Assembly: GCA_020349885.1 (NCBI GenBank)
Contig: CP070701.1
Coordinates: 793,631 to 857,630, forward strand
Direction of reading: 5' to 3'
DNA: 64,000 nucleotides
From: Acidobacteriota bacterium
Lineage (GTDB): Bacteria > Acidobacteriota > G020349885
A model generated the notes under the pieces. That model was not told the origin of the DNA and made no database searches. It saw nothing but the letters and a program-made list of their open reading frames with translations. Position 1 is the first letter of the stretch. Each line of letters opens with the position of its first letter. The position numbers were made by a program, and so were the translations under genes. Positions 1 through 64,000 of this stretch are shown one piece after another.

Positions 1-135
1 CCGCTTCTACCTCTTCCGCCTCCTCTATCGCCACCGCTTCCTCCACCGCTTCTACCTCTTCCGCCTCCTCTATCGCCACCGCTTCCTCCACCGCTTCTAC
101 CTCTTCCGCCTCCTCTACCGCCACGGCCTCTTCCG
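1..135. repeat. 45-bp tandem repeat, about three units
   Basis: Units start at positions 1, 46 and 91. The first two are identical over 45 bp and the third diverges near its end. The array continues off the left edge. It lies in frame in the minus-strand gene and encodes the acidic 15-residue repeats. Confidence 0.9.
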
Positions 136-352
136 GCTCGGCCTGCTGCGTCTGCTCTTCTTCTACGCTTCCCTCCGTTTCCTGCCCTTCTTCCTGTTGT
201 TCTGAAGCGGCGGGTGAACGCTCCTCGCCCGGCTGAGAGAGTTCTTCCTGGGGCGCTTCAGAGCGAGGAGGATCCGCCAATGCGGTCACGAATGGGGCAA
301 AGGAGAGCACGAATACTACCAGCAGACTGGTCACAATTCTCCCCAAATTCAT
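1..352 (-). CDS. Acidic repeat secreted protein, 5' part only
   Basis: Product not recognised. From the ATG at 352 the protein opens with a signal-peptide-like segment (MNLGRIVTSLLVVFVLSFAP, then an ALA cleavage-type site near residue 27). The mature part is very rich in Glu, Gln and Ala. From about residue 72 it becomes 15-residue acidic repeats of the type VEEAVAIEEAEEVEA, encoded by a 45-bp DNA repeat. The frame is still open at the left edge, so the length and C-terminus are unknown. A good sigma-70 promoter lies just upstream. An exported, extended acidic protein is inferred; no function can be assigned. Confidence 0.7.
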   Translation of the reverse strand, partial: MNLGRIVTSLLVVFVLSFAPFVTALADPPRSEAPQEELSQPGEERSPAASEQQEEGQETEGSVEEEQTQQAEPEEAVAVEEAEEVEAVEEAVAIEEAEEVEAVEEAVAIEEAEEVEA

Positions 353-395
353 GGTGGGTAGCAGCGCGTTCAGCGTGTGCATAAGGTAAAGACGT

Positions 396-423
396 ATAAT
401 ACACGCTTACGGGAAATTGTCAA
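396..423 (-). promoter_or_regulatory. Sigma-70 promoter of the acidic repeat gene
   Basis: On the minus strand a perfect TTGACA (418-423) is separated by 16 bp from TATTAT (396-401). The start codon lies about 44 bp downstream. Confidence 0.7.
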
Positions 424-441
424 GCACCGACGCTCCTCCCC

Positions 442-563
442 AATCCCGATATAGAAGCAAGGAAAGGGTAAGGCAAGCGCCTGCGCCACCCTAATGTTTG
501 GGGATGGAAAATCTTTATCCCATAAGGCCTTGCTTTCTAATCCTCTTTTTCTATATCGGGGTT
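442..563. repeat. Inverted repeat with 15-bp arms
   Basis: The arms at 442-456 and 549-563 match in inverted orientation with one mismatch around the core cccgatatagaa/ttctatatcggg. The 92 bp between them have further AT-rich partial symmetry and no coding potential. It lies between two divergent genes and may be a small palindromic element. Together with the two promoters it accounts for the gene-free stretch 353-693. Confidence 0.5.
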
Positions 564-581
564 AGGGCGCGACGCGGTTAG

Positions 582-611
582 TTGACAAACACACGCGTCG
601 TTTGTTAAGCT
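582..611 (+). promoter_or_regulatory. Probable promoter of the TPR gene
   Basis: TTGACA at 582-587, an 18-bp spacer, then TAAGCT at 606-611. The same TTGACAAAC...TAAGCT arrangement occurs upstream of the porin gene (54474-54502, minus), which supports it as a real promoter type here. Confidence 0.5.
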
Positions 612-693
612 AGTTTTTCACCCGGCGCACCGAGGTTTGCCGTTTGCGACGGGGGTGTTTTTTCCTCCGAAAAGGAAAGTTGCGGAAGAACGC

Positions 694-3015
694 ATGCCAA
701 GCGATCCAACAGCCGACGAACGTCTAAGAAAGGCCATTCTTCGGGGGCAGCAGCTCCTCGAAAATGAGGCTTATCATGACGCTGTCACCTGGTGCCAAAA
801 GGTTCTCGCCGTGTATCCGGACCAGCCGGAGGTTTCGAAACAACTGGAGACGGCGCAGAGTACGCTTAATCAGCGCCTTCTGGATGACATTTTTAGCTTG
901 GCCGAGCGCGCGGCGGGCGAGGGTGACTACGACGCCGCGCTGGAGCAGTTCCAGAAAGTTTTCGACGTGGACCCCGAAAACGCGCGCGCCAAGGAGCGCA
1001 TCGCCCAAATTAAAGCGCTGAAAGAAGGAGCTTCTGAAGGCGGCGCGCTTCCCGCCCAGCCTTCGAAGGAGGCCGGGGAGCAGCCGTTCGGCATCAACGT
1101 CGACGATCCCTTCGCGCTCGGCGACGAAGCCGCTCCTCCGGCGCCGCAGGAGGCGCCGCCCGCTCCGGCTCCCGAGGGGCGGACCGAGGCTCCCGGTGCG
1201 GAAGCCGTGCCGACCATCCCGGGCGCTTCCAAGGAACTCGAAATTGTGGACGACATATCGGACTCGCTCCTTACGAGCGAGCGCATGCACGAGGCGGCGG
1301 AGGAGTTTGGCGCCCGAGTCGTGGACGAGCCGCCGCCGGGAATCGATTTCGTGGTGGATAAGGAAAAGAGTGCGGAGGAGGCGGCGCTGGAGGCTGAGCT
1401 TGAAAGCGCCGCGCGTGGAGAGGCGCCTCCCGCGGAGGAAACGACCGCCGACGGTGCCCCGTCCCCGGCCGAATCGCCCGGCGAGGCCAAAACACCGGAG
1501 CCGGATGGAGGGAAAGCGGCGCCGTCCTTCGATCTTGACGAGATAGAAGCCTCGGCCTCGGCCGAATCGCCCGGCGAGATTGAAATGCCGGAGCCGCAGG
1601 GAGAAGAAGCGGCGCCGTCCTTCGAGCTTGCCGAGCCCAAAGCTCCGCCCGCCGCGGGCGAGGAGGCCCCGCTCGAGCTTGAGGAAACGGGCCCTCCGGG
1701 GAAGGCCCTTTCCCCCGAAGAGCAGAAGCACATTGAGGAATTGTCGAAGAAGGGCGACGCGTATTTTGAGCGCGGTCAATGCCAGCTCGCCATCGACACG
1801 TGGTATCAGATTCTCCTCGTGGATGAGAACCACAGAACCGCGCTCCGGCGAATCGAGAAGGCCAAGCGCGAACTCGAAATGCAGGGCAAGAAGGTCACGC
1901 TGGACCTGCCGGCGCAGGACGTGCTCGAGGCAACCGACGCCTCCATGACGGCGGAGGCGATGGCCGAGGGACCGCAGCAGGCCATCGAGACGCTTCTCGA
2001 GGAAGCGAAGAAACTTCTTGAAGCCGGAAAATACGCGGCCAGCGCGGAAAAATGCGAGCACATCATTCAGATTGAGCCCGGCCACCAGGAAGCGAACCGC
2101 CTCATCCACGATGCCAATTTGAAGATGCAGGGCGAGGAGCGCAAGGAGGCCGCCCGGGCGGAAGCGACCCCGGCCGAGGCTGTTTCCCCCGAACCGTTCA
2201 CGCCGGTGGCCCAGCAGGAGATTAAAATCGCCGCACCGCCATCCAGCCGAGCGCCTCTTCTCCTGATCGTTTTGATGGTCATCCTTTTGCTTATCGGTGG
2301 GGGGCTGGCGGCGTTTTTTATGTGGTTCGCCAAGCCGGCGCCCGTCGAGGATACGCAGCAGGTTGTCGCCCCGAAGCCCAAGCCGCCTCCGCCGCCTCCG
2401 GAGCCGGAACCCGAGCCGGAGCCCGAGCTTGATGGACCGTCGAAGGAAGCGTTTTTGGCTGCGCAGAAGGAGAAGGCTGCACGCCTTTTCAAAGATGCCC
2501 GTGCGTTCTATTCCAAACGCAAGTACGCCGAGGCGGCGGCCGCCATCGCCGAATCGACCTCTCTGAATCCAACCAATCTGGAAGCCATCGACTTCAAGGA
2601 AAAAGTCGACTTGGCCCTAGCCGCCTCCCAGGAGGAAACGGCGCGCTACGAGCGGGCCCTGAAAAGCTTTAAAGAGAGGAACTACGAAGAAGCCCTGCGC
2701 CAATTCTACCGGATGAAGGAGGTTCGTTACTACAGCCGCGAGCTTCAAGAAACGGTGGCGCGCGGATGGTACAGCCTTCAGGTGAAGCCCGAGGAAGTGG
2801 ACGCGTACATCGAGAAGTCTTGGTACAACCGGGGCGTCGTGTCCCTCTGGGACGAGAATTCCGAACTGACCATTGAGGCGTTCCGGGAATACCTCCTGCT
2901 GCGCCCGGACGACAAAGAAGCCCGCAAGCACCTCTCGGTAGCCGAGCGCTACAGCAGGCGCCCGAAAGACGAGAACTACCGCCAGTACGTTTCGTTCTTG
3001 AAGCTCAGGGAATAA
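694..3015 (+). CDS. Membrane-anchored TPR protein with acidic/Pro linkers
   Basis: A 773-residue protein of unknown specific role. TPR-like helices lie at about residues 12-78, 346-400, 433-475 and from 585 to the end. They are separated by long Ala/Glu/Pro-rich linkers that contain a duplicated segment (ESPGEAKTPEPDGGKAAPSF near 260 and a variant near 291). A single hydrophobic membrane segment (about 520-545) is followed by a proline stretch and PEPEPEPE. There is no signal peptide, so the N-terminal two thirds are probably cytoplasmic and the C-terminal TPRs periplasmic. The ATG at 694 is preferred for its GGAAG five bases upstream; an in-frame TTG at 637 would add 19 residues. A scaffold in an envelope complex is inferred only. 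Confidence 0.8.
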   Translation: MPSDPTADERLRKAILRGQQLLENEAYHDAVTWCQKVLAVYPDQPEVSKQLETAQSTLNQRLLDDIFSLAERAAGEGDYDAALEQFQKVFDVDPENARAKERIAQIKALKEGASEGGALPAQPSKEAGEQPFGINVDDPFALGDEAAPPAPQEAPPAPAPEGRTEAPGAEAVPTIPGASKELEIVDDISDSLLTSERMHEAAEEFGARVVDEPPPGIDFVVDKEKSAEEAALEAELESAARGEAPPAEETTADGAPSPAESPGEAKTPEPDGGKAAPSFDLDEIEASASAESPGEIEMPEPQGEEAAPSFELAEPKAPPAAGEEAPLELEETGPPGKALSPEEQKHIEELSKKGDAYFERGQCQLAIDTWYQILLVDENHRTALRRIEKAKRELEMQGKKVTLDLPAQDVLEATDASMTAEAMAEGPQQAIETLLEEAKKLLEAGKYAASAEKCEHIIQIEPGHQEANRLIHDANLKMQGEERKEAARAEATPAEAVSPEPFTPVAQQEIKIAAPPSSRAPLLLIVLMVILLLIGGGLAAFFMWFAKPAPVEDTQQVVAPKPKPPPPPPEPEPEPEPELDGPSKEAFLAAQKEKAARLFKDARAFYSKRKYAEAAAAIAESTSLNPTNLEAIDFKEKVDLALAASQEETARYERALKSFKERNYEEALRQFYRMKEVRYYSRELQETVARGWYSLQVKPEEVDAYIEKSWYNRGVVSLWDENSELTIEAFREYLLLRPDDKEARKHLSVAERYSRRPKDENYRQYVSFLKLRE

Positions 3016-3209
3016 CAATCGGATGCACCCCGACCGGACTCCGGCGACGGCCGGTGCCGCCGTGTCCAGGGAGGTGCCGTGCTCGTAGTCTTTCCAGTTG
3101 CCATGGGCGGTTCGCTCGATGTCCTCGGCTTGTCGGTCCCCACAAGGTCGGGATTTGCCCCTCGGCGGAAAGATGGAGTAATTCCGCAAGATAGCAAAGG
3201 AGATTCCGA

Positions 3210-5081
3210 ATGGGAGAAGCCTCGAACGTTCTGAAAAAACTCAAGGAGCAGGCCCTGCTGTTTGACGGGGCGGTGGGAACGCTCCTCAACGCGCGCGGCG
3301 TTCCGCTCGGGTACTGCAAGGATGAGCTCAACCTGACGAACCCCGATCTCGTGCGCTCCATTCACCGCGACTACCTGCGCGCGGGAGCCGACGTGATTGA
3401 AACGAACACGTGGGGCGCGAACTCCGTGAGATTGAGCGCCTTCGAGCTCGAAGGGGACGTCAGAGAAATCAATCTTCGAGGCGTCGAGCTCGCGTGCAAA
3501 GAGGCGGGCACGAAAGCCTTCGTGGCGGGCTCGGTGGGGCCGCTGGGGACGCTTATCGAGCCGTACGGGCGGCTCAAGCTCGCGGACGTGCAGAAAATCT
3601 ACCGCGAGCAGATCGAGGCCCTGGCCGAGGGCGGCGTCGACTTGCTCTGCATCGAGACGATGTCGAGCGCCGTCGAGACCGAGGTGGCCGTCAAGGTGGC
3701 AAAGTCCGCGGCATCCGTGCCCGTGATGGCGCTCATGACCTTCACTTTCGAGGGCGTCACGAAATTGGGCGACGAGGTCTCCCCTACCCTGCACCGCCTG
3801 GCCAAGGCCGGGGCGGACGTCGTGGGAATTAACTGCACGCTCGGCCCCAAGGAGACCTACGATATCCTGAACAAAGAAGCCGCATCGCTTCCCGATGTGC
3901 CGCTCGCGGTGATGCCTAACGCCGGCTACCCTCAGGTCATCGGCGACCGGATTATCTACCTGACGTCGCCCGACTACTTCAGGGAATATGCCGCGCTTTT
4001 CCTGGAAAGCGGCGTGAGCGTGGTGGGGGGGTGCTGCGGGACGACGCCCGACCACATCGCCGCGATGGCGCCCGTGGTCAAGGCAGCCAAGCCCGCGAAA
4101 TCGGCACCGGCGGCGAAGGCCAAGGCGGAGGAAGGGCGCATCCTTTCGTTCCCGGCGCTCGTGAAAGAGGAAGCGCCGGAGCCCTCGAAATTTCTCGAAA
4201 AGCTCGGCAAGGAATTTGTCCAGACGGTCGAGATCACCCCGCCAAGGGGGCCCGACTGCAGCACGATGGTCGAGGCAGCCCGCATGCTTCGGGCGGTGGG
4301 CATCGACGCCGTGGACATAACGGATAACCCGCTCGCGCGCGTCCGGATGAGCTCCATCATGCTCGCATACCTTCTCAAGCACGAGACCGGCGCGGAGCCC
4401 ATCATCCACTACACGTGCCGCGACAAGAACGTGCTCGCCATCCAGTCGGATCTGATCGGTGCCTCGGCGCTGGGGCTGCGGTGCATCCTCTCCATAACGG
4501 GCGACCCCCTCAAGATCGGTGACTACCCCGACGCCAAGGCCGTCTTCGAAGTGGACTCCACGGGCCTGGTGAAAATCATCGACAGCCTCAACAGGGGCAA
4601 GGACCTGGCGGGGAACGATATCGGCTCCTCAACTTCGTTCAAGGTCGCCGTTGGTGTCAACCCTCTGGCCGAGGACTGGGATTCAGAGCGCGGGAAAATC
4701 CGCGCCAAGATTGAAGGCGGCGCCCACTTCGCCATGACGCAGCCCCTGTACGAGGTGCCCGACGTGGAGAAATTCGTAAAACGCATGGAAGAGTTTCCGG
4801 AGCTTCCCGTGCTCGTCGGCCTACTTCCCATCCGCTCCTACCGCAACGCCAAGTTTCTCGAAGAGGAAGTCCCCTACATAACGATTCCGAAAGCCATCCT
4901 GAAGCGCATGGAGGCCGTCAAGGACAAGAGCAGGGAGGTGCAGGTGGAGGAGAGCGTGACCATCGCCGCGGAGCTCTACCGCAGCATGCGGGAGGCCGGC
5001 GCTCAGGGCATCTACTTCATGCCGCAGCTCGAAAAGTACGACATGGTCGTGGAGATTGTGCGCCGCGCCGAGGCGCTATGA
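3210..5081 (+). CDS. Bifunctional homocysteine S-methyltransferase / methylenetetrahydrofolate reductase
   Basis: A 623-residue fusion of the YitJ type. The N-terminal half (about 1-290) is a homocysteine S-methyltransferase barrel with the zinc-ligand cysteines Cys209 and Cys275-Cys276 (in GGCCGTTPDH). After an Ala/Lys-rich linker, residues about 320-620 form a 5,10-methylenetetrahydrofolate reductase (FAD) domain with the family stretches TVEITPPRG and ITGDP. The enzyme would reduce methylene-THF and methylate homocysteine, linking folate C1 units to methionine. The ATG at 3210 follows AAAGGAG. Its stop overlaps the gcvT start by 4 bp, so C1 units from glycine cleavage are made in the same operon. 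The 194-bp leader (3016-3209) has GC-rich hairpins but no riboswitch I recognise. Confidence 0.93.
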   Translation: MGEASNVLKKLKEQALLFDGAVGTLLNARGVPLGYCKDELNLTNPDLVRSIHRDYLRAGADVIETNTWGANSVRLSAFELEGDVREINLRGVELACKEAGTKAFVAGSVGPLGTLIEPYGRLKLADVQKIYREQIEALAEGGVDLLCIETMSSAVETEVAVKVAKSAASVPVMALMTFTFEGVTKLGDEVSPTLHRLAKAGADVVGINCTLGPKETYDILNKEAASLPDVPLAVMPNAGYPQVIGDRIIYLTSPDYFREYAALFLESGVSVVGGCCGTTPDHIAAMAPVVKAAKPAKSAPAAKAKAEEGRILSFPALVKEEAPEPSKFLEKLGKEFVQTVEITPPRGPDCSTMVEAARMLRAVGIDAVDITDNPLARVRMSSIMLAYLLKHETGAEPIIHYTCRDKNVLAIQSDLIGASALGLRCILSITGDPLKIGDYPDAKAVFEVDSTGLVKIIDSLNRGKDLAGNDIGSSTSFKVAVGVNPLAEDWDSERGKIRAKIEGGAHFAMTQPLYEVPDVEKFVKRMEEFPELPVLVGLLPIRSYRNAKFLEEEVPYITIPKAILKRMEAVKDKSREVQVEESVTIAAELYRSMREAGAQGIYFMPQLEKYDMVVEIVRRAEAL

Positions 5082-6205
5082 CCGTCAAAAAAACCCCGCT
5101 CCATGCCATGCACAAGCGCCTAAAAGCCAAAATGGTCGAGTTCGCGGGCTGGGAGATGCCCCTCGAGTACGAGGGCGTCGTGGCCGAGCACATGGCCGTG
5201 CGCACCGCCGCGGGCGTTTTCGACGTGAGCCACATGGGGGAAATTTTTCTCGAAGGCCCCGGCGCGCTCGCCCAGATCCAGTGCCTTGCCTCAAACGACG
5301 CCTCGCGCCTCGCCCCGGGCCGGGCGCAGTACTCCGCGCTCACGACGGAGCGGGGCACCGTCGTGGACGACGTTCTCGTGCACAAGCTCTCCGACGAAGA
5401 ATATTTCCTCTGCGTGAACGCGGCGACGACGGACAAGGATTTCGCGTGGATTAAAGGGCATGCCTCGAACCATGTCGAGGTTGCGAACCGAAGCGCGGAC
5501 TTCGCGCAAATTGCCGTCCAGGGCCCGCGTGCAGCGGGCGCCCTCCAGGCGCTGACGGAGCACCCGCTCTCCGAGGTCGGAGCCTACCGCTTCGCCCGGG
5601 CCGACGTGGCCGACGCGACGTGCATCCTGGCGCGCACGGGCTACACGGGCGAGGACGGCTTTGAAATCTACGCCGCGCCCGAAAAGGCCGAGTCCGTGTG
5701 GAGTGCCGTGATGGAGGCCGGAAAGGAGCTCGGCGTCAAGGCATGCGGCCTCGCCGCGCGCGATACGCTGCGCCTCGAAGCCGGAATGCCCCTCTACGGA
5801 AGCGACATGGACGAGACGACGACGCTTCTCGAAGCCGGTCTCGAAGGAATCGTGAAATGGAACAAGGGCGATTTCCTGGGGCGCGACGCGCTCGAGGAGC
5901 AGAAAACCGAAGGCGTCCGGCGCAGGCGCGTCGCCTTCGAGATGTTAGAGAAAGGCATCGCGCGCCGCGGCTACGACGTGCTCTGGCGCGGCGAGAAATT
6001 CTCTCACGTCACGAGCGGCACGTACGCGCCGTTCTTAAAGAAAGCCATCGGCATGACGTACCTTCCCGCCGAGGCGGTGCCTTCGGGCGCCGAGTTCGAG
6101 GTTGACATCCGCGGCCGCCGCGCCGGCGCGCGCGTGCTCGAAGGGCCGCCCTACAAGCGCTCGCCTGCGCGAGCAGGAAACACACACGAGGAGCATTCAG
6201 CGTGA
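5078..6205 (+). CDS. gcvT: Glycine cleavage system T protein (aminomethyltransferase)
   Basis: A 375-residue T protein that transfers the methylene group from aminomethyl-lipoyl H protein to tetrahydrofolate, releasing ammonia. The N-terminus ([20 protein letters not shown]), the DVSHMGE motif and [14 protein letters not shown] are typical of GcvT, and the length is normal. It starts inside the stop of the preceding methyltransferase/reductase gene (ATGA) and ends overlapping gcvH (GTGA), which implies translational coupling. Folate C1 units can pass straight to the MTHFR encoded upstream. Confidence 0.97.
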
Positions 6206-6600
6206 CACATCCCGAGAATCTCCGCTATACGAAAGACCACGAGTGGATCCGCGTCGAGGGCCCCGACCGCTCGGTCGGGGTCGTCGGCATCACGGATTTC
6301 GCCCAGGGCGAGTTGGGCGACATCGTCTACGTCGAGCTTCCCAAGCCCGGCGCGAAGCTCGAAGCCGGAAAGCCCTTCGGCTCGGTCGAATCGGTCAAGG
6401 CCGTCTCCGACCTCTGCGCGCCGGTCTCTGGCGAGGTCGTCGAGGTGAACGAGGCGCTTTCGCGTGCCCCGGAAACCGTCAACGCGTCGCCGCACGACGT
6501 GGCGTGGATGATCAAGGTCAAGCTGAGCGATCCCGCGCAGGTGGAATCGCTCATGACGGCGGAAGAATACGAGACGTATATTTCGGAGCAAGGCAATTAA
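6202..6600 (+). CDS. gcvH: Glycine cleavage system H protein
   Basis: A 132-residue lipoyl carrier with the lipoylation motif [12 protein letters not shown]; Lys66 is the expected lipoyl lysine. The H protein shuttles the aminomethyl group from P protein to T protein. The start is a GTG overlapping the gcvT stop by 4 bp. Codons for PDRSV (about residues 21-25) lie in a perfect palindrome, ccccgacc/ggtcgggg (6261-6280). This resembles palindromes found elsewhere in the window and makes the loop slightly longer than in E. coli GcvH. Confidence 0.97.
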
Positions 6601-6609
6601 TTCCACTTG

Positions 6610-7965
6610 ATGCGCTACATCCCCAACACGCCGCAGGACCAGAAGCGCCTACTCGACGCCGTCGGCGCGCCTTCCGTCGAGGCGCTTTTCGAAAGCATCC
6701 CGGAGGAATTGCGCTTACGGGGAAAGATCGGCCTTCCCGACGCGCTCGCGGAAAACCAGGTGCGCAAGGAGATGGAGCGCCTCACGGGTCGTAACCGCCC
6801 GACGACGGATTATGTATCCTTCCTCGGCGCGGGGGCGTACCACCATTACGTACCGGCCGCGCTCAACCACCTCCTCCAACGCGCCGAGTTTCTGACGGCC
6901 TACACGCCCTACCAGCCCGAGCGTAGCCAGGGAACGCTACAGGCCATCTTCGAGTACCAGACCATGATGTCCATGCTCTCGGGTCTCGACATCGCAAACG
7001 CCTCCATGTACGACGGCGCCTCGGCTTCCGCGGAGGCGTGCCTCATGTCGCTGCGCCTCCGGCCCGATAGGCGGCGCATCCTCGCCGCGCAAAGCGTCGA
7101 TCCCGAGTACCGCGAGATCATGCACACCTACACCGGCCACATCGGTGTCGAGATTATCGAAGTGCCCTTTGAGGAGAAGACGGGGCTGCTCTCGAAAAAG
7201 GAGCTGGAAGCGAACCTTGACGAGAGCGTCGCGGCCGTGGTGATTCAGAGCCCCAATTTCTTCGGCGCCATCGAAGACGTGCAAGCCGTGGCCGACGCCG
7301 CGCACGGCGCGGGGGCGCTGCTTGTCGCCGCCGTGGCGGAGCCCCTGTCGCTTGCGCTTCTGAAGCCGCCCGGCGAGCAGGGGGCGGACATCGTGGTGGG
7401 CGAGGCGCAGGCGTTCGGCCTCGGGCTCCAGTTCGGCGGGCCCTACCTGGGCTTCATGACGGCGCGCGACGAATTCAAACGCCAGATGCCGGGCCGCATC
7501 GCGGGGGAGACCGTGGACAAGGACGGCCGGCGCGGCTTCGTGCTCACGCTCGTCACGCGCGAGCCGCACATCCGCCGCGCGCGCGCCACCTCGAACATCT
7601 GCACCGACGAGACGCACTGCGCCCTCGCGGCGTCCATCTATCTGTCGCTCATGGGACGCCGCGGACTGCGCCGCATGGCCGAGCACAACGCGCGCAAGGC
7701 GCACCTCTTCGCCGAGGCGCTCACCGATATTCCCGGCGTGGAGCGCTCGTTCTCCGCCCCGTTCTTCAACGAGTTCACCGTCCGCCTTCCCCAGCCCTCG
7801 CGGGAGGTGCTCACGGATCTCCGGGAGCTAGGCATCGTCGGGGGCTACCCGCTCGTGCGCACCTACCCGGGCCGCGAGCATGAGATCATCGTCTGCGTGA
7901 CGGAAATGAACCGCCGGCGCGACCTCGTCACGGCCGCGGAGGCGTTCCGGGACGTGCTCCGATGA
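6610..7965 (+). CDS. gcvPA: Glycine dehydrogenase (decarboxylating) subunit 1
   Basis: The N-terminal-type subunit (451 residues) of a split glycine decarboxylase P protein. It starts MRYIPNTPQDQKRLL, as usual for GcvPA, and has the family stretch NICTDETHCALAASIYLSLMG (split here as NICTDETHCALAAS plus following residues). The ATG at 6610 is chosen over the adjacent TTG at 6607. With GcvPB it forms the PLP enzyme that decarboxylates glycine and loads the H protein. It lies 9 bp after gcvH and overlaps gcvPB by 4 bp. Confidence 0.96.
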   Translation: MRYIPNTPQDQKRLLDAVGAPSVEALFESIPEELRLRGKIGLPDALAENQVRKEMERLTGRNRPTTDYVSFLGAGAYHHYVPAALNHLLQRAEFLTAYTPYQPERSQGTLQAIFEYQTMMSMLSGLDIANASMYDGASASAEACLMSLRLRPDRRRILAAQSVDPEYREIMHTYTGHIGVEIIEVPFEEKTGLLSKKELEANLDESVAAVVIQSPNFFGAIEDVQAVADAAHGAGALLVAAVAEPLSLALLKPPGEQGADIVVGEAQAFGLGLQFGGPYLGFMTARDEFKRQMPGRIAGETVDKDGRRGFVLTLVTREPHIRRARATSNICTDETHCALAASIYLSLMGRRGLRRMAEHNARKAHLFAEALTDIPGVERSFSAPFFNEFTVRLPQPSREVLTDLRELGIVGGYPLVRTYPGREHEIIVCVTEMNRRRDLVTAAEAFRDVLR

Positions 7966-9428
7966 CCCACTCGGAAAAACTCCTCTTCGAGCTCTCCCGC
8001 GAGGGACGCGAGGGCGTCTCCTTCGCCGACGAGACGTTCAAGGAAGAAGAAAAGGCGCCGCTCGGACTCGACGGGGCGCTCCTCAGGGACGACATCGAGA
8101 ATTTCCCCGAGCTTTCCGAGGTGGACGTCGTCCGCCACTACACGCGCCTCTCGAAGTGGAACACGAGCATCGACGAGGGAATGTACCCGCTCGGCTCGTG
8201 CACGATGAAGTACAACCCGAAGCTCCACGAGGACGCGGCGCGCCTTCCCGGGTTCGTGAACCTCCACCCGTGCCAGCATGACTCGGACATCCAGGGGGCG
8301 CTCGGCCTCGTGTGGAAGCTGGAGCGCTACCTTTGCGCCGTCACGGGTATGGACGCGGCGGCTCTTCAGCTCGCGGCGGGCTCCCACGGCGAATTCACGG
8401 GCCTTCTCATAGCACGCGCCCACTTCGACCACCGGGGCGAGCAGCGCACCGAGGTGCTCATACCGGACTCGGCCCACGGGACGAACCCGGCCAGCGCGAC
8501 CCTGGCGGGCTACGAGTCCGTGGAAATTCCCTCCGACGAAACGGGACGCATCGACCTGGCGGAATTCAAGAAAAAACTCACCCCGTCCGTCGCCGCCCTC
8601 ATGATGACCAACCCCAACACGCTCGGGATCTTCGAGAGCGACGTCGTCGAGATCGCCGAGCTTCTTCATCAGAACGGCTCGCTCCTCTACTGCGACGGCG
8701 CGAACATGAACGCCTTCCTCGGCCGCCACCGCCCCGGCGACGCCGGCGTGGACATCATCCACCTCAACCTGCACAAGACGTTCTCGACGCCGCACGGGGG
8801 CGGGGGCCCCGGCGGGGGGTGCGTCGCCGTGAAACGATTCCTCGAGCCCTGCCTTCCCGTTCCGCGCATCCGGCGGAACGAGGAGGGGTACTACCGTTTC
8901 GACAGGGACCGCCCGCGGAGCATCGGCCGGATGCGCAGCTTCTGCGGAAACTTCGGCGTCCTCGTGCGCGCGTACGCCTACCTCCGCACGCTGGGGCACG
9001 AGGGACTGCGCGAGGTGAGCGGAAACGCCGTCCTCAACGCGAACTATCTTCGCGCGAAGCTCAAGGACGACTACGAGCTTCCGTACGAGACCCCCTCGCT
9101 CCACGAAGTCGTCTTCTCCGACGCCCGCCAGCGCGAGCACGACGTTTCGGCGCTCGACGTCGCCAAGCGCCTCCTCGACCTCGGGTTCCACCCGCCCACG
9201 GTGTTCTTTCCGCTCATCGTGAAGGGCGCGCTCATGATCGAGCCGACGGAGACCGAGGGCACCGAGGAGCTAGACCGCTTCGTTGCGGCCATGAAGCAGA
9301 TCGCCCGCGAGGCCGAGGAGAATCCCGAGATTCTGCGCGAGGCGCCCGTGCGCATGCCCGTCCGCCGCCTCGACGAGGTGCGCGCCGCGCGCAAGCTGCG
9401 CCTGAGGTGGACGCCGGAGGAAGCGTAA
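7962..9428 (+). CDS. gcvPB: Glycine dehydrogenase (decarboxylating) subunit 2
   Basis: The PLP-binding subunit of the split P protein, 488 residues. The cofactor lysine is Lys272 in NLHKTFSTPHGGGGPGGG. PLGSCTMKYNPK and SAHGTNPASA are further family signatures. It is the last gene of the folate/glycine-cleavage operon (3210-9428). The gcvL lipoamide dehydrogenase is not in the window. Confidence 0.97.
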   Translation: MTHSEKLLFELSREGREGVSFADETFKEEEKAPLGLDGALLRDDIENFPELSEVDVVRHYTRLSKWNTSIDEGMYPLGSCTMKYNPKLHEDAARLPGFVNLHPCQHDSDIQGALGLVWKLERYLCAVTGMDAAALQLAAGSHGEFTGLLIARAHFDHRGEQRTEVLIPDSAHGTNPASATLAGYESVEIPSDETGRIDLAEFKKKLTPSVAALMMTNPNTLGIFESDVVEIAELLHQNGSLLYCDGANMNAFLGRHRPGDAGVDIIHLNLHKTFSTPHGGGGPGGGCVAVKRFLEPCLPVPRIRRNEEGYYRFDRDRPRSIGRMRSFCGNFGVLVRAYAYLRTLGHEGLREVSGNAVLNANYLRAKLKDDYELPYETPSLHEVVFSDARQREHDVSALDVAKRLLDLGFHPPTVFFPLIVKGALMIEPTETEGTEELDRFVAAMKQIAREAEENPEILREAPVRMPVRRLDEVRAARKLRLRWTPEEA

Positions 9429-9509
9429 GCCCGCCGTTTGCCCTTCCCCCGAACCTTTTGCTAAGATGAAGCGTTTCCTACTAGCAAAAACAGGAGAAAC
9501 ACGAACCCT

Positions 9510-10490
9510 ATGGACGTAGCCGCAATTCAAGCACAGATTGAGCGCGACGGAGCCTCCCTGCGGGCGCTCACGAGCGAGATACGCAAGGTCATAGTGGGCC
9601 AGAACGACCTCGTGGAGCGAATTCTGATCGGCCTTCTTGCGCCGGGGCACATCCTCCTCGAGGGCGTACCCGGGCTTGCGAAGACCCTGGCCGTGAGCAC
9701 CACGGCGGCGGCCATCGATGCCAGCTTCAGCCGCATCCAGTTTACGCCCGACCTGCTTCCGGCCGACCTGGTGGGTACGCTCATCTACAGCCAGAAGGAC
9801 GGCTCGTTCGTGCCCCGCAAGGGCCCCCTCTTCGCCCACCTCATTCTGGCCGACGAGATTAACCGCGCGCCCGCGAAGGTGCAGTCCGCCCTCCTGGAGG
9901 CGATGCAGGAGAGGCAAATCACCATCGGCGACAAGACGTATCCCCTGGAGGAGCCGTTCCTCGTCCTCGCCACGCAGAACCCCATCGAGCAGGAGGGCAC
10001 GTATCCGCTTCCCGAGGCGCAGGTGGACCGCTTCATGATGAAGGTCAAGGTGGGCTACCCCTCGAAGGAGGAGGAGAAGACCATCATGGAGCGCATGGGG
10101 CTGCGGGCGGTGCCCGAGGCCTCGGCGGTCGTGGCGAGGGAGGACATCCTGCGCACGCGCGACACGGTCGAGTCGGTCTACGTGGACGACAAGGTCAAGG
10201 ACTACATCGTGAACCTCGTCTACGCGACGCGCGAGCCGAAAGAGTTCGGCCTCGACCTGGCGGGCCTCATCGAGTACGGCGCCTCGCCGCGCGCCTCGCT
10301 CTACCTCCTCAAGGCCGCGCGCGCCCATGCCTTCCTGCGGGGCCGCGGCTACGTGACGCCCGAGGACGTGAAGACCATCGGCTACGACGTCCTCCGCCAC
10401 CGCATCATACTGACGTACGAGGCGCTCGCCGAGAACACTACGACCGACGGCGTCATCCGGAAAATTTTCGACGGCGTGGAAGTACCGTAA
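9510..10490 (+). CDS. MoxR-family AAA+ ATPase
   Basis: A 326-residue MoxR ATPase with Walker A GVPGLAKT (about 52-59), Walker B LILADEINR (about 110-118) and sensor ATQNPIEQEGTYPLPEAQ. MoxR proteins act as chaperone-like partners of VWA-domain proteins. Here DUF58, a DUF4381-like protein and two VWA proteins follow, giving the classic MoxR/Bat layout. An AGGAG lies upstream of the ATG at 9510. Confidence 0.95.
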   Translation: MDVAAIQAQIERDGASLRALTSEIRKVIVGQNDLVERILIGLLAPGHILLEGVPGLAKTLAVSTTAAAIDASFSRIQFTPDLLPADLVGTLIYSQKDGSFVPRKGPLFAHLILADEINRAPAKVQSALLEAMQERQITIGDKTYPLEEPFLVLATQNPIEQEGTYPLPEAQVDRFMMKVKVGYPSKEEEKTIMERMGLRAVPEASAVVAREDILRTRDTVESVYVDDKVKDYIVNLVYATREPKEFGLDLAGLIEYGASPRASLYLLKAARAHAFLRGRGYVTPEDVKTIGYDVLRHRIILTYEALAENTTTDGVIRKIFDGVEVP

Positions 10491-10495
10491 TAAAA

Positions 10496-10581
10496 ATGAC
10501 CGATTACCGATTATCGATTACCGATAATAAGGAAAAAATTCCTTTTTAATTATTGGTTATCGGTCATTGGTCATCGGTCAT
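10496..10581. repeat. Palindromic intergenic repeat, copy 1
   Basis: The outer arms atgaccgat (10496-10504) and atcggtcat (10573-10581) are exact inverted copies. Inside, iterations of 'accgatta' read toward a core aaggaaaaaattcctttt and out again as 'ggttatcggtca'. Most of the element folds into one long hairpin. It fills the MoxR-DUF58 gap. A relative lies at 11485-11590. Confidence 0.85.
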
Positions 10582-10590
10582 AAAACTATC

Positions 10591-11484
10591 ATGCAGCCCA
10601 GCGAAATCCTAAAAAAAGTTCGGCGCCTCGAGATCACGTCGAAGAAGATCGTGGACCGCGGCATCGCGGGCTCCTACCACAGCGTGTTCCGGGGGCGCGG
10701 CATGGAATTCTCCGAGGTGCGCGAGTACCAACCCGGCGACGACGTGCGCTCCATCGACTGGAACGTGACGGCGCGCATGGGCTCGCCGTTCGTGAAAATT
10801 TTCGTCGAGGAGCGGGAGCTCACCGTCATGCTGCTGGTGGACGCGAGCGCGTCGCTCCGCTTCGGCTCGCACGGCGAATACAAATCCACGCTGGCGGCCG
10901 AGGTGGCGGCGCTCGTCGCGTTCGCCGCCCAGCGCAACAACGACCGCGTGGGACTGCTCCTTGCGACCGACCGCGTCGAGCGCTACATCCCGCCCCGGCG
11001 CGGGGAGGCGCACGCGCTCCAGGTGCTCCGGGAAATCCTCTACTTCGAGCCCGAGGGGCGCTCCACGAACCTCGCGCAGGCACTCGCCCATTTTCATAAC
11101 ATTCACCGCCGGCGCGCCGTGGTGTTTGTGCTCTCGGATTTCCTGGAGGGGAATCTAGAGGCCCTGGCCCGCACGGCGCGCCTCGTGAACCAGCGCCACG
11201 ACGTCATCGCCGTGCGCATCCGCGACGCGCTCGAGGAGCGCGTCCCGAAAGCCGGCCTCGTGGAGTTCGAAGACCCGGAGACGGGAAAAATCGTCCTGGT
11301 GGACACCGGAAGCCGCGCATGGAGGCGGGCGTTCACCGCGGAGGTGCGCGCCCGGGAAGAGGCCTTCGCCGGATTTTTACGCGAGGCGCAGGTGGACCAC
11401 CTCGTGCTTCGAACCGGCGAGCCCTACTGGCCGCCGCTTGCGCGCTTCATGAAGGAGCGCACGCGCCGCCGCCGCGCCGCTTAA
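10591..11484 (+). CDS. DUF58 protein of the MoxR/Bat operon
   Basis: A 297-residue DUF58 protein with the hallmark FSEVREYQPGDDVRSIDWN and a VWA-like LLVDASASLRFG segment. DUF58 proteins sit between MoxR and VWA genes in Bat operons, and their biochemical role is not settled. The ATG at 10591 (MQPSEILKK) is preferred because the open frame further upstream comes from the palindromic repeat. No membrane segment is apparent. Confidence 0.9.
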   Translation: MQPSEILKKVRRLEITSKKIVDRGIAGSYHSVFRGRGMEFSEVREYQPGDDVRSIDWNVTARMGSPFVKIFVEERELTVMLLVDASASLRFGSHGEYKSTLAAEVAALVAFAAQRNNDRVGLLLATDRVERYIPPRRGEAHALQVLREILYFEPEGRSTNLAQALAHFHNIHRRRAVVFVLSDFLEGNLEALARTARLVNQRHDVIAVRIRDALEERVPKAGLVEFEDPETGKIVLVDTGSRAWRRAFTAEVRAREEAFAGFLREAQVDHLVLRTGEPYWPPLARFMKERTRRRRAA

Positions 11485-11590
11485 AAATAACCGATGATCG
11501 ATTACAGATTACCGATAAGAAGGAAAAAATTCCTTTTTAATTGGTCATCGGTCATCGGTCATCGGTCATTGGTAGTTGGTTATTGGTCAT
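11485..11590. repeat. Palindromic intergenic repeat, copy 2
   Basis: Same family as 10496-10581. It has 'accgat' iterations, the identical core aaggaaaaaattcctttttaatt (shown in parts here) and three tandem 'ggtcatc' units on the right arm. It begins right after the DUF58 stop and runs into the N-terminal codons of the next gene. Confidence 0.85.
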
Positions 11591-12549
11591 TCTTTTTTAT
11601 GGCTGCGGCGTCCGCGCTCGCGCAGCCTGCGGCGCCCGCGCAGCCCGCGCCGGTCATCCTGAGCACGAGCGTCGAGCCGACCACGGCGCGCGTGGGCGAC
11701 GTCGTCACGCTCACGGTGCGCATCGTGCACCCGCCGGAGGCGGAAATCCTCGCGCCGGCCATGACCACGGCGGCGTGGGACCTGCGCGACGTTTCTCTCA
11801 CGCCGGTCGAGCCGGGCATTACGCAGGTCGACATGGAACTCGCGCCGTTCGCGCTCGGAGAAGAAGTGTTCTTTCCGCCTTTCGAGTTTCACGCCCAGAC
11901 TGAGGACGGGGTCGAGAGCGTTTCGCTCGAGCCCCTATCCATCGCGGTCGAGTCCGTGCTCGAAGAGGGGGAGACGGAGCTGGCAGACCTGAAGCCTCCC
12001 ATGAAGCTGGCCTTCGAGCTGCCGTGGGGCGCGTGGGCCGCTCTTGCCGCGGCGGCCGTGCTCCTCGGGCTTTTGCTCTGGTACCTCGTGCGAAGGTCGA
12101 GGCGCGGCTACGACGCCGCACGGGAAGAGCCGCGCGAGCCGCCCTACGAGGAAGCCGTCCACGCGCTGGAGCGTCTGGAGCGGGAGCAGCTCCTCGAGCA
12201 CGGCCAGCTCAAAACCTATTACGACCGATTGTCCTTTATCCTGCGGCGCTACCTGGAGCGCCAGTTCGAGGTGCCGATCCTGGAGCGCACGACGCAGGAG
12301 ACGCACCAGCTCCTTAGATTCCATGTCTCGCTCCGCGACTACGCCAGCGAGGTCCACGACGTGCTGACGAGGGCCGACATGGTCAAGTTCGCGAAGGGCA
12401 CGGCCTCTCTTCAGGAGGGGGAAAAGATTCTGCACCACGTCCGCGACGTCATCGAGCGCAGCCGCCCCCTGCCCCAGGTTTCGGAAATGGCCGCCTTGCA
12501 GCCCACCCCCCGAGTGGAAAACCGGGGGTCGGGGCGGGGAGAGCCATGA
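11494..12549 (+). CDS. DUF4381-like membrane protein in the Bat operon (start uncertain)
   Basis: A periplasmic beta-rich region (after residue about 45), one membrane segment (about 178-198, in WAALAAAAVLLGLLLWYLV) and a cytoplasmic helical tail with LSFILRRYLERQFEVPILER, as in DUF4381/BatD-position proteins. The start is odd. The ATG at 11494 lies in the palindromic repeat and would make the repeat encode RRKKFLFNW...YWSFFF ahead of MAAASALAQ, completing a signal peptide. An ATG at 11599 would leave only MAAASALAQ, too short for export, and a TTG at 11569 is another option. The stop overlaps the next VWA gene (ATGATG). Confidence 0.8.
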   Translation: MIDYRLPIRRKKFLFNWSSVIGHRSLVVGYWSFFFMAAASALAQPAAPAQPAPVILSTSVEPTTARVGDVVTLTVRIVHPPEAEILAPAMTTAAWDLRDVSLTPVEPGITQVDMELAPFALGEEVFFPPFEFHAQTEDGVESVSLEPLSIAVESVLEEGETELADLKPPMKLAFELPWGAWAALAAAAVLLGLLLWYLVRRSRRGYDAAREEPREPPYEEAVHALERLEREQLLEHGQLKTYYDRLSFILRRYLERQFEVPILERTTQETHQLLRFHVSLRDYASEVHDVLTRADMVKFAKGTASLQEGEKILHHVRDVIERSRPLPQVSEMAALQPTPRVENRGSGRGEP

Positions 12550-13553
12550 TGGAGCGCGAATTCTTCCAATTCGCGCACCCTGCATGGCTCCTGCTTCTCG
12601 CGCCGCTCGTGTACCTGGCATGGCGCGAGGCACTCGCGTGGCGCAAGGGACGCGACGCCGTCCTTCATTCGCACACGGGGGCGTTCGTTCGGTTTCCCCG
12701 GGGCGCCCGGGCGCGCCTGGCCTTCGTGGTTCCGGTGTTGCGGTACGCGGCGCTCGCCCTGCTCGTCGTGGCTCTCGCCCGGCCGCAGTTCGGCACCGAG
12801 TTCGAAAAAATCACGTCCGAGGGCGTGGACATCGTGCTCGTTCTCGACGTGTCCGGCTCGATGCTCGCCGAGGATTTCCGCCCCCGCAACCGGCTTCAGG
12901 TCGCGAAGGACGTGGCGCGCGATTTCGTGAGCAAGCGCCCCCAGGACCGCATCGGCGTCGTCGCGTTCGCCGGCCAGAGCGTGCCGCGCTGCCCGCCCAC
13001 CCTGGACCACTCGATGCTCGACGGCGTGCTCGCGGGCCTCGAGGTGGGGGAACTGGATGACGGGACGGCCATCGGCATGGGCATCGCGACGGCGCTCGAG
13101 CGCCTGCGCCATTCCGAATCGAAAAGCCGCATGGTCATCCTCCTCACCGACGGCGTCAACAACCGCGGCCGCATCGACCCCCTCACTGCGGCGGAACTCG
13201 CGCGCCCCCTGAAGGTCAAAATCTATACCATCGGCGTGGGCTCGCGCGGTGACGTGCCCTACCCCTTCGAGCACCCCATATTCGGCAAGCAGTACCGGAA
13301 CGTGCGCATCGAGCTCGACGAAGCCACCCTCGGGGCCATCGCCGAGCGCACCGGCGGCCAGTACTTCCTCGCCACCGACCCGGGCGCCCTCGAAGAAATT
13401 TTTCAAACCATCGACCGCCTCGAAAAAACGCGCATCGAGAGCCGCGTCTACACGCGCTACCGCGAGCTTTATCAGAAATATCTTCGGACGGGGGCCGCGC
13501 TTCTGGCCGCGGGGATCGCCCTGGGGCTCACCGTGTTCCGAAAGACGCCCTGA
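12546..13553 (+). CDS. BatA-like von Willebrand factor A protein
   Basis: A 335-residue BatA-type protein. N-terminal membrane helices (about 10-25 and 60-75) are followed by a VWA domain with an intact MIDAS motif, Asp101-x-Ser103-x-Ser105 (DVSGSM), then a C-terminal membrane helix. It would present a metal-dependent adhesion domain in the periplasm as a partner of the MoxR ATPase. It overlaps the preceding gene by 4 bp and a second VWA gene follows 16 bp later. Confidence 0.92.
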   Translation: MMEREFFQFAHPAWLLLLAPLVYLAWREALAWRKGRDAVLHSHTGAFVRFPRGARARLAFVVPVLRYAALALLVVALARPQFGTEFEKITSEGVDIVLVLDVSGSMLAEDFRPRNRLQVAKDVARDFVSKRPQDRIGVVAFAGQSVPRCPPTLDHSMLDGVLAGLEVGELDDGTAIGMGIATALERLRHSESKSRMVILLTDGVNNRGRIDPLTAAELARPLKVKIYTIGVGSRGDVPYPFEHPIFGKQYRNVRIELDEATLGAIAERTGGQYFLATDPGALEEIFQTIDRLEKTRIESRVYTRYRELYQKYLRTGAALLAAGIALGLTVFRKTP

Positions 13554-13569
13554 ATCGCACGAGACCACC

Positions 13570-14586
13570 ATGCGCTGGATTCACGAAAGCATTCTCTGGC
13601 TTCTTCTCGCGGCGCCGCTGCTTCCGCTGGCCGTCTGGGTGAGCCGCCGCGCGGCACGCAAGCGCCTGCACCGCATGGGCGACGCCGCGCTCCTCGACGG
13701 CCTCGTGCGCGCCGCGCCGCGCAGGCGCGGCGTTCTGCGCCTGATGCTCCTCACCGCGGGCTTCGTCTTCGCCGTGCTCGCGCTCGCGCGCCCGCAGTGG
13801 GGCATCGCCTACGAGGAGGTGAACGTCGAGGGAGTCGACGTCGTGCTCGCCGTGGACGTCTCGACGAGCATGCTGGCCGAGGACCTGAAGCCGAACCGCA
13901 TCACGCGCACCCAGGTGGCGCTGCAGGAGCTTTTGCGCACGCTCGAAGGCAACCGCATCGGGCTCGTCGCGTTCGCCGGCGACGCGCACATCCTGTGTCC
14001 GCTCACGCTCGACTACAGCGCCGTGGAGCTTTTCCTCGATCTGCTCAACCCGCTGGCGTTCTCGCCCCAGGGCACGCGCATCGGCGACGCCGTGCGCAAA
14101 TCGTTCGACGCCTTCGGCGACCGCCCCGACACGTCGAAGGTGCTCATCCTTCTAACCGACGGCGAGGACCACGAGAGCGAGCCCGTGGATGCCGCCTCGG
14201 AGGCCGCCGAGCGCGGCATCATCCTTTACGCCGTGGGCATCGCCGCACCCCAGGGCGCGCCCATCCCTATCAAGGAGGAAGGCGCCCTGGAAGGCTACAA
14301 GAAGGACGACAAGGGAGAAATCGTCTTGAGCCGGCTCGACGAGGAAACCCTAAAGGAAATGGCCGCCGCCACGGGCGGCCTCTACCTGCCGGGAAGCGGA
14401 CGCATCAACATGGAGCCGCTCCGCAAGGCGCTCGAGGGCCTCGCGCGCAGCCGCCTCGACTCGGAAATTCGCCAGCAACATAAGGAGCGCTACCAGTGGC
14501 CGCTCGGCATCGCCCTCGCGTGCTTCCTGGCCGAGACGGCGCTCGTCGGAGGGCGGCGAGAGCGGCGGGGCGGGGGCGGGCGCTGA
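13570..14586 (+). CDS. BatB-like von Willebrand factor A protein
   Basis: A 338-residue second VWA protein with the same layout as its neighbour: N-terminal helices, MIDAS Asp96-x-Ser98-x-Ser100 (DVSTSM), the LARPQWG motif before the domain and a C-terminal helix near 315-330. The ATG at 13570 is chosen because the frame upstream of it overlaps the preceding VWA gene out of phase. It ends the MoxR/Bat operon; no separate TPR (BatC) gene follows. Confidence 0.92.
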   Translation: MRWIHESILWLLLAAPLLPLAVWVSRRAARKRLHRMGDAALLDGLVRAAPRRRGVLRLMLLTAGFVFAVLALARPQWGIAYEEVNVEGVDVVLAVDVSTSMLAEDLKPNRITRTQVALQELLRTLEGNRIGLVAFAGDAHILCPLTLDYSAVELFLDLLNPLAFSPQGTRIGDAVRKSFDAFGDRPDTSKVLILLTDGEDHESEPVDAASEAAERGIILYAVGIAAPQGAPIPIKEEGALEGYKKDDKGEIVLSRLDEETLKEMAAATGGLYLPGSGRINMEPLRKALEGLARSRLDSEIRQQHKERYQWPLGIALACFLAETALVGGRRERRGGGGR

Positions 14587-14590
14587 CCTT

Positions 14591-15460
14591 TTACCTCAGC
14601 ACCACGTCTCCGAGCACGAACACGAAATACACTGTGCTCAGGAGGGCGTTCATGGTGAAGAAGGCGGTGGGGATTTTCGAGAGGTCGCCGGGCGTTACCA
14701 TTACATGCTCGGCGAGAAGAAGAGCTCCGACGATCCCTACGCCCGCTCCGTACAGCCATCCAAGGGGAAGCCACCAGTAAAGGGAAAGCAGAAGCAGGAG
14801 AGTCAGCAAATGCAGGTAGGACGAAATACGGAGCGCACGTTTCATGCCCAGGCGGGCGGGAAGAGAATAGAGGCCGGTCTTCGTATCAAAGACGACGTCC
14901 TGACACGCGTATAGGATATCGAAGCCCGCCACCCACGCCGCCACCGCGAACGAGAGCATCACGGCCGGCCAATGGATTCGGCCCGTTTGAGCGATCCAGG
15001 CGCCCACGGGCGCGATGCCGAGAGCGGCACCCAGAACGAGGTGCGTCGCCCAGCTGAAGCGCTTGACGAACGAGTACCCCATTGTGACCACGAGCGCCAC
15101 GGGCGAAAGCGCAAGGCACAGCGGACTGAGGCGATGGGCGGCGTAGACAAAGAGGGCCACGGCAAAAATTAAGAAAAACCATGCTTCCTGAAGGCTCACC
15201 TGCCCCTTGGGAAGCTCCCGGTCGCGGGTGCGGGGGTTGAGGGCGTCGAGGTCGCGGTCGGCGATGCGGTTGAACATCATGGCGGCGCTTCGCGCTCCGG
15301 CCATGGCCACGACGATCCAGAGAAAGCGCTCCCACAAGAAGCCGTAGCGCAGGGTTGCAAGCATGTACGAGGCCAGCGCAAACGGCAGGGCAAACGCCGT
15401 GTGCGAGAATCGTATCATGCGCGCGTAAGTCAAAAGGCGCCCAAGCATGGCCTTGTCCAC
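14591..15460 (-). CDS. UbiA-family prenyltransferase (menaquinone/ubiquinone type)
   Basis: A 289-residue integral membrane protein with about eight helices and both Asp-rich prenyl-diphosphate sites of the UbiA family, NRIADRDLD and DVVFDTKTG. It would attach a polyprenyl chain to an aromatic quinone precursor (4-hydroxybenzoate, or the futalosine-pathway substrate as in MqnP). The sequence alone does not separate these. The start is the GTG at 15460 or the ATG at 15448. It lies 22 bp downstream of tRNA-Val on the same strand. Confidence 0.9.
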   Translation of the reverse strand: MDKAMLGRLLTYARMIRFSHTAFALPFALASYMLATLRYGFLWERFLWIVVAMAGARSAAMMFNRIADRDLDALNPRTRDRELPKGQVSLQEAWFFLIFAVALFVYAAHRLSPLCLALSPVALVVTMGYSFVKRFSWATHLVLGAALGIAPVGAWIAQTGRIHWPAVMLSFAVAAWVAGFDILYACQDVVFDTKTGLYSLPARLGMKRALRISSYLHLLTLLLLLSLYWWLPLGWLYGAGVGIVGALLLAEHVMVTPGDLSKIPTAFFTMNALLSTVYFVFVLGDVVLR

Positions 15461-15482
15461 GGAACTCGCAAGCCCCCAGGCG

Positions 15483-15554
15483 TGGGCGGTGCAGGATTCG
15501 AACCTACGACCCCCTGCGTGTAAGGCAGGTGCTCTACCGCTGAGCTAACCGCCC
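15483..15554 (-). tRNA. tRNA-Val (anticodon UAC)
   Basis: A 72-nt cloverleaf read on the minus strand. The acceptor GGGCGGT pairs with ACCGCCC. There is a D arm GCTC/GAGC, an anticodon stem CCTGC/GCAGG with loop CTTACAC (anticodon TAC), and a T arm GTAGG TTCGAAT CCTGC. No CCA is encoded. Its first 10 nt overlap the end of queD. Confidence 0.96.
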
Positions 15555-15934
15555 TCAGAGCAGGCCTTGTAGATCGCGCAGCAGCCGTCACTCTCCCACA
15601 CCTTTACCTCGCTGACCCCGTAACGCTCGTCCTTGAGCCGCGCGTCCACTTCCTCGAAGATGTGGCGGGCGATGTTTTCGGCGGAGGGGTTCATGTCGTC
15701 GAACGGCGCCGTTTCGTTGAAGTAAATGTGGTCGAGGCGCCCGCAGACCTCCTCCATCACACGGCCCAGGTCCGCAAAATCAATCAGCATGCCCGCCTCG
15801 TCGAGGTGATTTCCCGAAACCGAGACCCGAACCCTCCAGTTGTGGCCGTGCAGCTTCTCGCACCTGCCCTTGTAGTTGCGGAGGTTATGGGCCGACGAGA
15901 TGACCCGTTCTTTCCAAACGGTATACCTATGCAT
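15545..15934 (-). CDS. queD: 6-carboxytetrahydropterin synthase QueD
   Basis: A 129-residue QueD/6-pyruvoyl-tetrahydropterin synthase-family enzyme for the queuosine (7-deazaguanine) pathway. Zinc ligands are His16, His29 and His31, and the catalytic Cys25 sits in the QueD-type CxxxHGH motif. The ATG at 15934 has GGCGGAG about 8 bp upstream. The stop codon (15545-15547) lies inside tRNA-Val, a 10-bp same-strand overlap. No other queuosine gene is in the window. Confidence 0.93.
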   Translation of the reverse strand: MHRYTVWKERVISSAHNLRNYKGRCEKLHGHNWRVRVSVSGNHLDEAGMLIDFADLGRVMEEVCGRLDHIYFNETAPFDDMNPSAENIARHIFEEVDARLKDERYGVSEVKVWESDGCCAIYKACSEGG

Positions 15935-16037
15935 CGCGTTCTCCGCCGAAGGCCCCGACGCGTCGCGGACAAAGTTTTTCCATACGGCAGTATAGTCGAT
16001 TCCCCTCCGCGATGTCGAGCCGGCGCATCTCCTTGAC

Positions 16038-16547
16038 ATGGCCAAGGAATTCGATGAAAATACCTGCATGAAAGGTTCGTCTCACGGTTTAAGACAGGAA
16101 AAGCAAATCCTGCATACGACGACGGAAGCTCTGGAGGTGCGTACAAACCATAACGGGAAAGCTTTGTACGCTGGCCGCCGATTTCACAAAGGCGACTCCA
16201 TTACCCGCCTCGGCGGCGAGCTTCTCAACAAGCCCTCAAAGACCACCATCCAGGTCGACGAGAACACGCATATTGACGGGTTTTGGGGAAACGCGAATCA
16301 TTCCTGCGAGCCGAACACGTACATCAACTTTGAGGATTTTACCATCAGGGCGTTGAAAGAAATTAATGCCGGGGAGGAGCTGAGCTGGAACTATTGCTCG
16401 ACCGACTGGGATTTCGCCTCACCCTTCAAGTGCAGGTGCGGCTCGAAGAAATGTCTCGGAGACATCAAGGGATTTAAGTATTTGTCTTCGGAGCAAAAAG
16501 AGGAGTTGAGGCCGTACTTGTCTATGTTCTTGTCAAAGAAAATTTAG
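16038..16547 (+). CDS. SET-domain protein, putative lysine methyltransferase
   Basis: A 169-residue small SET-domain protein. It has the cofactor/knot motif NHSCEP (87-92), the GEELSWNY motif (112-119) and a post-SET cysteine cluster CRCGSKKC (132-139). All three are expected of an active S-adenosylmethionine-dependent lysine methyltransferase; the substrate is unknown. The start may be the ATG at 16038 or at 16068. Base composition is lower in GC than the neighbours, which suggests transfer. The 103-bp gap to queD holds divergent upstream regions. Confidence 0.85.
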   Translation: MAKEFDENTCMKGSSHGLRQEKQILHTTTEALEVRTNHNGKALYAGRRFHKGDSITRLGGELLNKPSKTTIQVDENTHIDGFWGNANHSCEPNTYINFEDFTIRALKEINAGEELSWNYCSTDWDFASPFKCRCGSKKCLGDIKGFKYLSSEQKEELRPYLSMFLSKKI

Positions 16548-16592
16548 ACGTGCGGCCGCACGTCGTCCCGGAATCCCTTTTTCTCCCCGCCT

Positions 16593-17465
16593 TTATTCCT
16601 CGACTCTCGTGAGGACGCTGAAGATGATGCCGTTGATGCTGGCAGGCGAGCGTTCGCACCCGGGGTTTTCGTGTCGGCATTCGGCAAGCGTATAGCCGCG
16701 GCCGCAGGTGCAGGGGCGTTCGTTCGCCCACTTGATGACGAGGGTGCGCTGCTCGTCGCTCAGGCGCGAGAGGTCCACGCCGGGAAGCGTGTCGTACGTC
16801 TTAACCTCCACTTCGCTCACGCGGAGCGGGGTCGCGCCCAGAAGCTCGCTTCCAGTAATTTCCCGATAGGTGCGCACCAGAATGAGCGGCGACGCCTTGC
16901 ACCACGGATCGGTGGCCAGGCAGTGGAGGAGTCCGTAACTGCAGGCGCAATACATGTTTTTAAGGCGTTCCAGGAGCTTGTCGGCTTGCTCCTTCGGAAG
17001 CTGCTCCAAGTCCACGCCCACGATGGGGCCTTTGTCGAGCGAACGGTCAATCTTCACATCAAGATAAGGCTCACCGGTGACGCGCTCGATGATAGCCTCG
17101 GCCATCTGCCGCACCCGCAGACAGCTCCGGTCGTTGACAAGGCAGCGGGCCACGGTCATGTTGCAGCCGCAGTCGCAGTCGACGCGAAACGCCTCCGAGA
17201 CGATTTCTGTCCGCTCCTTATTGGAATACAGCGTCAGGTCGTAGCCAACGAGGTAATTCTGCGGAGGCTCCATGCCTTTGTCTGGGGGCGCTGCGTACCT
17301 GCTGTGCAGCTTCGGCTCATGGACATGGCCGGTATGCCGATGCCGCGCGTGCTGCGCGACGGCGGCCCCGCCGCTCAAGAGAAAGATCAGGGCGGCGCCC
17401 AAAATCCAGACGGACGTGTGCTTCACGGAAAGCGGCGTTTGGCTGCAATGTCTATACGGCGTCAT
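16593..17465 (-). CDS. Secreted protein with three Cys-cluster repeats and a His-rich segment
   Basis: Function unknown. This 290-residue protein has a signal peptide (about 18-38), then a His-rich stretch (HARHRHTGHVHEPKLH). Three spaced cysteine clusters follow: Cys97/99/101/108/115, Cys173/175/182/189 and Cys252/254/263/270. The shared pattern is CxC-x(6-8)-C-x6-C. The second and third clusters are each preceded by a similar L-x-x-L-x-x-E-Q helix. Three copies of a small metal- or disulfide-stabilised unit are inferred. The ATG at 17465 follows AGGA at five bases; an upstream ATG would add seven residues. Confidence 0.8.
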   Translation of the reverse strand: MTPYRHCSQTPLSVKHTSVWILGAALIFLLSGGAAVAQHARHRHTGHVHEPKLHSRYAAPPDKGMEPPQNYLVGYDLTLYSNKERTEIVSEAFRVDCDCGCNMTVARCLVNDRSCLRVRQMAEAIIERVTGEPYLDVKIDRSLDKGPIVGVDLEQLPKEQADKLLERLKNMYCACSYGLLHCLATDPWCKASPLILVRTYREITGSELLGATPLRVSEVEVKTYDTLPGVDLSRLSDEQRTLVIKWANERPCTCGRGYTLAECRHENPGCERSPASINGIIFSVLTRVEE

Positions 17466-17587
17466 TGTTTTCCTATGATAGCACATCGTTTTTACTATAA
17501 CGCCTTTCCCGAGTCCCGCGTTCCCTCTTTTTTTTCAAAGGTAAGGGCAACGTTGCGGGATCGAGAGCCGGCTCTCCGACAACCGGC

Positions 17588-18295
17588 CTACTGCCCCAGG
17601 CGCCCCAGCACGACCTCCTTCACCACGGAGACCGGCGAGAGATCGAGGAGCCAGAGGACGGTCTTAGTAATATCCTCGGGCTGGAGCATCTCCTCGTCGG
17701 GCACATCCGGATCACCGCTCGTCATGGGGGTCGCCACGTAGGGTGGGCAGATGGAGCAAGCGCGGACGTTGTGCGGGCGCCCTTCCTCTATCAGGCTCTC
17801 GGTGAAGCCCACCATGCCGAACTTCGCGGCGCAGTAGGCGCTCGATTCGGCCATGCCCCGCTTGCCCGAATAGGAGGCGATGTTGACGATGTATCCGTCG
17901 CGCTGCTTTTTCATCTCCGCGAGCACGGCGCGCGTCATGAGAAAGGTGCCGCGCAGGTCGATGGCGAGCATCTCGTCGAAGTCCTTGGGCGCGATGTCCT
18001 CGATGAGGTCGTCCGAGCCGATGACGCCCGCGTTGTTCACGAGGATGTAAGGCGGGCCGAGGCGCTTGCGAGCGGCGCCGACGAACGCCTCGACCTGGCG
18101 CTCGTCCGAGACGTCCGTCGGCTGCGCCAGGATGTCGGTGCGCCCGGCGAGGCGCTTCTCGGCCGCGCGCAGCTCGCTCTCGGTGCGTGAGCAGATGGCC
18201 AGCTTCATCCCTCGGTCGGCGAGTCCCTCGGCCACGGCGTAGCCGATGCCGCGGCTTCCTCCGGTTACGATGGCTGTTTTGCCTTTTAGGTCCAT
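17588..18295 (-). CDS. Short-chain dehydrogenase/reductase, array copy 5 (last)
   Basis: A 235-residue classical SDR. It has the NAD(P)-binding motif TGGSRGIG (11-18), NNAG near 87-90, and an intact Ser141/Tyr154/Lys158 catalytic set. The C-terminal tail TVLWLLDLSPVSVVKEVVL is shared by all five copies. The nearest known types are 3-oxoacyl-ACP-reductase-like SDRs; the substrate is unknown. It is preceded by AGGAGAA and a 49-bp spacer similar to those of the other copies. It is the most 3' member of the tandem array. Confidence 0.93.
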   Translation of the reverse strand: MDLKGKTAIVTGGSRGIGYAVAEGLADRGMKLAICSRTESELRAAEKRLAGRTDILAQPTDVSDERQVEAFVGAARKRLGPPYILVNNAGVIGSDDLIEDIAPKDFDEMLAIDLRGTFLMTRAVLAEMKKQRDGYIVNIASYSGKRGMAESSAYCAAKFGMVGFTESLIEEGRPHNVRACSICPPYVATPMTSGDPDVPDEEMLQPEDITKTVLWLLDLSPVSVVKEVVLGRLGQ

Positions 18296-18344
18296 ACGTT
18301 CTCCTGTCGGTTCATGTGAAAGAAGGGTGGAACATTATTCACGC

Positions 18345-19055
18345 CTAGTCTGCCTCCCCCAGACGCCACAGCACGACCTCCTTCACCACGGAGACCGGCG
18401 AGAGGTCGAGGAGCCAGAGGACGGTCTTCGCGAGGTCCTCGGGCTGGAGCATCTCCTCCGCGGGTATCGGCTCGTCGGTCGTCATGGGCGTCGCCACGTA
18501 GTCGGGACAGATGGAGCAGGCGCGGACGTTGTGCGAGCGCGCCTCCTCGATCAGGCTCTCGGTGAAGCCTATCATGGCGAACTTCGAGGCGCAGTAGGCG
18601 CTCGATTCTTCCTCGCCCTCCTTGCCCGAGGTGGAGGAGATGTTGAAGATGTAGCCGTCGCGCTGCTTCTTCATCTCCGCGAGGACGGCGCGCGTCATGA
18701 GAAAGGTGCCGCGCAGGTTGACGGCGAGCGTCTCGTCGAATTCCTTGGGCGCGGTGCCCTCGATGAGGGATAACGAGATGAAGATGCCCGCGTTGTTCAC
18801 TAGGATGTAGGGCGGGCCGAGGCGCTCGCGCACGGCGGCGACGAACGCCTCGACCTGGCGCTCGTCCGAGACGTCCACCGCCTGCGCCAGGACGTCGGTG
18901 CGCCCGGCGAGGCGCTTCTCGGCGTCGCGCAGCTCGCTCTCGGTGCGCGAGCAGATGGCAAGCTTCATCCCGCGGTCGGCGAGCGCCTCGGCCACGGCGT
19001 AACCGATGCCGCGGCTCCCGCCGGTTATGATGGCTGTTTTACCTTTAAGGTCCAT
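18345..19055 (-). CDS. Short-chain dehydrogenase/reductase, array copy 4
   Basis: A 236-residue SDR closely related to its neighbours. TGGSRGIG is present and the catalytic Ser/Tyr/Lys set is intact (SSTSGKEG, then AYCASK). It differs from the other copies mainly around residues 92-104 and 145-151, the substrate-loop-adjacent regions. Its end and spacer (gaaagaagggtggaacatta) show that the duplication unit includes intergenic DNA. Confidence 0.93.
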   Translation of the reverse strand: MDLKGKTAIITGGSRGIGYAVAEALADRGMKLAICSRTESELRDAEKRLAGRTDVLAQAVDVSDERQVEAFVAAVRERLGPPYILVNNAGIFISLSLIEGTAPKEFDETLAVNLRGTFLMTRAVLAEMKKQRDGYIFNISSTSGKEGEEESSAYCASKFAMIGFTESLIEEARSHNVRACSICPDYVATPMTTDEPIPAEEMLQPEDLAKTVLWLLDLSPVSVVKEVVLWRLGEAD

Positions 19056-19104
19056 ACGTTCTCCTGTCGATTCATGCGAACGAAGGGTGGAGCATTATTC
19101 ATGC

Positions 19105-19818
19105 CTAGTCTACCTCCACCAGGTGATCCAGCACGACCTCCTTCACCACGGAGACCGGCGAGAGGTCGAGGAGCCAGAGGACGGTCTTCGCGATATCCTC
19201 GGGCCGGAGCATTTCCTCGTCGGGCACCTCCGGATCGCCCTGCGACATGAGTGTATCCACGTAGTTGGGACAGATGGAGCAGGCGCGGACGTTGTGTGAG
19301 CGCGCCTCCTCGATGAGGCTCTCGGTGAAGCCCACCATGCCGAACTTCGAGGCGCTGTAGGCGCTCAATTTGGGATCGCCCTCCTTGCCCGAGACGGATG
19401 AGACGTTGACGATGTAGCCGTCGCGTTGCTTCTTCATCTCCGCGAGCACGGCGCGCGTCATGAGAAAGGCGCCGCGCAGGTTGATGGCGAGCACCTCGTC
19501 GAAGCCCTTGGGCGCGATGTCCTCAACGAGGACATACGGGCCGATGACGCCCGCGTTGTTCACGAGGATGTAAGGCGGGCCGAAGCGCTTGCGCACGGCG
19601 CCGACGAACGCCTCGACCTGGCGCTCGTCCGAGACGTCCACCGGCTGCGCAAGAACTTCCGTCTGCCCGGCGAGGCGCTTCTCGGCCGCGCGCAGCTCGC
19701 TCTCGGTGCGTGAGCAGACGGCCAGCTTCATCCCACGGGCGGCGAGCGCCTCGGCCACGGCGTAGCCGATGCCGCGGCTCCCTCCGGTTATTATGGCCGT
19801 TTTGCCTTGAATGTCCAT
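19105..19818 (-). CDS. Short-chain dehydrogenase/reductase, array copy 3
   Basis: A 237-residue SDR with TGGSRGIG, NNAGVIGPYVLVED and an intact Ser/Tyr/Lys set (SVSGKEG, then AYSASK). The C-terminus DHLVEVD resembles that of the first copy (DHLVQVD), which hints at gene conversion or a shared parent. Only 22 bp separate it from the upstream copy, against 49 bp elsewhere, so the spacer seems to have suffered a deletion. Confidence 0.93.
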   Translation of the reverse strand: MDIQGKTAIITGGSRGIGYAVAEALAARGMKLAVCSRTESELRAAEKRLAGQTEVLAQPVDVSDERQVEAFVGAVRKRFGPPYILVNNAGVIGPYVLVEDIAPKGFDEVLAINLRGAFLMTRAVLAEMKKQRDGYIVNVSSVSGKEGDPKLSAYSASKFGMVGFTESLIEEARSHNVRACSICPNYVDTLMSQGDPEVPDEEMLRPEDIAKTVLWLLDLSPVSVVKEVVLDHLVEVD

Positions 19819-19840
19819 AAGTTCTCCTGTCGATTCTTGA

Positions 19841-20551
19841 TTACTCTTCCTCCCCCATGCGATCCAGAACGACGTCCTTCACCACGGAGACCGGCGAGAG
19901 GTCGAGAAGCCAGAGGACGGTTTTCGCGATGTCCTCGGGCTGGAGCATCTCTTCCTTAGGTATGGGCTCGTCGCGCGTCATGGGGGTCGCCACGCATTCG
20001 GGGCAGATGGAGCAGGCGCGGACGTTGTGCGAACGCGCCTCCTCTATCAGGCTCTCGGTGAAGCCCACTACGCCGAACTTCGAGGCGCAGTAGGCGCTCA
20101 TGTCGGCACCGCCCTCCTTGCCCGCGATGGAGGCGATGTTGATGATGTAGCCGTTGCGCCGCTTCTTCATCTCCGGGAGCACGGCGCGCGTCACGAGAAA
20201 GGTGCCGCGCAGGTTGGTGGCAAGAATCTCGTCGAATTCCTTGGGCGTGGTGTCCTCAACGATGGCATACGAGCCGGAGATGCCCGCGTTGTTCACGAGG
20301 ATGTCAGGCGTGCCGAACCGTTTGCGCACGGCGCCGACGAAAGCCCTGACCTGGCGCTCGTCCGAGACGTCCGCCAATTGCGCCAGGACGTCGGTGCGCC
20401 CGGCGAGGCGCTTCTCGGCCGCGCGCAGCTCTCTCTCGATGCGATCGCAGAAGGCTAATTTCACCCCGCGGTCGGCGAGCGCCTCGGCCACGGCGTAGCC
20501 GATGCCGCGGCTCGCGCCGGTTACGATGGCTGTTTTGCCTTGAATGTCCAT
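19841..20551 (-). CDS. Short-chain dehydrogenase/reductase, array copy 2
   Basis: A 236-residue SDR with TGASRGIG (Gly to Ala against the other copies) and an intact Ser/Tyr/Lys set (SIAGKEG, then AYCASK). It is more divergent in the coenzyme-specificity region (FCDRIERELRAAE where others have ICSRTESEL), so the NAD/NADP preference may differ. RBS is AGGAGAA. Confidence 0.93.
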   Translation of the reverse strand: MDIQGKTAIVTGASRGIGYAVAEALADRGVKLAFCDRIERELRAAEKRLAGRTDVLAQLADVSDERQVRAFVGAVRKRFGTPDILVNNAGISGSYAIVEDTTPKEFDEILATNLRGTFLVTRAVLPEMKKRRNGYIINIASIAGKEGGADMSAYCASKFGVVGFTESLIEEARSHNVRACSICPECVATPMTRDEPIPKEEMLQPEDIAKTVLWLLDLSPVSVVKDVVLDRMGEEE

Positions 20552-20600
20552 AAGTTCTCCTGTCGGTTCATGCGAAAGAAGGGTGGAACATTATTCATTC

Positions 20601-21314
20601 TTAGTCTACCTGCACCAGGTGATCCAGCACGACCTCCTTCACCACGGAGACCGGCGAGAGGTCGAGGAGCCATAGGACGGTCTTCGCGATGTCCTCGGGC
20701 TGGAGCATATCTTTTTTGCGCATCAGCGGGTCGTCGTCCGCGGGGGCGGTCGCCACGTAGTTGGGACAGATGGAGCAGGCGCGGACGTTGTACGGACGCG
20801 CTTCCTCTATCAGGCTCTCGGTGAGGCCCCTCACGCCGAACTTCGCCGCGCTGTATGCGCTCTCTTCGGGTTCCCCGCCCACGTTGTAGGCGCCGGCGAT
20901 GTTGACGATGTAGCCGTCGCGCCGTTTTTTCATCTCCGCGAGCACGGCGCGCGTCATGAGAAAGGTGCCGCGCAGGTCGACGGCGAGCATCTTGTCGAAG
21001 TCCTCGGTCGCGATGTCCTCGACGAGGGTCTCCAGAAGGGGGCCTCCCGCGTTGTTCACGAGGATGTGCGGCGGGCCGAAGCGCTTGTGCGCGGCGGCGA
21101 CGAACGCCTCGATCTGGCGCTCGTCCGAGACGTCCGCCGGCTGCGCCAGGACTTCCGTTTTCTCGGCGAGGCGCTTCTCGGCCGCGCGAAGCTCGCTCTC
21201 GGTGCGGGAGCATATGGCCAGCCTCGCCCCCCGGTCGGCGAGCGCCTCGGCCACGGCGTAGCCGATGCCGCGGCTTCCGCCGGTCACGATGGCCGTGTTG
21301 TCTTGGAGATTCAT
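20601..21314 (-). CDS. Short-chain dehydrogenase/reductase, array copy 1, catalytic Ser replaced
   Basis: A 237-residue SDR at the promoter-proximal end of the array. The cofactor motif TGGSRGIG and Tyr154/Lys158 are kept. The residue aligned with the catalytic serine is Gly141 (in NIAGAYNVGGEP, where the other four copies have Ser). Its activity may be reduced or altered. Its own leader (GGAGGAAAG before the ATG) differs from the leaders of the other copies, as expected for the head of the array. Confidence 0.92.
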   Translation of the reverse strand: MNLQDNTAIVTGGSRGIGYAVAEALADRGARLAICSRTESELRAAEKRLAEKTEVLAQPADVSDERQIEAFVAAAHKRFGPPHILVNNAGGPLLETLVEDIATEDFDKMLAVDLRGTFLMTRAVLAEMKKRRDGYIVNIAGAYNVGGEPEESAYSAAKFGVRGLTESLIEEARPYNVRACSICPNYVATAPADDDPLMRKKDMLQPEDIAKTVLWLLDLSPVSVVKEVVLDHLVQVD

Positions 21315-21419
21315 GGAATTTCTTTCCTCCGTAGGGTAGAACGTCGTTTGCGCCGTGTCAACATTACGCCGCCGGCGAACGGGCCGCCCGCCGCCGTGGT
21401 ATCATAATCGTACATAGCC

Positions 21420-22865
21420 ATGCCGAATCTCAGCGTCGAAAGAATCGACGACTACCGCTGGCGCGTTCCGCGCGAGGGCCGGATGCGCACCGAGGGGCTC
21501 ATCTTCGCCACCGAGGCGATGATGGCGGGCATTCGCGGCGACCCGTGCGTCGAGCAGGTGGCGAACGTCGCGTGCCTTCCGGGCATCGTCGGAAAGTCCA
21601 TGGCCATGCCCGACATCCACTGGGGCTACGGCTTTCCCATCGGCGGCGTGGCCGCCTTCGACGCGGACGCGGGCGGCGTGGTCTCCCCCGGCGGCGTGGG
21701 CTACGACATCAACTGCGGCGTCCGGCTGATTCGCACGGACCTCAGGCGCGAGGGGATCGCGGATAAATTCGAAGACTTGATGAGCACCCTGTTCCGCTCC
21801 GTGCCCTCGGGCGTGGGCTCGCAGGGCCACGTGAAGGTGAAGGCGCGCGAGATGGACGAGCTCCTCGTGCAGGGCGCGCGCTGGGCGGTCGATAGGGGCT
21901 ACGGCACGCGCGGCGACCTCGAGCGCATCGAGGAGGGCGGGCGGATGAAGGGCGCCGACCCCTCGCTCGTGAGCCCCCGCGCCAAGGAGCGCGGCAAGGG
22001 GCAGCTCGGCTCGCTCGGCTCGGGCAACCACTTCCTCGAGATCGACGTCGTCGAGGAAGTCTTCGACGAGGCGAAGGCCGCGAGGCTGGAATTATTCCAG
22101 GGGCAGGTCGTCGCCTTCGTGCACACGGGCTCGCGGGGCCTGGGGCACCAGACGTGCGAGGATTACCTCGACCTCATGGACGAGGCCGCCCGCAAGTACC
22201 GCATCGAGCTTCCCGACCGGCAGCTCTGCTGCGCGCCGCTTCATTCGCCCGAGGCGGAAAAATACCTGGGTGCGATGCGCTGCGCCGTGAACTTCGCGTT
22301 CGCGAACCGCCAGATGATCACGCACTGGGTGCGCGAGGCGTTCGAGCGCGTCCTCAAAAAATCGCCCGAGGAGATGGGCATGCGCCTGGTCTACGGCGTC
22401 GCGCACAACATCGCCAAGATGGAGGAGTACGAGGTGGGCGGAAAAAAGAAGATACTCTGCATCCACCGCAAGGGCGCGACGCGCGCCTTCCCGCCGGGAA
22501 ATCTTCAAATCCCCGAGGCCTACCGCCCGGTCGGCCAGCCCGTCCTCATCCCCGGCGACATGGGGCGCTACTCCTTCGTCCTGACGGGGACGGAGGGAAG
22601 TTTCCGGGAGACGTGGGGAAGCACCTGCCACGGCGCGGGGCGCCGGATGAGCCGCAAGAAGGCGAGCCGGGCGGCGCGTGGGCGCAGGCTTTTCGAGGAG
22701 ATGAGCGAGCTCGGCGTCACCGTCAAGGCCGCCAGCGTCCGCACCGTCGCGGAGGAGATGCCCGAATCCTACAAGGACGTGGCGGACGTCGTGGACGCCG
22801 TCGCCGGCGCGGGGCTCTCCGTCAAGGTTGCGAAGCTGCGCCCCATCGGGGTTGTGAAGGGGTAG
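21420..22865 (+). CDS. rtcB: RNA-splicing ligase RtcB
   Basis: A 481-residue RtcB, the GTP- and Mn-dependent ligase that joins 2',3'-cyclic phosphate or 3'-phosphate RNA ends to 5'-OH ends. Key residues are visible: Cys99 in GYDINCGVRL (metal ligand), the GSGNHFLE and HTGSRGLGH motifs, and His404 in CHGAGRRMSR, which becomes guanylylated. The length matches archaeal and bacterial RtcB. No archease gene is adjacent. It is divergent from the SDR array across a 105-bp gap. Confidence 0.97.
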   Translation: MPNLSVERIDDYRWRVPREGRMRTEGLIFATEAMMAGIRGDPCVEQVANVACLPGIVGKSMAMPDIHWGYGFPIGGVAAFDADAGGVVSPGGVGYDINCGVRLIRTDLRREGIADKFEDLMSTLFRSVPSGVGSQGHVKVKAREMDELLVQGARWAVDRGYGTRGDLERIEEGGRMKGADPSLVSPRAKERGKGQLGSLGSGNHFLEIDVVEEVFDEAKAARLELFQGQVVAFVHTGSRGLGHQTCEDYLDLMDEAARKYRIELPDRQLCCAPLHSPEAEKYLGAMRCAVNFAFANRQMITHWVREAFERVLKKSPEEMGMRLVYGVAHNIAKMEEYEVGGKKKILCIHRKGATRAFPPGNLQIPEAYRPVGQPVLIPGDMGRYSFVLTGTEGSFRETWGSTCHGAGRRMSRKKASRAARGRRLFEEMSELGVTVKAASVRTVAEEMPESYKDVADVVDAVAGAGLSVKVAKLRPIGVVKG

Positions 22866-22889
22866 CGGGGTTCGAGGCGCCGGGCGGGC

Positions 22890-24068
22890 CTACTGAGCTT
22901 GATCGGCCACGGCGTAGAAATAGCCGCTCATGTCGCCGAAGTATAGCGTCTCGTCGTAAACCGCGAGCGTCGATTGAACGGCGTTGCGGGCCGTGAAGCG
23001 GGCGACCTCTTCGCCCGTCTCGGCGTCCAGGGCGTGAACGTTGCCGTCCGACGAGCCGACGTAGAGAAGCGGCCCCGCGCGCACGAGGCCGCTTTCGACG
23101 TAGCCTTCCGCGTCGAACTTCCAGGCGAGCTCCCCCGTGAACTTGTCGAGCGCGTAGACGTAGCCGTCGCGCGAGCCGTAGTAGACGCGCGCGTCGTCCA
23201 CCGCGGGAAAGGAGAACACGGCGTACTCCGCCGTGAACGTCCAGAGTTTCTCGCCGCCCTTTGCGTCGAAGGCGTAGATTCCGCCGTTCCCGGCGGCGGC
23301 GTAGACGCGCGCCTCGTCCACCGCGGGCGAGGACATGACGTGCGCCGGAAGTTCCGCTTGCCAGACGAGCTTCCTTTCCGTCACGTCGAGCGCCATCAGG
23401 AGGGTGTCTGTCCGCGCCATCGTGCCGAGGTAAAGCATGGAGTCGCGGATGGCCGGCGCGGCGGCGATGCCCTGTCCGGCCGAGTTGGAAAATTTCCATA
23501 CCTCCTCTCCCGAGGAGGCGTCGATGACGTAGAGCTTTCCGTCCATGCAGGGTGCATAGACGAGCCCGTCCTTGACACGCGGCGAAGCGCTGAAGGCCAT
23601 CTTGCCGGGGTGGTCGTGATGGGCGTCCTCCGAAAGAAACGTCCACCGAATCTCCCCGCTTTCGGCGTCGAGCGCAAAGAGGTGGCCATGCTGGGCGGCG
23701 ACGTAAAGCGTTCCCTCGTAGAGGGTGGGCATGCGGCGAATGACGGCGCCCGGGCCCAGGTCGTTGTTCCATACCAGGGTTCCGCTTGCGCGCTCGACGG
23801 CGACGAACTGGCTATGTTGGTTGCCGAAGAACACCCGCTCCTCCGTCACGACGGCGCCGCTCCAGATCGCGCCGCCGGTTTCGAGCTCCCACACGATGTG
23901 GGTCAGCTGCCGCGGGCCCGGGCCCGGCGACACGCCCGTTCCCGCAAGGTCGTACTGCTGCGTCAGCCATTCCCTGACAACGGGAGCGGGCGCCGGCGTG
24001 CCGCACCCCAGGCAGGAAAGGGCGAGACCCGCCGCGACACAAGCGAACGCAACGTTAAAATAGCGCAT
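22890..24068 (-). CDS. PQQ-type beta-propeller lipoprotein
   Basis: A 392-residue exported protein. The N-terminus MRYFNVAFACVAAGLALSC has a lipoprotein-like signal with cysteines at about 20 and 23. The rest consists of PQQ/BamB-like blade repeats of the form 'LYVGSSDGNVHALDAETGE'. At least seven such blades can be traced. A BamB-like scaffold or a PQQ-propeller binding protein is possible, and the sequence does not decide. The ATG at 24068 is preferred; the open frame continues upstream without a better start. Confidence 0.85.
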   Translation of the reverse strand: MRYFNVAFACVAAGLALSCLGCGTPAPAPVVREWLTQQYDLAGTGVSPGPGPRQLTHIVWELETGGAIWSGAVVTEERVFFGNQHSQFVAVERASGTLVWNNDLGPGAVIRRMPTLYEGTLYVAAQHGHLFALDAESGEIRWTFLSEDAHHDHPGKMAFSASPRVKDGLVYAPCMDGKLYVIDASSGEEVWKFSNSAGQGIAAAPAIRDSMLYLGTMARTDTLLMALDVTERKLVWQAELPAHVMSSPAVDEARVYAAAGNGGIYAFDAKGGEKLWTFTAEYAVFSFPAVDDARVYYGSRDGYVYALDKFTGELAWKFDAEGYVESGLVRAGPLLYVGSSDGNVHALDAETGEEVARFTARNAVQSTLAVYDETLYFGDMSGYFYAVADQAQ

Positions 24069-24328
24069 GCCGCCCGCATGGTAGCACATGCGCCGCGGGC
24101 AACGCGACGCGGGCGGACCGTTTGCTTCCCCCCCCCGTCCGCCGCTATACTGGGGCGATGAAAATTTCCCCCTGCCCGGTTGCCCGATAGGAGAGTTTTT
24201 TTCCATGGCCCCGAAAAAGCCGAGCTTCGCCAAGGGTTTGTTTTTCAGAAAATTTCCCGCTGCGGGCCGAAGTCGCGCGCCGCACGCTTGAAGAAACGAA
24301 CTATCCATGGCAGCTTGTTCCTTAAAAA

Positions 24329-26047
24329 ATGTCTGATTTCGTTCCCCGTCAATCCCTAAAGATCGCAGCGGTTGCAGCACTCACCTTCCTGACGGCCTGT
24401 TCCTCGGAAGCGCCCGGCGGGCCGGCCGACTGGATCTTTACTGGAAAAGCCTACACGCTCGACGAGCGCGGTGCTCCCGTGGCGGAGGCGGTGGCCGTGG
24501 CGGGCGACCGCATCGTGGCCGTCGGAGCGCGCGACGAGGTCATGCGCCTCGGAGACGCCGGCACACGCCTCGTCGAACTCGGACCGGACGAAGCGCTTCT
24601 TCCGGGACTCATCGACGCGCACGGGCATCTTTTGAACCTGGGGTTGATGCTCTATACCGTGGATTTAAGCGACGCCGCGAGCTACGTCGAACTGGTTGCG
24701 CTCGTGGAAGAATACGAGGAGACGCTGCCTTCGGGTGCATGGGTGCTGGGGTACGGCTGGGACCAGAATCGATGGAAGGAAAAAACGTTTCCCACCCACG
24801 AGCTCTTGTCCGAGGCCGTGCCCGACCGCCCGGCGTGGCTCACGCGCGTGGACGGCCAAGCAGGGCTCGCCAATCGCAAGGCGATGGAGCTGGCGGGTCT
24901 CGACGACCGGGTGCCGCCCGACCCTCCGGGAGGGCGCATTGTGCGGGATCCCGAGACGGGCAGCCCAACGGGCGTATTCGTGGACACGGCCATGCGCTTT
25001 ATCGGGCACATCATTCCGCCTCTTCGGGGAGGAGAGGTGGGGCAGCGCGTCCTGGACGCGGTGAAGGCCTGCGTCTCGCTCGGGCTCACGTCCGTTCACG
25101 AAGCCAGCGCGTCGCCCACCCTACTGGAGGTGCTCGAATATCTCGCCGAAAACGGCATGCTTCCCCTGCGCGTCTATGCGATGGTTGACGGGCGCGCCGG
25201 ACTTCCGGAAGAAGGCCTCGCCCCGCCCCGCATCGGGCTCCACGACGGCTTCCTTACGGTGCGCACATTGAAGCTCTCGCTCGACGGGGCGCTCGGCTTA
25301 AGGAGCGCGGCGCTCCTGGCTCCCTACGCCGACGATCCCGAAAACAAAGGCCCTCTCCTCTCGTTGTCGCGGGAAGATTTCAAAGCCGCCTGCGAGCATG
25401 CGCTCGAGCGCGGCTACCAGGCGGCGGTCCATGCCATAGGCGACCGTGCGAACCGCGCGGCGCTCGAGGTGTATAGGGAGGTGCTCGCGTCGGCGGAAAA
25501 CCCGAAAGAACTCCGCTGGCGTGTCGAGCATGCACAGGTGGCCGCCACGGAGGACATTCCACACTTCGCGCGCCTCGGCCTCCTGGTCTCGATGCAGCCT
25601 GTCCATGCGACCTCCCACATGCCGTGGGCCGTCGAGCGCCTCGGTGAAGCGCGCCTTGCGGGCGCCTACGCTTGGCGGAAATTTCTCGACGCGGGCTGCA
25701 CGCTCGCTGCGGGCTCGGATTTTCCCGCCGAGCCTCCAAACCCTTTCTTCGGACTCTACGCCGCCATCACGCGGCAGGACCGGGAAGGAAATCCTCCGGG
25801 AGGCTGGCGGCCCGAGGAGCGCCTGACGCGCGAGGAGGCCTTCCGTGCGTTCACGCGCGCAGCCGCCTACGCCGCCTTCGAGGAAGACCTGAAGGGCGCG
25901 CTGCGCGAGGGGATGTTCGCCGACCTCATCGTAGTGGATCGCGACGTGATGGAAGTGCCGCCGCTCGCGCTCCGCGAGGCGCGCGTCCTTTTGACCATGA
26001 CCGGCGGCAAGGTACGTTTCACCGTTAAACCTGAATGGAGGCCGTAG
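24329..26047 (+). CDS. Amidohydrolase family 3 lipoprotein (YtcJ-like)
   Basis: A 572-residue metal-dependent hydrolase. The N-terminal signal ends in a lipobox (FLTACSS). The amidohydrolase domain begins with the metal-binding GLIDAHGHLL (His98, His100), and further His residues lie in AVHAIGDRAN and RVEHAQ. The C-terminal segment FADLIVVDRDVMEVPP is typical of the YtcJ group. The substrate is unknown. As a lipoprotein it would act outside the cytoplasm. The next gene starts 6 bp after the stop, so they are probably co-transcribed. Confidence 0.92.
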   Translation: MSDFVPRQSLKIAAVAALTFLTACSSEAPGGPADWIFTGKAYTLDERGAPVAEAVAVAGDRIVAVGARDEVMRLGDAGTRLVELGPDEALLPGLIDAHGHLLNLGLMLYTVDLSDAASYVELVALVEEYEETLPSGAWVLGYGWDQNRWKEKTFPTHELLSEAVPDRPAWLTRVDGQAGLANRKAMELAGLDDRVPPDPPGGRIVRDPETGSPTGVFVDTAMRFIGHIIPPLRGGEVGQRVLDAVKACVSLGLTSVHEASASPTLLEVLEYLAENGMLPLRVYAMVDGRAGLPEEGLAPPRIGLHDGFLTVRTLKLSLDGALGLRSAALLAPYADDPENKGPLLSLSREDFKAACEHALERGYQAAVHAIGDRANRAALEVYREVLASAENPKELRWRVEHAQVAATEDIPHFARLGLLVSMQPVHATSHMPWAVERLGEARLAGAYAWRKFLDAGCTLAAGSDFPAEPPNPFFGLYAAITRQDREGNPPGGWRPEERLTREEAFRAFTRAAAYAAFEEDLKGALREGMFADLIVVDRDVMEVPPLALREARVLLTMTGGKVRFTVKPEWRP

Positions 26048-26053
26048 GATTTT

Positions 26054-27175
26054 ATGGACACGATACATCACCCGTCTAGAAAACGAATACGAGAGCTTTT
26101 TGAAAAGGCTCTGGCGCTTGCCATGGTCTCCCTCGCCGCCGCCCTTGCCTTGGGCGAGGACGCGAAGCCCGTCGACCCCGGACAGGCGGAACGCGACTTC
26201 GCCTTCGTTTACGAGGCGGAGATCGCGGCGCAGCCCGAGGGCGCCGGCCCCGTCGACGTCTTCGTGCCTCTCGCCGCCTCCGACGACAGTCAGGACATTC
26301 TGCGCTACCTCGTCACGGCGAGCGTGCCCGGCAGGGAAAAGACCGAGGCTCGGTACGGTAACCGTTTCTGGCACGGTCACGTGGACCGCTCGGACGGCAG
26401 GCCCATTACCGTCCGGGTTAACTACGCGGTGCAGCGCCGCCGAGTTCAGAAACGCCTCCCCGAGGCGCCGGACAAAAGCGCCCTTGCGGCCTGGAAGCGG
26501 GAAAAACCCGCGCTCTTCCTCATTCCCAACCGGCGGGTGCCCGTCTCGGACCCGCTCCTGGACAAGGTGCGGGCCGAGCTTCCGAAAACCGGTCCTTCTC
26601 CGCTCGCGCGGGCGCGGGCGATTTACGACTACGTCGTCGACAACATGGAGTACAAAAAGGAAGGCGAGGGCTGGGGCCACGGCGACGCCCTGTGGGCATG
26701 CACGAAGCGCTACGGGAACTGCACCGACTTTCACGCCCTCTTCACCTCGCTCGCCCGCGCCGAAGGGATTCCCACCCGCTTCGAGATCGGCTTTCCCATT
26801 CCCGAAAACCAGGCCTCGGGGAAAATTTCCACCTACCACTGCTGGGTGCAGGTTTTCCTGCCCGGCGTGGGCTGGTTCCCGGTCGACGCCTCCGAGGCGT
26901 GGAAGCACAAGAAGCGCCGGACGCTCTATTTCGGCACCCAGCCGGCGGACCGCATCCTGTTTACGACGGGCAGGGACCTGGAGCTTGGAAAAGGGCACAC
27001 GACCGGCCCCTTGAACTACTTCATCCACCCCCATGTCGAGGTGGCGGGCAAAAGGCTCGAGGAAGTGACGACCCGTCTCCACTATGCGGAACACCCGAAG
27101 CCGAAGCCGTTCGGGAAGCAACCCGGAACGGGGAATGTAGGAAAGAGGAGGAGGAGGGAGAGAAAAGCCCCTTAG
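26054..27175 (+). CDS. Exported transglutaminase-like protein
   Basis: A 373-residue protein with a signal-like hydrophobic segment (about 19-35) and a transglutaminase-superfamily core. The catalytic triad is Cys223 in GNCTDFH, His262 in STYHCW and Asp278 in FPVDASEAW. Bacterial members are usually cysteine proteases or amidases rather than cross-linking enzymes. It follows the amidohydrolase lipoprotein by 6 bp; co-expression suggests a shared peptide- or amide-processing role, which is inference. The C-terminus is strongly basic (KRRRRERKAP). Confidence 0.9.
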   Translation: MDTIHHPSRKRIRELFEKALALAMVSLAAALALGEDAKPVDPGQAERDFAFVYEAEIAAQPEGAGPVDVFVPLAASDDSQDILRYLVTASVPGREKTEARYGNRFWHGHVDRSDGRPITVRVNYAVQRRRVQKRLPEAPDKSALAAWKREKPALFLIPNRRVPVSDPLLDKVRAELPKTGPSPLARARAIYDYVVDNMEYKKEGEGWGHGDALWACTKRYGNCTDFHALFTSLARAEGIPTRFEIGFPIPENQASGKISTYHCWVQVFLPGVGWFPVDASEAWKHKKRRTLYFGTQPADRILFTTGRDLELGKGHTTGPLNYFIHPHVEVAGKRLEEVTTRLHYAEHPKPKPFGKQPGTGNVGKRRRRERKAP

Positions 27176-27277
27176 CTTCGGCGCCCGCCGTCCGCACTTC
27201 GCAAAGGCGAGTGGCAGATGGCGGCTGAACCTTGGCCCTTTCTTAGGGGCAGGCCCGACGTAGGCGGGCGATTCCTC

Positions 27278-29125
27278 CTACTCCACCGTCACGCTCTTGG
27301 CCAGGTTGCGCGGCTGGTCCACGTCGCAGCCGAGGAGGCTGGCGATGTGGTAGGCGAAAAGCTGCAGGGGGAGCGCCTCGAGAACGGGGACGAGGAGCGG
27401 CGCGACGCGGGGAACCGAAAGGTGCGTGTCGGCCTTGCGCGCGGCCTCCGAGTCACCCTCGCACGTGAGCGCGATGACGTTGCCGCCGCGCGCCTTCACC
27501 TCCTCGATGTTCCCCATAATCTTCGCCCGCGTCGCGCCGCCGAAGACCAGCGCCACCACGGGCATCTGCTCGTCGATTAAGGCGATGGGGCCGTGCTTCA
27601 TCTCGCCGCCGGGGTAGCCCTCCGCGTGGATGTAGGAAATCTCCTTGAGCTTGAGGGCGCCTTCGAGCGCGAGCGGGTAGTGGATGCCGCGCCCGAGGTA
27701 GAGGAAATTGCGGTACGTGTGGTGAGCGCGTGCGGCCTCCTCGAGCGCCGCCATGGCTTCCTGATTCGCGAGGTAATTCTCCATGGCGTGCGGCAGGCAG
27801 GCCAGGTCGGTCACGGCCTCTCTGGACTCGTCGACCGAAAGGACGCCGCGCGCCTGCCCCAGCCGGAGCGCCAGCAGGTGAAGCGCCGCGAGCTGCGAGG
27901 TGAAGGCCTTGGTGGAGGCGACGCCGATCTCGGGCCCCGCGTGCGTGTAGAGCACGCCGTGGGATTTTCTCGTTATCATGCTCCCGCGGACGTTGCAGAT
28001 GGAGAGAACGGTCGAGCCCTTGGAGGACGATTCCTCCATCGCGGCCAGCGTGTCGGCCGTCTCGCCCGACTGGCTGACGGCGACGGTGAGCGTCCGCTCG
28101 TCCGCGATGGGGTCACGGTAGCGGTACTCGGAGCCGTAGTCCACCTCGCACGCAAGGCGCGCAAGGTGCTCCACGTAGCGCTTGCCGACGAGGCACGCGT
28201 GCCACGACGTGCCGCAGGCCACGAAGTGGACGCGCTCGAAGCGCCTCAGGGCGTCGTCGTCGAGGTTGATCTCTTCCAGGTGCACCGCGCCGGTTTCGAG
28301 GTTGATGCGCCCGAGGAGCGTCTCGCGCACGCCCGTGGGCTGCTCGTGAATCTCCTTGAGCATGAAGTGCTTGAAGCCGCCTTTCTCGGCCGAGACCGGG
28401 TCCCACGGAATCCGCGCCCGGACGGGCTCGCGGACCGTCCCGTCCCCGCCGACCACGCGCACGGAGTCGCGCCGCACCTCGGCCAGGTCGCCGTCCTCGA
28501 GGTACACGACGTCGCGCGTGTAGGGCAGAAGCGCCTGCACGTCGGAAGCGACGTAATTCTCTTCCTCGCCGAGGCCCACGATGAGCGGCGGCCCCTGCTT
28601 CAGGGCGACGACCAGGCCGGGCTCGCGCGTGGAGATGACCGTGATGGCGTAGAGGCCTTCCAGCTCAGAGGCGGCCTTGCGGACGGCCTCCGCGAGCGTC
28701 GCCGACGCGGGCAGGTGCTTTTCGATGAGGTGGGCGACGACCTCGGTGTCCGTCTCGGTGACGAAGGCGTGCTTTTCGCGGGAGAGGGCGTCCTTGAGCG
28801 CGGCGTAGTTCTCGATGATGCCGTTTTGTATGACGACCACCTCGCCCTTGCAGTCGCGGTGCGGGTGGGCGTTTTCCTCCGTGGGGCGCCCGTGCGTGGC
28901 CCAGCGGGTGTGGCCGAGCCCCACGAGGCCCCGAAGCGGCTCCTTCCGGACGACGGCTTCGAGGTCGTGAATCTTTCCGGCGTTCCGGCGGAGCGCCAGG
29001 GCGCCGTTCTGCTCGATGACGGCGAGGCCGGCCGAGTCGTAGCCCCGGTACTCGAGCCGCTTGAGGCTTTCAATCAGGAGCGGCACGGCGTCCCGCCCGC
29101 CGACGTAGCCTACGATGCCGCACAT
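27278..29125 (-). CDS. glmS: Glutamine-fructose-6-phosphate aminotransferase (isomerizing)
   Basis: A 615-residue GlmS that makes glucosamine-6-phosphate from fructose-6-phosphate and glutamine. The N-terminal glutaminase domain starts MCGIVGYVG with the nucleophile Cys2 and has GHTRWATHG. Two SIS isomerase domains follow (about 290-430 and 460-600). It lies 6 bp downstream of glmU, so both steps toward UDP-GlcNAc are co-expressed. No glmS-ribozyme leader fits in the 6-bp gap. Confidence 0.98.
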   Translation of the reverse strand: MCGIVGYVGGRDAVPLLIESLKRLEYRGYDSAGLAVIEQNGALALRRNAGKIHDLEAVVRKEPLRGLVGLGHTRWATHGRPTEENAHPHRDCKGEVVVIQNGIIENYAALKDALSREKHAFVTETDTEVVAHLIEKHLPASATLAEAVRKAASELEGLYAITVISTREPGLVVALKQGPPLIVGLGEEENYVASDVQALLPYTRDVVYLEDGDLAEVRRDSVRVVGGDGTVREPVRARIPWDPVSAEKGGFKHFMLKEIHEQPTGVRETLLGRINLETGAVHLEEINLDDDALRRFERVHFVACGTSWHACLVGKRYVEHLARLACEVDYGSEYRYRDPIADERTLTVAVSQSGETADTLAAMEESSSKGSTVLSICNVRGSMITRKSHGVLYTHAGPEIGVASTKAFTSQLAALHLLALRLGQARGVLSVDESREAVTDLACLPHAMENYLANQEAMAALEEAARAHHTYRNFLYLGRGIHYPLALEGALKLKEISYIHAEGYPGGEMKHGPIALIDEQMPVVALVFGGATRAKIMGNIEEVKARGGNVIALTCEGDSEAARKADTHLSVPRVAPLLVPVLEALPLQLFAYHIASLLGCDVDQPRNLAKSVTVE

Positions 29126-29131
29126 GTCAGT

Positions 29132-30556
29132 TCATTTCCTCTTGGCGCGCTTTCGCTTTCGTTTCTTGACCCATCCCGCCTTGTTCTCCTGCCGGCCGCG
29201 CGCGACGGCGAGCGCATGAGGGGGCACGTCCTCCGTGATGATCGAGCCGGCGGCGACGTAGGCCCCCCGGCCCACGCGCACGGGGGCGACGAACTGGGCG
29301 TCGCTTCCCACGAAAACGCCGTCGCCCAGGACCGTTTCGTGCTTGCGGACGCCGTCGTAGTTGCAGGTGATGGTGCCCGCGCCGATGTTCACCTTCTTCC
29401 CGATCCTGGCGTCGCCGAGGTACGCGAGGTGGTTCGCCTTGCTTCCTGCGCCCAGGCTCGCCTTCTTGGTCTCGACGAAGTTTCCCACCTTGGCGTTCGC
29501 TCCGATCGAGGTGCCGGGGCGAAGGCGCGCGAAGGGCCCGACGCTCGCGCCGCGCCCCACCGCGGCGCCCTCCGCGACGCTGTAGGGTTTTATCGAAACG
29601 TCGTCGGCGAGGACGCAATTCTCCACATGGGCGCCCGTCCCGATGCGGCAGCGCCTGCCGACGCGCGTTGAGCCGGAGAGGAAGACGTTGGGCTCAAGGA
29701 CGGTGTCCGCGCCCACCTCGACCGAAGGGGCCACGTAGGCCGACGTCGGATCGAGCAGCGTCACGCCCTGCTCCATGAGGGCATGCACCTTCCGGCGCCG
29801 GAGCACCTCGTGCGCCACCGCGAGGTCCACGCGAGTGTTGACGCCCAGAACCTCCGTCCAGTCCGGCGTCTGTGCCACGTGGACCGTTCGCCGCTCCTTC
29901 AGGAGCCAGGAAACGGCGTCGGTCAGGTAATATTCCTTCTGCTTGTTTTCGCGCCGGAGGCGCGGCAGGCACTCAAGCAGCCCGGCCGACGAGAAACAAT
30001 ACGTGCCCCCGTTGACCTCCTGCAGGGCGCGCTCGTCGGGCGCGGCGTCGGCCTCCTCGACGATGCCGCGGAGCGAGCCGTCGCCGTTTCGCACAAGCCG
30101 CCCGTAGCCCGAGGGGTTTTCGAGGCGTGCCGAGAGAAGCGTGGACACCGCGCCCACGCGCTTGTGCTCTTCGAGCAGCATTCGAAGCGTCGACTCCCGA
30201 ATGAGCGGGGAGTCGCCCGACAGGACGAGAACGCTCCGATAGCGCTTGAGCTGCGGCGCCGCCGCCATGACCGCATGGCCGGTGCCGAGCTGGTTTTTTT
30301 GCAGGACGGGAATAACCCCCTTGGGCAGGATCTCGCGGACGCGGCCGGCCTGGGCGCCCGTCACGACGAACACGTCGCCGAGGGGCCTCGCGAGGTCCAG
30401 GACGTAGGAAAGCACGGGCCGCCCGTGGAGGGGGTGCAGGACCTTGGGCAGCGCCGAGCGCATGCGTTTCCCCACGCCCGCGGCGAGCACGAGCACGGCC
30501 CGTTTCTTGGAGCCTTTGCCCTTGCGTGGGGAAGCGCGAGAGGGAGCGCGCGCCAT
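29132..30556 (-). CDS. glmU: Bifunctional GlmU (UDP-GlcNAc pyrophosphorylase / acetyltransferase)
   Basis: A 474-residue GlmU. The N-terminal nucleotidyltransferase has LAAGVGKRM, KNQLGTGHAV and the loop SGDSPLI. The left-handed beta-helix acetyltransferase has hexapeptide repeats and NYDGVRKHETVLGDGVFVGS. It converts GlcN-1-P to UDP-GlcNAc for peptidoglycan and LPS. Both termini carry extra basic tails (KGKGSKKR at the start, KKRKRKRAKRK at the end), which is unusual. Between an HTH/TPR gene and glmS. Confidence 0.97.
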   Translation of the reverse strand: MARAPSRASPRKGKGSKKRAVLVLAAGVGKRMRSALPKVLHPLHGRPVLSYVLDLARPLGDVFVVTGAQAGRVREILPKGVIPVLQKNQLGTGHAVMAAAPQLKRYRSVLVLSGDSPLIRESTLRMLLEEHKRVGAVSTLLSARLENPSGYGRLVRNGDGSLRGIVEEADAAPDERALQEVNGGTYCFSSAGLLECLPRLRRENKQKEYYLTDAVSWLLKERRTVHVAQTPDWTEVLGVNTRVDLAVAHEVLRRRKVHALMEQGVTLLDPTSAYVAPSVEVGADTVLEPNVFLSGSTRVGRRCRIGTGAHVENCVLADDVSIKPYSVAEGAAVGRGASVGPFARLRPGTSIGANAKVGNFVETKKASLGAGSKANHLAYLGDARIGKKVNIGAGTITCNYDGVRKHETVLGDGVFVGSDAQFVAPVRVGRGAYVAAGSIITEDVPPHALAVARGRQENKAGWVKKRKRKRAKRK

Positions 30557-30574
30557 GGCTGCAGGTGAAAGAAG

Positions 30575-31333
30575 CTAGGCCGTCTTGCGCTTCTTTTCGC
30601 TCTTGGGAGCCGACGCAAGCTCCCGGAACTCGGGACGGGAGACGTAGTCCATGAAGTCGAGGTCGTAGCGGAACTGGAACCGGTATTGTTCGTCTTCCTT
30701 GATGGCTTTCCGGAGGTGCTCAAGGCACGCGGCCTCGTTTTCGCGGCCGGCCTCGAGGCTCGCAAGCACGTAGCGCGCCTTGCCCCGCTCGCGGGCGTTG
30801 CCGGCCTTCGCAAGCGCCTTTTGGAGAATTTTTTCCGCCTCCCCGTGCCGGCGCTCATTGAACGCGAACAAGCCCGCTTCGTAGGCGTTGTCAAACGAGC
30901 GCAGCGTCTGAGGCTCCGGCTTCGCGGTGAGGCGTGAACAAACGGCCTCGTAGGTGCGGGCGCGGTCGGCAAGCTCGGGCTCGCTTTGCGCGTAAGTCTG
31001 CGCCACGAGCGCGAACGCTTTTTCCGCTTCCTTGTGCTTCTTCCTGCGCATGGCTTTGTGCGCGGCCTCGTAATCCTTGAGGGCCTTTTCGTATACGGCC
31101 GACTCCTTGGCGCGCTCGCGGGTCAGGCTCATTGCGGCGATTTCCCGGATGCGGCTCGGGAGTTCCCCGCGCCCCTCGATGCGGCGGCTCAGGCCAAGCT
31201 TCCGCAGAAGGGACTGCACCTCCTGCGTCGTTATGAGGTGCCCCTGCTTGCGAAGCGCGTCGGCGAGCTCTTTGTTCGTCAGGCCCTTGTAGTTCTTCTT
31301 GAGGAACGTTTCAACCTTCGTTGCTTTCTTCAT
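30575..31333 (-). CDS. HTH/TPR-like protein upstream of glmU
   Basis: A 252-residue protein with no family name I can give. The N-terminal 45 residues (LTNKELADALRKQGHLITTQ) look like a helix-turn-helix. The rest is helical with TPR-like pairs (about 75-125 and 135-225) and many Lys and Glu residues. Its position 18 bp upstream of glmU suggests co-transcription with glmU and glmS. A role in regulating amino-sugar synthesis would be conjecture. Confidence 0.7.
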   Translation of the reverse strand: MKKATKVETFLKKNYKGLTNKELADALRKQGHLITTQEVQSLLRKLGLSRRIEGRGELPSRIREIAAMSLTRERAKESAVYEKALKDYEAAHKAMRRKKHKEAEKAFALVAQTYAQSEPELADRARTYEAVCSRLTAKPEPQTLRSFDNAYEAGLFAFNERRHGEAEKILQKALAKAGNARERGKARYVLASLEAGRENEAACLEHLRKAIKEDEQYRFQFRYDLDFMDYVSRPEFRELASAPKSEKKRKTA

Positions 31334-31365
31334 ATGTGCCCTTTTCGATGCCCGGTGTAGGTATG

Positions 31366-31394
31366 AGAATAATCGATGCCGCGGCGTAAATCAA
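31366..31394 (-). promoter_or_regulatory. Probable promoter of the HTH/TPR-glmU-glmS operon
   Basis: Minus-strand TTGATT (31389-31394), a 17-bp spacer, then TATTCT (31366-31371), about 33 bp before the start codon at 31333. Confidence 0.45.
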
Positions 31395-31528
31395 CGCCGG
31401 GGCGCTCCCGACCATTCCATGCCCCCCCCCGGGCTTTCCAAGATATTATTTGATTTCTTGCCGGAGAAGACTTCGTTATATACGTCTCATGTTTGGATAA
31501 CCCCCCAAACAAGCCGTATATCGCGTCG

Positions 31529-32080
31529 TCACGGGCACGGGGGGGAGGTGTTCGGCCGCTCCGCTGGCGTGCTGTCCTCGCCCAACGTCCCTTCCTCCGC
31601 GAGCCGGTTCTCCGCCGTCACCAGATAGAAATACGTCTCCCCAGCCGGCGGCGCACTCGCCTCCGTCGCCGTGTTCGCGGGAACACGTTGCGTGCAGTCG
31701 CCGTAGTCTCCGGGCAGGTCCGTCAACAGGCCGCGGACAACCCTGTAGGCCCCGACGCTCTCTTCCGGGTCCCACGCGAGAGTCTGCTCGTCCGTGAAGA
31801 GCAGATTCAGAACCTCCCCGGGCGGCGGATAGGGCGGCACGAACCCCGCTTCCCCCTTGTAGTTCGTGCTCGAAAGCGTGCCCGCCTCCGCCACGGAGTC
31901 GCCGATGGCGTCGAGCGTGAGCTTGTAGCTCGCAGACTCGAGAACCACGCCTCCGTCGGGATTGCCGCCCTCGTTCATGGTGTGCTCTTTGAGTTTGTAG
32001 CTCGCGCTCTCCTGGGCGCCGACGAGACCGGCGACGCAAAGGAGCGCGAGAAGCGGTGCGATGTCTCTAAAATGTTTCAT
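31529..32080 (-). CDS. Small secreted protein partnered with the large repeat protein
   Basis: A 183-residue protein with a clear signal peptide (MKHFRDIAPLLALLCVAGLV, then GAQ). Two similar stretches follow (ESASYKLKEHTMNEGG and ESASYKLTLDAIGDSV). The C-terminal half resembles a fibronectin-type fold (TLAWDPEESVGAYRVVRG...GETYFYLVTAENR). Proteins starting with this 'ESASYKL' pattern often accompany surface repeat proteins. It lies 17 bp downstream of the 1283-residue gene. The role is unknown. The ATG at 32080 is set by the signal peptide. Confidence 0.75.
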   Translation of the reverse strand: MKHFRDIAPLLALLCVAGLVGAQESASYKLKEHTMNEGGNPDGGVVLESASYKLTLDAIGDSVAEAGTLSSTNYKGEAGFVPPYPPPGEVLNLLFTDEQTLAWDPEESVGAYRVVRGLLTDLPGDYGDCTQRVPANTATEASAPPAGETYFYLVTAENRLAEEGTLGEDSTPAERPNTSPPCP

Positions 32081-32097
32081 GGCGTTTTTTCCTTTCC

Positions 32098-35000
32098 CTA
32101 TCTTAGCATAACGAGCACCTTGATGGCACCCGCGCCGGCATTCAGAGGCTCCAAAGCCTTGCCGAGCACCGTCCCCGGCGCGGGCTCGTCCGCGCGCATC
32201 GCGTGCCCCGCCGTGGGCGACGTAACCAGGAGGTCGCCCACCTCGACCGCCCCGTAGCCCGCGTCCACCTTGCACGCCACCGTCCCCGAGAGCGCCACCG
32301 CCGCGTGCGTTTCCCTGAAAATTTCCTCGAGCTGCGCCCATGCGGCGTCCTCGGCTTCCTTGTCACCGAGCGCCCGCGCCTCGTCAATCCACGCCGCAAT
32401 CTCCGGCTCCATGGCGGCAATCTGCTTGATGCTCCGCCCGAGCTCGATGCCGGGCGTCGCGGAAACGACGCCCACGACGGCCTTGTCCTCCGCGGACGTG
32501 GCCTTGCGCATAACTCCCGGCGCGAAGCGGTCCGCGACGAGCACGTCGCCCGCCTCCACCGCCTCGCCCACGGGATGGTACTCCGCCAGGTCGAGCGACG
32601 CGGGACGGAACGAGCCGCGCGCGTAGACGTTGCCCTCCTCGTCCACACGGAAAACCTCTTCCTGCAGGCCGTCCGCGCCGTCGCGGAAGATGGAGAAGCG
32701 CGACGCGTCGTTTGCGTCCTTGTCGAGGACGATTTGAAGATTTCCGTCCATCGTCTGCTTTCCGGTCTTTTTGTCGGGGGTGCGCAGGTTGAGCTCGTCG
32801 CGCAGCGCCGCGTCGCGGCCCTTCGTCTCGGCACGCATCTGCCTCAATGAGCCGAAGGTGAAGCTGATGGCCTTTGAAAGATCAACGAACCGGTCCGCTC
32901 TTTCGCCGTCCACGGCCGGGTCGCCCAAAATCATCGGCGGCAGGTTGGTGAAAATCATCTCCGTCTTGCCCGTCTTCTCGTCCGTGTGGGGAACTATCTC
33001 CATCGCGTCGAGCATGTCGAGGTCGGGATAGGTGTCGAAAGAGCCGAAAGTTTGGGTTATTGCGTAGTAACGATTGGCGTACATCCGATACCAGTAATAG
33101 GTAGCGTCGCCGATGTAGCCCCAGTTGCCGGCGTTTGACAGGATGCGATGGTCATCGCTCGTGGAGCCAGCCTGAATCCATCCCCAGAAGCGGTGGCGGT
33201 CGGTAATGGCGTCCCCGAGTCTTGCGTTGTCAGGCGTGTAGATGCCCCAGCCTCCACTCGATTGTCCGTAAACCCCGTAGTCTGTTCCCGAAAACCAGCC
33301 GCCATAGTTCGCCGCGCCGCCAGAGGCCGTGCCGTTGACGCCGTAGTGGAAGCCACCACTCGAGGTTTGATTGGCAGTCCCGGAAATGCCAAAATGATCA
33401 CCGTCACCGCCATATGCCCGGCCGGAGACACCGACATGGGATCCATCACTGCCGGAAGCTCCCGTTGCTTCTCCCCTAAGCCCATAGACCAGTTTGGTGT
33501 TTGGGGCTGGACCAGTGGCATCGGCCTTGCTGAATGTTCCGTAGATGGCTTCGGAATTAGATGTATCAGCATTTATCGTCTCGGCATACACGCCGTAGAG
33601 ATTGGAAGATGAATTTCCGTTCACATAACTGTACACCCCTTTGGCACTCTCGGGCGCAATGCCCACGCCGATGGTGCCGGTGTCCACAAGGAGGCTGGAT
33701 CCCACGTACGCGTCGTCCGGCGTGAAGATCCCCCAGTTCTCCGTGCCGCCCGAGGCCGTGCCGTAGACGCCGTAGAGTGTGCCCGTGGTGCCGATCGCCT
33801 CGCCAAACACGCCCGTGTAATTCGAATGGCCCAGCACGCCGTAGTTGTCGGTGAGGGGGGCACTAGTCCCCGTCGAGATTCCGGCCACGCCGATTTCCCA
33901 CCCGGACCAGTCCGCCGTAGCCACGCCGTCGAAATTCGTCGCTCCCTGCACGCCCAGATAACCTTTCGTGGGAGCATTCGCCCCCTGCCCCCGCACGGCG
34001 CCGTAGCCCGCCCCGCCTGTTCCATAGGTCGAATCGATCCGCCAACTGCTCAATTGCGTCGTCGTCCCCACGTTGAGATTGTCCGCGTGGGCATAGTCCG
34101 TCGTATACAGTCCCCAGTTCTCCGAGCCGCCCGAGGCCGCGCCGTAGACGCCGTAGTTGGGGCCGTTGCTGGCGCTGCTTGCCGACCCAAAAACACCACA
34201 ATGTACTCCCTGGCTGCTGGCAGCTCCCTTTGCTTCCGCCCAAAGCCCATAAACAGATTTGTTGTTTGAGGCTCCAGTAGCGTCGGCCACGCTGAATGTT
34301 CCATGGACGGTGGTGGCGGTAGTGCCAGCATCTGTCGCCTTGGTAGACACGCCGAAGATATCGGAAGCTGAAGTTTCGTTCACTTGGCTCCACACACCTC
34401 GGGTGGTCCCTATGAAGCGACCGCCGGTGGAAGACCCCGAGCTGTACACCCCATAGAGGCTGTCGGGCGCAATGCCCACGCCGATGGTTTTGCTGAACGT
34501 GATCGCGCCCGCCGCGGTATCATCGATGTCTTTGCGCAGGTAGCGCACGTCGCCCGTTCCGGTGATGTCATGCGCGTGGAGCGCGTCGGCGTTCGAGCCG
34601 TCCGTTACCGTGGTCAGGTTCGCCGCCGTCACCGTCGGGCCCACGCCGCTCAACCTGTTGACTTCCGCTGCCGTGGCCGTCACGTCCGTAGCCCCTGAGG
34701 TAAGCGTGTGCGTATGTGCAACCGCAGCAAAATCCGTCGAATCGAGGCTGTCAAGCGTATCGGCGTCTCCCGCAGCGTGTGTATGGAGTGCAGTCGTCCC
34801 GCCGTACGTCAGCTCCGTCACGTCCGACGCCGTCAGGTCGTCGTTCAGTCCGCCGCCGAAGTCGAGCATGCCGCCCACGTAGGCATCGTTCGGCGTGAAA
34901 AGACCCCAGTTCTCCGTGCCGCCCAAGGCCGTGCCGTAGACGCCGTAGTTCGTGCCCGCGCCGTCCGCCTCGCCCTTCACGCCCGTGTAATTGGAATGGC

Positions 35001-35949
35001 CCAGCACTCCGTAGTTGTCTGTGCTGCTACCTCCGGTCGAGACTCCGGCCACGCCGATTTCCCGCCCGCCCCAGTCCGCCGTAAGCACGCCGTCGAAATC
35101 CGTGGCTCCCTGTACCCCCAGGTAGCCGTACGTAGGCCCGTTTATCCCCTCTCCCCGCACGGCGCCGTAGCCCGAGGCTGCGCTGGCTCCATACGTTGAA
35201 TTGATCCGCCAGTTGGTAACGGGAGATGCTCCCCCCGCACCAACGGACAGGTTGAACGTAATGTTCCCAGCCGCCGTGTCGTCCACGTCGCTCCGGAGAA
35301 ACTGCAGCGAGTCGAGCGTGTCCAGCGTGTCCGCGTCACCGCCTCCACCGGAGTGCGCGTGCAGTGCGTCGGCGTTCGAGCCGTCCGTGAGTCCTGTAAG
35401 GTTCGCCGCCGTCACCGTCGGGCCCACGCCGCTCAACCTGTTGACTTCCGCCGCCGTGGCGGTCACGTCCGTCGCCCCTGCGGTAAGCACATGCGTGTGC
35501 CCCAGCGCGGCAAAATCCGTCGAATCCAGCCCGTCAAGATGGTCGGTATTCAGCGCATACGCCGCCGAGACCACCTGGATGCGAGGCGTCATCGCCGGGT
35601 CGGCACCGACCTGCACTTCCACATAGACCGCCGAGTAGTCACGGAACATGTCCGTGAGCGACGTGTAAACGCCCGTCACCGTGCCGCTTCCAAGGGCGAC
35701 GTTGAAGAGGCCGCCCGTCACCGTGACGGCGCCGCTTCCGGCCGCAAGGTGGGAATCGACCAGAAGCTCGCTCCCCACCGCCGGATCGTCGAAGAATCGG
35801 AACACCATGTCGAACGGGCCGTCGAGCGGCGCGTCGGACGAATCCCGCAGGACGCCCTGGAAGTTAACAAGATCGGGCGGTGTGGCCTGCGCGAAGGCGA
35901 GCGTAACCGCGGTGAACATGGCAAAGCAAATTGCAAAGGTTTTCTTCAT
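32098..35949 (-). CDS. Large secreted repeat protein with a tail-fibre-like head and a chaperone-like C-terminus
   Basis: A 1283-residue protein with a signal peptide (1-20, ending LAFAQA). The N-terminal domain (FQGVLRDSSDAPLDG...) is typical of large bacterial surface proteins. Two copies of a TAAEVNRLSGVGPTVTAANL block follow (about 157-198 and 410-450), each near a DGSNADALHAH motif. Many short repeats such as YGVYGTASGGTENWG with TPDDAYVG fill residues about 280-900. The last 200 residues (LDLAEYHPVGEAVEAGDVLV and onward) resemble tail-fibre intramolecular-chaperone/peptidase G2-type domains. RBS AAAGGAG precedes the ATG. A fibrous surface adhesin is inferred. Confidence 0.85.
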   Translation of the reverse strand: MKKTFAICFAMFTAVTLAFAQATPPDLVNFQGVLRDSSDAPLDGPFDMVFRFFDDPAVGSELLVDSHLAAGSGAVTVTGGLFNVALGSGTVTGVYTSLTDMFRDYSAVYVEVQVGADPAMTPRIQVVSAAYALNTDHLDGLDSTDFAALGHTHVLTAGATDVTATAAEVNRLSGVGPTVTAANLTGLTDGSNADALHAHSGGGGDADTLDTLDSLQFLRSDVDDTAAGNITFNLSVGAGGASPVTNWRINSTYGASAASGYGAVRGEGINGPTYGYLGVQGATDFDGVLTADWGGREIGVAGVSTGGSSTDNYGVLGHSNYTGVKGEADGAGTNYGVYGTALGGTENWGLFTPNDAYVGGMLDFGGGLNDDLTASDVTELTYGGTTALHTHAAGDADTLDSLDSTDFAAVAHTHTLTSGATDVTATAAEVNRLSGVGPTVTAANLTTVTDGSNADALHAHDITGTGDVRYLRKDIDDTAAGAITFSKTIGVGIAPDSLYGVYSSGSSTGGRFIGTTRGVWSQVNETSASDIFGVSTKATDAGTTATTVHGTFSVADATGASNNKSVYGLWAEAKGAASSQGVHCGVFGSASSASNGPNYGVYGAASGGSENWGLYTTDYAHADNLNVGTTTQLSSWRIDSTYGTGGAGYGAVRGQGANAPTKGYLGVQGATNFDGVATADWSGWEIGVAGISTGTSAPLTDNYGVLGHSNYTGVFGEAIGTTGTLYGVYGTASGGTENWGIFTPDDAYVGSSLLVDTGTIGVGIAPESAKGVYSYVNGNSSSNLYGVYAETINADTSNSEAIYGTFSKADATGPAPNTKLVYGLRGEATGASGSDGSHVGVSGRAYGGDGDHFGISGTANQTSSGGFHYGVNGTASGGAANYGGWFSGTDYGVYGQSSGGWGIYTPDNARLGDAITDRHRFWGWIQAGSTSDDHRILSNAGNWGYIGDATYYWYRMYANRYYAITQTFGSFDTYPDLDMLDAMEIVPHTDEKTGKTEMIFTNLPPMILGDPAVDGERADRFVDLSKAISFTFGSLRQMRAETKGRDAALRDELNLRTPDKKTGKQTMDGNLQIVLDKDANDASRFSIFRDGADGLQEEVFRVDEEGNVYARGSFRPASLDLAEYHPVGEAVEAGDVLVADRFAPGVMRKATSAEDKAVVGVVSATPGIELGRSIKQIAAMEPEIAAWIDEARALGDKEAEDAAWAQLEEIFRETHAAVALSGTVACKVDAGYGAVEVGDLLVTSPTAGHAMRADEPAPGTVLGKALEPLNAGAGAIKVLVMLR

Positions 35950-35952
35950 GGA

Positions 35953-36150
35953 CTTCTCTCCTTTGTCTGTAAGTTGTTTCCTGAACCGGACTTCTTATAC
36001 TTGAGGCGAGTGTCTACCTAAAACGGCAAACAGGGGAAACGATGATGGTTCTTCTCAAGGGCTTCTCTCCTCTGCCTGTAAATTGTTTCCTGAATCTGAG
36101 CTTTAAAAATTTAAGGTCAAAGTATACCACAAACGGCAAGCTGAGAAAAG
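35953..36150. repeat. Direct repeat of the 5' leader of the large surface gene
   Basis: Copy A, about 35953-36040, is the leader containing the RBS and upstream region of the 1283-residue gene. Copy B, about 36062-36150, repeats it: cttctctcc, tgtaa(g/a)ttgtttcctgaa and aaacggcaa recur in the same order and spacing. Copy B has no long coding sequence attached. The rest of 35950-36208 shows nothing else. Confidence 0.75.
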
Positions 36151-36208
36151 CGCGCTTTTCCTTCTCCAGGCATGCACCTCCCCGCAGCCTATGTTAACCG
36201 GCTGCCGC

Positions 36209-36781
36209 TCAGCGCAGCCACTCGTGAATCTGAATGAACTCGCCCTCCTTGACTATGCAGTCGAAGGCGTCCTCCTCGCCGCCCGGGATGCCGTCGCTTC
36301 CGAAGCACGCGAGAAAATATTTCTGGCGGGGCTTGCCTCTTCTGTTGGGCTCGGTGCGGTAGTTGTAGACATGGCCCCACGGGCAGGAGGGAATTTTCTC
36401 GATGTATTCCGGCACGAGCGCCCCGAGCTCCGCCGGGTAGGCGCCGCGCCTTCTCTTGTAGCGCTCGCAGGCGCGGGCCAGGGCCTTGAGGTGGTCCACG
36501 ACGATGCGCGAGCGCCCACGCCGCTCCATCTCGAAGAGGTTTTCGATGAAGGAGATGTTCGACTCGACGTCGCTCCGGAAGCTGGCCCCGGGATATTTTT
36601 CCAGAAGCTCCCGGAAGACCGCGAGCGCCGCGGCGTTTTGTTGCTCGGCCTGAAGGTCGAGCGCCCGCTTGTACATCTCACGAGCCTCTTTCGGGTCGCC
36701 GTCGCCGCCGCATGCGAGGGCGGAGGCGATCGCAACGATGAGACTCAGGGCGCAAAGGCGTTTCACGATGTTGCCCGTCAT
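36209..36781 (-). CDS. Lipoprotein with a GspG-like C-terminal domain
   Basis: A 190-residue lipoprotein with lipobox ALAC at Cys24. A short TPR-like helix pair (about 35-75) is followed by a C-terminal region resembling the type II secretion pseudopilin GspG core: RRGAYPAELGALVPEYIEKI, PWGHVYNY, then a calcium-site-like FGSDGIPGGEEDAFDCIV. A true pseudopilin would have a prepilin leader; here a lipid anchor replaces it. The ATG at 36781 is chosen for the signal. It lies 32 bp downstream of leuB, on the same strand. Confidence 0.75.
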   Translation of the reverse strand: MTGNIVKRLCALSLIVAIASALACGGDGDPKEAREMYKRALDLQAEQQNAAALAVFRELLEKYPGASFRSDVESNISFIENLFEMERRGRSRIVVDHLKALARACERYKRRRGAYPAELGALVPEYIEKIPSCPWGHVYNYRTEPNRRGKPRQKYFLACFGSDGIPGGEEDAFDCIVKEGEFIQIHEWLR

Positions 36782-36813
36782 GGCGGCGGAACGCTTCGAT
36801 GCGCGAGCGCGGC

Positions 36814-37887
36814 TCACGCTTTTTCCAATTCCTCGCAAACGGCCGCTCCCATTTCCTCTGTGCTCACGAGCGTTTTCCCGTCCTCCATAATGTCCTGCGT
36901 TCGGTAGCCTTTCTCCAGGACTTGAGTCACGGATTTCATAATCATCTCGTAGCCCTTTTCCCGGCCGAGGCTGTACTTGAGCATCATGGCGGCCGACAGG
37001 ATTTGGGCGATCGGGTTCGCAACCCCCTTTCCCGCGATGTCGGGGGCGGAGCCTCCCGCGGGTTCGTACATCCCGAATCCTTCTCCACCGATCGAGGCGC
37101 TCGGCAGCATGCCCAGGGAGCCCGTCAACATAGCCGCCTCGTCCGACAGGATGTCCCCGAACATGTTCTCGCACAGCATCACGTCGAACTGCCTGGGGTC
37201 TCTCACGAGCTGCATCGCCGCGTTGTCCACGTACAGGAAATTCACCTCCACGTCCGGGTATTCCTTCTCCAAGGCCTGGACCGTGCTCCTCCACAATATG
37301 CTCGTCGCCAGAATATTGGCCTTGTCCACCAGCGTCAGCTTCCTTTTTCTTTTCCTCGCGATGTCGAAGGCAAGCCGGGAGATTCTTTCGATTTCCCCCT
37401 TCGTGTATCTGGCCTCGTCCACGGCGTAATCCGCGTCCAGCTCCCTCCTGCCGAAATAAATTCCGCTCGTCAACTCCCGAACCACCATTATGTCGAACCC
37501 GTCGCCGATCACCTCCCTCTTCAGCGTCGAGGCGTCCGCCAGGGCCTTGAAGACGATGGCGGGCCTCAGGTTCGCGTAGAGATCGAAGTGCTTCCTCAGC
37601 TTGAGCAGCGCCGCCCTCTCCGGCCGCTCCTCTGGGGGAAGCACGTCCCACTTCGCCCCTCCCACGGCGCCGAAAAGGATGGCCCGGGCCCCTTCGCATG
37701 TCCGGAGGGTCCTGTCGGGCAGGGCGTCGCCGTGTTTGTCGATGGCCGCCCCCCCCACGTCCTCGAACTGATAATGCAGCTTGAAGCGAAGCTTTTCGGA
37801 AATTTTTTCCAGAACCCGTATCGCTTCCTTTATGATTTCCGGGCCGATCCCGTCCCCCGGCAGCACCGCAACGTTATCGCTTTTCAT
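36814..37887 (-). CDS. leuB: 3-isopropylmalate dehydrogenase
   Basis: A 357-residue enzyme oxidising and decarboxylating 3-isopropylmalate in leucine synthesis. It starts MKSDNVAVLPGDGIGPEII and has the substrate/cofactor segments RELTSGIYFG, DEARYT and EPAGGSAPDIAGKG. The length is normal. It overlaps leuD by 14 bp, so leuC, leuD and leuB are translationally linked. The lipoprotein gene follows. Confidence 0.97.
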   Translation of the reverse strand: MKSDNVAVLPGDGIGPEIIKEAIRVLEKISEKLRFKLHYQFEDVGGAAIDKHGDALPDRTLRTCEGARAILFGAVGGAKWDVLPPEERPERAALLKLRKHFDLYANLRPAIVFKALADASTLKREVIGDGFDIMVVRELTSGIYFGRRELDADYAVDEARYTKGEIERISRLAFDIARKRKRKLTLVDKANILATSILWRSTVQALEKEYPDVEVNFLYVDNAAMQLVRDPRQFDVMLCENMFGDILSDEAAMLTGSLGMLPSASIGGEGFGMYEPAGGSAPDIAGKGVANPIAQILSAAMMLKYSLGREKGYEMIMKSVTQVLEKGYRTQDIMEDGKTLVSTEEMGAAVCEELEKA

Positions 37888-38488
37888 CTTGAAACGCTCC
37901 CGCGTATGGAAGTCCCGCCCGCACCCGCTCTACCAGGCTCTCGTCCTGAAGCATCTCGTCCAGGGGGTCCCACGTCCCCTCGATGAGGCTTCTTCGGTGG
38001 CTCTCCCGCTGCTCGACGCCGAAGCGGCAGCCGTCGTACTCCACGCTGCCGGAGACCAGGTCCAGCCGAATTTCGACCGTCGGATTTTCTCGTATGGTGT
38101 TCATCAAGCGCCGTATGTCCTCCTTCGGCCCCGCCGCGATGGCCAGCCCGTTGGCGATGCAGTTTCCGGAAAAAATTTCCGCAAAGCTTTCGCCGACGAT
38201 GGCCTTTATCCCGAACCGGAGCAGGGCCTGGGGCGCATGCTCCCGGCTGGAGCCGCATCCGAAATTCTTGTTCACGACCAAAATGGAGGAGCCGGAAAAC
38301 CGCCCGTCGTTGAACGGATGTTCCTTTGCATTGCCGTCCTCGCCGAAGCGGGCGTTATAAAACACATGTTTTCCCAGGTCGTTGAACGTGACGCACTTCA
38401 AGAATTTTGCCGGGATGATCTGGTCGGTGTCGACGTCGTCGCCTTCCACGAAGATCCCGGTGCCTTTCACTTCGGTGATTTTTTTCAT
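37874..38488 (-). CDS. leuD: 3-isopropylmalate dehydratase small subunit
   Basis: A 204-residue LeuD with the swivelling-domain motifs DDVDTDQIIPAKFLK and NFGCGSSREHAPQAL. With LeuC it isomerises 2- to 3-isopropylmalate. It sits 32 bp after leuC and overlaps leuB. Confidence 0.97.
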   Translation of the reverse strand: MKKITEVKGTGIFVEGDDVDTDQIIPAKFLKCVTFNDLGKHVFYNARFGEDGNAKEHPFNDGRFSGSSILVVNKNFGCGSSREHAPQALLRFGIKAIVGESFAEIFSGNCIANGLAIAAGPKEDIRRLMNTIRENPTVEIRLDLVSGSVEYDGCRFGVEQRESHRRSLIEGTWDPLDEMLQDESLVERVRAGLPYAGAFQDEKR

Positions 38489-38520
38489 CTTTATCTACGG
38501 GGCTCGCTTTGGAAAAAGGG

Positions 38521-39909
38521 TCACAGGTGCTCCCTCACGTCAGCCACGCGGCCTTCGACGGCGGCTGCGGCGACCATGGCCGGGCTCATGAGCAGGGTTC
38601 TTCCTTGGGGGCTCCCCTGCCTGCCCTTGAAGTTCCGATTGGACGAGGACGCGCAAACTTCGTCGCCCACCAACCGGTCGGGGTTCATCGCCAGACACAT
38701 GCTGCACCCCGCGTTCCGCCATTCGAATCCGGCCGCCCTGAAAATTTTTTCCAGGCCCTCTTCTTCGGCTTGCCGCTTCACCGCCGCGGAGCCCGGAACG
38801 ACCATGGCGCGGACGCCCTGGCGGACGCTCTTGCCTTGGACGACCTTGGCCGCCTCCCGCAGGTCGGAGAGCCTGGCGTTGGTGCAGGAGCCGATAAAGG
38901 CCACGTCGATTTTCTTCCCTTTGAGAGATTCTCCCCTCTCGAACCGCATGTACGCGAGCGCGTCGGAAAAAGCGTTCTCCTCCTCCTTTTCAACGCTCCG
39001 GGGAATCGCTTCGCCGATACCTATGCTCTGTCCGGCGTTTACGCCGTACGTAACCATGGGTTCAATGTCAGTGCCACCCAGAACGACCTCGTCGTCGTAG
39101 CGCGCGTCCTCGTCCGACCTTACGGAGTTCCAGAATTCCACCGCGTCGTCAAAGTTCTTCGGCGCGTACTCCCGGCCCTTCAGGTAGTCGTACGTGACCC
39201 GGTCCGGGTTCACGTAGCCCATCCGCGCCCCTCCCTCGATACTCATGTTGCACACGGTCATTCTTTCATCCATGGAGAAATTATCCATAACCTCTCCCCC
39301 GTACTCGTAGGCGTGGCCGATGCCTCCCTTGGCTCCCAATTCCCGGATGACTTTCAAGATAACGTCCTTCGCGTATACCCCTTTCCCCAGGCGTCCCTCC
39401 ACGCGAATTTTTCTCAGCTTCGGCTTCGCCATGGCCAGGCACCCCGTGGCCAAAACGTCCCGCACCTGCGTCGTTCCCACCCCCATCGCCAGGGCGCCGA
39501 AGGCGCCGTGCGTGCTCGTGTGGCTGTCGCCGCAGGCGATCGTCATGCCGGGCTGCGTCAGGCCGTTCTCGGGACCGACGACATGCACGATTCCATGCCG
39601 CTCGTCCCACGGGCCAAAGAACCGGATCGCGCCTTCCCTGACATTTTCCTCCAAGGCCCTCATCATCTCCTCGGCGAGAGGGTCCTCGAACGGCCTCGAC
39701 GCGTCCAGTGTGGGAATGATGTGGTCCACGGCGGCCGCGGTGTGCCCGGGGTACTTCACTTTCAACCCGCGCTCCCGAAGCATGGAAAACGCCTGCGGGC
39801 TCGTCACCTCGTGAATGAGGTGCAGGCCGATGAATATCTGGTCCAATCCCGATTGCAGCTCCGCAACCTTGTGGATTTCCCAAATTTTATCCAGCAGTGT
39901 TTTTCCCAT
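38521..39909 (-). CDS. leuC: 3-isopropylmalate dehydratase large subunit
   Basis: A 462-residue LeuC of the aconitase superfamily. It has the [4Fe-4S] cysteine motif [15 protein letters not shown], the second cysteine pair region [12 protein letters not shown], and [14 protein letters not shown]. It is the first gene of leuCDB on the minus strand. In many bacteria leuA would lie immediately upstream; here leuA is 8.7 kb away behind four opposite-strand genes. Confidence 0.97.
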
Positions 39910-39986
39910 GGAAAGTTCCGAGAAAAAAAGAAACGTGCATCCTACAGGCTAAGATTATCACGGACAGGAGGGGGTGGGCAAGCGGT

Positions 39987-40033
39987 GGCGGAAAATCGGC
40001 GAGGTGAGTATAATGGACGGAAGCCGCGCGGCA
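39987..40033 (+). promoter_or_regulatory. Promoter-bearing 47-bp repeat, copy 1
   Basis: Contains a perfect TATAAT -10 box (40009-40014). It is about 43/47 identical by hand alignment to 44344-44390, which lies upstream of the glutaminase gene. The -35 region is not evident. It probably starts transcription of the permease gene at 40128. The rest of 39910-40127 shows nothing further. Confidence 0.65.
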
Positions 40034-40127
40034 TGTGCGGCATGTGTCGGGATACTCTTTTGCCTCGGGACTGCGTGAACAACAATACGTTGGCTCCGTC
40101 AACAAATTGTAAAGGAGGTAAGCACCC

Positions 40128-41549
40128 ATGGCATCGGAAAAACCAACGTCTATCTCCATACGGCGGCTCGCCGTCTGTCTGGCCATTGGCGCGGCCGCAT
40201 GGGTCGTTCCCGCACCCGAAGGGTTAACGGCGGCGGGATGGCATGTGCTCGGGGTCTTTGCCGCCACGATTGCGAGCTTTGTCATACGGCCGCTGCCGAT
40301 GGGAGCGATGGTATTGCTCGGATTGATCGCACTCTCCGTAACAGGAACACTTCCCTACAAGAGCATGCTGGAGGCGTTCGGCAACATTACCGTCTGGCTG
40401 GTGGTTGCAGCGTTTCTTCTCGCCGGAGCGGTTGGCCGAACCGGCTTTGGCCGGAGGATCGCGCTCGGCTTCATGGCCTTTCTCGGGCGCTCGACGCTCG
40501 GGCTCGGCTACTCGGTCTGTGCCTCGGAGGTTGTCCTTGGGCCGATCGTTCCATCCAACACGGCCCGCGGTGGTGGAATCATAGCTCCCATCATAAGATC
40601 GCTGTGCGTAGAGCTCAACTCACATCCCTCCGAGCAACCGGAGCGGGCGGGTCGGTATCTGACCCTGGTGGGGGCGCATGCGAACCTCGTTACGGCCGCC
40701 ATGTTTTTGACCGGAATGGCGGCTAACCCGCTGTTGAAGGCGGCGGCTGAAGATGTCTTTCAGATAGATTTCGGTTTTTGCACCTGGGCGATCGGAGCGC
40801 TCGTTCCAGGACTTGTCTCGCTTGGTCTGCTCCCCCTGTTAATGTATAAGCTCTCCCCGCCGACGCTCAAGGATTCCCGAGCCGCTCAGGAAAAGGCGCG
40901 CTCCGACCTCAAGGCCATGGGCCGCTGGACGCGAGGCCAGATAGTCATGGCGGCGGTTTTCGTGCTACTGCTGGTGCTCTGGTCCACAAAGCCGATCCAC
41001 GGGATGGGGACCGGGCTGGTGGCCTGGCTCGGGGTTTGCATACTGCTCGTATCGGGCACCGAGGGCTGGCAGGACGTGACGGGAAACGCCAGAGCCTGGG
41101 ACACGTTGTTCTGGCTCGGCGGCCTGTTGGCCATGGCGGGCGCTCTCAAATCCGAGGGCGTGGTCGGCTGGTTCGCGCAGGCGATGCAAGACCAGGTGGC
41201 CGGACTTGGCAGCATCACGCTCGTGCTGATCCTCGCCCTCATTTATTTCTACTCCATGTACGGTTTCTCGATGCTGACGGCCCACATCTCGGCGCTTGCG
41301 ACCGCCTTTTTCGCAATCGCCGCGAGCGCCGGCGCCCCGCCCATGCTCACGATTGCGCTGCTGGCGTACTTCTCGAACCTGTGCGCTTGCACCACGAACT
41401 ACTCGACGGGGCCGGTGATCATCTACTTCGGCTTGGGCTACGTGCCGTCGCAGAGTTGGTTCAAGGTCGGCGCGCTCGTATCTCTTTTCCACCTGGCCGT
41501 ATGGCTTGGCGTGGGGATGGCTTGGTGGAAAATCCTCGGCTGGTGGTGA
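40128..41549 (+). CDS. DASS-family anion permease (CitT/SODiT1-like)
   Basis: A 473-residue membrane protein with about 12 helices of the divalent anion/sodium symporter (DASS, SLC13) family. The first substrate-site motif is Ser143-Asn144-Thr145 in VPSNTARGGG. The second half carries FSNLCACTTNYSTGP as in CitT/2-oxoglutarate-malate translocators. Likely substrates are di- or tricarboxylates or related anions; specificity is not readable. A very strong RBS (AAAGGAGG) precedes the ATG. DASS proteins share the IT-superfamily fold with TRAP DctM, which matters because the next gene encodes TRAP-type (TAXI) binding domains. Confidence 0.92.
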   Translation: MASEKPTSISIRRLAVCLAIGAAAWVVPAPEGLTAAGWHVLGVFAATIASFVIRPLPMGAMVLLGLIALSVTGTLPYKSMLEAFGNITVWLVVAAFLLAGAVGRTGFGRRIALGFMAFLGRSTLGLGYSVCASEVVLGPIVPSNTARGGGIIAPIIRSLCVELNSHPSEQPERAGRYLTLVGAHANLVTAAMFLTGMAANPLLKAAAEDVFQIDFGFCTWAIGALVPGLVSLGLLPLLMYKLSPPTLKDSRAAQEKARSDLKAMGRWTRGQIVMAAVFVLLLVLWSTKPIHGMGTGLVAWLGVCILLVSGTEGWQDVTGNARAWDTLFWLGGLLAMAGALKSEGVVGWFAQAMQDQVAGLGSITLVLILALIYFYSMYGFSMLTAHISALATAFFAIAASAGAPPMLTIALLAYFSNLCACTTNYSTGPVIIYFGLGYVPSQSWFKVGALVSLFHLAVWLGVGMAWWKILGWW

Positions 41550-41735
41550 GTCCAGGGCATTCTTCAGCCAAGGCTCAAGAATGTCCTGCTTCGACGGGAG
41601 CAGACGAAGGACTTGGGATGGGTGAGGTGTCGTGGGAAGCCCGCTCATTACCAAACTCTGTTTCGTCGGTCGCGGGGTGCTTCTCTTTAGCGCAGCGCCG
41701 TGGCAGGGCGCCATCAAATATAGCAAATCCGATCA

Positions 41736-41744
41736 TGCTATAAT
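41736..41744 (+). promoter_or_regulatory. Extended -10 promoter before the tandem-TAXI gene
   Basis: TGCTATAAT is a full extended -10 (TGnTATAAT). No good -35 is seen, as is usual for this class. The gap 41550-41818 also holds a hairpin cattctt...aagaatg (about 41557-41583) just after the permease stop, which could be a weak terminator. Confidence 0.55.
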
Positions 41745-41818
41745 GATAGTTCGCAAAAGAAAGGCTTTTCCATGAGCCAAAAAGAACGGTGTTTGTTGGT
41801 TATCATGGGGAGGATCGC

Positions 41819-44302
41819 ATGAGCCGCCGCACGCTCGCATGGCTCGTTGCCTTGAGTGCCATTCTGATCGTGCTGGTGGCGGTGGTTGTCCGGCTCAGGC
41901 CGAAGCCTTCACTGCAGCACCTGAAGATATCAACCGCAACCATAGGGGGCACTTACTACCCGCTAGGGGCTCAACTCGCCCGAATTCTCGAGCAACTTCC
42001 AGGCCGGCCCATCCAGCGCGCGGTGGCGGAACAGTCAAACGGTTCGGTCGAGAACATCCAGCGCCTGGTCAACGCACAGGCTGATGTTGCTTTTGTCATG
42101 GGGCCGGCACTTTTCAGGGCTATCCGCGAAAGTCCCGAAGCCGAGTCGACCATAAGCGTTCTCGCCCGTCTCTACAAGGATGACGTTCTCGTCGTGGTAC
42201 GCAAGGAGACGGGAATTAGGAACATAGCCGGCCTGAAGAATGCAAGACTCTTCATTGGTTCCCGGACCAGCGGAACACGGATGGCGGCGACGCATATCCT
42301 CGAAACCGTCGGCCTCTCCGAAAATGACTATACGGCCGACGACGCTGGAAGCTTCGCGGAGGCCGCGAACAGACTCATAGAAGGAGATATCGACGCGGCG
42401 TTCTTCATGGTGGGGATGCCGGCCGAAGCAGTGCAGAGAGTACTTGAATGGGGAGGGGCCGAACTGCTGAGCATGGCTGCCGAGACCCGACGACAACTGG
42501 CATCGGGCCCGGACAGCATCGGGCTGGCAGCGGACGAGTTGCCTGCGAATCTCTTTCCGAATCAACCCAAAAGCATCCACACCATGTCCGCGGACGTCTT
42601 TCTCGTCGCCCGGAACGACCTCCCGCGGGACATAGGTTTTATCATCGTCAAGGCGCTTTTCGACAATATCGCCGACTTGCTGCTTGCGCACCCCAAGGCC
42701 CAGGATGTCAAGTTGACGGAGGCCTTCGATGTGCCGGAAGGCCTCCCCTTTCACGCGGGCGCGGCGAAATTCCGGAAAACGGAGGAGGGCTCGCTGCTCA
42801 TAGCCACGGGAGCCATCGAGGGGAAAAACTACCGACTCGGCAAGATGATGCAGGCGCTGCTCGCCGAGCGCGGGATTCCCGCCCGGGTGACCCACAGCGA
42901 CGGATCTCTGGAAAACGCGATGCTGCTCAGCAAGCGCCCTTCGATAGCCATCATGCAATACGACGCCGCCCTGGCCTCGCGCTTCGGCAAGCCCCGATTC
43001 GTGTATAACCTCGATCTCGACGAGCTCAGCGTTCCCACCGTCAGCAACATACAGCGACTCGCCGTTCTGCACGACGCGAAAGTCCAAATGTTCATACGCA
43101 GAGAGAAGCTTGCACTACTGGAGGAAAGCCTCAACCAAGGCCTTCCGCCTTCGAAACGAACGGCGATCACGACGCTGGGTGAGGTAGCAACGGCTCTGGG
43201 GAAGCTGCCGCCGGGCGAGCCGAAGCTCCGGGTGTGCCTCGGCCCGGTGAACAGCGCCACGCAGATGGTCGCGCGAGTCGTCTTGAAGCACCATGGTGTT
43301 CACTCGGATTCAATCACGCCGTTGTTTCTGTCGGTTCCGAACATGGTGGCACGGCTCCACAGCGAAGAGATAGACGTGGGTTTCTTCGTCAGCTACGTGC
43401 CCTGCCTGGCGATAAGAACGATCCTCAACGACGACTCGATCAAGCTTCTGTCCATGGCGCCGAAAGAACAGGCTCTGATGTCGGGAACCGTTTTCACCAT
43501 GTCCACGATCGAGCCCGGCACGTACGCGTGTCAAAGGGAAGACGAGCCGGCGATTCAAACCCTTTCCATCCACGAGGTGCTGGCCACCACGGAAGACCTG
43601 CCGTTCGACGTCAAGGCCATCACGAGGGCGATCTTCGAAGGGGAAGCGTTTCTGAACATTGCTGGCGGGGCGGATGCGCTGGCGCTGGATCTCGCTTCGC
43701 TCCCGCTGCATCCCGATGCGAAGGAGTATTACCAGGAGGCCGGGCACCTTCCCGCCACCTTCGTGTGGCACCAGCCTTTCGAGTGGATCCATGCAACGTG
43801 GCGCCTCCTGGCGACTCTCGTGATTGTTGTCGCCGGCTGTGCGGGCGTCATCAAGCTGAAGCGTAACCGAACCGCCACCGAAATTGGAAGAAAAATTCTC
43901 GCTATCTCTCCTGGAGTGACCGAGTCGGACTCGGTGGAAAAGTTGCTGGTGATCCGCGATGAAATTCAAGAGCGAGTTCGCAGAAGATGGTGGCACTTGG
44001 GAGAGCTGGACAACTCTCACTGGCGCTACCTGCACGGTCTGATTGACGACAGGGTGAACGAAGCAAAGAAAATCCTGACGAGGGCGCTGGTCTCCGAGAT
44101 CCGACGCTACGGGAAGGACGGCGCCATGGATGGTGCGGTGCGGCAAGCGCGGCATGATTCCCTCATGCAACGCATCTGGGCTTTCTTCGAGTCGGGCGAA
44201 CTGGAGGCGGCACAGCACGATCTGCTCTTGAAAATGTTGCAAGACCACGCCCCGCAAGACTCCGTGGAACAGACGCCCCGCGATGAAAAAGATGAGTCCT
44301 AA
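41819..44302 (+). CDS. Membrane-tethered tandem TAXI solute-binding protein
   Basis: An 827-residue protein with an N-terminal membrane anchor (about 6-26). TAXI domain 1 covers about residues 33-325: STATIGGTYYPLGAQLARIL, SNGSVENI, FIGSRTSGTR, and a LPFHAGAAK end. TAXI-like domain 2 covers about 327-635: ATGAIEGKNYRLGKMMQALL, SDGSLENAMLL, and a LPLHPDAKEYYQEAG end. A second membrane segment (about 655-675) leads to a helical cytoplasmic tail of about 150 residues. TAXI domains are binding components of TRAP transporters, often for glutamate-like ligands. No TRAP DctM gene is present; a DASS permease precedes it. The ATG at 41819 has GGGGAGG upstream. Confidence 0.85.
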   Translation: MSRRTLAWLVALSAILIVLVAVVVRLRPKPSLQHLKISTATIGGTYYPLGAQLARILEQLPGRPIQRAVAEQSNGSVENIQRLVNAQADVAFVMGPALFRAIRESPEAESTISVLARLYKDDVLVVVRKETGIRNIAGLKNARLFIGSRTSGTRMAATHILETVGLSENDYTADDAGSFAEAANRLIEGDIDAAFFMVGMPAEAVQRVLEWGGAELLSMAAETRRQLASGPDSIGLAADELPANLFPNQPKSIHTMSADVFLVARNDLPRDIGFIIVKALFDNIADLLLAHPKAQDVKLTEAFDVPEGLPFHAGAAKFRKTEEGSLLIATGAIEGKNYRLGKMMQALLAERGIPARVTHSDGSLENAMLLSKRPSIAIMQYDAALASRFGKPRFVYNLDLDELSVPTVSNIQRLAVLHDAKVQMFIRREKLALLEESLNQGLPPSKRTAITTLGEVATALGKLPPGEPKLRVCLGPVNSATQMVARVVLKHHGVHSDSITPLFLSVPNMVARLHSEEIDVGFFVSYVPCLAIRTILNDDSIKLLSMAPKEQALMSGTVFTMSTIEPGTYACQREDEPAIQTLSIHEVLATTEDLPFDVKAITRAIFEGEAFLNIAGGADALALDLASLPLHPDAKEYYQEAGHLPATFVWHQPFEWIHATWRLLATLVIVVAGCAGVIKLKRNRTATEIGRKILAISPGVTESDSVEKLLVIRDEIQERVRRRWWHLGELDNSHWRYLHGLIDDRVNEAKKILTRALVSEIRRYGKDGAMDGAVRQARHDSLMQRIWAFFESGELEAAQHDLLLKMLQDHAPQDSVEQTPRDEKDES

Positions 44303-44311
44303 AGCTTGTCG

Positions 44312-44353
44312 CCTGGCCGTTCGGCTCGGCGTGGGGACGGCTTGGTGGAAAAT
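44312..44353 (+). pseudogene. Remnant of a second DASS gene 3' end
   Basis: These 42 bp match 41492-41533, the codons for the C-terminus of the DASS permease (LAVWLGVGMAWWKI), at about 38/42 positions by hand alignment. In frame the remnant reads LAVRLGVGTAWWKI. No upstream part of the gene remains. It is fused directly to the promoter repeat at 44344-44390. Confidence 0.7.
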
Positions 44354-44390
44354 TGGCGAGGTGAGTATAATGAGCGGAAGCCGCGCGGCA
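44344..44390 (+). promoter_or_regulatory. Promoter-bearing 47-bp repeat, copy 2
   Basis: Near copy of 39987-40033 with the same TATAAT (44366-44371). It probably drives the glutaminase gene and the channel-fusion gene behind it. Together the two copies suggest shared control of both halves of the cluster. Confidence 0.65.
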
Positions 44391-44468
44391 GGCTGGTCAC
44401 GAAATACCCGCGGAGCTTGTCCGCAGAGCTTCGGCTTTTAGCTGGGAAAAAGAAAACAGGAGGCAATA

Positions 44469-45518
44469 GTGAAAGTTTTGAAAATATATATCCATCTATT
44501 GCTCTTTGTCCTCTTTATAGCGAGTCCCCATGTTTCCTGGGCCGAGGAGGCCTTTTCCGCAGGCACGATTCTTCCCACCTCGCCCCAAGAGATAGAGCAA
44601 ACGCTTTCAGAAATGCACCAAAAATATATGGCCCTTAAGGACGGAGAGGTGTATATCTCCGGAACAGAACAGGTGAATCCCGACTGGTTTGGTATCGCCA
44701 TCGCGACGGTTGACGGCCGCGTCCACATGGTCGGGAATGCGGACACGCCCTTTCCGATTCAATCGATCGCCAAGCCTTTCGTCTATGGGCTGGCCTTGGA
44801 AGACCACGGCCGCGAGATTATGCTGAAGAAAGTAGGCGTGAATGCCACGGGCCTTCCCTACGACTCCATCATCGCTTCCACTGTTCGGGCGAAGCAATTG
44901 CAAAACCCCATGGTCAGCGCCGGAGCGATTGCCACGACAAGCCTCATCAAAGGCTCGACCGCGAAAAAGAAATGGGCCCGCGTGCGCCGCGTGTTCTCTC
45001 GCTATGCCGGCCACACACTGCCGTTGAACGAGCAGGTGTACCAAGCGGAAATGAAACAGAGTGCCATGAGCCGGGCGCTGGCGGAACTTTTAAGCGCCTA
45101 CCATCTTCTTTACGCCAAGGTGGACGACACCATCGCGCTGTACCTCAAGGGAACCTCCCAAAGCGTCACGGCAAAAGATTTGGCCATCATGGGAGCAACC
45201 CTAGCCAATTGGGGCGCCAATCCTCTCACGCAGGAACGGGCAATCAAAGAAAAGTATGTGCAGAACATCCTCTCCGCCATGGTAACGGCCGGCCTCTATG
45301 ATGACTCCGGGGAATGGCTGTTCAAGGTCGGCCTGCCCGGGAAAAGCGGCGTGGGAGGCGGCATTGTGGCGGTCGTTCCGGGAAGATTCGCCGTTGCCGT
45401 CTATTCTCCGCCTCTAGACTCGAGCGGCAACAGCGTCCGTGGTGTCCACGTCGTTCAAGACCTGTCGAATCGATGGGATTTGCACATGTTTTCTCCGCGC
45501 AGGGAAGAGTCACGCTGA
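44469..45518 (+). CDS. Secreted glutaminase
   Basis: A 349-residue member of the glutaminase (GlsA) family, serine-dependent beta-lactamase-like fold. It has the catalytic Ser99-Ile-Ala-Lys102 (SIAKPF), NPMVSAGAIA and GLPGKSGVGGGIVAV. It deamidates glutamine to glutamate. Unlike usual cytosolic GlsA it carries a strong signal peptide (residues 1-25, ending VSWAEEAF), so the reaction should occur in the periplasm or outside. The start is a GTG preceded by AGGAGG. Several long insert regions (RVFSRYAGHTL and others) differ from standard enzymes. AT-rich 5' end; lower GC than flanking genes. The channel gene follows after 55 bp. Confidence 0.9.
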   Translation: MKVLKIYIHLLLFVLFIASPHVSWAEEAFSAGTILPTSPQEIEQTLSEMHQKYMALKDGEVYISGTEQVNPDWFGIAIATVDGRVHMVGNADTPFPIQSIAKPFVYGLALEDHGREIMLKKVGVNATGLPYDSIIASTVRAKQLQNPMVSAGAIATTSLIKGSTAKKKWARVRRVFSRYAGHTLPLNEQVYQAEMKQSAMSRALAELLSAYHLLYAKVDDTIALYLKGTSQSVTAKDLAIMGATLANWGANPLTQERAIKEKYVQNILSAMVTAGLYDDSGEWLFKVGLPGKSGVGGGIVAVVPGRFAVAVYSPPLDSSGNSVRGVHVVQDLSNRWDLHMFSPRREESR

Positions 45519-45573
45519 GAGACCTCGTGCGCTCATTCGAGAGCAGCAGCGGAAAACGCAGCAGAGAAACGTA

Positions 45574-48500
45574 ATGTCCAATAAAGGCTGGAAGCTTATC
45601 CTCGGCGCACTCGTCTTCAGCGTTGGCGTCGGGATCGTTATCACACACTTCCTGGGCAAAATCCGCCGGCCTGCCTCGTTCGAAGCGCTCCGCGCTGGTT
45701 TCATCGAGGAGTTCATCACCCGCAATGATGGATACCCCGGTCTCAGGGAGCACTACGGACTGAGGTTCCCCTCTGACCCGGAAGAGTTCGATCCCTACAT
45801 GATTTACCAGCAAGTAGCCGAACAGCGGGTCGATGTGATCAGCGGCCACTCTACCGCTGGGAGTATGCAAGGTTATGACTTAGCCATATTGGAAGACGAC
45901 AGGAATTTCTTTTTGCCCTACGAAGCGGCGCCGCTCGTTCGGCGGCAGACGCTTGATGAGCATCCCGAACTCAAGGACATCCTCGGGAAGCTCGCCGGGC
46001 AGATTTCGGAAGAGCAAATTCGTGAAATGAACTATCAAGTAGAGTACCGCGGCAAGGACGCCGCAGAGGTGGCCTGGGATTTTCTCGTTTCAAGAAAGCT
46101 CATTGATCCAGGCAATGAGCCGGGAGACGGATCGGCCGGCACCATCACAATTGGGGCCAAGTTTTTCGCCGAGCACGACATCCTCACAAGACTGATGGCC
46201 GTCCTAATCGAGCACCATTCCAACGTCAAAGTTTTGCGCAAGTTGAAGTTGATCGGGACGGCAACCTGTTTCGACGCGCTGCGGAGAGGCCAAATCGATC
46301 TCTACGTCGAATACACGGGGACAGGGCTGATTCTCTTGGAGCCGCTGCTGAGTCAGATCATCCAGGAGCCGGGCGAAGCGTTTGAAACGGTTCGGCACAA
46401 ATTCGCAGACGAGTATGACCTCGTATGGCTGGACCGCTTTGGTTTTAACAACACCTGGACGCTTGTTATGCGAAGCGAGCAAGCCCGACAACTCGGTATC
46501 AAGACCATCTCTGATCTGGCGAACGTTCTGAAGGAGCAATCCGAAACTCTGGCGCGACGCACGCACGGCGTCGGAATCTCTCCTCCGAGAACCGCTGCAC
46601 CGAGCCCACCAAGGGAGGCCCCCTTGACGGCTGCGGAACACCTTCGATCCTTGGAACGCAGGCAACAGCCTCCCACCGAGTTTGGCAGGCGAAGTGTGAC
46701 GCAGGAGGAGTACTTTCGGGCCAAGCATGATTTGGCCGATTCTGAAATGGAGCTGGATTCTGTGCGCGAACGCCTCCGTGCCGAACTGCCCAAGGCCCTG
46801 AAGGCTGCTCAAGAATCAAAAGAAAAAGCCCTCACGGCCCGTGTCGAGGCCGAAAAGCACCGGGTGAGTGTTTTCGAACAAGAGCGGAAGCTCAAGGAGC
46901 ACCGGCTGTCCATGGCCGAAACCGCAGCAACGACGACGTCGATCAAGGAAGTCTACGCCGCGTACCGGCGGGTGGCCATGACCGAAGACCTCTATCGCTA
47001 TGTTCAGGCGCTGGTGGACTCGTTGGAGGATGCGCGCCATGAATACGTCAGACATCAGGAGTTATTGAAAGAGCTGATGGCAGAACCCGGGAAGACGGAA
47101 GTGGCTGCCGAAGACCTAAAAACCCTTCGTGACGAGCTGGAGCAGGCGCCCAGGGAAATCACCATCCTCGCGCAACATGCCGACACGGCCGCTCGGCGAC
47201 TGGAGCAAGTGAAGAATCAGGTCTCCTTGGCACGAGAGCGACTGGAGATCTCAAAGGAGCATCTGAAATTGGAGCCTAAACCGGATGTGTCTGCGAGGCC
47301 CGATTCCACGAGAAGCCTTCCTGCCGGCGCCACCCTGGACGAACTCAAGCGGGAGACGGAGCGTAGGAAAGCTGAAGCCCAAAGCGCCGAGAACAAAGCC
47401 GACCTTGCTGAGGAGGAGGCCGATCAAGCCAGGGAGCTTACCGTCACAGAGTTGAAGGAAATGACAGACTTCGAGTGGGAACTGAGATATGCGCGGGATG
47501 TGCTGAAGAGGCTCCAGAGGGAGGGGGTTTCTCCGGATACGACCGCGGCCGCCCAGGAAAGGATTGATTTTCTAGAAGGCACGCTGGCCCGCATCCAGAC
47601 AACTCTGTCCCAGCTCGAACAGTCGATGAAGGAAAACAGGCAGCGAGCGCGAGAAAAACGCCTCCACGCCGAGTCGATGCACCGGGCCGCCGAGGATGCC
47701 GCGGCACGGCTGCGCGAAGAAGAGACAGAGCTCTTCAACGAAAAGATTCGAAAGCGGGGGCTGGCTGGCTTTTTTGCCGCGCTTACGATTGGGCTGGCCG
47801 TGTGGGTCCATCGCCTGGTTCGAGATAAGGAACGCCTGAGCCTGCGGGGCGTGACGGACCCCGAGAAGACGAAACGGATCCACACTCCCTACGTGCTGAT
47901 CCGCCGGATTGCCGTTCCACTCATTGGCATTGTGGGAACCCTCCTTGTCCTGCTGCAATTCGAGACGTTCCAGCGCATCAGCCTATCGATTCTCGCCTCG
48001 GCGGGAATCGCGGGCGTCGTCGTTGGGCTCGCCGCCCGGAGCCTGCTTGCCAACGCGGTGGCGGGGGTGACGCTCGCCTTCTCCCAGCCGATCCGGATCG
48101 GCGACACGGTCAAGATGGGTGACGAATGGGGTACGATTGAGGACATCGGCCTATTCCATACGATCTTCCTCGTGTGGGACCACCGGCGTATGGTCATTCC
48201 CAACGAAGTCCTGGCGGGGCGGGAGATCGTCAACTACTCCCTACGCGACCAGAAAATTTGGACCAAAGTGCCGATCTACCTCGACTACGACGCCGATGTG
48301 AAGAAAGCCCGTGAGATCCTGATTGAGGTAGCCAAGGAAAGCAAGAACTGGAATGGAAAGGATGAGCCGGAGGTGTGGTTCATGGAACTGGGCGAGCAGA
48401 CCATCTGCCTGTGGATTGCGGCATGGGCGGATGATCCTGATAAAGCATGGAGGCTTGGCTGCGATATTTTGGACAATGCCCTTCGAAGATTTCAGGAGGA

Positions 48501-48591
48501 AGGGATTCCACTGCCGCGCAGGCGCTTTCAGCTCGATGGCCCGCAGATCGCATTCGAACCGGAAAAAGGCCCGCGAGCCAAAGAAGAGTGA
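45574..48591 (+). CDS. OpuAC (permuted) - coiled coil - MscS channel fusion
   Basis: A 1005-residue fusion. Residues 7-27 form a membrane anchor. Residues about 34-177 match the second half of an OpuAC betaine/choline-type binding domain (EEFITRNDGYPGLREHYGL, then GHSTAGSM and LEDDRNFFLPYEAAPLVR). Residues about 190-320 match the first half (GTITIGAKFFAEHDILT, DLYVEYTGTG, GFNNTWTLVMR, TISDLANVL). The halves are thus in swapped order. A long coiled coil follows (about 370-725), then helices near 729-750 and 775-800, and an MscS pore and beta domain (IAGVVVGLAARSLLANAVAG, then QPIRIGD and VIPNEVL) to the end. A ligand-influenced mechanosensitive-type channel is inferred. The ATG at 45574 sets the anchor. 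Confidence 0.85.
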   Translation: MSNKGWKLILGALVFSVGVGIVITHFLGKIRRPASFEALRAGFIEEFITRNDGYPGLREHYGLRFPSDPEEFDPYMIYQQVAEQRVDVISGHSTAGSMQGYDLAILEDDRNFFLPYEAAPLVRRQTLDEHPELKDILGKLAGQISEEQIREMNYQVEYRGKDAAEVAWDFLVSRKLIDPGNEPGDGSAGTITIGAKFFAEHDILTRLMAVLIEHHSNVKVLRKLKLIGTATCFDALRRGQIDLYVEYTGTGLILLEPLLSQIIQEPGEAFETVRHKFADEYDLVWLDRFGFNNTWTLVMRSEQARQLGIKTISDLANVLKEQSETLARRTHGVGISPPRTAAPSPPREAPLTAAEHLRSLERRQQPPTEFGRRSVTQEEYFRAKHDLADSEMELDSVRERLRAELPKALKAAQESKEKALTARVEAEKHRVSVFEQERKLKEHRLSMAETAATTTSIKEVYAAYRRVAMTEDLYRYVQALVDSLEDARHEYVRHQELLKELMAEPGKTEVAAEDLKTLRDELEQAPREITILAQHADTAARRLEQVKNQVSLARERLEISKEHLKLEPKPDVSARPDSTRSLPAGATLDELKRETERRKAEAQSAENKADLAEEEADQARELTVTELKEMTDFEWELRYARDVLKRLQREGVSPDTTAAAQERIDFLEGTLARIQTTLSQLEQSMKENRQRAREKRLHAESMHRAAEDAAARLREEETELFNEKIRKRGLAGFFAALTIGLAVWVHRLVRDKERLSLRGVTDPEKTKRIHTPYVLIRRIAVPLIGIVGTLLVLLQFETFQRISLSILASAGIAGVVVGLAARSLLANAVAGVTLAFSQPIRIGDTVKMGDEWGTIEDIGLFHTIFLVWDHRRMVIPNEVLAGREIVNYSLRDQKIWTKVPIYLDYDADVKKAREILIEVAKESKNWNGKDEPEVWFMELGEQTICLWIAAWADDPDKAWRLGCDILDNALRRFQEEGIPLPRRRFQLDGPQIAFEPEKGPRAKEE

Positions 48592-48603
48592 AGAAAAAAC
48601 CCC

Positions 48604-50142
48604 TTAATTCAACGCCGAGGCCTTGAAGTTCAGCGCCCGGTTCATCCCCTTGATGAGCGCCAGCACCGAGGCCATGATCACGTCCTGGTCGATGGCGTCC
48701 CCCAGGAAAATGTTTCCGTTCTCGTCTTCCAGCCGCACCGTGACGTCGGCCAGGGCGTCCGTGCCTCCGGTAATAGCTTTCAGTTTGAATTCCTTCAATT
48801 TGATTTTCGGGTCCACCACGTTTCGAATGGCGGCCGAGGCGGCGTCCACCGGCCCCACGCCGGTGCCCTGCCCGACTTTTCTCACGCCGTTCACCTGAAG
48901 CTCGACGGTCGCCGTCGGCCTCGTCTTGTTTCCCGTCGTGATCTGGAAATCCACCAGCTGGATTTTGGTCTCCTCTTCGCTCAGCTCTCCCACCACGTCA
49001 CTCGCGATGGCGACGATGTCGTCCCTCGTCAATTCTTTTTTCTTGTCGGCCAGCTCCTTGACCTTCGTGGCGATCTCGTCCACCTGCTCCTCCTTGACGT
49101 CGTAGCCCATCTCCCGGACCACTTTCTCCACGGCATGCCTGCCCGAATGTTTTCCCAGGACCAAATTCGTGCCTACCCAGCCGATGTCCTCCGGGTTCAT
49201 AATTTCGTACGTGCGCTTGTGCGATATGACGCCGTGCTGGTGGACGCCGGCCTCGTGGGCGAACGCATTGGCCCCCACGATGGCTTTGTTTCTCTGGACC
49301 GCGATGCCCGTCAGGCTCGAAACCAGTCTCGATGTCTTGAAGATTTCCTTCGTATTGACGTTGCAGTGGAAGTCCCCGAAGAAATCCTTTCGCGTCTTGA
49401 GGTTCATCACGACCTCTTCCATGGAGCAGTTTCCGGCCCTCTCGCCGATGCCGTTGACCGTGCACTCCACCTGCAGGGCGCCGTTTTGGACGGCCGCGAG
49501 GGAGTTGGGAACGGCGAGTCCCAAATCGTTGTGGCAGTGGACGCTGATCACCACGTCCTTGGCTTCAGGAATCTTCTTAAAAATATACTTTATCCTTTGC
49601 CCGAACTCCTCGGGCTGCGCGTACCCGACCGTGTCCGGGATGTTGATGGTCGTGGCCCCCGCGGCAATGGCCTCGCGCACCACGTCGCACATGTAGTCCA
49701 GGTCGGTCCGGGCCGCGTCCTCCGGGCTGAACTCCACGTCCCCGGTGTATCCCTTCGCCCGCTTTATCGACTCGGTGGCCATTTCAATCACTTCTTCCTT
49801 GCTTTTGCGGAGCTTTTTCTCCCGGTGGATCTGGGACGTGGCTATGAACATGTGGATCCGGGCTTTCTCGGCATCCTTCAGCGCTTCCCATGCCCGGTCA
49901 ATGTCCTGCGGCATAGTTCTAGCCAGGCCGCAAATAACGGAGCCTTTTACGTTCTTGGAAACCAGCTTAACGGCCTCGAAATCCCCTTCCGAGGCGATGG
50001 GGAAGCCAGCTTCGATGACATCCACACCCAGTTTCGCGAGCTGCTTGGCGATAATCAATTTTTCGTTGATCGTCAAGCTGGCCCCGGGGCTCTGCTCGCC
50101 ATCCCTTAGGGTGGTGTCGAAAATGATTACCCTTTTGGACAT
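48604..50142 (-). CDS. leuA: 2-isopropylmalate synthase
   Basis: A 512-residue LeuA catalysing the first committed step of leucine synthesis. It has FDTTLRDGEQSPGASL, the metal-binding HCHNDLGLAVPNSL, NGIGERAGNCSMEE and a C-terminal LeuA dimer/allosteric domain (from about 390) with TGGTDALADVTVRLED. The length is typical of the feedback-regulated type. It shares its strand with leuCDB, but the 40128-48591 cluster on the other strand lies between. Own promoter at 50194-50222. Confidence 0.97.
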   Translation of the reverse strand: MSKRVIIFDTTLRDGEQSPGASLTINEKLIIAKQLAKLGVDVIEAGFPIASEGDFEAVKLVSKNVKGSVICGLARTMPQDIDRAWEALKDAEKARIHMFIATSQIHREKKLRKSKEEVIEMATESIKRAKGYTGDVEFSPEDAARTDLDYMCDVVREAIAAGATTINIPDTVGYAQPEEFGQRIKYIFKKIPEAKDVVISVHCHNDLGLAVPNSLAAVQNGALQVECTVNGIGERAGNCSMEEVVMNLKTRKDFFGDFHCNVNTKEIFKTSRLVSSLTGIAVQRNKAIVGANAFAHEAGVHQHGVISHKRTYEIMNPEDIGWVGTNLVLGKHSGRHAVEKVVREMGYDVKEEQVDEIATKVKELADKKKELTRDDIVAIASDVVGELSEEETKIQLVDFQITTGNKTRPTATVELQVNGVRKVGQGTGVGPVDAASAAIRNVVDPKIKLKEFKLKAITGGTDALADVTVRLEDENGNIFLGDAIDQDVIMASVLALIKGMNRALNFKASALN

Positions 50143-50193
50143 TTTTTCTCGCCTTTTCTTCGCCGTGCTCCGCTTCGACGCGTATCTTTAATA

Positions 50194-50222
50194 AAAGTAG
50201 ACCATCTTCGGGGCGGAGTCAA
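50194..50222 (-). promoter_or_regulatory. Probable leuA promoter
   Basis: Minus-strand TTGACT (50217-50222), a 17-bp spacer and TACTTT (50194-50199), about 50 bp before the leuA ATG. The space is too short for a leucine attenuator or T-box. Confidence 0.5.
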
Positions 50223-50387
50223 GAACCGGTTGTCCAGCTTGACTTTTTCTCTTGCTATGGGACGCCGCCTTTGTATATACTCTTACGCTTGCCGGAACAC
50301 TTAAAATAAGAATGCGAATGCAACATGTCGGAAGACCTATTTTCAATCTGACGGACTGGGACACGTCCTTCCAGAGGAGGTAACGCG

Positions 50388-51890
50388 ATGCAAGAACTTT
50401 TCGCCATTGCCGAGGAAACGGGAATCTTAAACGCCTTCAAGGCCGTGGGCATTCTGGTCTTTGGAGTGCTCTTTGCCCTGGCCTTATTCATCATCGTGCG
50501 GGCGGCGCTCCGCCGCACGGAGATCGACAACCGGCTGGCGCGGTGGTTCCTCGGCGACGTGAGGGCAAGATCGATGGAAGTGGAGCAGGCGATCGCAAAG
50601 GTGATTTTCTACCTCATCCTTGTCGTTTTCCTGGGCTTGTCTTTCCAGGTGCTGGGGTTCACGCTCATCACCGAGCCGCTCATCCGGTTTTTGACCAAGC
50701 TCTCCGAGGTGGCCCCGCAGCTGATCGGCGCGGGAGCCTTGCTGCTCTTCGCCTGGGTCGTGGCCACGGTGCTGAGGCTCACCCTCATGCGGGTGTTGAG
50801 CGCCGCGAGACTTGACAAGCACCTCGCAACCTCCGCGGGCTTCGAAGAGGAGGGACAGGCCGCGGTGAGTCAGACGCTCAGCAACGCGGCGTACTGGCTG
50901 GTTTTCCTGCTCTTTCTGCCCGGGGTGCTGAGTGTGCTGAGCGGGCTGGGGCTGCAGGGGCTGCTGGAGCCGGTGCAGGGGATGATGAACAAAGTCTTCA
51001 GCTTTCTGCCGAACATTCTTTACGCCGGCGTGATCCTGGTGGGCGGCTGGCTCATCGCGCGCATTCTGCAGCGGATTGTGGCCAACCTTACGGCCGCCGC
51101 CGGCGCGGACCGGCTGAGCGAACAGGCGGGGCTGACCGCGGTGCTCGGAAAACACCGGCTCTCCGACCTGCTCGGGCTCATCCTCTACGTGCTGGTCCTC
51201 ATCCCCGTGCTCATCGCCGCCCTCGACAAGCTGAAACTGGCGGCCATCACGCAGCCCGCAACCAACATGCTGAACAGGATCTGGGTGGCCCTTCCCAACA
51301 TCTTCGCCGCCGTTCTGCTGCTCCTGGTTTCCTACTGGATCGGGCGCGTGGTCGCCGGGTGGATCACCAACCTGCTGGAGGGCCTGGGCTTCAACGCCAT
51401 CCTGCGCCAGCTCGGCCTCGGCAAGGAGCCCGCCGAGGGCGAGAGGACGCCTTCCGAGATTGCGGGGGGTCTGGTTCTCGTGGCGGTCGTGCTCTTTGCG
51501 AGCGTGGAGGCGTTCCAGCTTCTCGGCTTCTCCCTCGTGGCCGACCTGGTCTACCAGTTCCTCGTCGCGGCCGGCCAGGTTCTCGTGGGGCTGCTTGTCT
51601 TCGCCATCGGCCTCTACCTGGCCAGCGTGGCGGCGCAGGCCGTGCTCGCGAGCGGGACGACGCAGGCCAGCCTGCTCGCCCTCGCGACGCGGGTTTCCAT
51701 CATCGCGCTCGGGGGCGCCATGGCCCTGCGGCAGATGGACCTTGCGAACGAGATCATCAATCTCGCCTTCGGCCTGCTGCTCGGGGCCGTGGCCGTGGCC
51801 GTGGCCCTGGCCTTCGGCCTCGGGGGCCGGGACATCGCGGCGCGCGAGCTTGAGGCCTGGCTCAAGTCCCTCAAAAGCAAGAAGTCCTGA
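50388..51890 (+). CDS. Multi-helix mechanosensitive-channel-like membrane protein (conserved TM helix repeats)
   Basis: A 500-residue integral membrane protein with about ten or more helices. It has repeated 'conserved TM helix' (PF05552-like) units such as LPNILYAGVILVGGWLIARI and LPNIFAAVLLLLVSYWIGRV followed by amphipathic segments. This is the CmpX-like arrangement related to MscS-type channels. The canonical MscS pore and beta domain is not obvious, so gating is unproven. RBS AGAGGAGG precedes the ATG. A TTGCTA/TATACT pair (50252-50281) may be its promoter. The gene is divergent from leuA. It is the second channel-like gene within 6 kb. Confidence 0.85.
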   Translation: MQELFAIAEETGILNAFKAVGILVFGVLFALALFIIVRAALRRTEIDNRLARWFLGDVRARSMEVEQAIAKVIFYLILVVFLGLSFQVLGFTLITEPLIRFLTKLSEVAPQLIGAGALLLFAWVVATVLRLTLMRVLSAARLDKHLATSAGFEEEGQAAVSQTLSNAAYWLVFLLFLPGVLSVLSGLGLQGLLEPVQGMMNKVFSFLPNILYAGVILVGGWLIARILQRIVANLTAAAGADRLSEQAGLTAVLGKHRLSDLLGLILYVLVLIPVLIAALDKLKLAAITQPATNMLNRIWVALPNIFAAVLLLLVSYWIGRVVAGWITNLLEGLGFNAILRQLGLGKEPAEGERTPSEIAGGLVLVAVVLFASVEAFQLLGFSLVADLVYQFLVAAGQVLVGLLVFAIGLYLASVAAQAVLASGTTQASLLALATRVSIIALGGAMALRQMDLANEIINLAFGLLLGAVAVAVALAFGLGGRDIAARELEAWLKSLKSKKS

Positions 51891-52472
51891 CGCCTGTCCC
51901 GTGCGAAGCGGCGGGGCTTGTCCCGACGCATCGCGTCGGGAACGGAAAGCTCCCATAAGAAGGAAGAAGGGATGTGCCGCTTTCTGCGGGAGCGTAGGGG
52001 CCTGCCCCGACCAAAGTCGGGGTTGCCGCATCTGCCGCTTCTGATTTTTCCCCCTTTTCTACTCGCCTTCGCGAAGCCTGTCCTCCGCACTATGATGTTC
52101 TGCCAAGACGTTCCGCAACGACGAGCAACTTTGGAAGGTGGGCGCTTCGGCGGAGCGAGGAAGGGGGAACAAGGGGGATTACCATGAATGGATTCCTTGT
52201 TTTATAGTAATCCCCCCGGCCCCCTCTACCAAAGGGGGTTTTCAACCATCGGACGTGCCGCTTTTTTGTAGGGGCAGTCCTCCGTGCCTGCCCTGACGAT
52301 CATGGGCAACCACAAGGGTTGCCCCTACTGGCCGCTTTTGACTTCTGGAGATGGAGAGGCCGCCCTACAAAAAACCGAAAGGGCGGGCTTGCGCCGCCTC
52401 CCGAGTCCCTTAAAATCGTAGGGGCGCGGTGGCCGCGCCCCTACAAAAAAAGAGTCGTTGTGGCTTAGACGA
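51891..52472. repeat. Gene-free region carrying five palindromes
   Basis: No gene seen. The region has cccgacgc/gcgtcggg (51922-51940), ccccgac/gtcgggg (52005-52022), gggggattac/gtaatccccc (52173-52216), gggcaacc/ggttgccc (about 52304-52324), and a 12-bp perfect stem gtaggggcgcgg/ccgcgcccctac (52418-52444). The last may serve as a weak terminator between the convergent channel and porin genes. The others look like dispersed short palindromic repeats. Confidence 0.7.
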
Positions 52473-54062
52473 TTACCAGGTCGCCACCAAGCTGGCGTAC
52501 GCGCGGTACGCGTTGTCTTCGCCCCATTCGGTCTCGCTATCGTCGATCGCGTCTTCGTCTGTCCAGTATTCCCAGCCGCCGTAGTAGGCGTCGGTGGCAG
52601 CGGCCACGCGGTCGCCCTCGATGATGTAGGAGAGGTTGAACGCCGAGCTGAGGTGCTCGCTGTACTGGTAGGTGAGCCAGGCGTCGAGCTCGGTCGCCAG
52701 ATCCGAATCCACGTCGATGGAGTCTTGCGTGCTATCGTTCCACCAGTCGTAACTGCCCATGTCGAACTCGTCCTCCAAAGCCATTAAGAACACGAGGTTC
52801 GCACCAAAGTTGATGGAGTCGTTCGCCTTCATCTTGAAGTTGAGCTGCGGGATGAGCGCGCCCGACGAGGCGCCGTTCGTCGGACCCAGCATGGTGTAGA
52901 ACGGCGACGTGATGTCGTAGTTCCAGCCATTGCTCAGGATGGACGAGTAGAGGAGGTCGGCGTTGCCCCAGCGGCCGTGGCTGTCGCCGAAGAGGCGCCA
53001 GAAGCCGTCCCGGTCCTCATCGGCGGAATAGTCCGTCGCGTCGTCGCCCGTGATGTAGGTGAGGCCGAAGGCGAGGCGCGGCTCGTAATCGCTGTCGAAC
53101 GTGTAGCCGATGACGCCGTTGAAGGCGATGCCGTTGCCGTCCTGTTTGCTCATGGGTCCGCCCCAGCCGGTATCCCAGCTGTTGTCCTGCCACGCGAGCT
53201 CAGCCGACCAGTCGAAGCCGGCAAAGGCCTCCCTGCTGAACCAGCGCACGCCCAGGGTCATGGTGTCGAAGTCCGAAGCCACCTGGGTCGTAGCATTCGC
53301 GTTGAAGTTGCCGTGCAGCAGGTAGCCCTCGACGCCCTGGCGGTCGGTGACTCTCCACGTCGTGTAGACGCCGCGGAGGTCGCCGTCGTCCTCGTTCGAG
53401 TAATCGTTGATGGTCCTCGTGTAGACCTTGTACCAGAAGATCGCGAGGTCGACCTGGTCATTTCCCCAGTCCGCGCGGAGGCCGTCGAACGAGACGCCGT
53501 CGTACCAGTCGTCGTCGCCCATCAGGAACTCGTCCCCGAGGGGCGAGGTCTGGCGGCCCAGCTTGAACGACCAGTTGCTGTCCCAGGCGTTCCGGATGTG
53601 GATGTAGGCCTCGAACAGGCTGAAGTAGTCATACTGCGTGCCGAGGCCTGAGCCGGCGGTTTCCCAATAGTCATCGAACGTGACGTCTTGCCGGACGATG
53701 GGAGCCATGCCATTCTCGGGGCCAAAGATGTAGCCGTCTTCGCCCCAACCCATGCCGAACCAGCCCACGTCCTGGAGGTTCACCACGACGTCCACGTTGC
53801 GCGTCACGAGAGCCTTCAACACGATGTTCGCGCGCCACGGGGTGTAGGAGAAGTCGTCGTCACAGAAGATGGAAGGGCAGACAGCGTTGCTGCTCCAGTC
53901 GTCATTGTGATCCGTGAAGTCGTAGATGTTGTTGTAGTAATCCCAGCGGATCCGGAGACCCCCCGAGACTTCGAGATCCGTGTTGCCGACCGTCGTCACG
54001 GTGCCTGCAAAGACAGGCGCGACGAGCAGCGCCGCCACGGACATGATTAACAGTTTCTTCAT
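52473..54062 (-). CDS. Porin-like outer-membrane beta-barrel (alginate-export-like)
   Basis: A 529-residue outer-membrane protein. The signal peptide is MKKLLIMSVAALLVAPVFA (19). Alternating amphipathic strands, many Trp, Tyr and Asp residues, and a C-terminal ...YASLVATW end fit a beta-barrel. WSFKLGRQTSPLGDEFLMGD matches the 'GRQ' segment of alginate-export/carbohydrate porins. The substrate is unknown. The gene has a strong RBS (AGGAGG) and a leader of roughly 410 nt. Confidence 0.88.
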   Translation of the reverse strand: MKKLLIMSVAALLVAPVFAGTVTTVGNTDLEVSGGLRIRWDYYNNIYDFTDHNDDWSSNAVCPSIFCDDDFSYTPWRANIVLKALVTRNVDVVVNLQDVGWFGMGWGEDGYIFGPENGMAPIVRQDVTFDDYWETAGSGLGTQYDYFSLFEAYIHIRNAWDSNWSFKLGRQTSPLGDEFLMGDDDWYDGVSFDGLRADWGNDQVDLAIFWYKVYTRTINDYSNEDDGDLRGVYTTWRVTDRQGVEGYLLHGNFNANATTQVASDFDTMTLGVRWFSREAFAGFDWSAELAWQDNSWDTGWGGPMSKQDGNGIAFNGVIGYTFDSDYEPRLAFGLTYITGDDATDYSADEDRDGFWRLFGDSHGRWGNADLLYSSILSNGWNYDITSPFYTMLGPTNGASSGALIPQLNFKMKANDSINFGANLVFLMALEDEFDMGSYDWWNDSTQDSIDVDSDLATELDAWLTYQYSEHLSSAFNLSYIIEGDRVAAATDAYYGGWEYWTDEDAIDDSETEWGEDNAYRAYASLVATW

Positions 54063-54473
54063 TTTCTTCGCTACCTCCTAAAGGTAGAGTAAGTTAGTTG
54101 TCTTTGGTCCCCAAGTTCCCTGGAGGGCCCTCGGGAGCCTTTACCGGTAAAGTCCCCGACCTTGGGTCGGGAAATGAGCACGCCCCAGCCGCCCCGCCCA
54201 TCGGGGCGCTTAGGGCCTGCCGCTGCTTTAATGCCTTGGGAGGTCTTTCGACCCCCTCCGCAGTAAGCCATTCTATATGTATTTTTCTACCTCCACCCTA
54301 TAGGGCGAAAGCCAATTTCCTCTTTTGTTTACACACACTTATGCCCGCTCTTGGCGGACCTTTTTCGGCTTTTGGAAGGGGGTCAAAAGGCTAAATGAGG
54401 GGCTAAATTATCGGCTCCCTTCCGCCGGCCGGGACGCCCTCTTAAGGCACCCCGTTTGCATAATGTAGATATA
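54063..54473 (-). promoter_or_regulatory. Long structured leader of the porin gene
   Basis: No gene here. Read on the minus strand it holds ggtcgaaagacc (54242-54253), gccccg/cggggc (54191-54207), cccgacc/ggtcggg (54155-54171) and a 14-bp palindrome ctttaccggtaaag (54139-54152) before the RBS. I do not recognise a known riboswitch. Regulation of porin expression through RNA structure is inference. Confidence 0.45.
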
Positions 54474-54502
54474 AGCTTATCACGGAAAAAAGCGTTTGTC
54501 AA
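54474..54502 (-). promoter_or_regulatory. Probable porin promoter
   Basis: TTGACA (54497-54502), a 17-bp spacer, then TAAGCT (54474-54479) on the minus strand. The same boxes occur before the TPR gene at 582-611. On the plus strand, TTGACA (54535-54540) with TGCTAAAGT (54553-54561) may serve the TatD-fusion gene. Confidence 0.5.
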
Positions 54503-54657
54503 GGGAATTTATGGAAAATCCGAGCCCCGCCATTTTGACAGTTTGAAACCCCTGCTAAAGTCCCCAACATGTCATTCCTGTGTCGGGATCAGGGACCCGT
54601 ACATGTCCTTGCCTCTGCCCGCAACGGGATTTACACTAAGGGGAACGGCCTATCCCC

Positions 54658-56058
54658 ATGAAACTCCTCGACTCCCACGCCCACCTGACGGACGAGAAGT
54701 TCGCCCCGGACTTGGACGCAGTGCTCGAGCGCGCCCGCGAGGCGGGCGTCGTGCGCATTCTGAACGCGGGAAGCGACCTCGCCGACTCCGAGAAAGTCAT
54801 CGCTCTTGCCGAGCGCCACGACGGCATGCACGCCGCCGTCGGCATCCACCCGCACGAGGCGAAGACCGCCGACGGCACGGCGTTCGAGCGCCTGCGCGAG
54901 CTCGCGAAAAACGCGAAGGTGCTCGCCATCGGCGAGACCGGCCTCGACTACCACTACGACAACTCCCCGCGCGAGACGCAACGCGAGGTTTTTCGCAGCC
55001 ACATCCGCCTGGCCAAGGACACGGGGCTGCCCCTGGTCGTGCATTCCCGCGAGGCCGAGGAGGACACGCTCCGCGTCCTGGACGAGGAGGACGGCTGGCT
55101 CCCGGGCGGAATTTTTCATTCCTTCACGGGGAGCGGGCGCATGGCGCGCGCGGCGATCGAGAACGGCTGGATGGTCTCGCTCTCGGGCATCGTCACGTTC
55201 CCGAGCTCAACCGCCCTGCGCGACGTGGTCAAGAAGCTGCCTTACGAAAACCTCCTCATCGAAACCGACTGCCCCTACCTCGCGCCCGTCCCCGTGCGCG
55301 GCAAGCGCAACGAGCCGGCCTTCGTCGTCCACACGGCCGAGGCCGTCGCGCAGTTCATGCCCCTGAGCCCCGGCGACGTGGCGCGCATCACGCTCGCCAA
55401 CTTCGAAAGGCTCTTTCGCCTCTCGACGCGCCCGGAGGAGGACACTTATGTTTACCCGATCCGCGACTCGCTCTACCTCAACCTGACGAGCCGCTGCACG
55501 AACGAGTGCTCGTTCTGCGTGCGGGAGTACCTCGACGGCGTCTCGGGCTACTACCTCTGGCTCCGGAAGGAACCCTCGGTGCGGGAGGTGCTCGACGCCG
55601 TGGGCGACCCGTCGCGCTACGACGAGATCGTCTTCTGCGGCTACGGCGAGCCGACGCTCCGCCTCGACGTCATCAAGGCCGCGGCGAAGGAGCTCCGCAA
55701 GCGCGGCGCGCGGGGCTTCCGCCTCACCACGAACGGCCACGCGAACCTCATCCATGGAAGAAACGTCGTGCCCGAGCTGGTCGGCGTCATCGACCGCGTC
55801 TCGGTAAGTCTCGACGCGCACGACAGCAGGACGTATCAAGAGGTGAGCCGGCCCAAGTTCAAGGGGGTGGACGTCTTCGCGGAGGTCTTGAAATTCGCCG
55901 AGGAATGCGTGCGGCTCCTGCCCCGACGTAGTCGGGGCAAGCCGAAAGTGGAGCTTACGGCGGTCGCGGACCCGCGCGTGAACGTCGAGACCTGCAAGAG
56001 AATCGCGGAGAAGATGGGCGCGGCGTTCCGGACGCGGGAATTGAACGTGGTGGGGTAA
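54658..56058 (+). CDS. TatD-family nuclease fused to a radical SAM domain
   Basis: A 466-residue two-domain protein. Residues 1 to about 258 are a TatD metal-dependent hydrolase: DSHAHL with His7 and His9, GIHPHEAK, GETGLDYHY, HSFTGS, and ETDCPYLAP. From about 270 there is a radical SAM domain with Cys280/Cys284/Cys287 (CTNECSFC) for the 4Fe-4S cluster and the GYGEPTLR motif of TatD-linked radical SAM proteins. TatD is a DNase/RNase-type enzyme; what the SAM domain modifies is unknown. A palindrome ccccgac/gtcgggg (55921-55937) lies in frame and encodes PRRSRG. No RBS is obvious at the ATG. Confidence 0.93.
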   Translation: MKLLDSHAHLTDEKFAPDLDAVLERAREAGVVRILNAGSDLADSEKVIALAERHDGMHAAVGIHPHEAKTADGTAFERLRELAKNAKVLAIGETGLDYHYDNSPRETQREVFRSHIRLAKDTGLPLVVHSREAEEDTLRVLDEEDGWLPGGIFHSFTGSGRMARAAIENGWMVSLSGIVTFPSSTALRDVVKKLPYENLLIETDCPYLAPVPVRGKRNEPAFVVHTAEAVAQFMPLSPGDVARITLANFERLFRLSTRPEEDTYVYPIRDSLYLNLTSRCTNECSFCVREYLDGVSGYYLWLRKEPSVREVLDAVGDPSRYDEIVFCGYGEPTLRLDVIKAAAKELRKRGARGFRLTTNGHANLIHGRNVVPELVGVIDRVSVSLDAHDSRTYQEVSRPKFKGVDVFAEVLKFAEECVRLLPRRSRGKPKVELTAVADPRVNVETCKRIAEKMGAAFRTRELNVVG

Positions 56059-56187
56059 TTCCGGATGAAGTTTCTTTACAGGATTTTATGCATAAATACC
56101 TGGACTATGATACTCTGTTTGCCTCTATTGTGGCTTACGTTTCATTTCATGGAAAAGTGATACTCTAATTAACGTCGTCCGATAGCC

Positions 56188-57243
56188 ATGAACGTTGAAA
56201 TGCGAACGCTGATTATCGTATTGGCCGCCCTTGCCGTTGCCGCGATCGTCGGCCTGTATCTGGCGTACAGGGCATGGAAAAAATTCAAGGCGACCAGGAG
56301 AAAACACGAGCGCACCGTCGCACAATACCAGAGCGCCCAGGAGCAGTACCAGCAGAAAGGAAAAGCCGCCGAGGAAGCCTTCGATGACCTGGGAAAGACG
56401 AAACTCGTGGCGACGGTATCGATGGAAAAAGCCGCGGACCTGCTGGGGAAGGCAAGACTGACAAATCAAGAGGTTCGTAAAAGCTCCGACATTGAAGCCG
56501 AGAAGCTGAAGGAGTGGAACATCGTATCCATCAACGCGACGGAAATATTTAACGCCATCGTCTCGTCGAGGATGGAGGGAGGGGCCCCCGCCGCGGGCGT
56601 TTACGGACTCGTGAAGTTGCTGGGCACGGCCGCGCCCGGCACCTCCATCAACGTTTTATCGGCCGCCGCCGCAACGAACGCCGCCCTGGCGTGGTTTCGA
56701 GCAGGCTCGATCGCGGCGGGAGAAAGCGGCGGCGGAGCCGGGGCTGAGAAGCTCGGCGGAACGGTTGCGGGTCCCGTTGTTCTGGAGGTCGGCATGAAGG
56801 ATTATTTCCAAGCGGGAAAATTTAAAACGGCGGTTGAAAAAGAAATTGCCGAAATCGAGGCAACCATCCAGGAAATAAAGCGCCGACAAAAGGGACTGAA
56901 CCTCGCCGCGGCGCGAGCCGGCGAAATAAGAAGCTCCATCGAAGAAAAAAGGGAACTCCTCGATGAGCAAATCGGGGCCGTAAGGAATATTGCCAGCATG
57001 CTGGCGACCGTTGCGGAAATGGAACGCCAGAGAAAGGGGCTAACCATCCCGCTCGAAGCGGCGAATAAAATAAAACATTGCATCGAGGAACTGAAAAAGA
57101 CTCTGGATGAACAAGTTACGTATGACAGGTACTGTAATATCTACAAGGCTGCCGAAACGGTGGCCGAGTTGGCAGACACTCCGATTCTCGACAAAGAGGG
57201 CCGTTTTTTAGTGGAAGAGAAACCATCCGAAGGCGCGAATTGA
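56188..57243 (+). CDS. Membrane-anchored coiled-coil protein with a Gly/Ala-rich core
   Basis: A 351-residue protein of an uncharacterised type. One N-terminal membrane helix (about 6-27) is followed by coiled coil (30-110). A central hydrophobic stretch follows (about 125-205): LSAAAATNAALAWFRAGSIA, then GGGAGAEKLGGTVAGPVVLEVG. More coiled coil runs to about 330. I recall the 'AAATNAxLAW...GGxxAGP' core from scattered bacterial proteins of unknown role. The core could insert in membranes. The preceding 130 bp are AT-rich and probably hold the promoter. Confidence 0.75.
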   Translation: MNVEMRTLIIVLAALAVAAIVGLYLAYRAWKKFKATRRKHERTVAQYQSAQEQYQQKGKAAEEAFDDLGKTKLVATVSMEKAADLLGKARLTNQEVRKSSDIEAEKLKEWNIVSINATEIFNAIVSSRMEGGAPAAGVYGLVKLLGTAAPGTSINVLSAAAATNAALAWFRAGSIAAGESGGGAGAEKLGGTVAGPVVLEVGMKDYFQAGKFKTAVEKEIAEIEATIQEIKRRQKGLNLAAARAGEIRSSIEEKRELLDEQIGAVRNIASMLATVAEMERQRKGLTIPLEAANKIKHCIEELKKTLDEQVTYDRYCNIYKAAETVAELADTPILDKEGRFLVEEKPSEGAN

Positions 57244-57278
57244 ACGCCATCGGCCAGGCGTGGTATTCTAAGAGCGTC

Positions 57279-58214
57279 ATGGACTGGCGTGAGCGCTTAA
57301 GTATGGACCCCAACGCCTGCCATGGGAAGCCCTGCATCACGGGCGCGCGCATCCTGACGACGCTCCTTCACGCTCTCAAGGAAAGAGGAAAAAGGCGCGG
57401 CGTCGCCTCGCTCCCGGGCTGGATCGCCCTCGCCGCCCTGTGCGGCGCGTCGCTTGCCCATGGAGGGGTGCTCGAAGGCATCGTCACCACGATCGAAGGG
57501 AAGCCCCTTTCCGAAGCCTGCTGCATCTATCTCAGCCAGGAGGACCGCGAGGAGCGCATCGGCCCCCAGATAACGCGCAAGAACGGCTACTACCGCTTCC
57601 CGGACGTCGAGGCCGGCACGTATACCATCGAGGTGGAGACTCCGGGGTTTGTTCCGAAAGAAATCATCGTTCGCGTTGCGGATGAAGAAAGGACGAAGCA
57701 GGATGTCGTGTTGCAACGCGCCAAAGACAGGCCGGCTTCGCTGCTCAAGACCCTCATAGTGGATGCCGGCTTCACGCGCGTCGTCAACGGCCACACGATC
57801 ATCATGCAGGGCGAAAGCTCAGAACCGGTCAAGCCGCTCGGCGACCCAGACGCGGCCAAGGCCTCCCGCAGGAAGAAAAGAGTGGACCAGCTCCGGATTC
57901 GGCTCGTCGGAGTCGAAGCCCCCGAGGAAGGAGAGGAGGGATTCGAAAAATCCAAACGGTTCGTGAAGAAGTGGCTGGATCGGCATTCGAGGCTTTTCCT
58001 GTCCATCGGGGAGCCCGAAAAGGACGAGCACGGGAACACCCTGGCCATCGTTTACCCGTTCGACACAAGCTACGAATTCGTCGTGAGCTCCCTGAACTGC
58101 GCGATCCTCAAGGCGGGGCTCGCAGCTCCGCTGATGAAGTACCACAACCCCCTGCTCAACCACCTTGTTCAAGACTGCCGTAAGCCGTCCAAATTTCTTC
58201 TCAAAGGGGAGTGA
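57279..58214 (+). CDS. Chimeric secreted protein: DUF433 remnant, carboxypeptidase-regulatory-like and nuclease-like domains
   Basis: A 311-residue protein. The first 37 residues match the start of DUF433 antitoxins (MDWRERLSMDPNACHGKPCI, then TGARI). A signal-like hydrophobic segment follows (about 42-62). Then comes a beta-sandwich of the carboxypeptidase regulatory type (GIVTTIEGKPLSEACC, NGYYRFPDVEAGTYTIEV; about 64-145). The C-terminal region (160-305) resembles staphylococcal-nuclease folds (LRIRLVGVEAPEEGEEGFEK), but VNGHTI replaces the usual DGDT, so activity is doubtful. The ATG at 57279 lies in the DUF433 part; the secreted part has no ATG of its own nearby. A gene fusion is inferred. 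Confidence 0.75.
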   Translation: MDWRERLSMDPNACHGKPCITGARILTTLLHALKERGKRRGVASLPGWIALAALCGASLAHGGVLEGIVTTIEGKPLSEACCIYLSQEDREERIGPQITRKNGYYRFPDVEAGTYTIEVETPGFVPKEIIVRVADEERTKQDVVLQRAKDRPASLLKTLIVDAGFTRVVNGHTIIMQGESSEPVKPLGDPDAAKASRRKKRVDQLRIRLVGVEAPEEGEEGFEKSKRFVKKWLDRHSRLFLSIGEPEKDEHGNTLAIVYPFDTSYEFVVSSLNCAILKAGLAAPLMKYHNPLLNHLVQDCRKPSKFLLKGE

Positions 58215-58292
58215 CGCTTTTCCCCGGCGGCGCGTCTAGCGCAACAAATTCTCCAATTCCTCCTTTTCCTCCTTTGGCGGCGCTTCGGGCCG

Positions 58293-59564
58293 TCACGAAG
58301 GGGAGGAAGGCGGTTTTTTCGGGGCTTTCTTCTTCTCTTCTACGAGGACTTTCAAAAACCTCCGCTTGCCCACTTTGAGAAGCATCTCGCGGGGCGAGTC
58401 GGGGCCGAGGAGAAAGCCGACGTCGTCCACGCGCGCGCCGTTCAACTCGACGGCGCCTTGGTGCATGAGGCGGCGCGCCTCGGAGTTGGAGCGGGCCAGG
58501 CCCGCCTCGGCCAGGAACTTGGAAAGCAAAACGGTCTCCTTGAAGGGCGGCACGCTCCGCGTCTCAATCTCCTCGGGCACCTCCCTTTTTGAAAAAACAC
58601 GCTGGAATTCCTCCTCGGCTTCGCGCGCCGCGGCTTCGCCGTGGTAGTAGACTATGAGCATCTTCGCTAGGCCCGCCTTGGCGTCGCGCGGGTTGAGTTT
58701 CCCCGCGGCGCAGCGGGCGCGCATATCGTCGATTGTCTGTGCGCTCACGTCGGTGAGGAGCGTGTAGTATTTCCACATCAGGTCGTCCGAGATGGACATG
58801 ACTTTTCCGAAAATTTCCTTTGGAGGCTCCTCGATGCCGATGAAGTTGTCGAGGGTCTTGCTCATTTTCTCGACGCCGTCCGTGCCTTCGAGCAGGGGAA
58901 GCGTCATCACGACCTGCGGCTCGAGGCCGTGCTCGCGCATGATGTCGCGGGCCACGAGGAGGTTGAACGTCTGGTCAGTGCCCCCGAGCTCGACGTCGCA
59001 CCGGAGGACGACGCTGTCGTAGGCCTGCGCGAGGGGGTAGAGAAACTCGTGAATGCCGATGGGCTGGCCGGCCTTGTAGCGCATGAGGAAATCGTCGCGC
59101 TCGAGCATCCGGGCGACGGTGAACTGCGCGGCGAGCCGGATAAATCCCTCGGAGCCCAGCCCCCCGAGCCAGCTGGAGTTGAACACCACGGTGGTCTTTT
59201 CGGGGTCCAGAATCTTGAAGGCCTGCTTCTTGTAGGTCTCGGCGTTTTGCTGCACCTCCTCGCGCGTGAGCACGGGCCGCGTCTTCGAGCGTCCCGAGGG
59301 GTCGCCGATCAAGCCGGTGAAATCGCCGATGAGAAAGACGACGCGGTGCCCCATGTCCTGAAAATGCTTCATCTTTCGCAGGACGACCGTGTGGCCGAGG
59401 TGAATGTCCGGCGCCGAAGGGTCGAAGCCCACCTTGACGGTGAGCGGCTCGCCCGTTTTGCGGGAGCGTTCGAGCTTCTTGAGAAATTCCTCCTCCTGGA
59501 CAATTTTCTCCGCCCCCTTGCGGAGGTATTCGAGCTGCTTTTTCGGGGTCGGAAAATCTCTCAT
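58293..59564 (-). CDS. tyrS: Tyrosyl-tRNA synthetase
   Basis: A 423-residue class I synthetase charging tRNA-Tyr. The HIGH-type motif is His55-Leu-Gly-His58 (DIHLGHTVVL). The KMSKS-type motif is EKMSKTL (about 230). A C-terminal S4 RNA-binding domain (about 345-410) is present. The layout matches the TyrZ-like group. The tail is basic (EEKKKAPKKPPSSPS). No T-box is seen in the 127-bp upstream gap. Confidence 0.97.
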   Translation of the reverse strand: MRDFPTPKKQLEYLRKGAEKIVQEEEFLKKLERSRKTGEPLTVKVGFDPSAPDIHLGHTVVLRKMKHFQDMGHRVVFLIGDFTGLIGDPSGRSKTRPVLTREEVQQNAETYKKQAFKILDPEKTTVVFNSSWLGGLGSEGFIRLAAQFTVARMLERDDFLMRYKAGQPIGIHEFLYPLAQAYDSVVLRCDVELGGTDQTFNLLVARDIMREHGLEPQVVMTLPLLEGTDGVEKMSKTLDNFIGIEEPPKEIFGKVMSISDDLMWKYYTLLTDVSAQTIDDMRARCAAGKLNPRDAKAGLAKMLIVYYHGEAAAREAEEEFQRVFSKREVPEEIETRSVPPFKETVLLSKFLAEAGLARSNSEARRLMHQGAVELNGARVDDVGFLLGPDSPREMLLKVGKRRFLKVLVEEKKKAPKKPPSSPS

Positions 59565-59691
59565 ACGTGCACCATCATAAAGGAGCGCCCCCCGCGTTTC
59601 AACGTTCTAACGCCGTTTCCGTCGAAGGGGGGACGGGTTCGGGGAAGGCGATTCCGCTTCGTAGGCGAGGGCACGGCATGCTGTGCCCCCG

Positions 59692-61254
59692 CTAAAGCGC
59701 CGCGTCCACGAACTCGACGCCGTGCTTCGAGGCGAGCGTTCCCGTGGCTTTTTCCAGAACCACCGTGGAGCGGTGGTAGTCGAGGAGCGCCTTGAGCTCC
59801 GCGGCCTCGGCCGCCGTCAAATCGGCCTGAAACTGGAGCACCTGATAGAGCGTCGAGAGGCCGTTCTGGTGGCGCTCGGTCTCGACGTCGAGCTTGCGCT
59901 GCTGGAGAACGCGGTTGGCGCGGGCGGCCTCGATGCGCTTCAGGTTGGTCTCCACGTCGCGCGCGGCGGCGCGCACCTCGACCAGGATGCTCGCCTCGAG
60001 CGCCTCGCGGGCGATTTCCGTCTGCTCGAGGCTCAGGCGCGCCGCCTCGAACGCGCCCCGCGCCGTCCGGTTCCGGAAGGCGTAGGAAAACGTGAGCCCC
60101 ACGCTCCAGTTCGGATACCACGCATGATAGGCTTGCTTCAGGGCGTCGGTGTTGCTCTCCCGAATCGGGATATCGCAGAGACCGTCGCCATCGCTGTCAA
60201 GGCAGGCGACTCCCGAAAGACCCGTCGCACCGTACGAAACATTGACGTTAAGCTCGGGGCGTTTCCGGTTGCGCGCGTAGCGCATTTCCGTCCGGCCGTT
60301 TTCGATCTCGCGCTCGATGCGCCGCCACTCGGGGCGGCGGGCGAACGCCTCCTCGACGGCCTCCTCCATGGAGGTGCCCGATTCCCCGACTTCGGGCAGC
60401 GCGTCAGTAAGGGCAAGCTCCCTCTTCCACAGGGCGGCGTCGGCGGAAAATCCCAGGAGGTACCGCAACCGGTCCTCCGCCGCGCGCAGGGCGTTTTCGG
60501 AAACGACGATCGCCTCCTCACGCTCCGAAACCCCAGCCTCGGCCTGCGCCATCTCCACGGGCGGCAGGAGCCCGACGCTCACGCGGGCCTCGATCTCGTT
60601 GTAGAGGTCGCGCGCCCGCGCGAGCGCCTCTTCCGCGACCTTCATGCTCCTCCGCGCATACAGCGCGTCCCAGTAGGCCGAGATGACTTCTTCTAGAACC
60701 GCCGCCACCCGCACCTCGAAGTCGAGCACGGAAATCTCGTGGTTGGCGCGCGCGACGCGGACGCCCTTAGCGGTCGAGCGCTTTCCGAAGCCCCGCAGGA
60801 GCGGCTGCACGAGCGACGCGGTGTAGGAAGCGCTGTATTCCGGATCGAAGATCGCGAACGAGTTGGTTGCGTAGCGTCCGTTCGCCATCGAGAGCGTCAC
60901 CTTGGTCCCGAAGCCCAGGAGCTTGCTGACGCTCAGCTCGTAGGCGTTCCTCTCGTCCTCGATTATCGGCTCAGCCGCCAGGTAGGAGTAGCGGGTGAGG
61001 GACTTGTCGTGGTACTTGTTGACGCTCGAATCGAGGTAGAAATCAAAGATGCCTCGCTCCCCCATGACGGCGGCCTCGCTCAGCCGGGGATTGAGCGCCT
61101 CGGTGCGCAGGTCGGGATTGCGCTCGAGCGCAAGCCGCACGGCCTCGTCGAGGCCGAGGTAGACGTGGGTGTCGTCCATGTTGAGGCGCGGCCCGGTTCC
61201 GGCCAGGGCGAGCGGCGCGAGGAAGAGGAAAACGAACCAGAAAGCTTTTTTCAT
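59692..61254 (-). CDS. TolC-family outer-membrane efflux protein
   Basis: A 520-residue outer-membrane factor. The signal peptide is MKKAFWFVFLFLAPLALAG, followed by two repeated OEP halves, each with a long helical hairpin (ALERNPDLRTEALNPRLSEA early; IEAARANRVLQQRKLDVETE late). Such trimeric channels connect inner-membrane pumps or type I secretion systems to the outside. No pump gene is next to it, so the partner is unknown. A Ca-binding-like insert DSDGDGLCDI lies near residue 345. Confidence 0.93.
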   Translation of the reverse strand: MKKAFWFVFLFLAPLALAGTGPRLNMDDTHVYLGLDEAVRLALERNPDLRTEALNPRLSEAAVMGERGIFDFYLDSSVNKYHDKSLTRYSYLAAEPIIEDERNAYELSVSKLLGFGTKVTLSMANGRYATNSFAIFDPEYSASYTASLVQPLLRGFGKRSTAKGVRVARANHEISVLDFEVRVAAVLEEVISAYWDALYARRSMKVAEEALARARDLYNEIEARVSVGLLPPVEMAQAEAGVSEREEAIVVSENALRAAEDRLRYLLGFSADAALWKRELALTDALPEVGESGTSMEEAVEEAFARRPEWRRIEREIENGRTEMRYARNRKRPELNVNVSYGATGLSGVACLDSDGDGLCDIPIRESNTDALKQAYHAWYPNWSVGLTFSYAFRNRTARGAFEAARLSLEQTEIAREALEASILVEVRAAARDVETNLKRIEAARANRVLQQRKLDVETERHQNGLSTLYQVLQFQADLTAAEAAELKALLDYHRSTVVLEKATGTLASKHGVEFVDAAL

Positions 61255-61349
61255 AGCAATTCTCCTTTCTTTTGTCAGGAAAACATTATACCGTCCCCCG
61301 TCCTCCGGCGTTTGACTCGGCGCGCCGCCTTCCCTATACTGCCCCTGTT

Positions 61350-61805
61350 ATGGGTCCCATTCTGGTCGTGCTCCACATTCTGGTGTCGTTGTTTCTGATT
61401 CTGGTGGTCCTGCTCCAGCCGGGCAAGGGAGTGGATTTGAGCGCGTTCGGCGGTGGGGCCAGCCAGACCTTCTTCGGCGCGCGCGGCACCACGAGCTTCT
61501 TCGCCAAGCTCACGGTGGGAGCCGCCGTCCTTTTCCTCGCCACGTCCCTTTTGCTGAGCTATCTCTCCACGGGCGGCACGCGCACCGTCCTGGACAGCGC
61601 CGCGCCGGTCCCCGCCGAGCCTATGGAGGCGGAGGAGGCGGGCGGGCTCGAACTCCCCGACGTGCCCGTCGAGGCGCCTGGGGCCGAGCCGCAGGAGGGA
61701 GAAGCGGAGGGAGAGGCGGAGGATTCTCCAGTTGCCGTCTCTGAGCCGCAGGAGCCGGGCGAAGCGGAGGGAGAAGCGGGCGACGAGGGCGCCGAGACCC
61801 CTTAA
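61350..61805 (+). CDS. secG: Preprotein translocase subunit SecG with an acidic tail
   Basis: A 151-residue SecG. Residues 1-75 are the usual two membrane helices with LLQPGKGVDLSAFGGGASQT, the SecG signature. The C-terminal half (about 80-151) is an acidic, repetitive tail (GEAEGEAED, PGEAEGEAGDEGAE) that standard SecG lacks. The ATG at 61350 is set by the family N-terminus. The 187-bp gap to pheA shows no tRNA. Confidence 0.95.
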   Translation: MGPILVVLHILVSLFLILVVLLQPGKGVDLSAFGGGASQTFFGARGTTSFFAKLTVGAAVLFLATSLLLSYLSTGGTRTVLDSAAPVPAEPMEAEEAGGLELPDVPVEAPGAEPQEGEAEGEAEDSPVAVSEPQEPGEAEGEAGDEGAETP

Positions 61806-61992
61806 CGCGAGCCGCATCGGTGCATGGCGCGGCTTCCCGCTATGGCCCACCCGATTGCGTTCTCCACGACATGTCCGCCACGATAGATTTTTTTCCAAGC
61901 GCTCCCCTCCCCTCCCCCCTGGAACCGGGGCGGCGCGGCAGTAAAGAAATGATCCGGGACGGCGCGAGAAATGATAAGGAAACGGTAAGGAA

Positions 61993-62835
61993 ATGGTAGA
62001 GGATCGGAAAGCACTGCAGCCCCTGCGGGTGGCCTTCCAGGGCGAGCCGGGCGCCTACAGCGAGATTGCGGCGCTCCGGTACTTCGGGGGCGGCATCACC
62101 ACCGTGCCCCACGGCACATTTAGAAGAATTCTCGACGCGGTGAGCAACGGGGAAGCGAACCGCGCCATCCTGCCGGTAGAAAACTCCGTCGAGGGCACGG
62201 TCGGGGAAAGTTATGACCTGCTTCTCTCTACCGACCTTCCCGCCGTGGGGGAAACTTATCTCCGCGTTCGCCACTGCCTGCTCGGCTTCGGTGAGATCGA
62301 GCGCATCAAGACCGTGTACTCGCACCCGCAGGCGCTCGGGCAGTGCCGCCGCTTCCTGGAGGACCGGGGCCTGGAAGCAATTCCCACGTACGACACGGCG
62401 GGAAGCGCCGAGAAAATTCTCGAAAACAGAGAAGCCCCCATCGCCTGCATCGCGAGCAAGCGGGTCTCCGAGCTCTACGACGTGCCCATCATCCTCGAAG
62501 GGATCGAGGACCACGAGGGCAACGCCACGCGGTTTCTGATTCTCGCCAAGGACGAGACGCAGTCCACGGGCCGCGACAAGACCTCCATAATTTTCTCCAC
62601 GGAGCACAAGCCCGGCTCCCTCTACCGCATCCTGGAAATCTTCAACCGCTACAGCGTCAACCTGACCAAGATCGAGTCCCACCCGACGAGAAGCACCCCC
62701 TGGGAGTACAACTTCTACGTCGATTTCGAAGGGCACGTCGAGGACAAGGAGATCGGCAAGATGATGGAAGAGGTGCGCAAGGAGGCGAAATTTTTCAAAA
62801 TCCTGGGCTCCTATCCGAAGGCGGAGAGGTCATAA
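61993..62835 (+). CDS. pheA: Prephenate dehydratase
   Basis: A 280-residue monofunctional prephenate dehydratase for phenylalanine synthesis. The catalytic region has ALRYFGGG, ILPVENSVEGTVGESYDLLL and TYDTAGSAEKIL. The C-terminal ACT domain (about 195-275, GSLYRILEIFNRYSVNLTKI) has the phenylalanine-binding ESRP variant ESHP. No chorismate mutase domain is fused. The ATG at 61993 follows GGTAAGGAA. Confidence 0.96.
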   Translation: MVEDRKALQPLRVAFQGEPGAYSEIAALRYFGGGITTVPHGTFRRILDAVSNGEANRAILPVENSVEGTVGESYDLLLSTDLPAVGETYLRVRHCLLGFGEIERIKTVYSHPQALGQCRRFLEDRGLEAIPTYDTAGSAEKILENREAPIACIASKRVSELYDVPIILEGIEDHEGNATRFLILAKDETQSTGRDKTSIIFSTEHKPGSLYRILEIFNRYSVNLTKIESHPTRSTPWEYNFYVDFEGHVEDKEIGKMMEEVRKEAKFFKILGSYPKAERS

Positions 62836-62846
62836 GGGGTAAGTGC

Positions 62847-62899
62847 TGAGAGTTTAGGGGTTGGGGGTTAGCAGTTTGCGGATTGCCCCTCAACTCTCA
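62847..62899. repeat. Short inverted repeat after pheA
   Basis: tgagagtttagggg (62847-62860) and cccctcaactctca (62886-62899) pair at 13 of 14 positions. No T-run follows, so it is more a palindromic repeat than a clear terminator. The rest of 62836-62995 shows only the RBS-less lead-in to the next gene. Confidence 0.6.
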
Positions 62900-62995
62900 A
62901 CTCGCTGAGCCCTAGTGCTTGGTTCCCGCCTGCCATCCGGCTGTTGACCCATAGGAGAGCGTTCGTTTATACTGAAACGCCTCACACGAGAAACC

Positions 62996-64000
62996 ATGGC
63001 GCTTCCCAAGGAAGGCTCTCTCGAATCGCTCAGCCTCGCAGCGTACCTCGCGCAGCTTGCGCGCGCGCGCGCGAGCGGAACCTTTCGACTCGAGCGCGAT
63101 TCCCTCATCAAGGTCCTTTACTTCAATGAAGGCCTCGTGGCGTACGCGTCCTCGAACGAGGAGGCCGACCGCCTGGGGCAGGTGCTCATCCGGGCGGGCA
63201 AACTTACCAAAGAGCAGCTCGACCTCGCCACCTCGAAGCTCACGGGCGGCAAGACCCTCGGCAAACAGCTAACCGAGCTGGGCTTCATCACACCGGAGGA
63301 GTTGCTCTGGGCGGCCAAGAAACAGGTGGAAGACATCGCCGTGAGCCTCTTCGGGTGGTCGTCGGGCACCTACGAGTGGATGGAGGGAGAGCTGCCCGAA
63401 GGCCTCGTCCACCTGAAGCTCCCCACCGAATCGCTCTTGCTCTCGGGCATTTTCTCGATCGAGGACCGGGAAAAAATCCTGAGCGACCTCCGGGGCCACG
63501 ACGCGGTCTACAACTTCACCGTGGATTTTATGGACACGTACGAAAAGCTCTCCGTGCCCGAGGCCGTCGACACGGTGATCGCGGGCGTGGACGGCACACG
63601 CACGGTGCGCGACCTCGCCCAGCTCAGCCGCGAGGGGGAATTCCGCGGATACCAGATTCTTTTCTTCGCCAAGGCCTACGGTCTCGTGGAATGCATCAAG
63701 GCGAAAACGATCCAGGAGGACGTCCCGACGGCCAAGCGCGTCGATCTCGATGCGCCTTCCCCGCCGCCCGCCGCGGCCAAACCGGCCGCCCCCCCGCCCG
63801 CGGCTCCCGCGCCCGCGGTGTCGGATGTTCTGGAAAAAACCAAGGATGCCGAAGCCCCCGCCGACATGGCGCTCGAAGCGGCGCAGGAAAGCCCTCTCGC
63901 GAGCGTGTCCCTCGGGGACAAGGGCCCCACGTCCCTGTTCAACGTGGACCCCTCGCTGGCCAAAGAAGGCTCGGGCGCGCCGCGGAAGCTTCTCATGCCC
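62996..64000 (+). CDS. DUF4388 (PATAN) protein, 3' end missing
   Basis: At least 335 residues, open at the right edge. The N-terminal 110 residues match DUF4388/PATAN domains (GSLESLSLAAYLAQLARARA, LYFNEGLVAYASSN, LGKQLTELGFITPEELLWAA). A second region (about 150-235) continues the family pattern. A Pro/Ala linker (PSPPPAAAKPAAPPPAAPAP) begins near 255. PATAN domains occur in two-component and gliding/pilus-associated systems of delta-proteobacteria and related phyla. The missing C-terminus may hold TPRs or another effector. Confidence 0.88.
   Translation, partial: MALPKEGSLESLSLAAYLAQLARARASGTFRLERDSLIKVLYFNEGLVAYASSNEEADRLGQVLIRAGKLTKEQLDLATSKLTGGKTLGKQLTELGFITPEELLWAAKKQVEDIAVSLFGWSSGTYEWMEGELPEGLVHLKLPTESLLLSGIFSIEDREKILSDLRGHDAVYNFTVDFMDTYEKLSVPEAVDTVIAGVDGTRTVRDLAQLSREGEFRGYQILFFAKAYGLVECIKAKTIQEDVPTAKRVDLDAPSPPPAAAKPAAPPPAAPAPAVSDVLEKTKDAEAPADMALEAAQESPLASVSLGDKGPTSLFNVDPSLAKEGSGAPRKLLMP

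Follow-up and report, generated by a model that had tools for sequence, protein, structure and literature searches.

The 64,000-nucleotide stretch of DNA analysed here (the window) contains an 8.5-kb block of four intact plus-strand open reading frames, which encode a DASS-family carrier (473 aa; 40128..41549), a tandem-TAXI membrane protein (827 aa; 41819..44302), an exported glutaminase-family hydrolase (349 aa; 44469..45518) and an OpuAC-coiled-coil-MscS fusion (1005 aa; 45574..48591). An earlier note on this DNA had named these four families and had placed all four products in the membrane or periplasm; strong Pfam/NCBIfam scores uphold the family assignments, and the families, transmembrane (TM) helices and a signal peptide bear out the locations. 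All four frames run uninterrupted over 8 kb, and three of the four genes have good ribosome-binding sites.

The block and its promoter-like elements within the leucine operon

The block lies inside the leucine-biosynthesis operon, between leuC on its left (38521..39909, minus strand; leuD and leuB lie beyond) and leuA on its right (48604..50142, minus strand), and is oriented opposite to the leu genes, with the stop codons of the fusion gene and leuA converging 12 nt apart. By comparison, leuA immediately precedes leuC in no fewer than four relatives (L279, L280, L282 and L283), and another relative (L278) has the order leuA-leuB-leuC-leuD; none of the relatives returned by the search was nearer than the phylum Acidobacteriota. 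GC3 is 0.76 for the DASS gene, 0.73 for the TAXI gene, 0.67 for the glutaminase gene and 0.69 for the fusion gene, compared with 0.76–0.89 in the flanking leu and other neighbouring genes. Because the block separates two genes that adjoin in relatives and has a lower GC3 than its surroundings, it looks like a group of acquired genes inserted into the leu operon. The neighbourhood beyond leuA holds a second membrane protein of mechanosensitive-channel type (50388-51890, plus strand), which has MS_channel_1st_1 repeats and lacks the beta domain, followed by an outer membrane porin of Alginate_exp type (52473-54062, minus strand) and a fusion of a TatD DNase with a radical SAM domain (54658-56058, plus strand).

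The DASS and glutaminase genes are each preceded by a TATAAT-containing promoter-like repeat (39971..40033 and 44328..44390, both plus strand). The earlier note had described these repeats as near-identical, and the resemblance is real, amounting to 84% identity over 63 nt; a pattern related to the repeat found two matches in the window and none in 100 shuffles. The 24-nt core before the DASS gene, AAAATCGGCGAGGTGAGTATAATG, occupies 39992-40015. With zero mismatches, AAAATNGGCGANNNGAGTATAATG occurs at exactly three sites in the 2.4 Mb genome, namely before the DASS gene, before the glutaminase gene and about 135 nt before the start of pgk, the phosphoglycerate kinase gene (G000:C1:391386-391425, L003). 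All three core copies are intergenic and lie ~95–135 nt ahead of a start codon, and the 24-nt core had no match on a reversed control with up to three mismatches allowed. Since the genome holds only three copies and the control none, we regard the element as specific and shared. Its -35 region is dissimilar to TTGACA, and the DASS and glutaminase sites were absent from the list returned by a simple promoter scan.

The TAXI gene is bracketed by 42-nt direct repeats of 90% identity, of which the left copy is the 3' end of the DASS gene (41492..41533, plus strand) and the right copy (44312..44353, plus strand) is fused to the left side of the glutaminase promoter element. Since the 3' end of the DASS gene recurs beside the glutaminase promoter in this way, the most economical history would be one in which the DASS and glutaminase genes started out as neighbours and the TAXI gene came between them afterwards. 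The likeness between the two promoter elements could, for the same reason, merely reflect duplication of the surrounding DNA. The TAXI gene has a TATAAT-like site of its own near 41739 and follows a 270-nt gap, so it may form a separate transcription unit.

Substrate-site residues of the carrier, receptor and hydrolase

Homology to the DASS family spans the whole carrier (Na_sulph_symp, PF00939, 5.5e-122; dass, 1.5e-103; Pfam/NCBIfam), whose ATG has GGAGG upstream. In sequence it belongs to an exchanger-like clade, the nearest solved structures being those of chloroplast DiT1 and DiT2.1 and of LaINDY. In DASS exchangers of this clade (LaINDY, plant DiT1/DiT2), Arg159 of LaINDY at Na1 and His392 at Na2 serve as Na+ surrogates (PMC7553777). 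The window carrier retains the equivalents of Arg159 (Arg147, in PSNTAR) and His401, whereas the His392 equivalent is Met377, at a position where His is found in all 52 of 52 DASS homologs and in DiT1, DiT2.1 and LaINDY. Position 382, in the substrate loop beside the His392 equivalent, is also Met (Ser in 50 of 52 homologs), so that the loop reads SMLT and not ASGT, and position 424 is Asn where most homologs have His. These three replacements might leave less positive charge near the substrate, which would fit a less acidic one.

The TAXI gene is better started at ATG 41819, with GGGGAGG 5 nt upstream, than at GTG 41789. Its product (NMT1_3, 7e-76; TRAP_TAXI, TIGR02122, 5.5e-79; PF16868, 7e-27 for the second domain alone) is laid out as an N-terminal TM helix, two TAXI domains, a second TM helix and a C-terminal region of ~150 aa that matched no known family. 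Glutamate binding is common among TAXI proteins (PMC11574862, PMC12344293), and in VcGluP the substitution Y45A cuts glutamate affinity 213-fold and Q93A 990-fold (residue roles from PMC11574862). The first domain (41924..42778, plus strand) keeps the Tyr45 equivalent and has Met at the Gln93 equivalent; the second (42791..43768, plus strand), 30% identical to the first, has the Gln and carries Asn at the Tyr45 equivalent. Hence neither domain combines these two main determinants, which makes doubtful the earlier proposal that the receptor captures glutamate. We initially counted the Gln-to-Met change in the first domain as unusual and dropped it, because the site is variable (Gln in 11 of 40). 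Since position 93 varies across TAXI proteins, we take these residues to argue against the glutamate claim and not for lost binding.

No TRAP membrane subunit gene is present among the open reading frames adjoining the TAXI gene. A TAXI protein can serve a non-TRAP elevator carrier, as in the TAXI-GltS systems, and the DASS and TRAP membrane subunits have their fold and elevator mechanism in common (PMC12344293); a TAXI-DASS pairing is thus thinkable. The Bordetella pertussis pair BP0403/BP0402 likewise sets an inner-membrane-tethered TAXI protein beside a non-TRAP secondary carrier (PMC12344293). Relative to TAXI-GltS, the window has DASS in place of GltS, TM anchors and two TAXI domains rather than a lipoprotein, genes that do not overlap, and a pairing found in one genome only.

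For the glutaminase-family gene the start codon is GTG 44469, preceded by AGGAGG, and the product carries a typical signal peptide with cleavage at ..SWA/EE. It matches the Glutaminase family at 5.8e-101 (Pfam/NCBIfam) and, over its whole length, the nearest solved protein, YbaS, at 7e-65. As in YbaS and GLS, the Ser-Lys dyad (Ser99, the nucleophile, and Lys102) and the equivalents of Tyr249 and Tyr466 are kept; Tyr62, Glu194, Tyr225, Tyr277 and Val295 are conserved as well. Unlike those glutaminases, the window enzyme is exported and has Ser at the positions of two residues of human GLS, Asn335 (Ser150; 44916..44918) and Asn388 (Ser201; 45069..45071), that are active-site contacts (PMC4575731, PMC9060542). 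Both positions are Asn in 129 of 129 homologs, a set made up of 80 from a genome contig collection and 49 from Acidobacteriota. Forty positions are at least 95% conserved in the homologs; the window protein departs at six of them and keeps 34, whereas no other homolog departs at more than three, and their median is 0.

We take the enzyme, by preference, to be an active hydrolase whose substrate has changed and is probably not plain glutamine; it may instead be weak or inactive. With two invariant Asn residues of the glutaminase replaced by Ser and the carrier lacking its conserved His, the conversion of external glutamine to glutamate proposed in the earlier note becomes doubtful. The remodelled pocket also serves as a warning that family matches alone do not justify naming such a cluster a glutamine system.

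A permuted OpuAC domain joined to an MscS core

The fusion is the most unusual single element of the block. Its best start is ATG 45574, with a weak ribosome-binding site, and its matches are to OpuAC (9e-54), MS_channel_2nd (2.8e-14) and MS_channel_3rd (4e-10; Pfam/NCBIfam). Both OpuAC lobes are present in circularly permuted order: the C-terminal half comes first (45685..46110, plus strand; residues 38-179, with residues 35-171 aligned to profile positions 113-255 and a match to residues 140-274 of chain 1sw1) and the N-terminal half second (46132..46530, plus strand; residues 187-319). There follow a periplasmic coiled coil (46561..47748, plus strand; ~residues 330-725), which gave weak matches to coiled-coil families and to no other fold, and then three TM helices with the MscS beta and C-terminal domains (47764..48510, plus strand). 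The MscS core is complete in pore helix, beta and C-terminal domains (PF00924, PF21082; MscS matches at residues 783-984), and the predicted topology consists of one TM helix, a large periplasmic part, three TM helices and a cytoplasmic MscS end. In MscK and MscM, too, a long periplasmic part precedes the pore, beta and C-terminal domains of MscS type; in contrast, the periplasmic part of the fusion opens with an OpuAC domain, and only four TM helices are predicted.

We had entertained the permutation as unique to the fusion, an idea that two relatives overturn: lobe order was canonical in 14 relatives and permuted over the whole domain in two (L266 and L271). One of these (L266:1483-2631, minus strand) is an OsmF/EgtU-type domain of 49% identity with an N-terminal TM anchor, encoded beside an ABC permease and ATPase; the other (L271:820-2397, plus strand), also of OsmF/EgtU type and 41% identical, is fused behind an ABC permease. 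Because these importers share the permuted order, the OpuAC domain of the fusion looks like part of an ABC importer that has acquired a coiled coil and an MscS core as fusion partners. Compared with the binding proteins of OpuAC/EgtU-type ABC importers, both lobes remain recognisable at no more than 49% identity, whereas their order is reversed, they are attached to a channel and not to a permease, and the Asp of the TDG motif (Asp95) is replaced by Ala. The TEQ motif reads AEH, and the cation-box aromatics are mostly kept (Tyr244, Tyr247, Trp295 and Tyr116). An AlphaFold2 model of residues 1-330, computed without an alignment, reached a pLDDT of 42.5, which is too low for use. A literature search of incomplete coverage found nothing relevant on fusions of solute-binding proteins to MscS and no description of an MscS channel that itself senses an external solute.

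Co-occurrence of the genes and models for the block

We searched for the TAXI, glutaminase and DASS proteins in 396 Acidobacteriota genomes each, and for TAXI also in 50 mixed and 299 Pseudomonadota-centred genomes; the fusion query was run against 60 Acidobacteriota, 189 Planctomycetota-centred and 175 cyanobacteria-centred genomes (~420) and 72,556 plasmids. The four-gene set was found in no other searched genome, and the module proposed in the earlier note is not supported as a conserved one within this sample. At 1e-30, TAXI matches occurred in 3 of 396 Acidobacteriota genomes, the other two being single-domain, as were all matches in 7 of the 50 mixed and 25 of the 299 Pseudomonadota-centred genomes. 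Across 40 TAXI loci there was no tandem TAXI protein and no DASS, glutaminase or fusion gene within 1.5 kb, and none of those with a readable tail had a C-terminal TM helix. Twenty of the nearest DASS genes had no glutaminase, TAXI or fusion gene within ~9 kb. The OpuAC-MscS fusion itself was found neither in the ~420 genomes of three phyla nor on the plasmids, a first scan of genome contigs with the fusion query gave no match, and plasmid searches with the TAXI and fusion queries yielded single-domain matches only.

The glutaminase had matches in 59 of 396 Acidobacteriota genomes, and here alone did two of the families turn up together elsewhere: among 100 larger loci, a DASS gene lay within 10 kb of an exported glutaminase in three, all from Acidobacteriota (G175, G118 and G254). 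To this extent there is a weak precedent for the synteny that the earlier note looked for; no other combination of its genes turned up in the genomes searched. The three DASS proteins are 32–33% identical to the window carrier, no TAXI or OpuAC-MscS fusion gene accompanies them, and in two of the three genomes the cluster also includes AspT, asparaginase, aspartase and a DcaP porin. Over the 100 loci, the neighbours of exported glutaminases were DcaP porin (28), amidohydrolase (19), a porin-like protein without a Pfam or NCBIfam match (17; for example L080:10265-11914), aspartase (9), asparaginase (9) and AspT (7). The DcaP-glutaminase cluster recurs across Acidobacteriota, Bacteroidota and Gammaproteobacteria (L078-L091 in Acidobacteriota; L147, L148, L152, L153, L155, L167, L171, L188 and others). 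It looks like a deamidation-and-uptake cluster typical of many exported relatives, and the window gene lies outside it. MscS-type genes near exported glutaminases were seen at 3 of 80 loci (L148, L182 and L143), in unrelated genomes and, by a rough estimate, at about the level of chance.

Our leading interpretation, which we hold tentatively, is a local, genome-specific assembly for solute handling and not a conserved module. In a deep-branching lineage of Acidobacteriota, an 8.5-kb acquired block would have landed between leuA and leuC, running opposite to the leu genes. Its substrates, the hand-over between TAXI and DASS, ligand control of the channel and co-regulation are elements that we infer: the DASS carrier would act as an inner-membrane exchanger of a small carboxylate, and the tethered tandem TAXI protein would capture the same solute and either pass it to DASS or report to the cytoplasm, as TAXI proteins have been proposed to act with GltS (PMC12344293). 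The exported enzyme would hydrolyse amides in the periplasm through its altered pocket, and OpuAC-MscS would be an osmotic release channel whose gating is tuned by the permuted solute-binding domain on its long periplasmic arm. The shared promoter-like element would turn on DASS together with the glutaminase and channel genes, the latter two as a pair.

No comparative evidence binds the four genes to one another, because no second genome has the set or a TAXI gene with DASS. It is accordingly quite possible, if less probable than such an assembly, that four unrelated acquired genes became chance neighbours, with no joint function, at a leu intergenic site tolerant of insertions. The range of GC3 within the block (0.67–0.76), the gaps and separate promoter-like sites that divide it into two or three units, and the suggestion of stepwise growth in the direct repeats around the TAXI gene all fit this account, as does the failure of the set to recur; yet all four products are membrane or periplasmic solute-handling proteins encoded on the same strand, and the element before two of the genes has a single other copy in the genome.

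The glutaminase clusters bear on a third account, in which external glutamine is converted to glutamate, bound by TAXI and imported by DASS, with the osmolyte-gated channel as a safety valve. The three genomes that pair an exported glutaminase with DASS, and the amino-acid genes and DcaP porin in two of those clusters, speak for it; so does the DASS relative DiT2, a glutamate/malate exchanger. The frequency of glutamate binding among TAXI proteins points the same way (PMC11574862, PMC12344293). We nevertheless consider it unlikely, as the glutaminase has lost two invariant active-site Asn residues, the carrier lacks the His392 equivalent, neither TAXI domain has the Tyr45 and Gln93 pair, and the DASS proteins of the other clusters are so distant from that of the window. 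The altered active sites could mean loss of function, and the alteration of several invariant residues in two proteins would suit a block that is decaying or being lost; this is the least probable account, however, given that all four frames are open and three genes have good ribosome-binding sites, that the catalytic dyad, the signal peptide, the pore helix and the Arg of the carrier are intact, and that the glutaminase keeps 34 of 40 conserved positions.

The local assembly, in its boldest form, would combine MscS tension gating set by an external osmoprotectant-like ligand with a TAXI-dependent DASS transporter, both acting on a substrate other than glutamine or glutamate; we rate this combination as rather improbable. 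A TAXI-DASS pair, if true, would add another class to the elevator transporters that depend on a binding protein, and the TAXI-GltS study names such a class as the test of what its authors propose (PMC12344293). A ligand-tuned fusion, for its part, would let an MscS channel read an external solute directly, so that a single polypeptide would respond to both chemical and mechanical cues.

Follow-up and report, generated by a model that had tools for sequence, protein, structure and literature searches.

A circularly permuted OpuBC-type binding domain fused to a helical rod and an MscS channel in an Acidobacteriota genome

The window, by which we mean the whole 64,000-nt stretch of DNA that was analyzed, carries on its forward strand a gene (45574..48591) that runs as a single unbroken frame of 1005 codons from an ATG at 45574 to a stop at 48591. 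Its 1005-aa product consists of a transmembrane anchor, a permuted OpuBC-type solute-binding domain (SBD), a helical rod and an MscS channel, and the period-3 GC signal (GC by codon position) was in keeping with coding sequence across all of these parts. A longer ORF starting at a GTG at 45439 was set aside as unneeded; it runs into the glutaminase gene. All features of the channel gene lie on the forward strand, beginning with the N-terminal anchor (45595..45651; aa 8–26, hydropathy 2.27). The second half of an OpuAC domain is placed first (45676..46086; aa 35–171, profile positions 113–255, with R50, H92 and Y116), followed by a linker between the old C- and N-termini (46087..46134; aa 172–187) and by the first half, placed second (46135..46539; aa ~188–322, profile positions 2–113, with K196, Y247, T250, N293 and W295). 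A proline-rich and probably flexible linker (46564..46701; aa 331–376, pLDDT mostly <70) leads into a charged helical rod (46702..47757; aa 377–728, with predicted helices at 377–503, 509–565, 588–650 and 654–728). The channel membrane helices come next (47764..48084; about aa 730–757, 763–793 and 797–837, the last being the MscS pore helix), and the MscS beta domain (aa 824–889, PF00924) and C-terminal domain (aa 898–979, PF21082) occupy 48043..48510. Besides the anchor, the hydropathy profile showed a helix at 731–749 and two more ahead of the beta domain.

Upstream of the channel gene, on the same strand, lie genes for a glutaminase A with an N-terminal hydrophobic signal (44469..45518, 55 bp from the channel gene), a TAXI-type solute-binding membrane protein of 837 aa (41789..44302, with a 166-bp gap to the glutaminase gene) and a DASS-type sodium:sulfate/dicarboxylate symporter (40128-41549); these are not betaine genes. 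The TAXI protein has a signal anchor, a late transmembrane helix and a cytosolic tail of ~145 residues, and looks like a membrane-tethered receptor. Beyond leuA, a second, different mechanosensitive-channel-like protein is encoded (50388-51890; NF033912, MS_channel_1st_1 repeats). A separate importer locus in the same genome (L241) encodes an ATPase and a canonical-order solute-binding protein (SBP).

The sequence-only reading had described the binding domain as a true circular permutation of the ordinary OpuAC/OsmF order, with the two blocks swapped and the cut falling between the DLA and EFxxRxDG motifs, and our analysis bore this out with respect to OsmF/OpuBC proteins. In the Pfam and whole-genome scan, OpuAC (PF04069) matched two stretches of the ORF in swapped order (183.2 bits against a cut-off of 21.2, E = 9e-54), while residues 188–322 matched positions 2–135 of the NCBIfam OsmF profile. 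The two halves of the domain are ~43–50% and 34–47% identical to those of ordinary OpuBC/OsmF proteins, and 43% and 45% identical to those of a canonical paralogue from the same genome (L001). A phmmer search returned 27 solved relatives, each aligned in two to three separate stretches, the top ones being proteins of the OpuBC type or sensors derived from such proteins; B. subtilis OpuAC was absent from the matches with E up to 1. The closest solved sequences are type II SBPs of subcluster F-III (EgtU, OpuBC, OsmF and A. fulgidus ProX), which share the pocket positions of the window domain but have the canonical half-order and no attached channel. Since the order of its halves is reversed, we regard the window domain as a permuted relative of this subcluster and not as a canonical member.

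Given an alignment of 63 permuted domains, translated unchanged from their loci, AlphaFold2 folded residues 30–329 into one compact Venus-flytrap (pLDDT 94.7, pTM 0.91) rather than into two half-domains unable to pack against each other. Compared with the PDB, this model was matched over its full length by B. subtilis OpuAC (2b4m: Z 20.3, rmsd 3.5, 247 residues), with OpuAC structures scoring Z 19–20 and the next rows Z ~10. OpuBC-type sensors and EgtU, which are nearest in sequence, aligned with the model over one half only (~residues 8–152; for 7s7y, a half-length match with Z 9.6, rmsd 1.9 and 42% identity), and Foldseek against the PDB gave the same picture. A full-length match to OpuAC together with half matches to OpuBC and EgtU is the pattern expected of a domain circularly permuted with respect to the OpuBC type. 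With both halves complete, their order swapped, the old ends joined and the predicted fold compact, the domain as modelled is a circular permutant. B. subtilis OpuAC (2B4L, 2B4M, 3CHG) has the same half-order but is only ~15% identical to the window domain, and the OpuAC proteins of L. lactis and B. subtilis bind their ligand in a Trp prism pocket (PMC2861598). Because the window sequence falls on the OpuBC/OsmF side, the order that it shares with B. subtilis OpuAC need not be inherited.

The permutation, which had been taken as peculiar to this channel, is not: B. subtilis OpuAC and at least 120 further DNA stretches, found across genomes of ~85,000 species, have the same half-order. Circular permutation among glycine-betaine-binding proteins was published in 2008, with B. 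subtilis OpuAC as one entry (PMC2395249), and TpMglB-2 is a natural permutation in another SBP type (PMC4990184). The further stretches were found with a permutation-specific DNA pattern built on the swapped order alone (PYxAAP, EYTGT and W, one after the other); on known loci it matched the window and another genome of the same phylum (G092), none of 46 other loci and no canonical locus. Among the matches listed, most came from Bacteroidota with the architecture permease-S2-S1 (110 ORFs), and the others from Planctomycetota, Hydrogenedentota, Armatimonadota, Cyanobacteria, Aminicenantes and Elusimicrobia. Judged by their sequences, permuted OpuBC-type domains are common and reside mostly in ABC importers. 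Our literature search found no report on this swapped-half OpuBC-type group (loci L053-L172). In the window's own phylum, one other genome among 396 sampled, G092, gave a single match spanning the junction, and the class of G092 gave two further junction-spanning matches. One pattern-matched ORF from Anaerolineae (L166:6853-7704) seemingly holds two canonical OpuBC-type domains in tandem and was for this reason rejected as a permutant; trimming a tandem of this kind at both ends is one way in which a permutation could come about.

A tree was built from 78 domains, all rearranged to one order, and in it the window domain fell on a long branch among planctomycete permuted SBPs (support 82), nearest to L111 and to L067, with which it shares 54% identity. 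Compared with a set of four planctomycete and Hydrogenedentota SBPs (L067, L111, L053 and L089), it is 45–52% identical. These proteins have its half-order and a similar linker joining the old ends, which reads LIDPGNEPGDGSAGTITIG in the window protein, LLSVDASPGDGSAGEVTIG (PGDGSAG) in L111 and LIDADQEPGSGSAGTITVG in L195 and has similar counterparts in other permuted SBPs of the two phyla, including L067 and L053; most also have a similar short N-terminal membrane anchor (the planctomycete L089, L111 and L067). They differ in being separate genes of ABC importer operons, two of which include an MscS gene, in ending just past the domain without rod or channel, and in having Y or F at the position of H92 and D at that of A95. 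As the swapped order is widespread in importers, the permutation most likely predates the joining of the domain to the channel, and the tree placement, the shared linker and the shared anchor make it most likely that the channel gene took over a permuted, anchored SBP. The AU test rejected a single clade of all permuted rows (p 0.0005), chiefly on account of the Elusimicrobia row L077, whose removal raises p to 0.07; on the tree model employed, the permutation would thus have arisen more than once, a conclusion that hangs mainly on L077. Two domains of canonical order, L206 (G657) and L203 (G536), adjoin permuted domains in the tree, and their position suggests that the order may have reverted or changed repeatedly.

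The sequence-only reading had also placed the permuted domain on a helical coil of ~350 residues and a complete MscS pore. This too was confirmed: both MscS domains scored above cut-off (PF00924, 53.4 bits; PF21082, 40.4 bits), and the best solved relatives of the channel part are MscS channels (7dlu, E 3.5e-24). By homology of its pore helix and its upper vestibule (the beta domain), the protein belongs to the MscS superfamily. The rod sequence gave only a weak Pfam coil match. Modelled together with the channel and apart from the SBD, the rod formed four long helices with moderate pLDDT within the helices and a pTM of 0.30, and its last helix (654–728) met the first channel helix (730–757) with a one-residue break, at modest confidence. 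Pfam gave no match to the MscS_porin domain in the window ORF up to E = 1, the NCBIfam MscK and MscM models matched the pore end only, far below cut-off, and neither Pfam nor NCBIfam gave a match to a cyclic-nucleotide-binding domain in this ORF.

MscK and MscM have large periplasmic parts. The E. coli-type channels MscS, MscK and MscM have the pore helix, beta domain and C-terminal domain in common with the window protein, but none is known to have a solute-binding domain. Channels of the bCNG type bind cyclic nucleotides through a cytosolic domain; what they share with the window protein is the principle of adding a ligand-binding domain to an MscS pore. Such additions do occur in the MscS superfamily, bCNG being a case (PMC4560390). 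No second SBD-rod-MscS ORF appeared among the matches listed from ~1,100 distinct genomes (from the window's phylum, Planctomycetota, Hydrogenedentota and Armatimonadota, plus single genomes) searched with the whole protein or the domain, and a whole-protein peptide-pattern scan of genome contigs found no relative, so that the full architecture was seen in one genome; a weak second case may have escaped the largest of these searches. Our literature search, limited to open-licence papers, found no report of an OpuAC-MscS fusion. What is new here is the fusion of a permuted SBD to a rod and an MscS channel; the permutation itself was already known.

Separate MscS genes do, however, occur in importer operons. 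In a Sedimentisphaerales locus (L089:972-4496), genes for an ATPase, a permease, an MscS protein and a permuted SBP overlap or abut one another; the MscS gene overlaps the SBP gene, and its product, which shares 32% identity with the window channel (E 4e-47), is one of the rows closest to that channel in the MscS tree. At L111:46-3829 the genes run ATPase, permease, permuted SBP, MscS, and at L213:336-3286 they run permease, canonical-order SBP, MscS. MscS genes were thus present at 3 of ~12 planctomycete or Hydrogenedentota loci with stand-alone SBPs, all three planctomycete; given a handful of MscS genes per genome, we estimate that chance would produce such an adjacency at ~1/100 of loci or fewer. 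A gene for an MttB-family methyltransferase lies upstream in one permuted-SBP operon (L224:9020-10537) and another beside a permuted importer (L239:281-1762), which fits quaternary amines being the ligands of permuted SBPs and suggests their catabolism. By eye, proteins at L234 and L236 resemble the L224 methyltransferase, and at L234 a gene for a MarC membrane protein lies between permease and SBP (L234:6252-6884).

In EgtU, the betaine pocket is formed by Y341, Y419, Y443, F293 and N339, and the carboxylate is held by K242, T296 and R379 (PMC9732360). Mapped by alignment onto EgtU alone, the first five correspond to W295, H92, Y116, Y247 and N293 of the window protein and the carboxylate triad to K196, T250 and R50, so that three of the four cage aromatics and the N339 equivalent are kept, with H92 at the Y419 position. 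H92 is unique among the 63 permuted domains (40 Y, 16 F and 6 S in the other 62), and D95, invariant in those 62 relatives, is an alanine here; with these two changes, affinity or ligand may differ. The pocket resembles that of a betaine binder with one altered wall.

We give about an even chance to the reading that the protein is an MscS-type channel whose opening a betaine-like solute outside the cell would tune. That the channel carries a periplasmic ligand sensor of its own, as the sequence-only reading had suggested, is the best hypothesis, with both binding and gating putative, and it is strengthened by the MscS genes found inside betaine-importer operons. The protein would form a homo-oligomeric inner-membrane channel, by homology a heptamer. 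The topology of MscS is known from E. coli, and taken with the hydropathy profile it would place the N-terminus inside, the SBD and rod in the periplasm and the three channel helices after them. The lobe limits of EgtU map to ~37–105 plus 295–322 for D2 and to ~118–176 plus 186–285 for D1 (PMC9732360); both chain ends then lie on D2, from which we infer that D2 is tethered to anchor and rod while D1 is the free lobe. An arrangement in which anchor and rod attach to different lobes was dropped for the same reason. The cleft would hold a betaine-like zwitterion between the aromatic cage and K196, T250 and R50, and this binding would close D1 on D2; the lobe mapping, and a last rod helix that is nearly continuous with the first channel helix, suggest that this closure could be relayed along the rod into that channel helix and so change how much tension is needed to open the pore. 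The effect of ligand may be either opening or closing.

The likely use of such a sensor would be to tune osmolyte retention or leak to external supply, a built-in "pump and leak" balance. In Corynebacterium, the betaine level reflects BetP import against MscCG leak ("pump and leak"), a physiology that a channel with a built-in betaine sensor would fit, and a Dickeya MscK-like protein is mentioned as a putative glycine-betaine sensor (PMC7174268). The intact pore and cytosolic domains, the confidently predicted flytrap, its full-length match to ligand-bound OpuAC and the conserved pocket all speak for the sensor reading. On the other side, the proline-rich linker (331–376) could disconnect the SBD from the rod, the coupling geometry comes from a rod model with a pTM of 0.30, H92 and A95 depart from the relatives, and the adjacent glutaminase, TAXI and DASS-type genes have no betaine role.

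A stronger form of the same idea, possible but doubtful in our view, is a true ligand-gated channel in which extracellular osmolyte alone would open or lock the MscS pore, again with D2 and not D1 tethered. Such a channel would be a counterpart in principle, though of separate origin, to ionotropic glutamate receptors including GluR0. In those receptors an extracellular type II SBP fold is likewise coupled to a pore, and the GluR0 core aligns with the window domain model at Z 10, but the pore is unrelated and the linkage different; the likeness is one of working, and we claim no membership.

The departures at H92 and A95 from positions nearly fixed in 62 relatives, the long branch of the window row (0.91 changes per column) and the flexible linker ahead of the rod could instead mean that the SBD no longer binds or signals and has become a structural cap or docking module on the periplasmic rod of an ordinary tension-gated channel, perhaps one anchored to the cell wall or to a partner. 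We consider this unlikely, because the rest of the pocket has stayed intact through long divergence, which is hard to explain without binding, and because the confidence of the predicted fold is very high. It is less likely again that the SBD serves transport, catching osmolyte at the channel mouth or handing it to an importer so that leak and re-uptake are coupled: SBPs of this type are the receptors of ABC importers, and L241 would supply a separate importer, but no permease or ATPase gene adjoins the window gene, D95, fixed in permuted importer SBPs, has been lost, and delivery needs no covalent tether to the pore. Still less probable, we think, is that the SBD responds to some other ligand, for instance glutamine or glutamate, and forms a local circuit with the upstream glutaminase and TAXI-type receptor genes; their common strand, short gaps and secretion-type signal on the glutaminase, along with the altered cage residue H92, are compatible with such a circuit, whereas quaternary-amine binders have the same kinds of residues in the rest of the cage and around the carboxylate. 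Finally, the fusion was seen in one genome and the pair occurs elsewhere as separate genes, but an assembly or frame artefact of an SBP-MscS gene pair like those of the planctomycete neighbours is very improbable given the open 1005-codon frame on a single 2.4-Mb contig, the coding signal in each part and the long unique rod between the domains, which is absent from either separate gene.

The sensor reading remains the one that we prefer, and MscS genes recur in the betaine-importer operons of Planctomycetota. If the SBD does gate the pore, the protein would be a channel of the mechanosensitive type with a direct readout of external osmolyte, uniting import sensing and leak in one protein, and the fusion lends itself to testing how a type II binding domain can act on a pore of unrelated origin.
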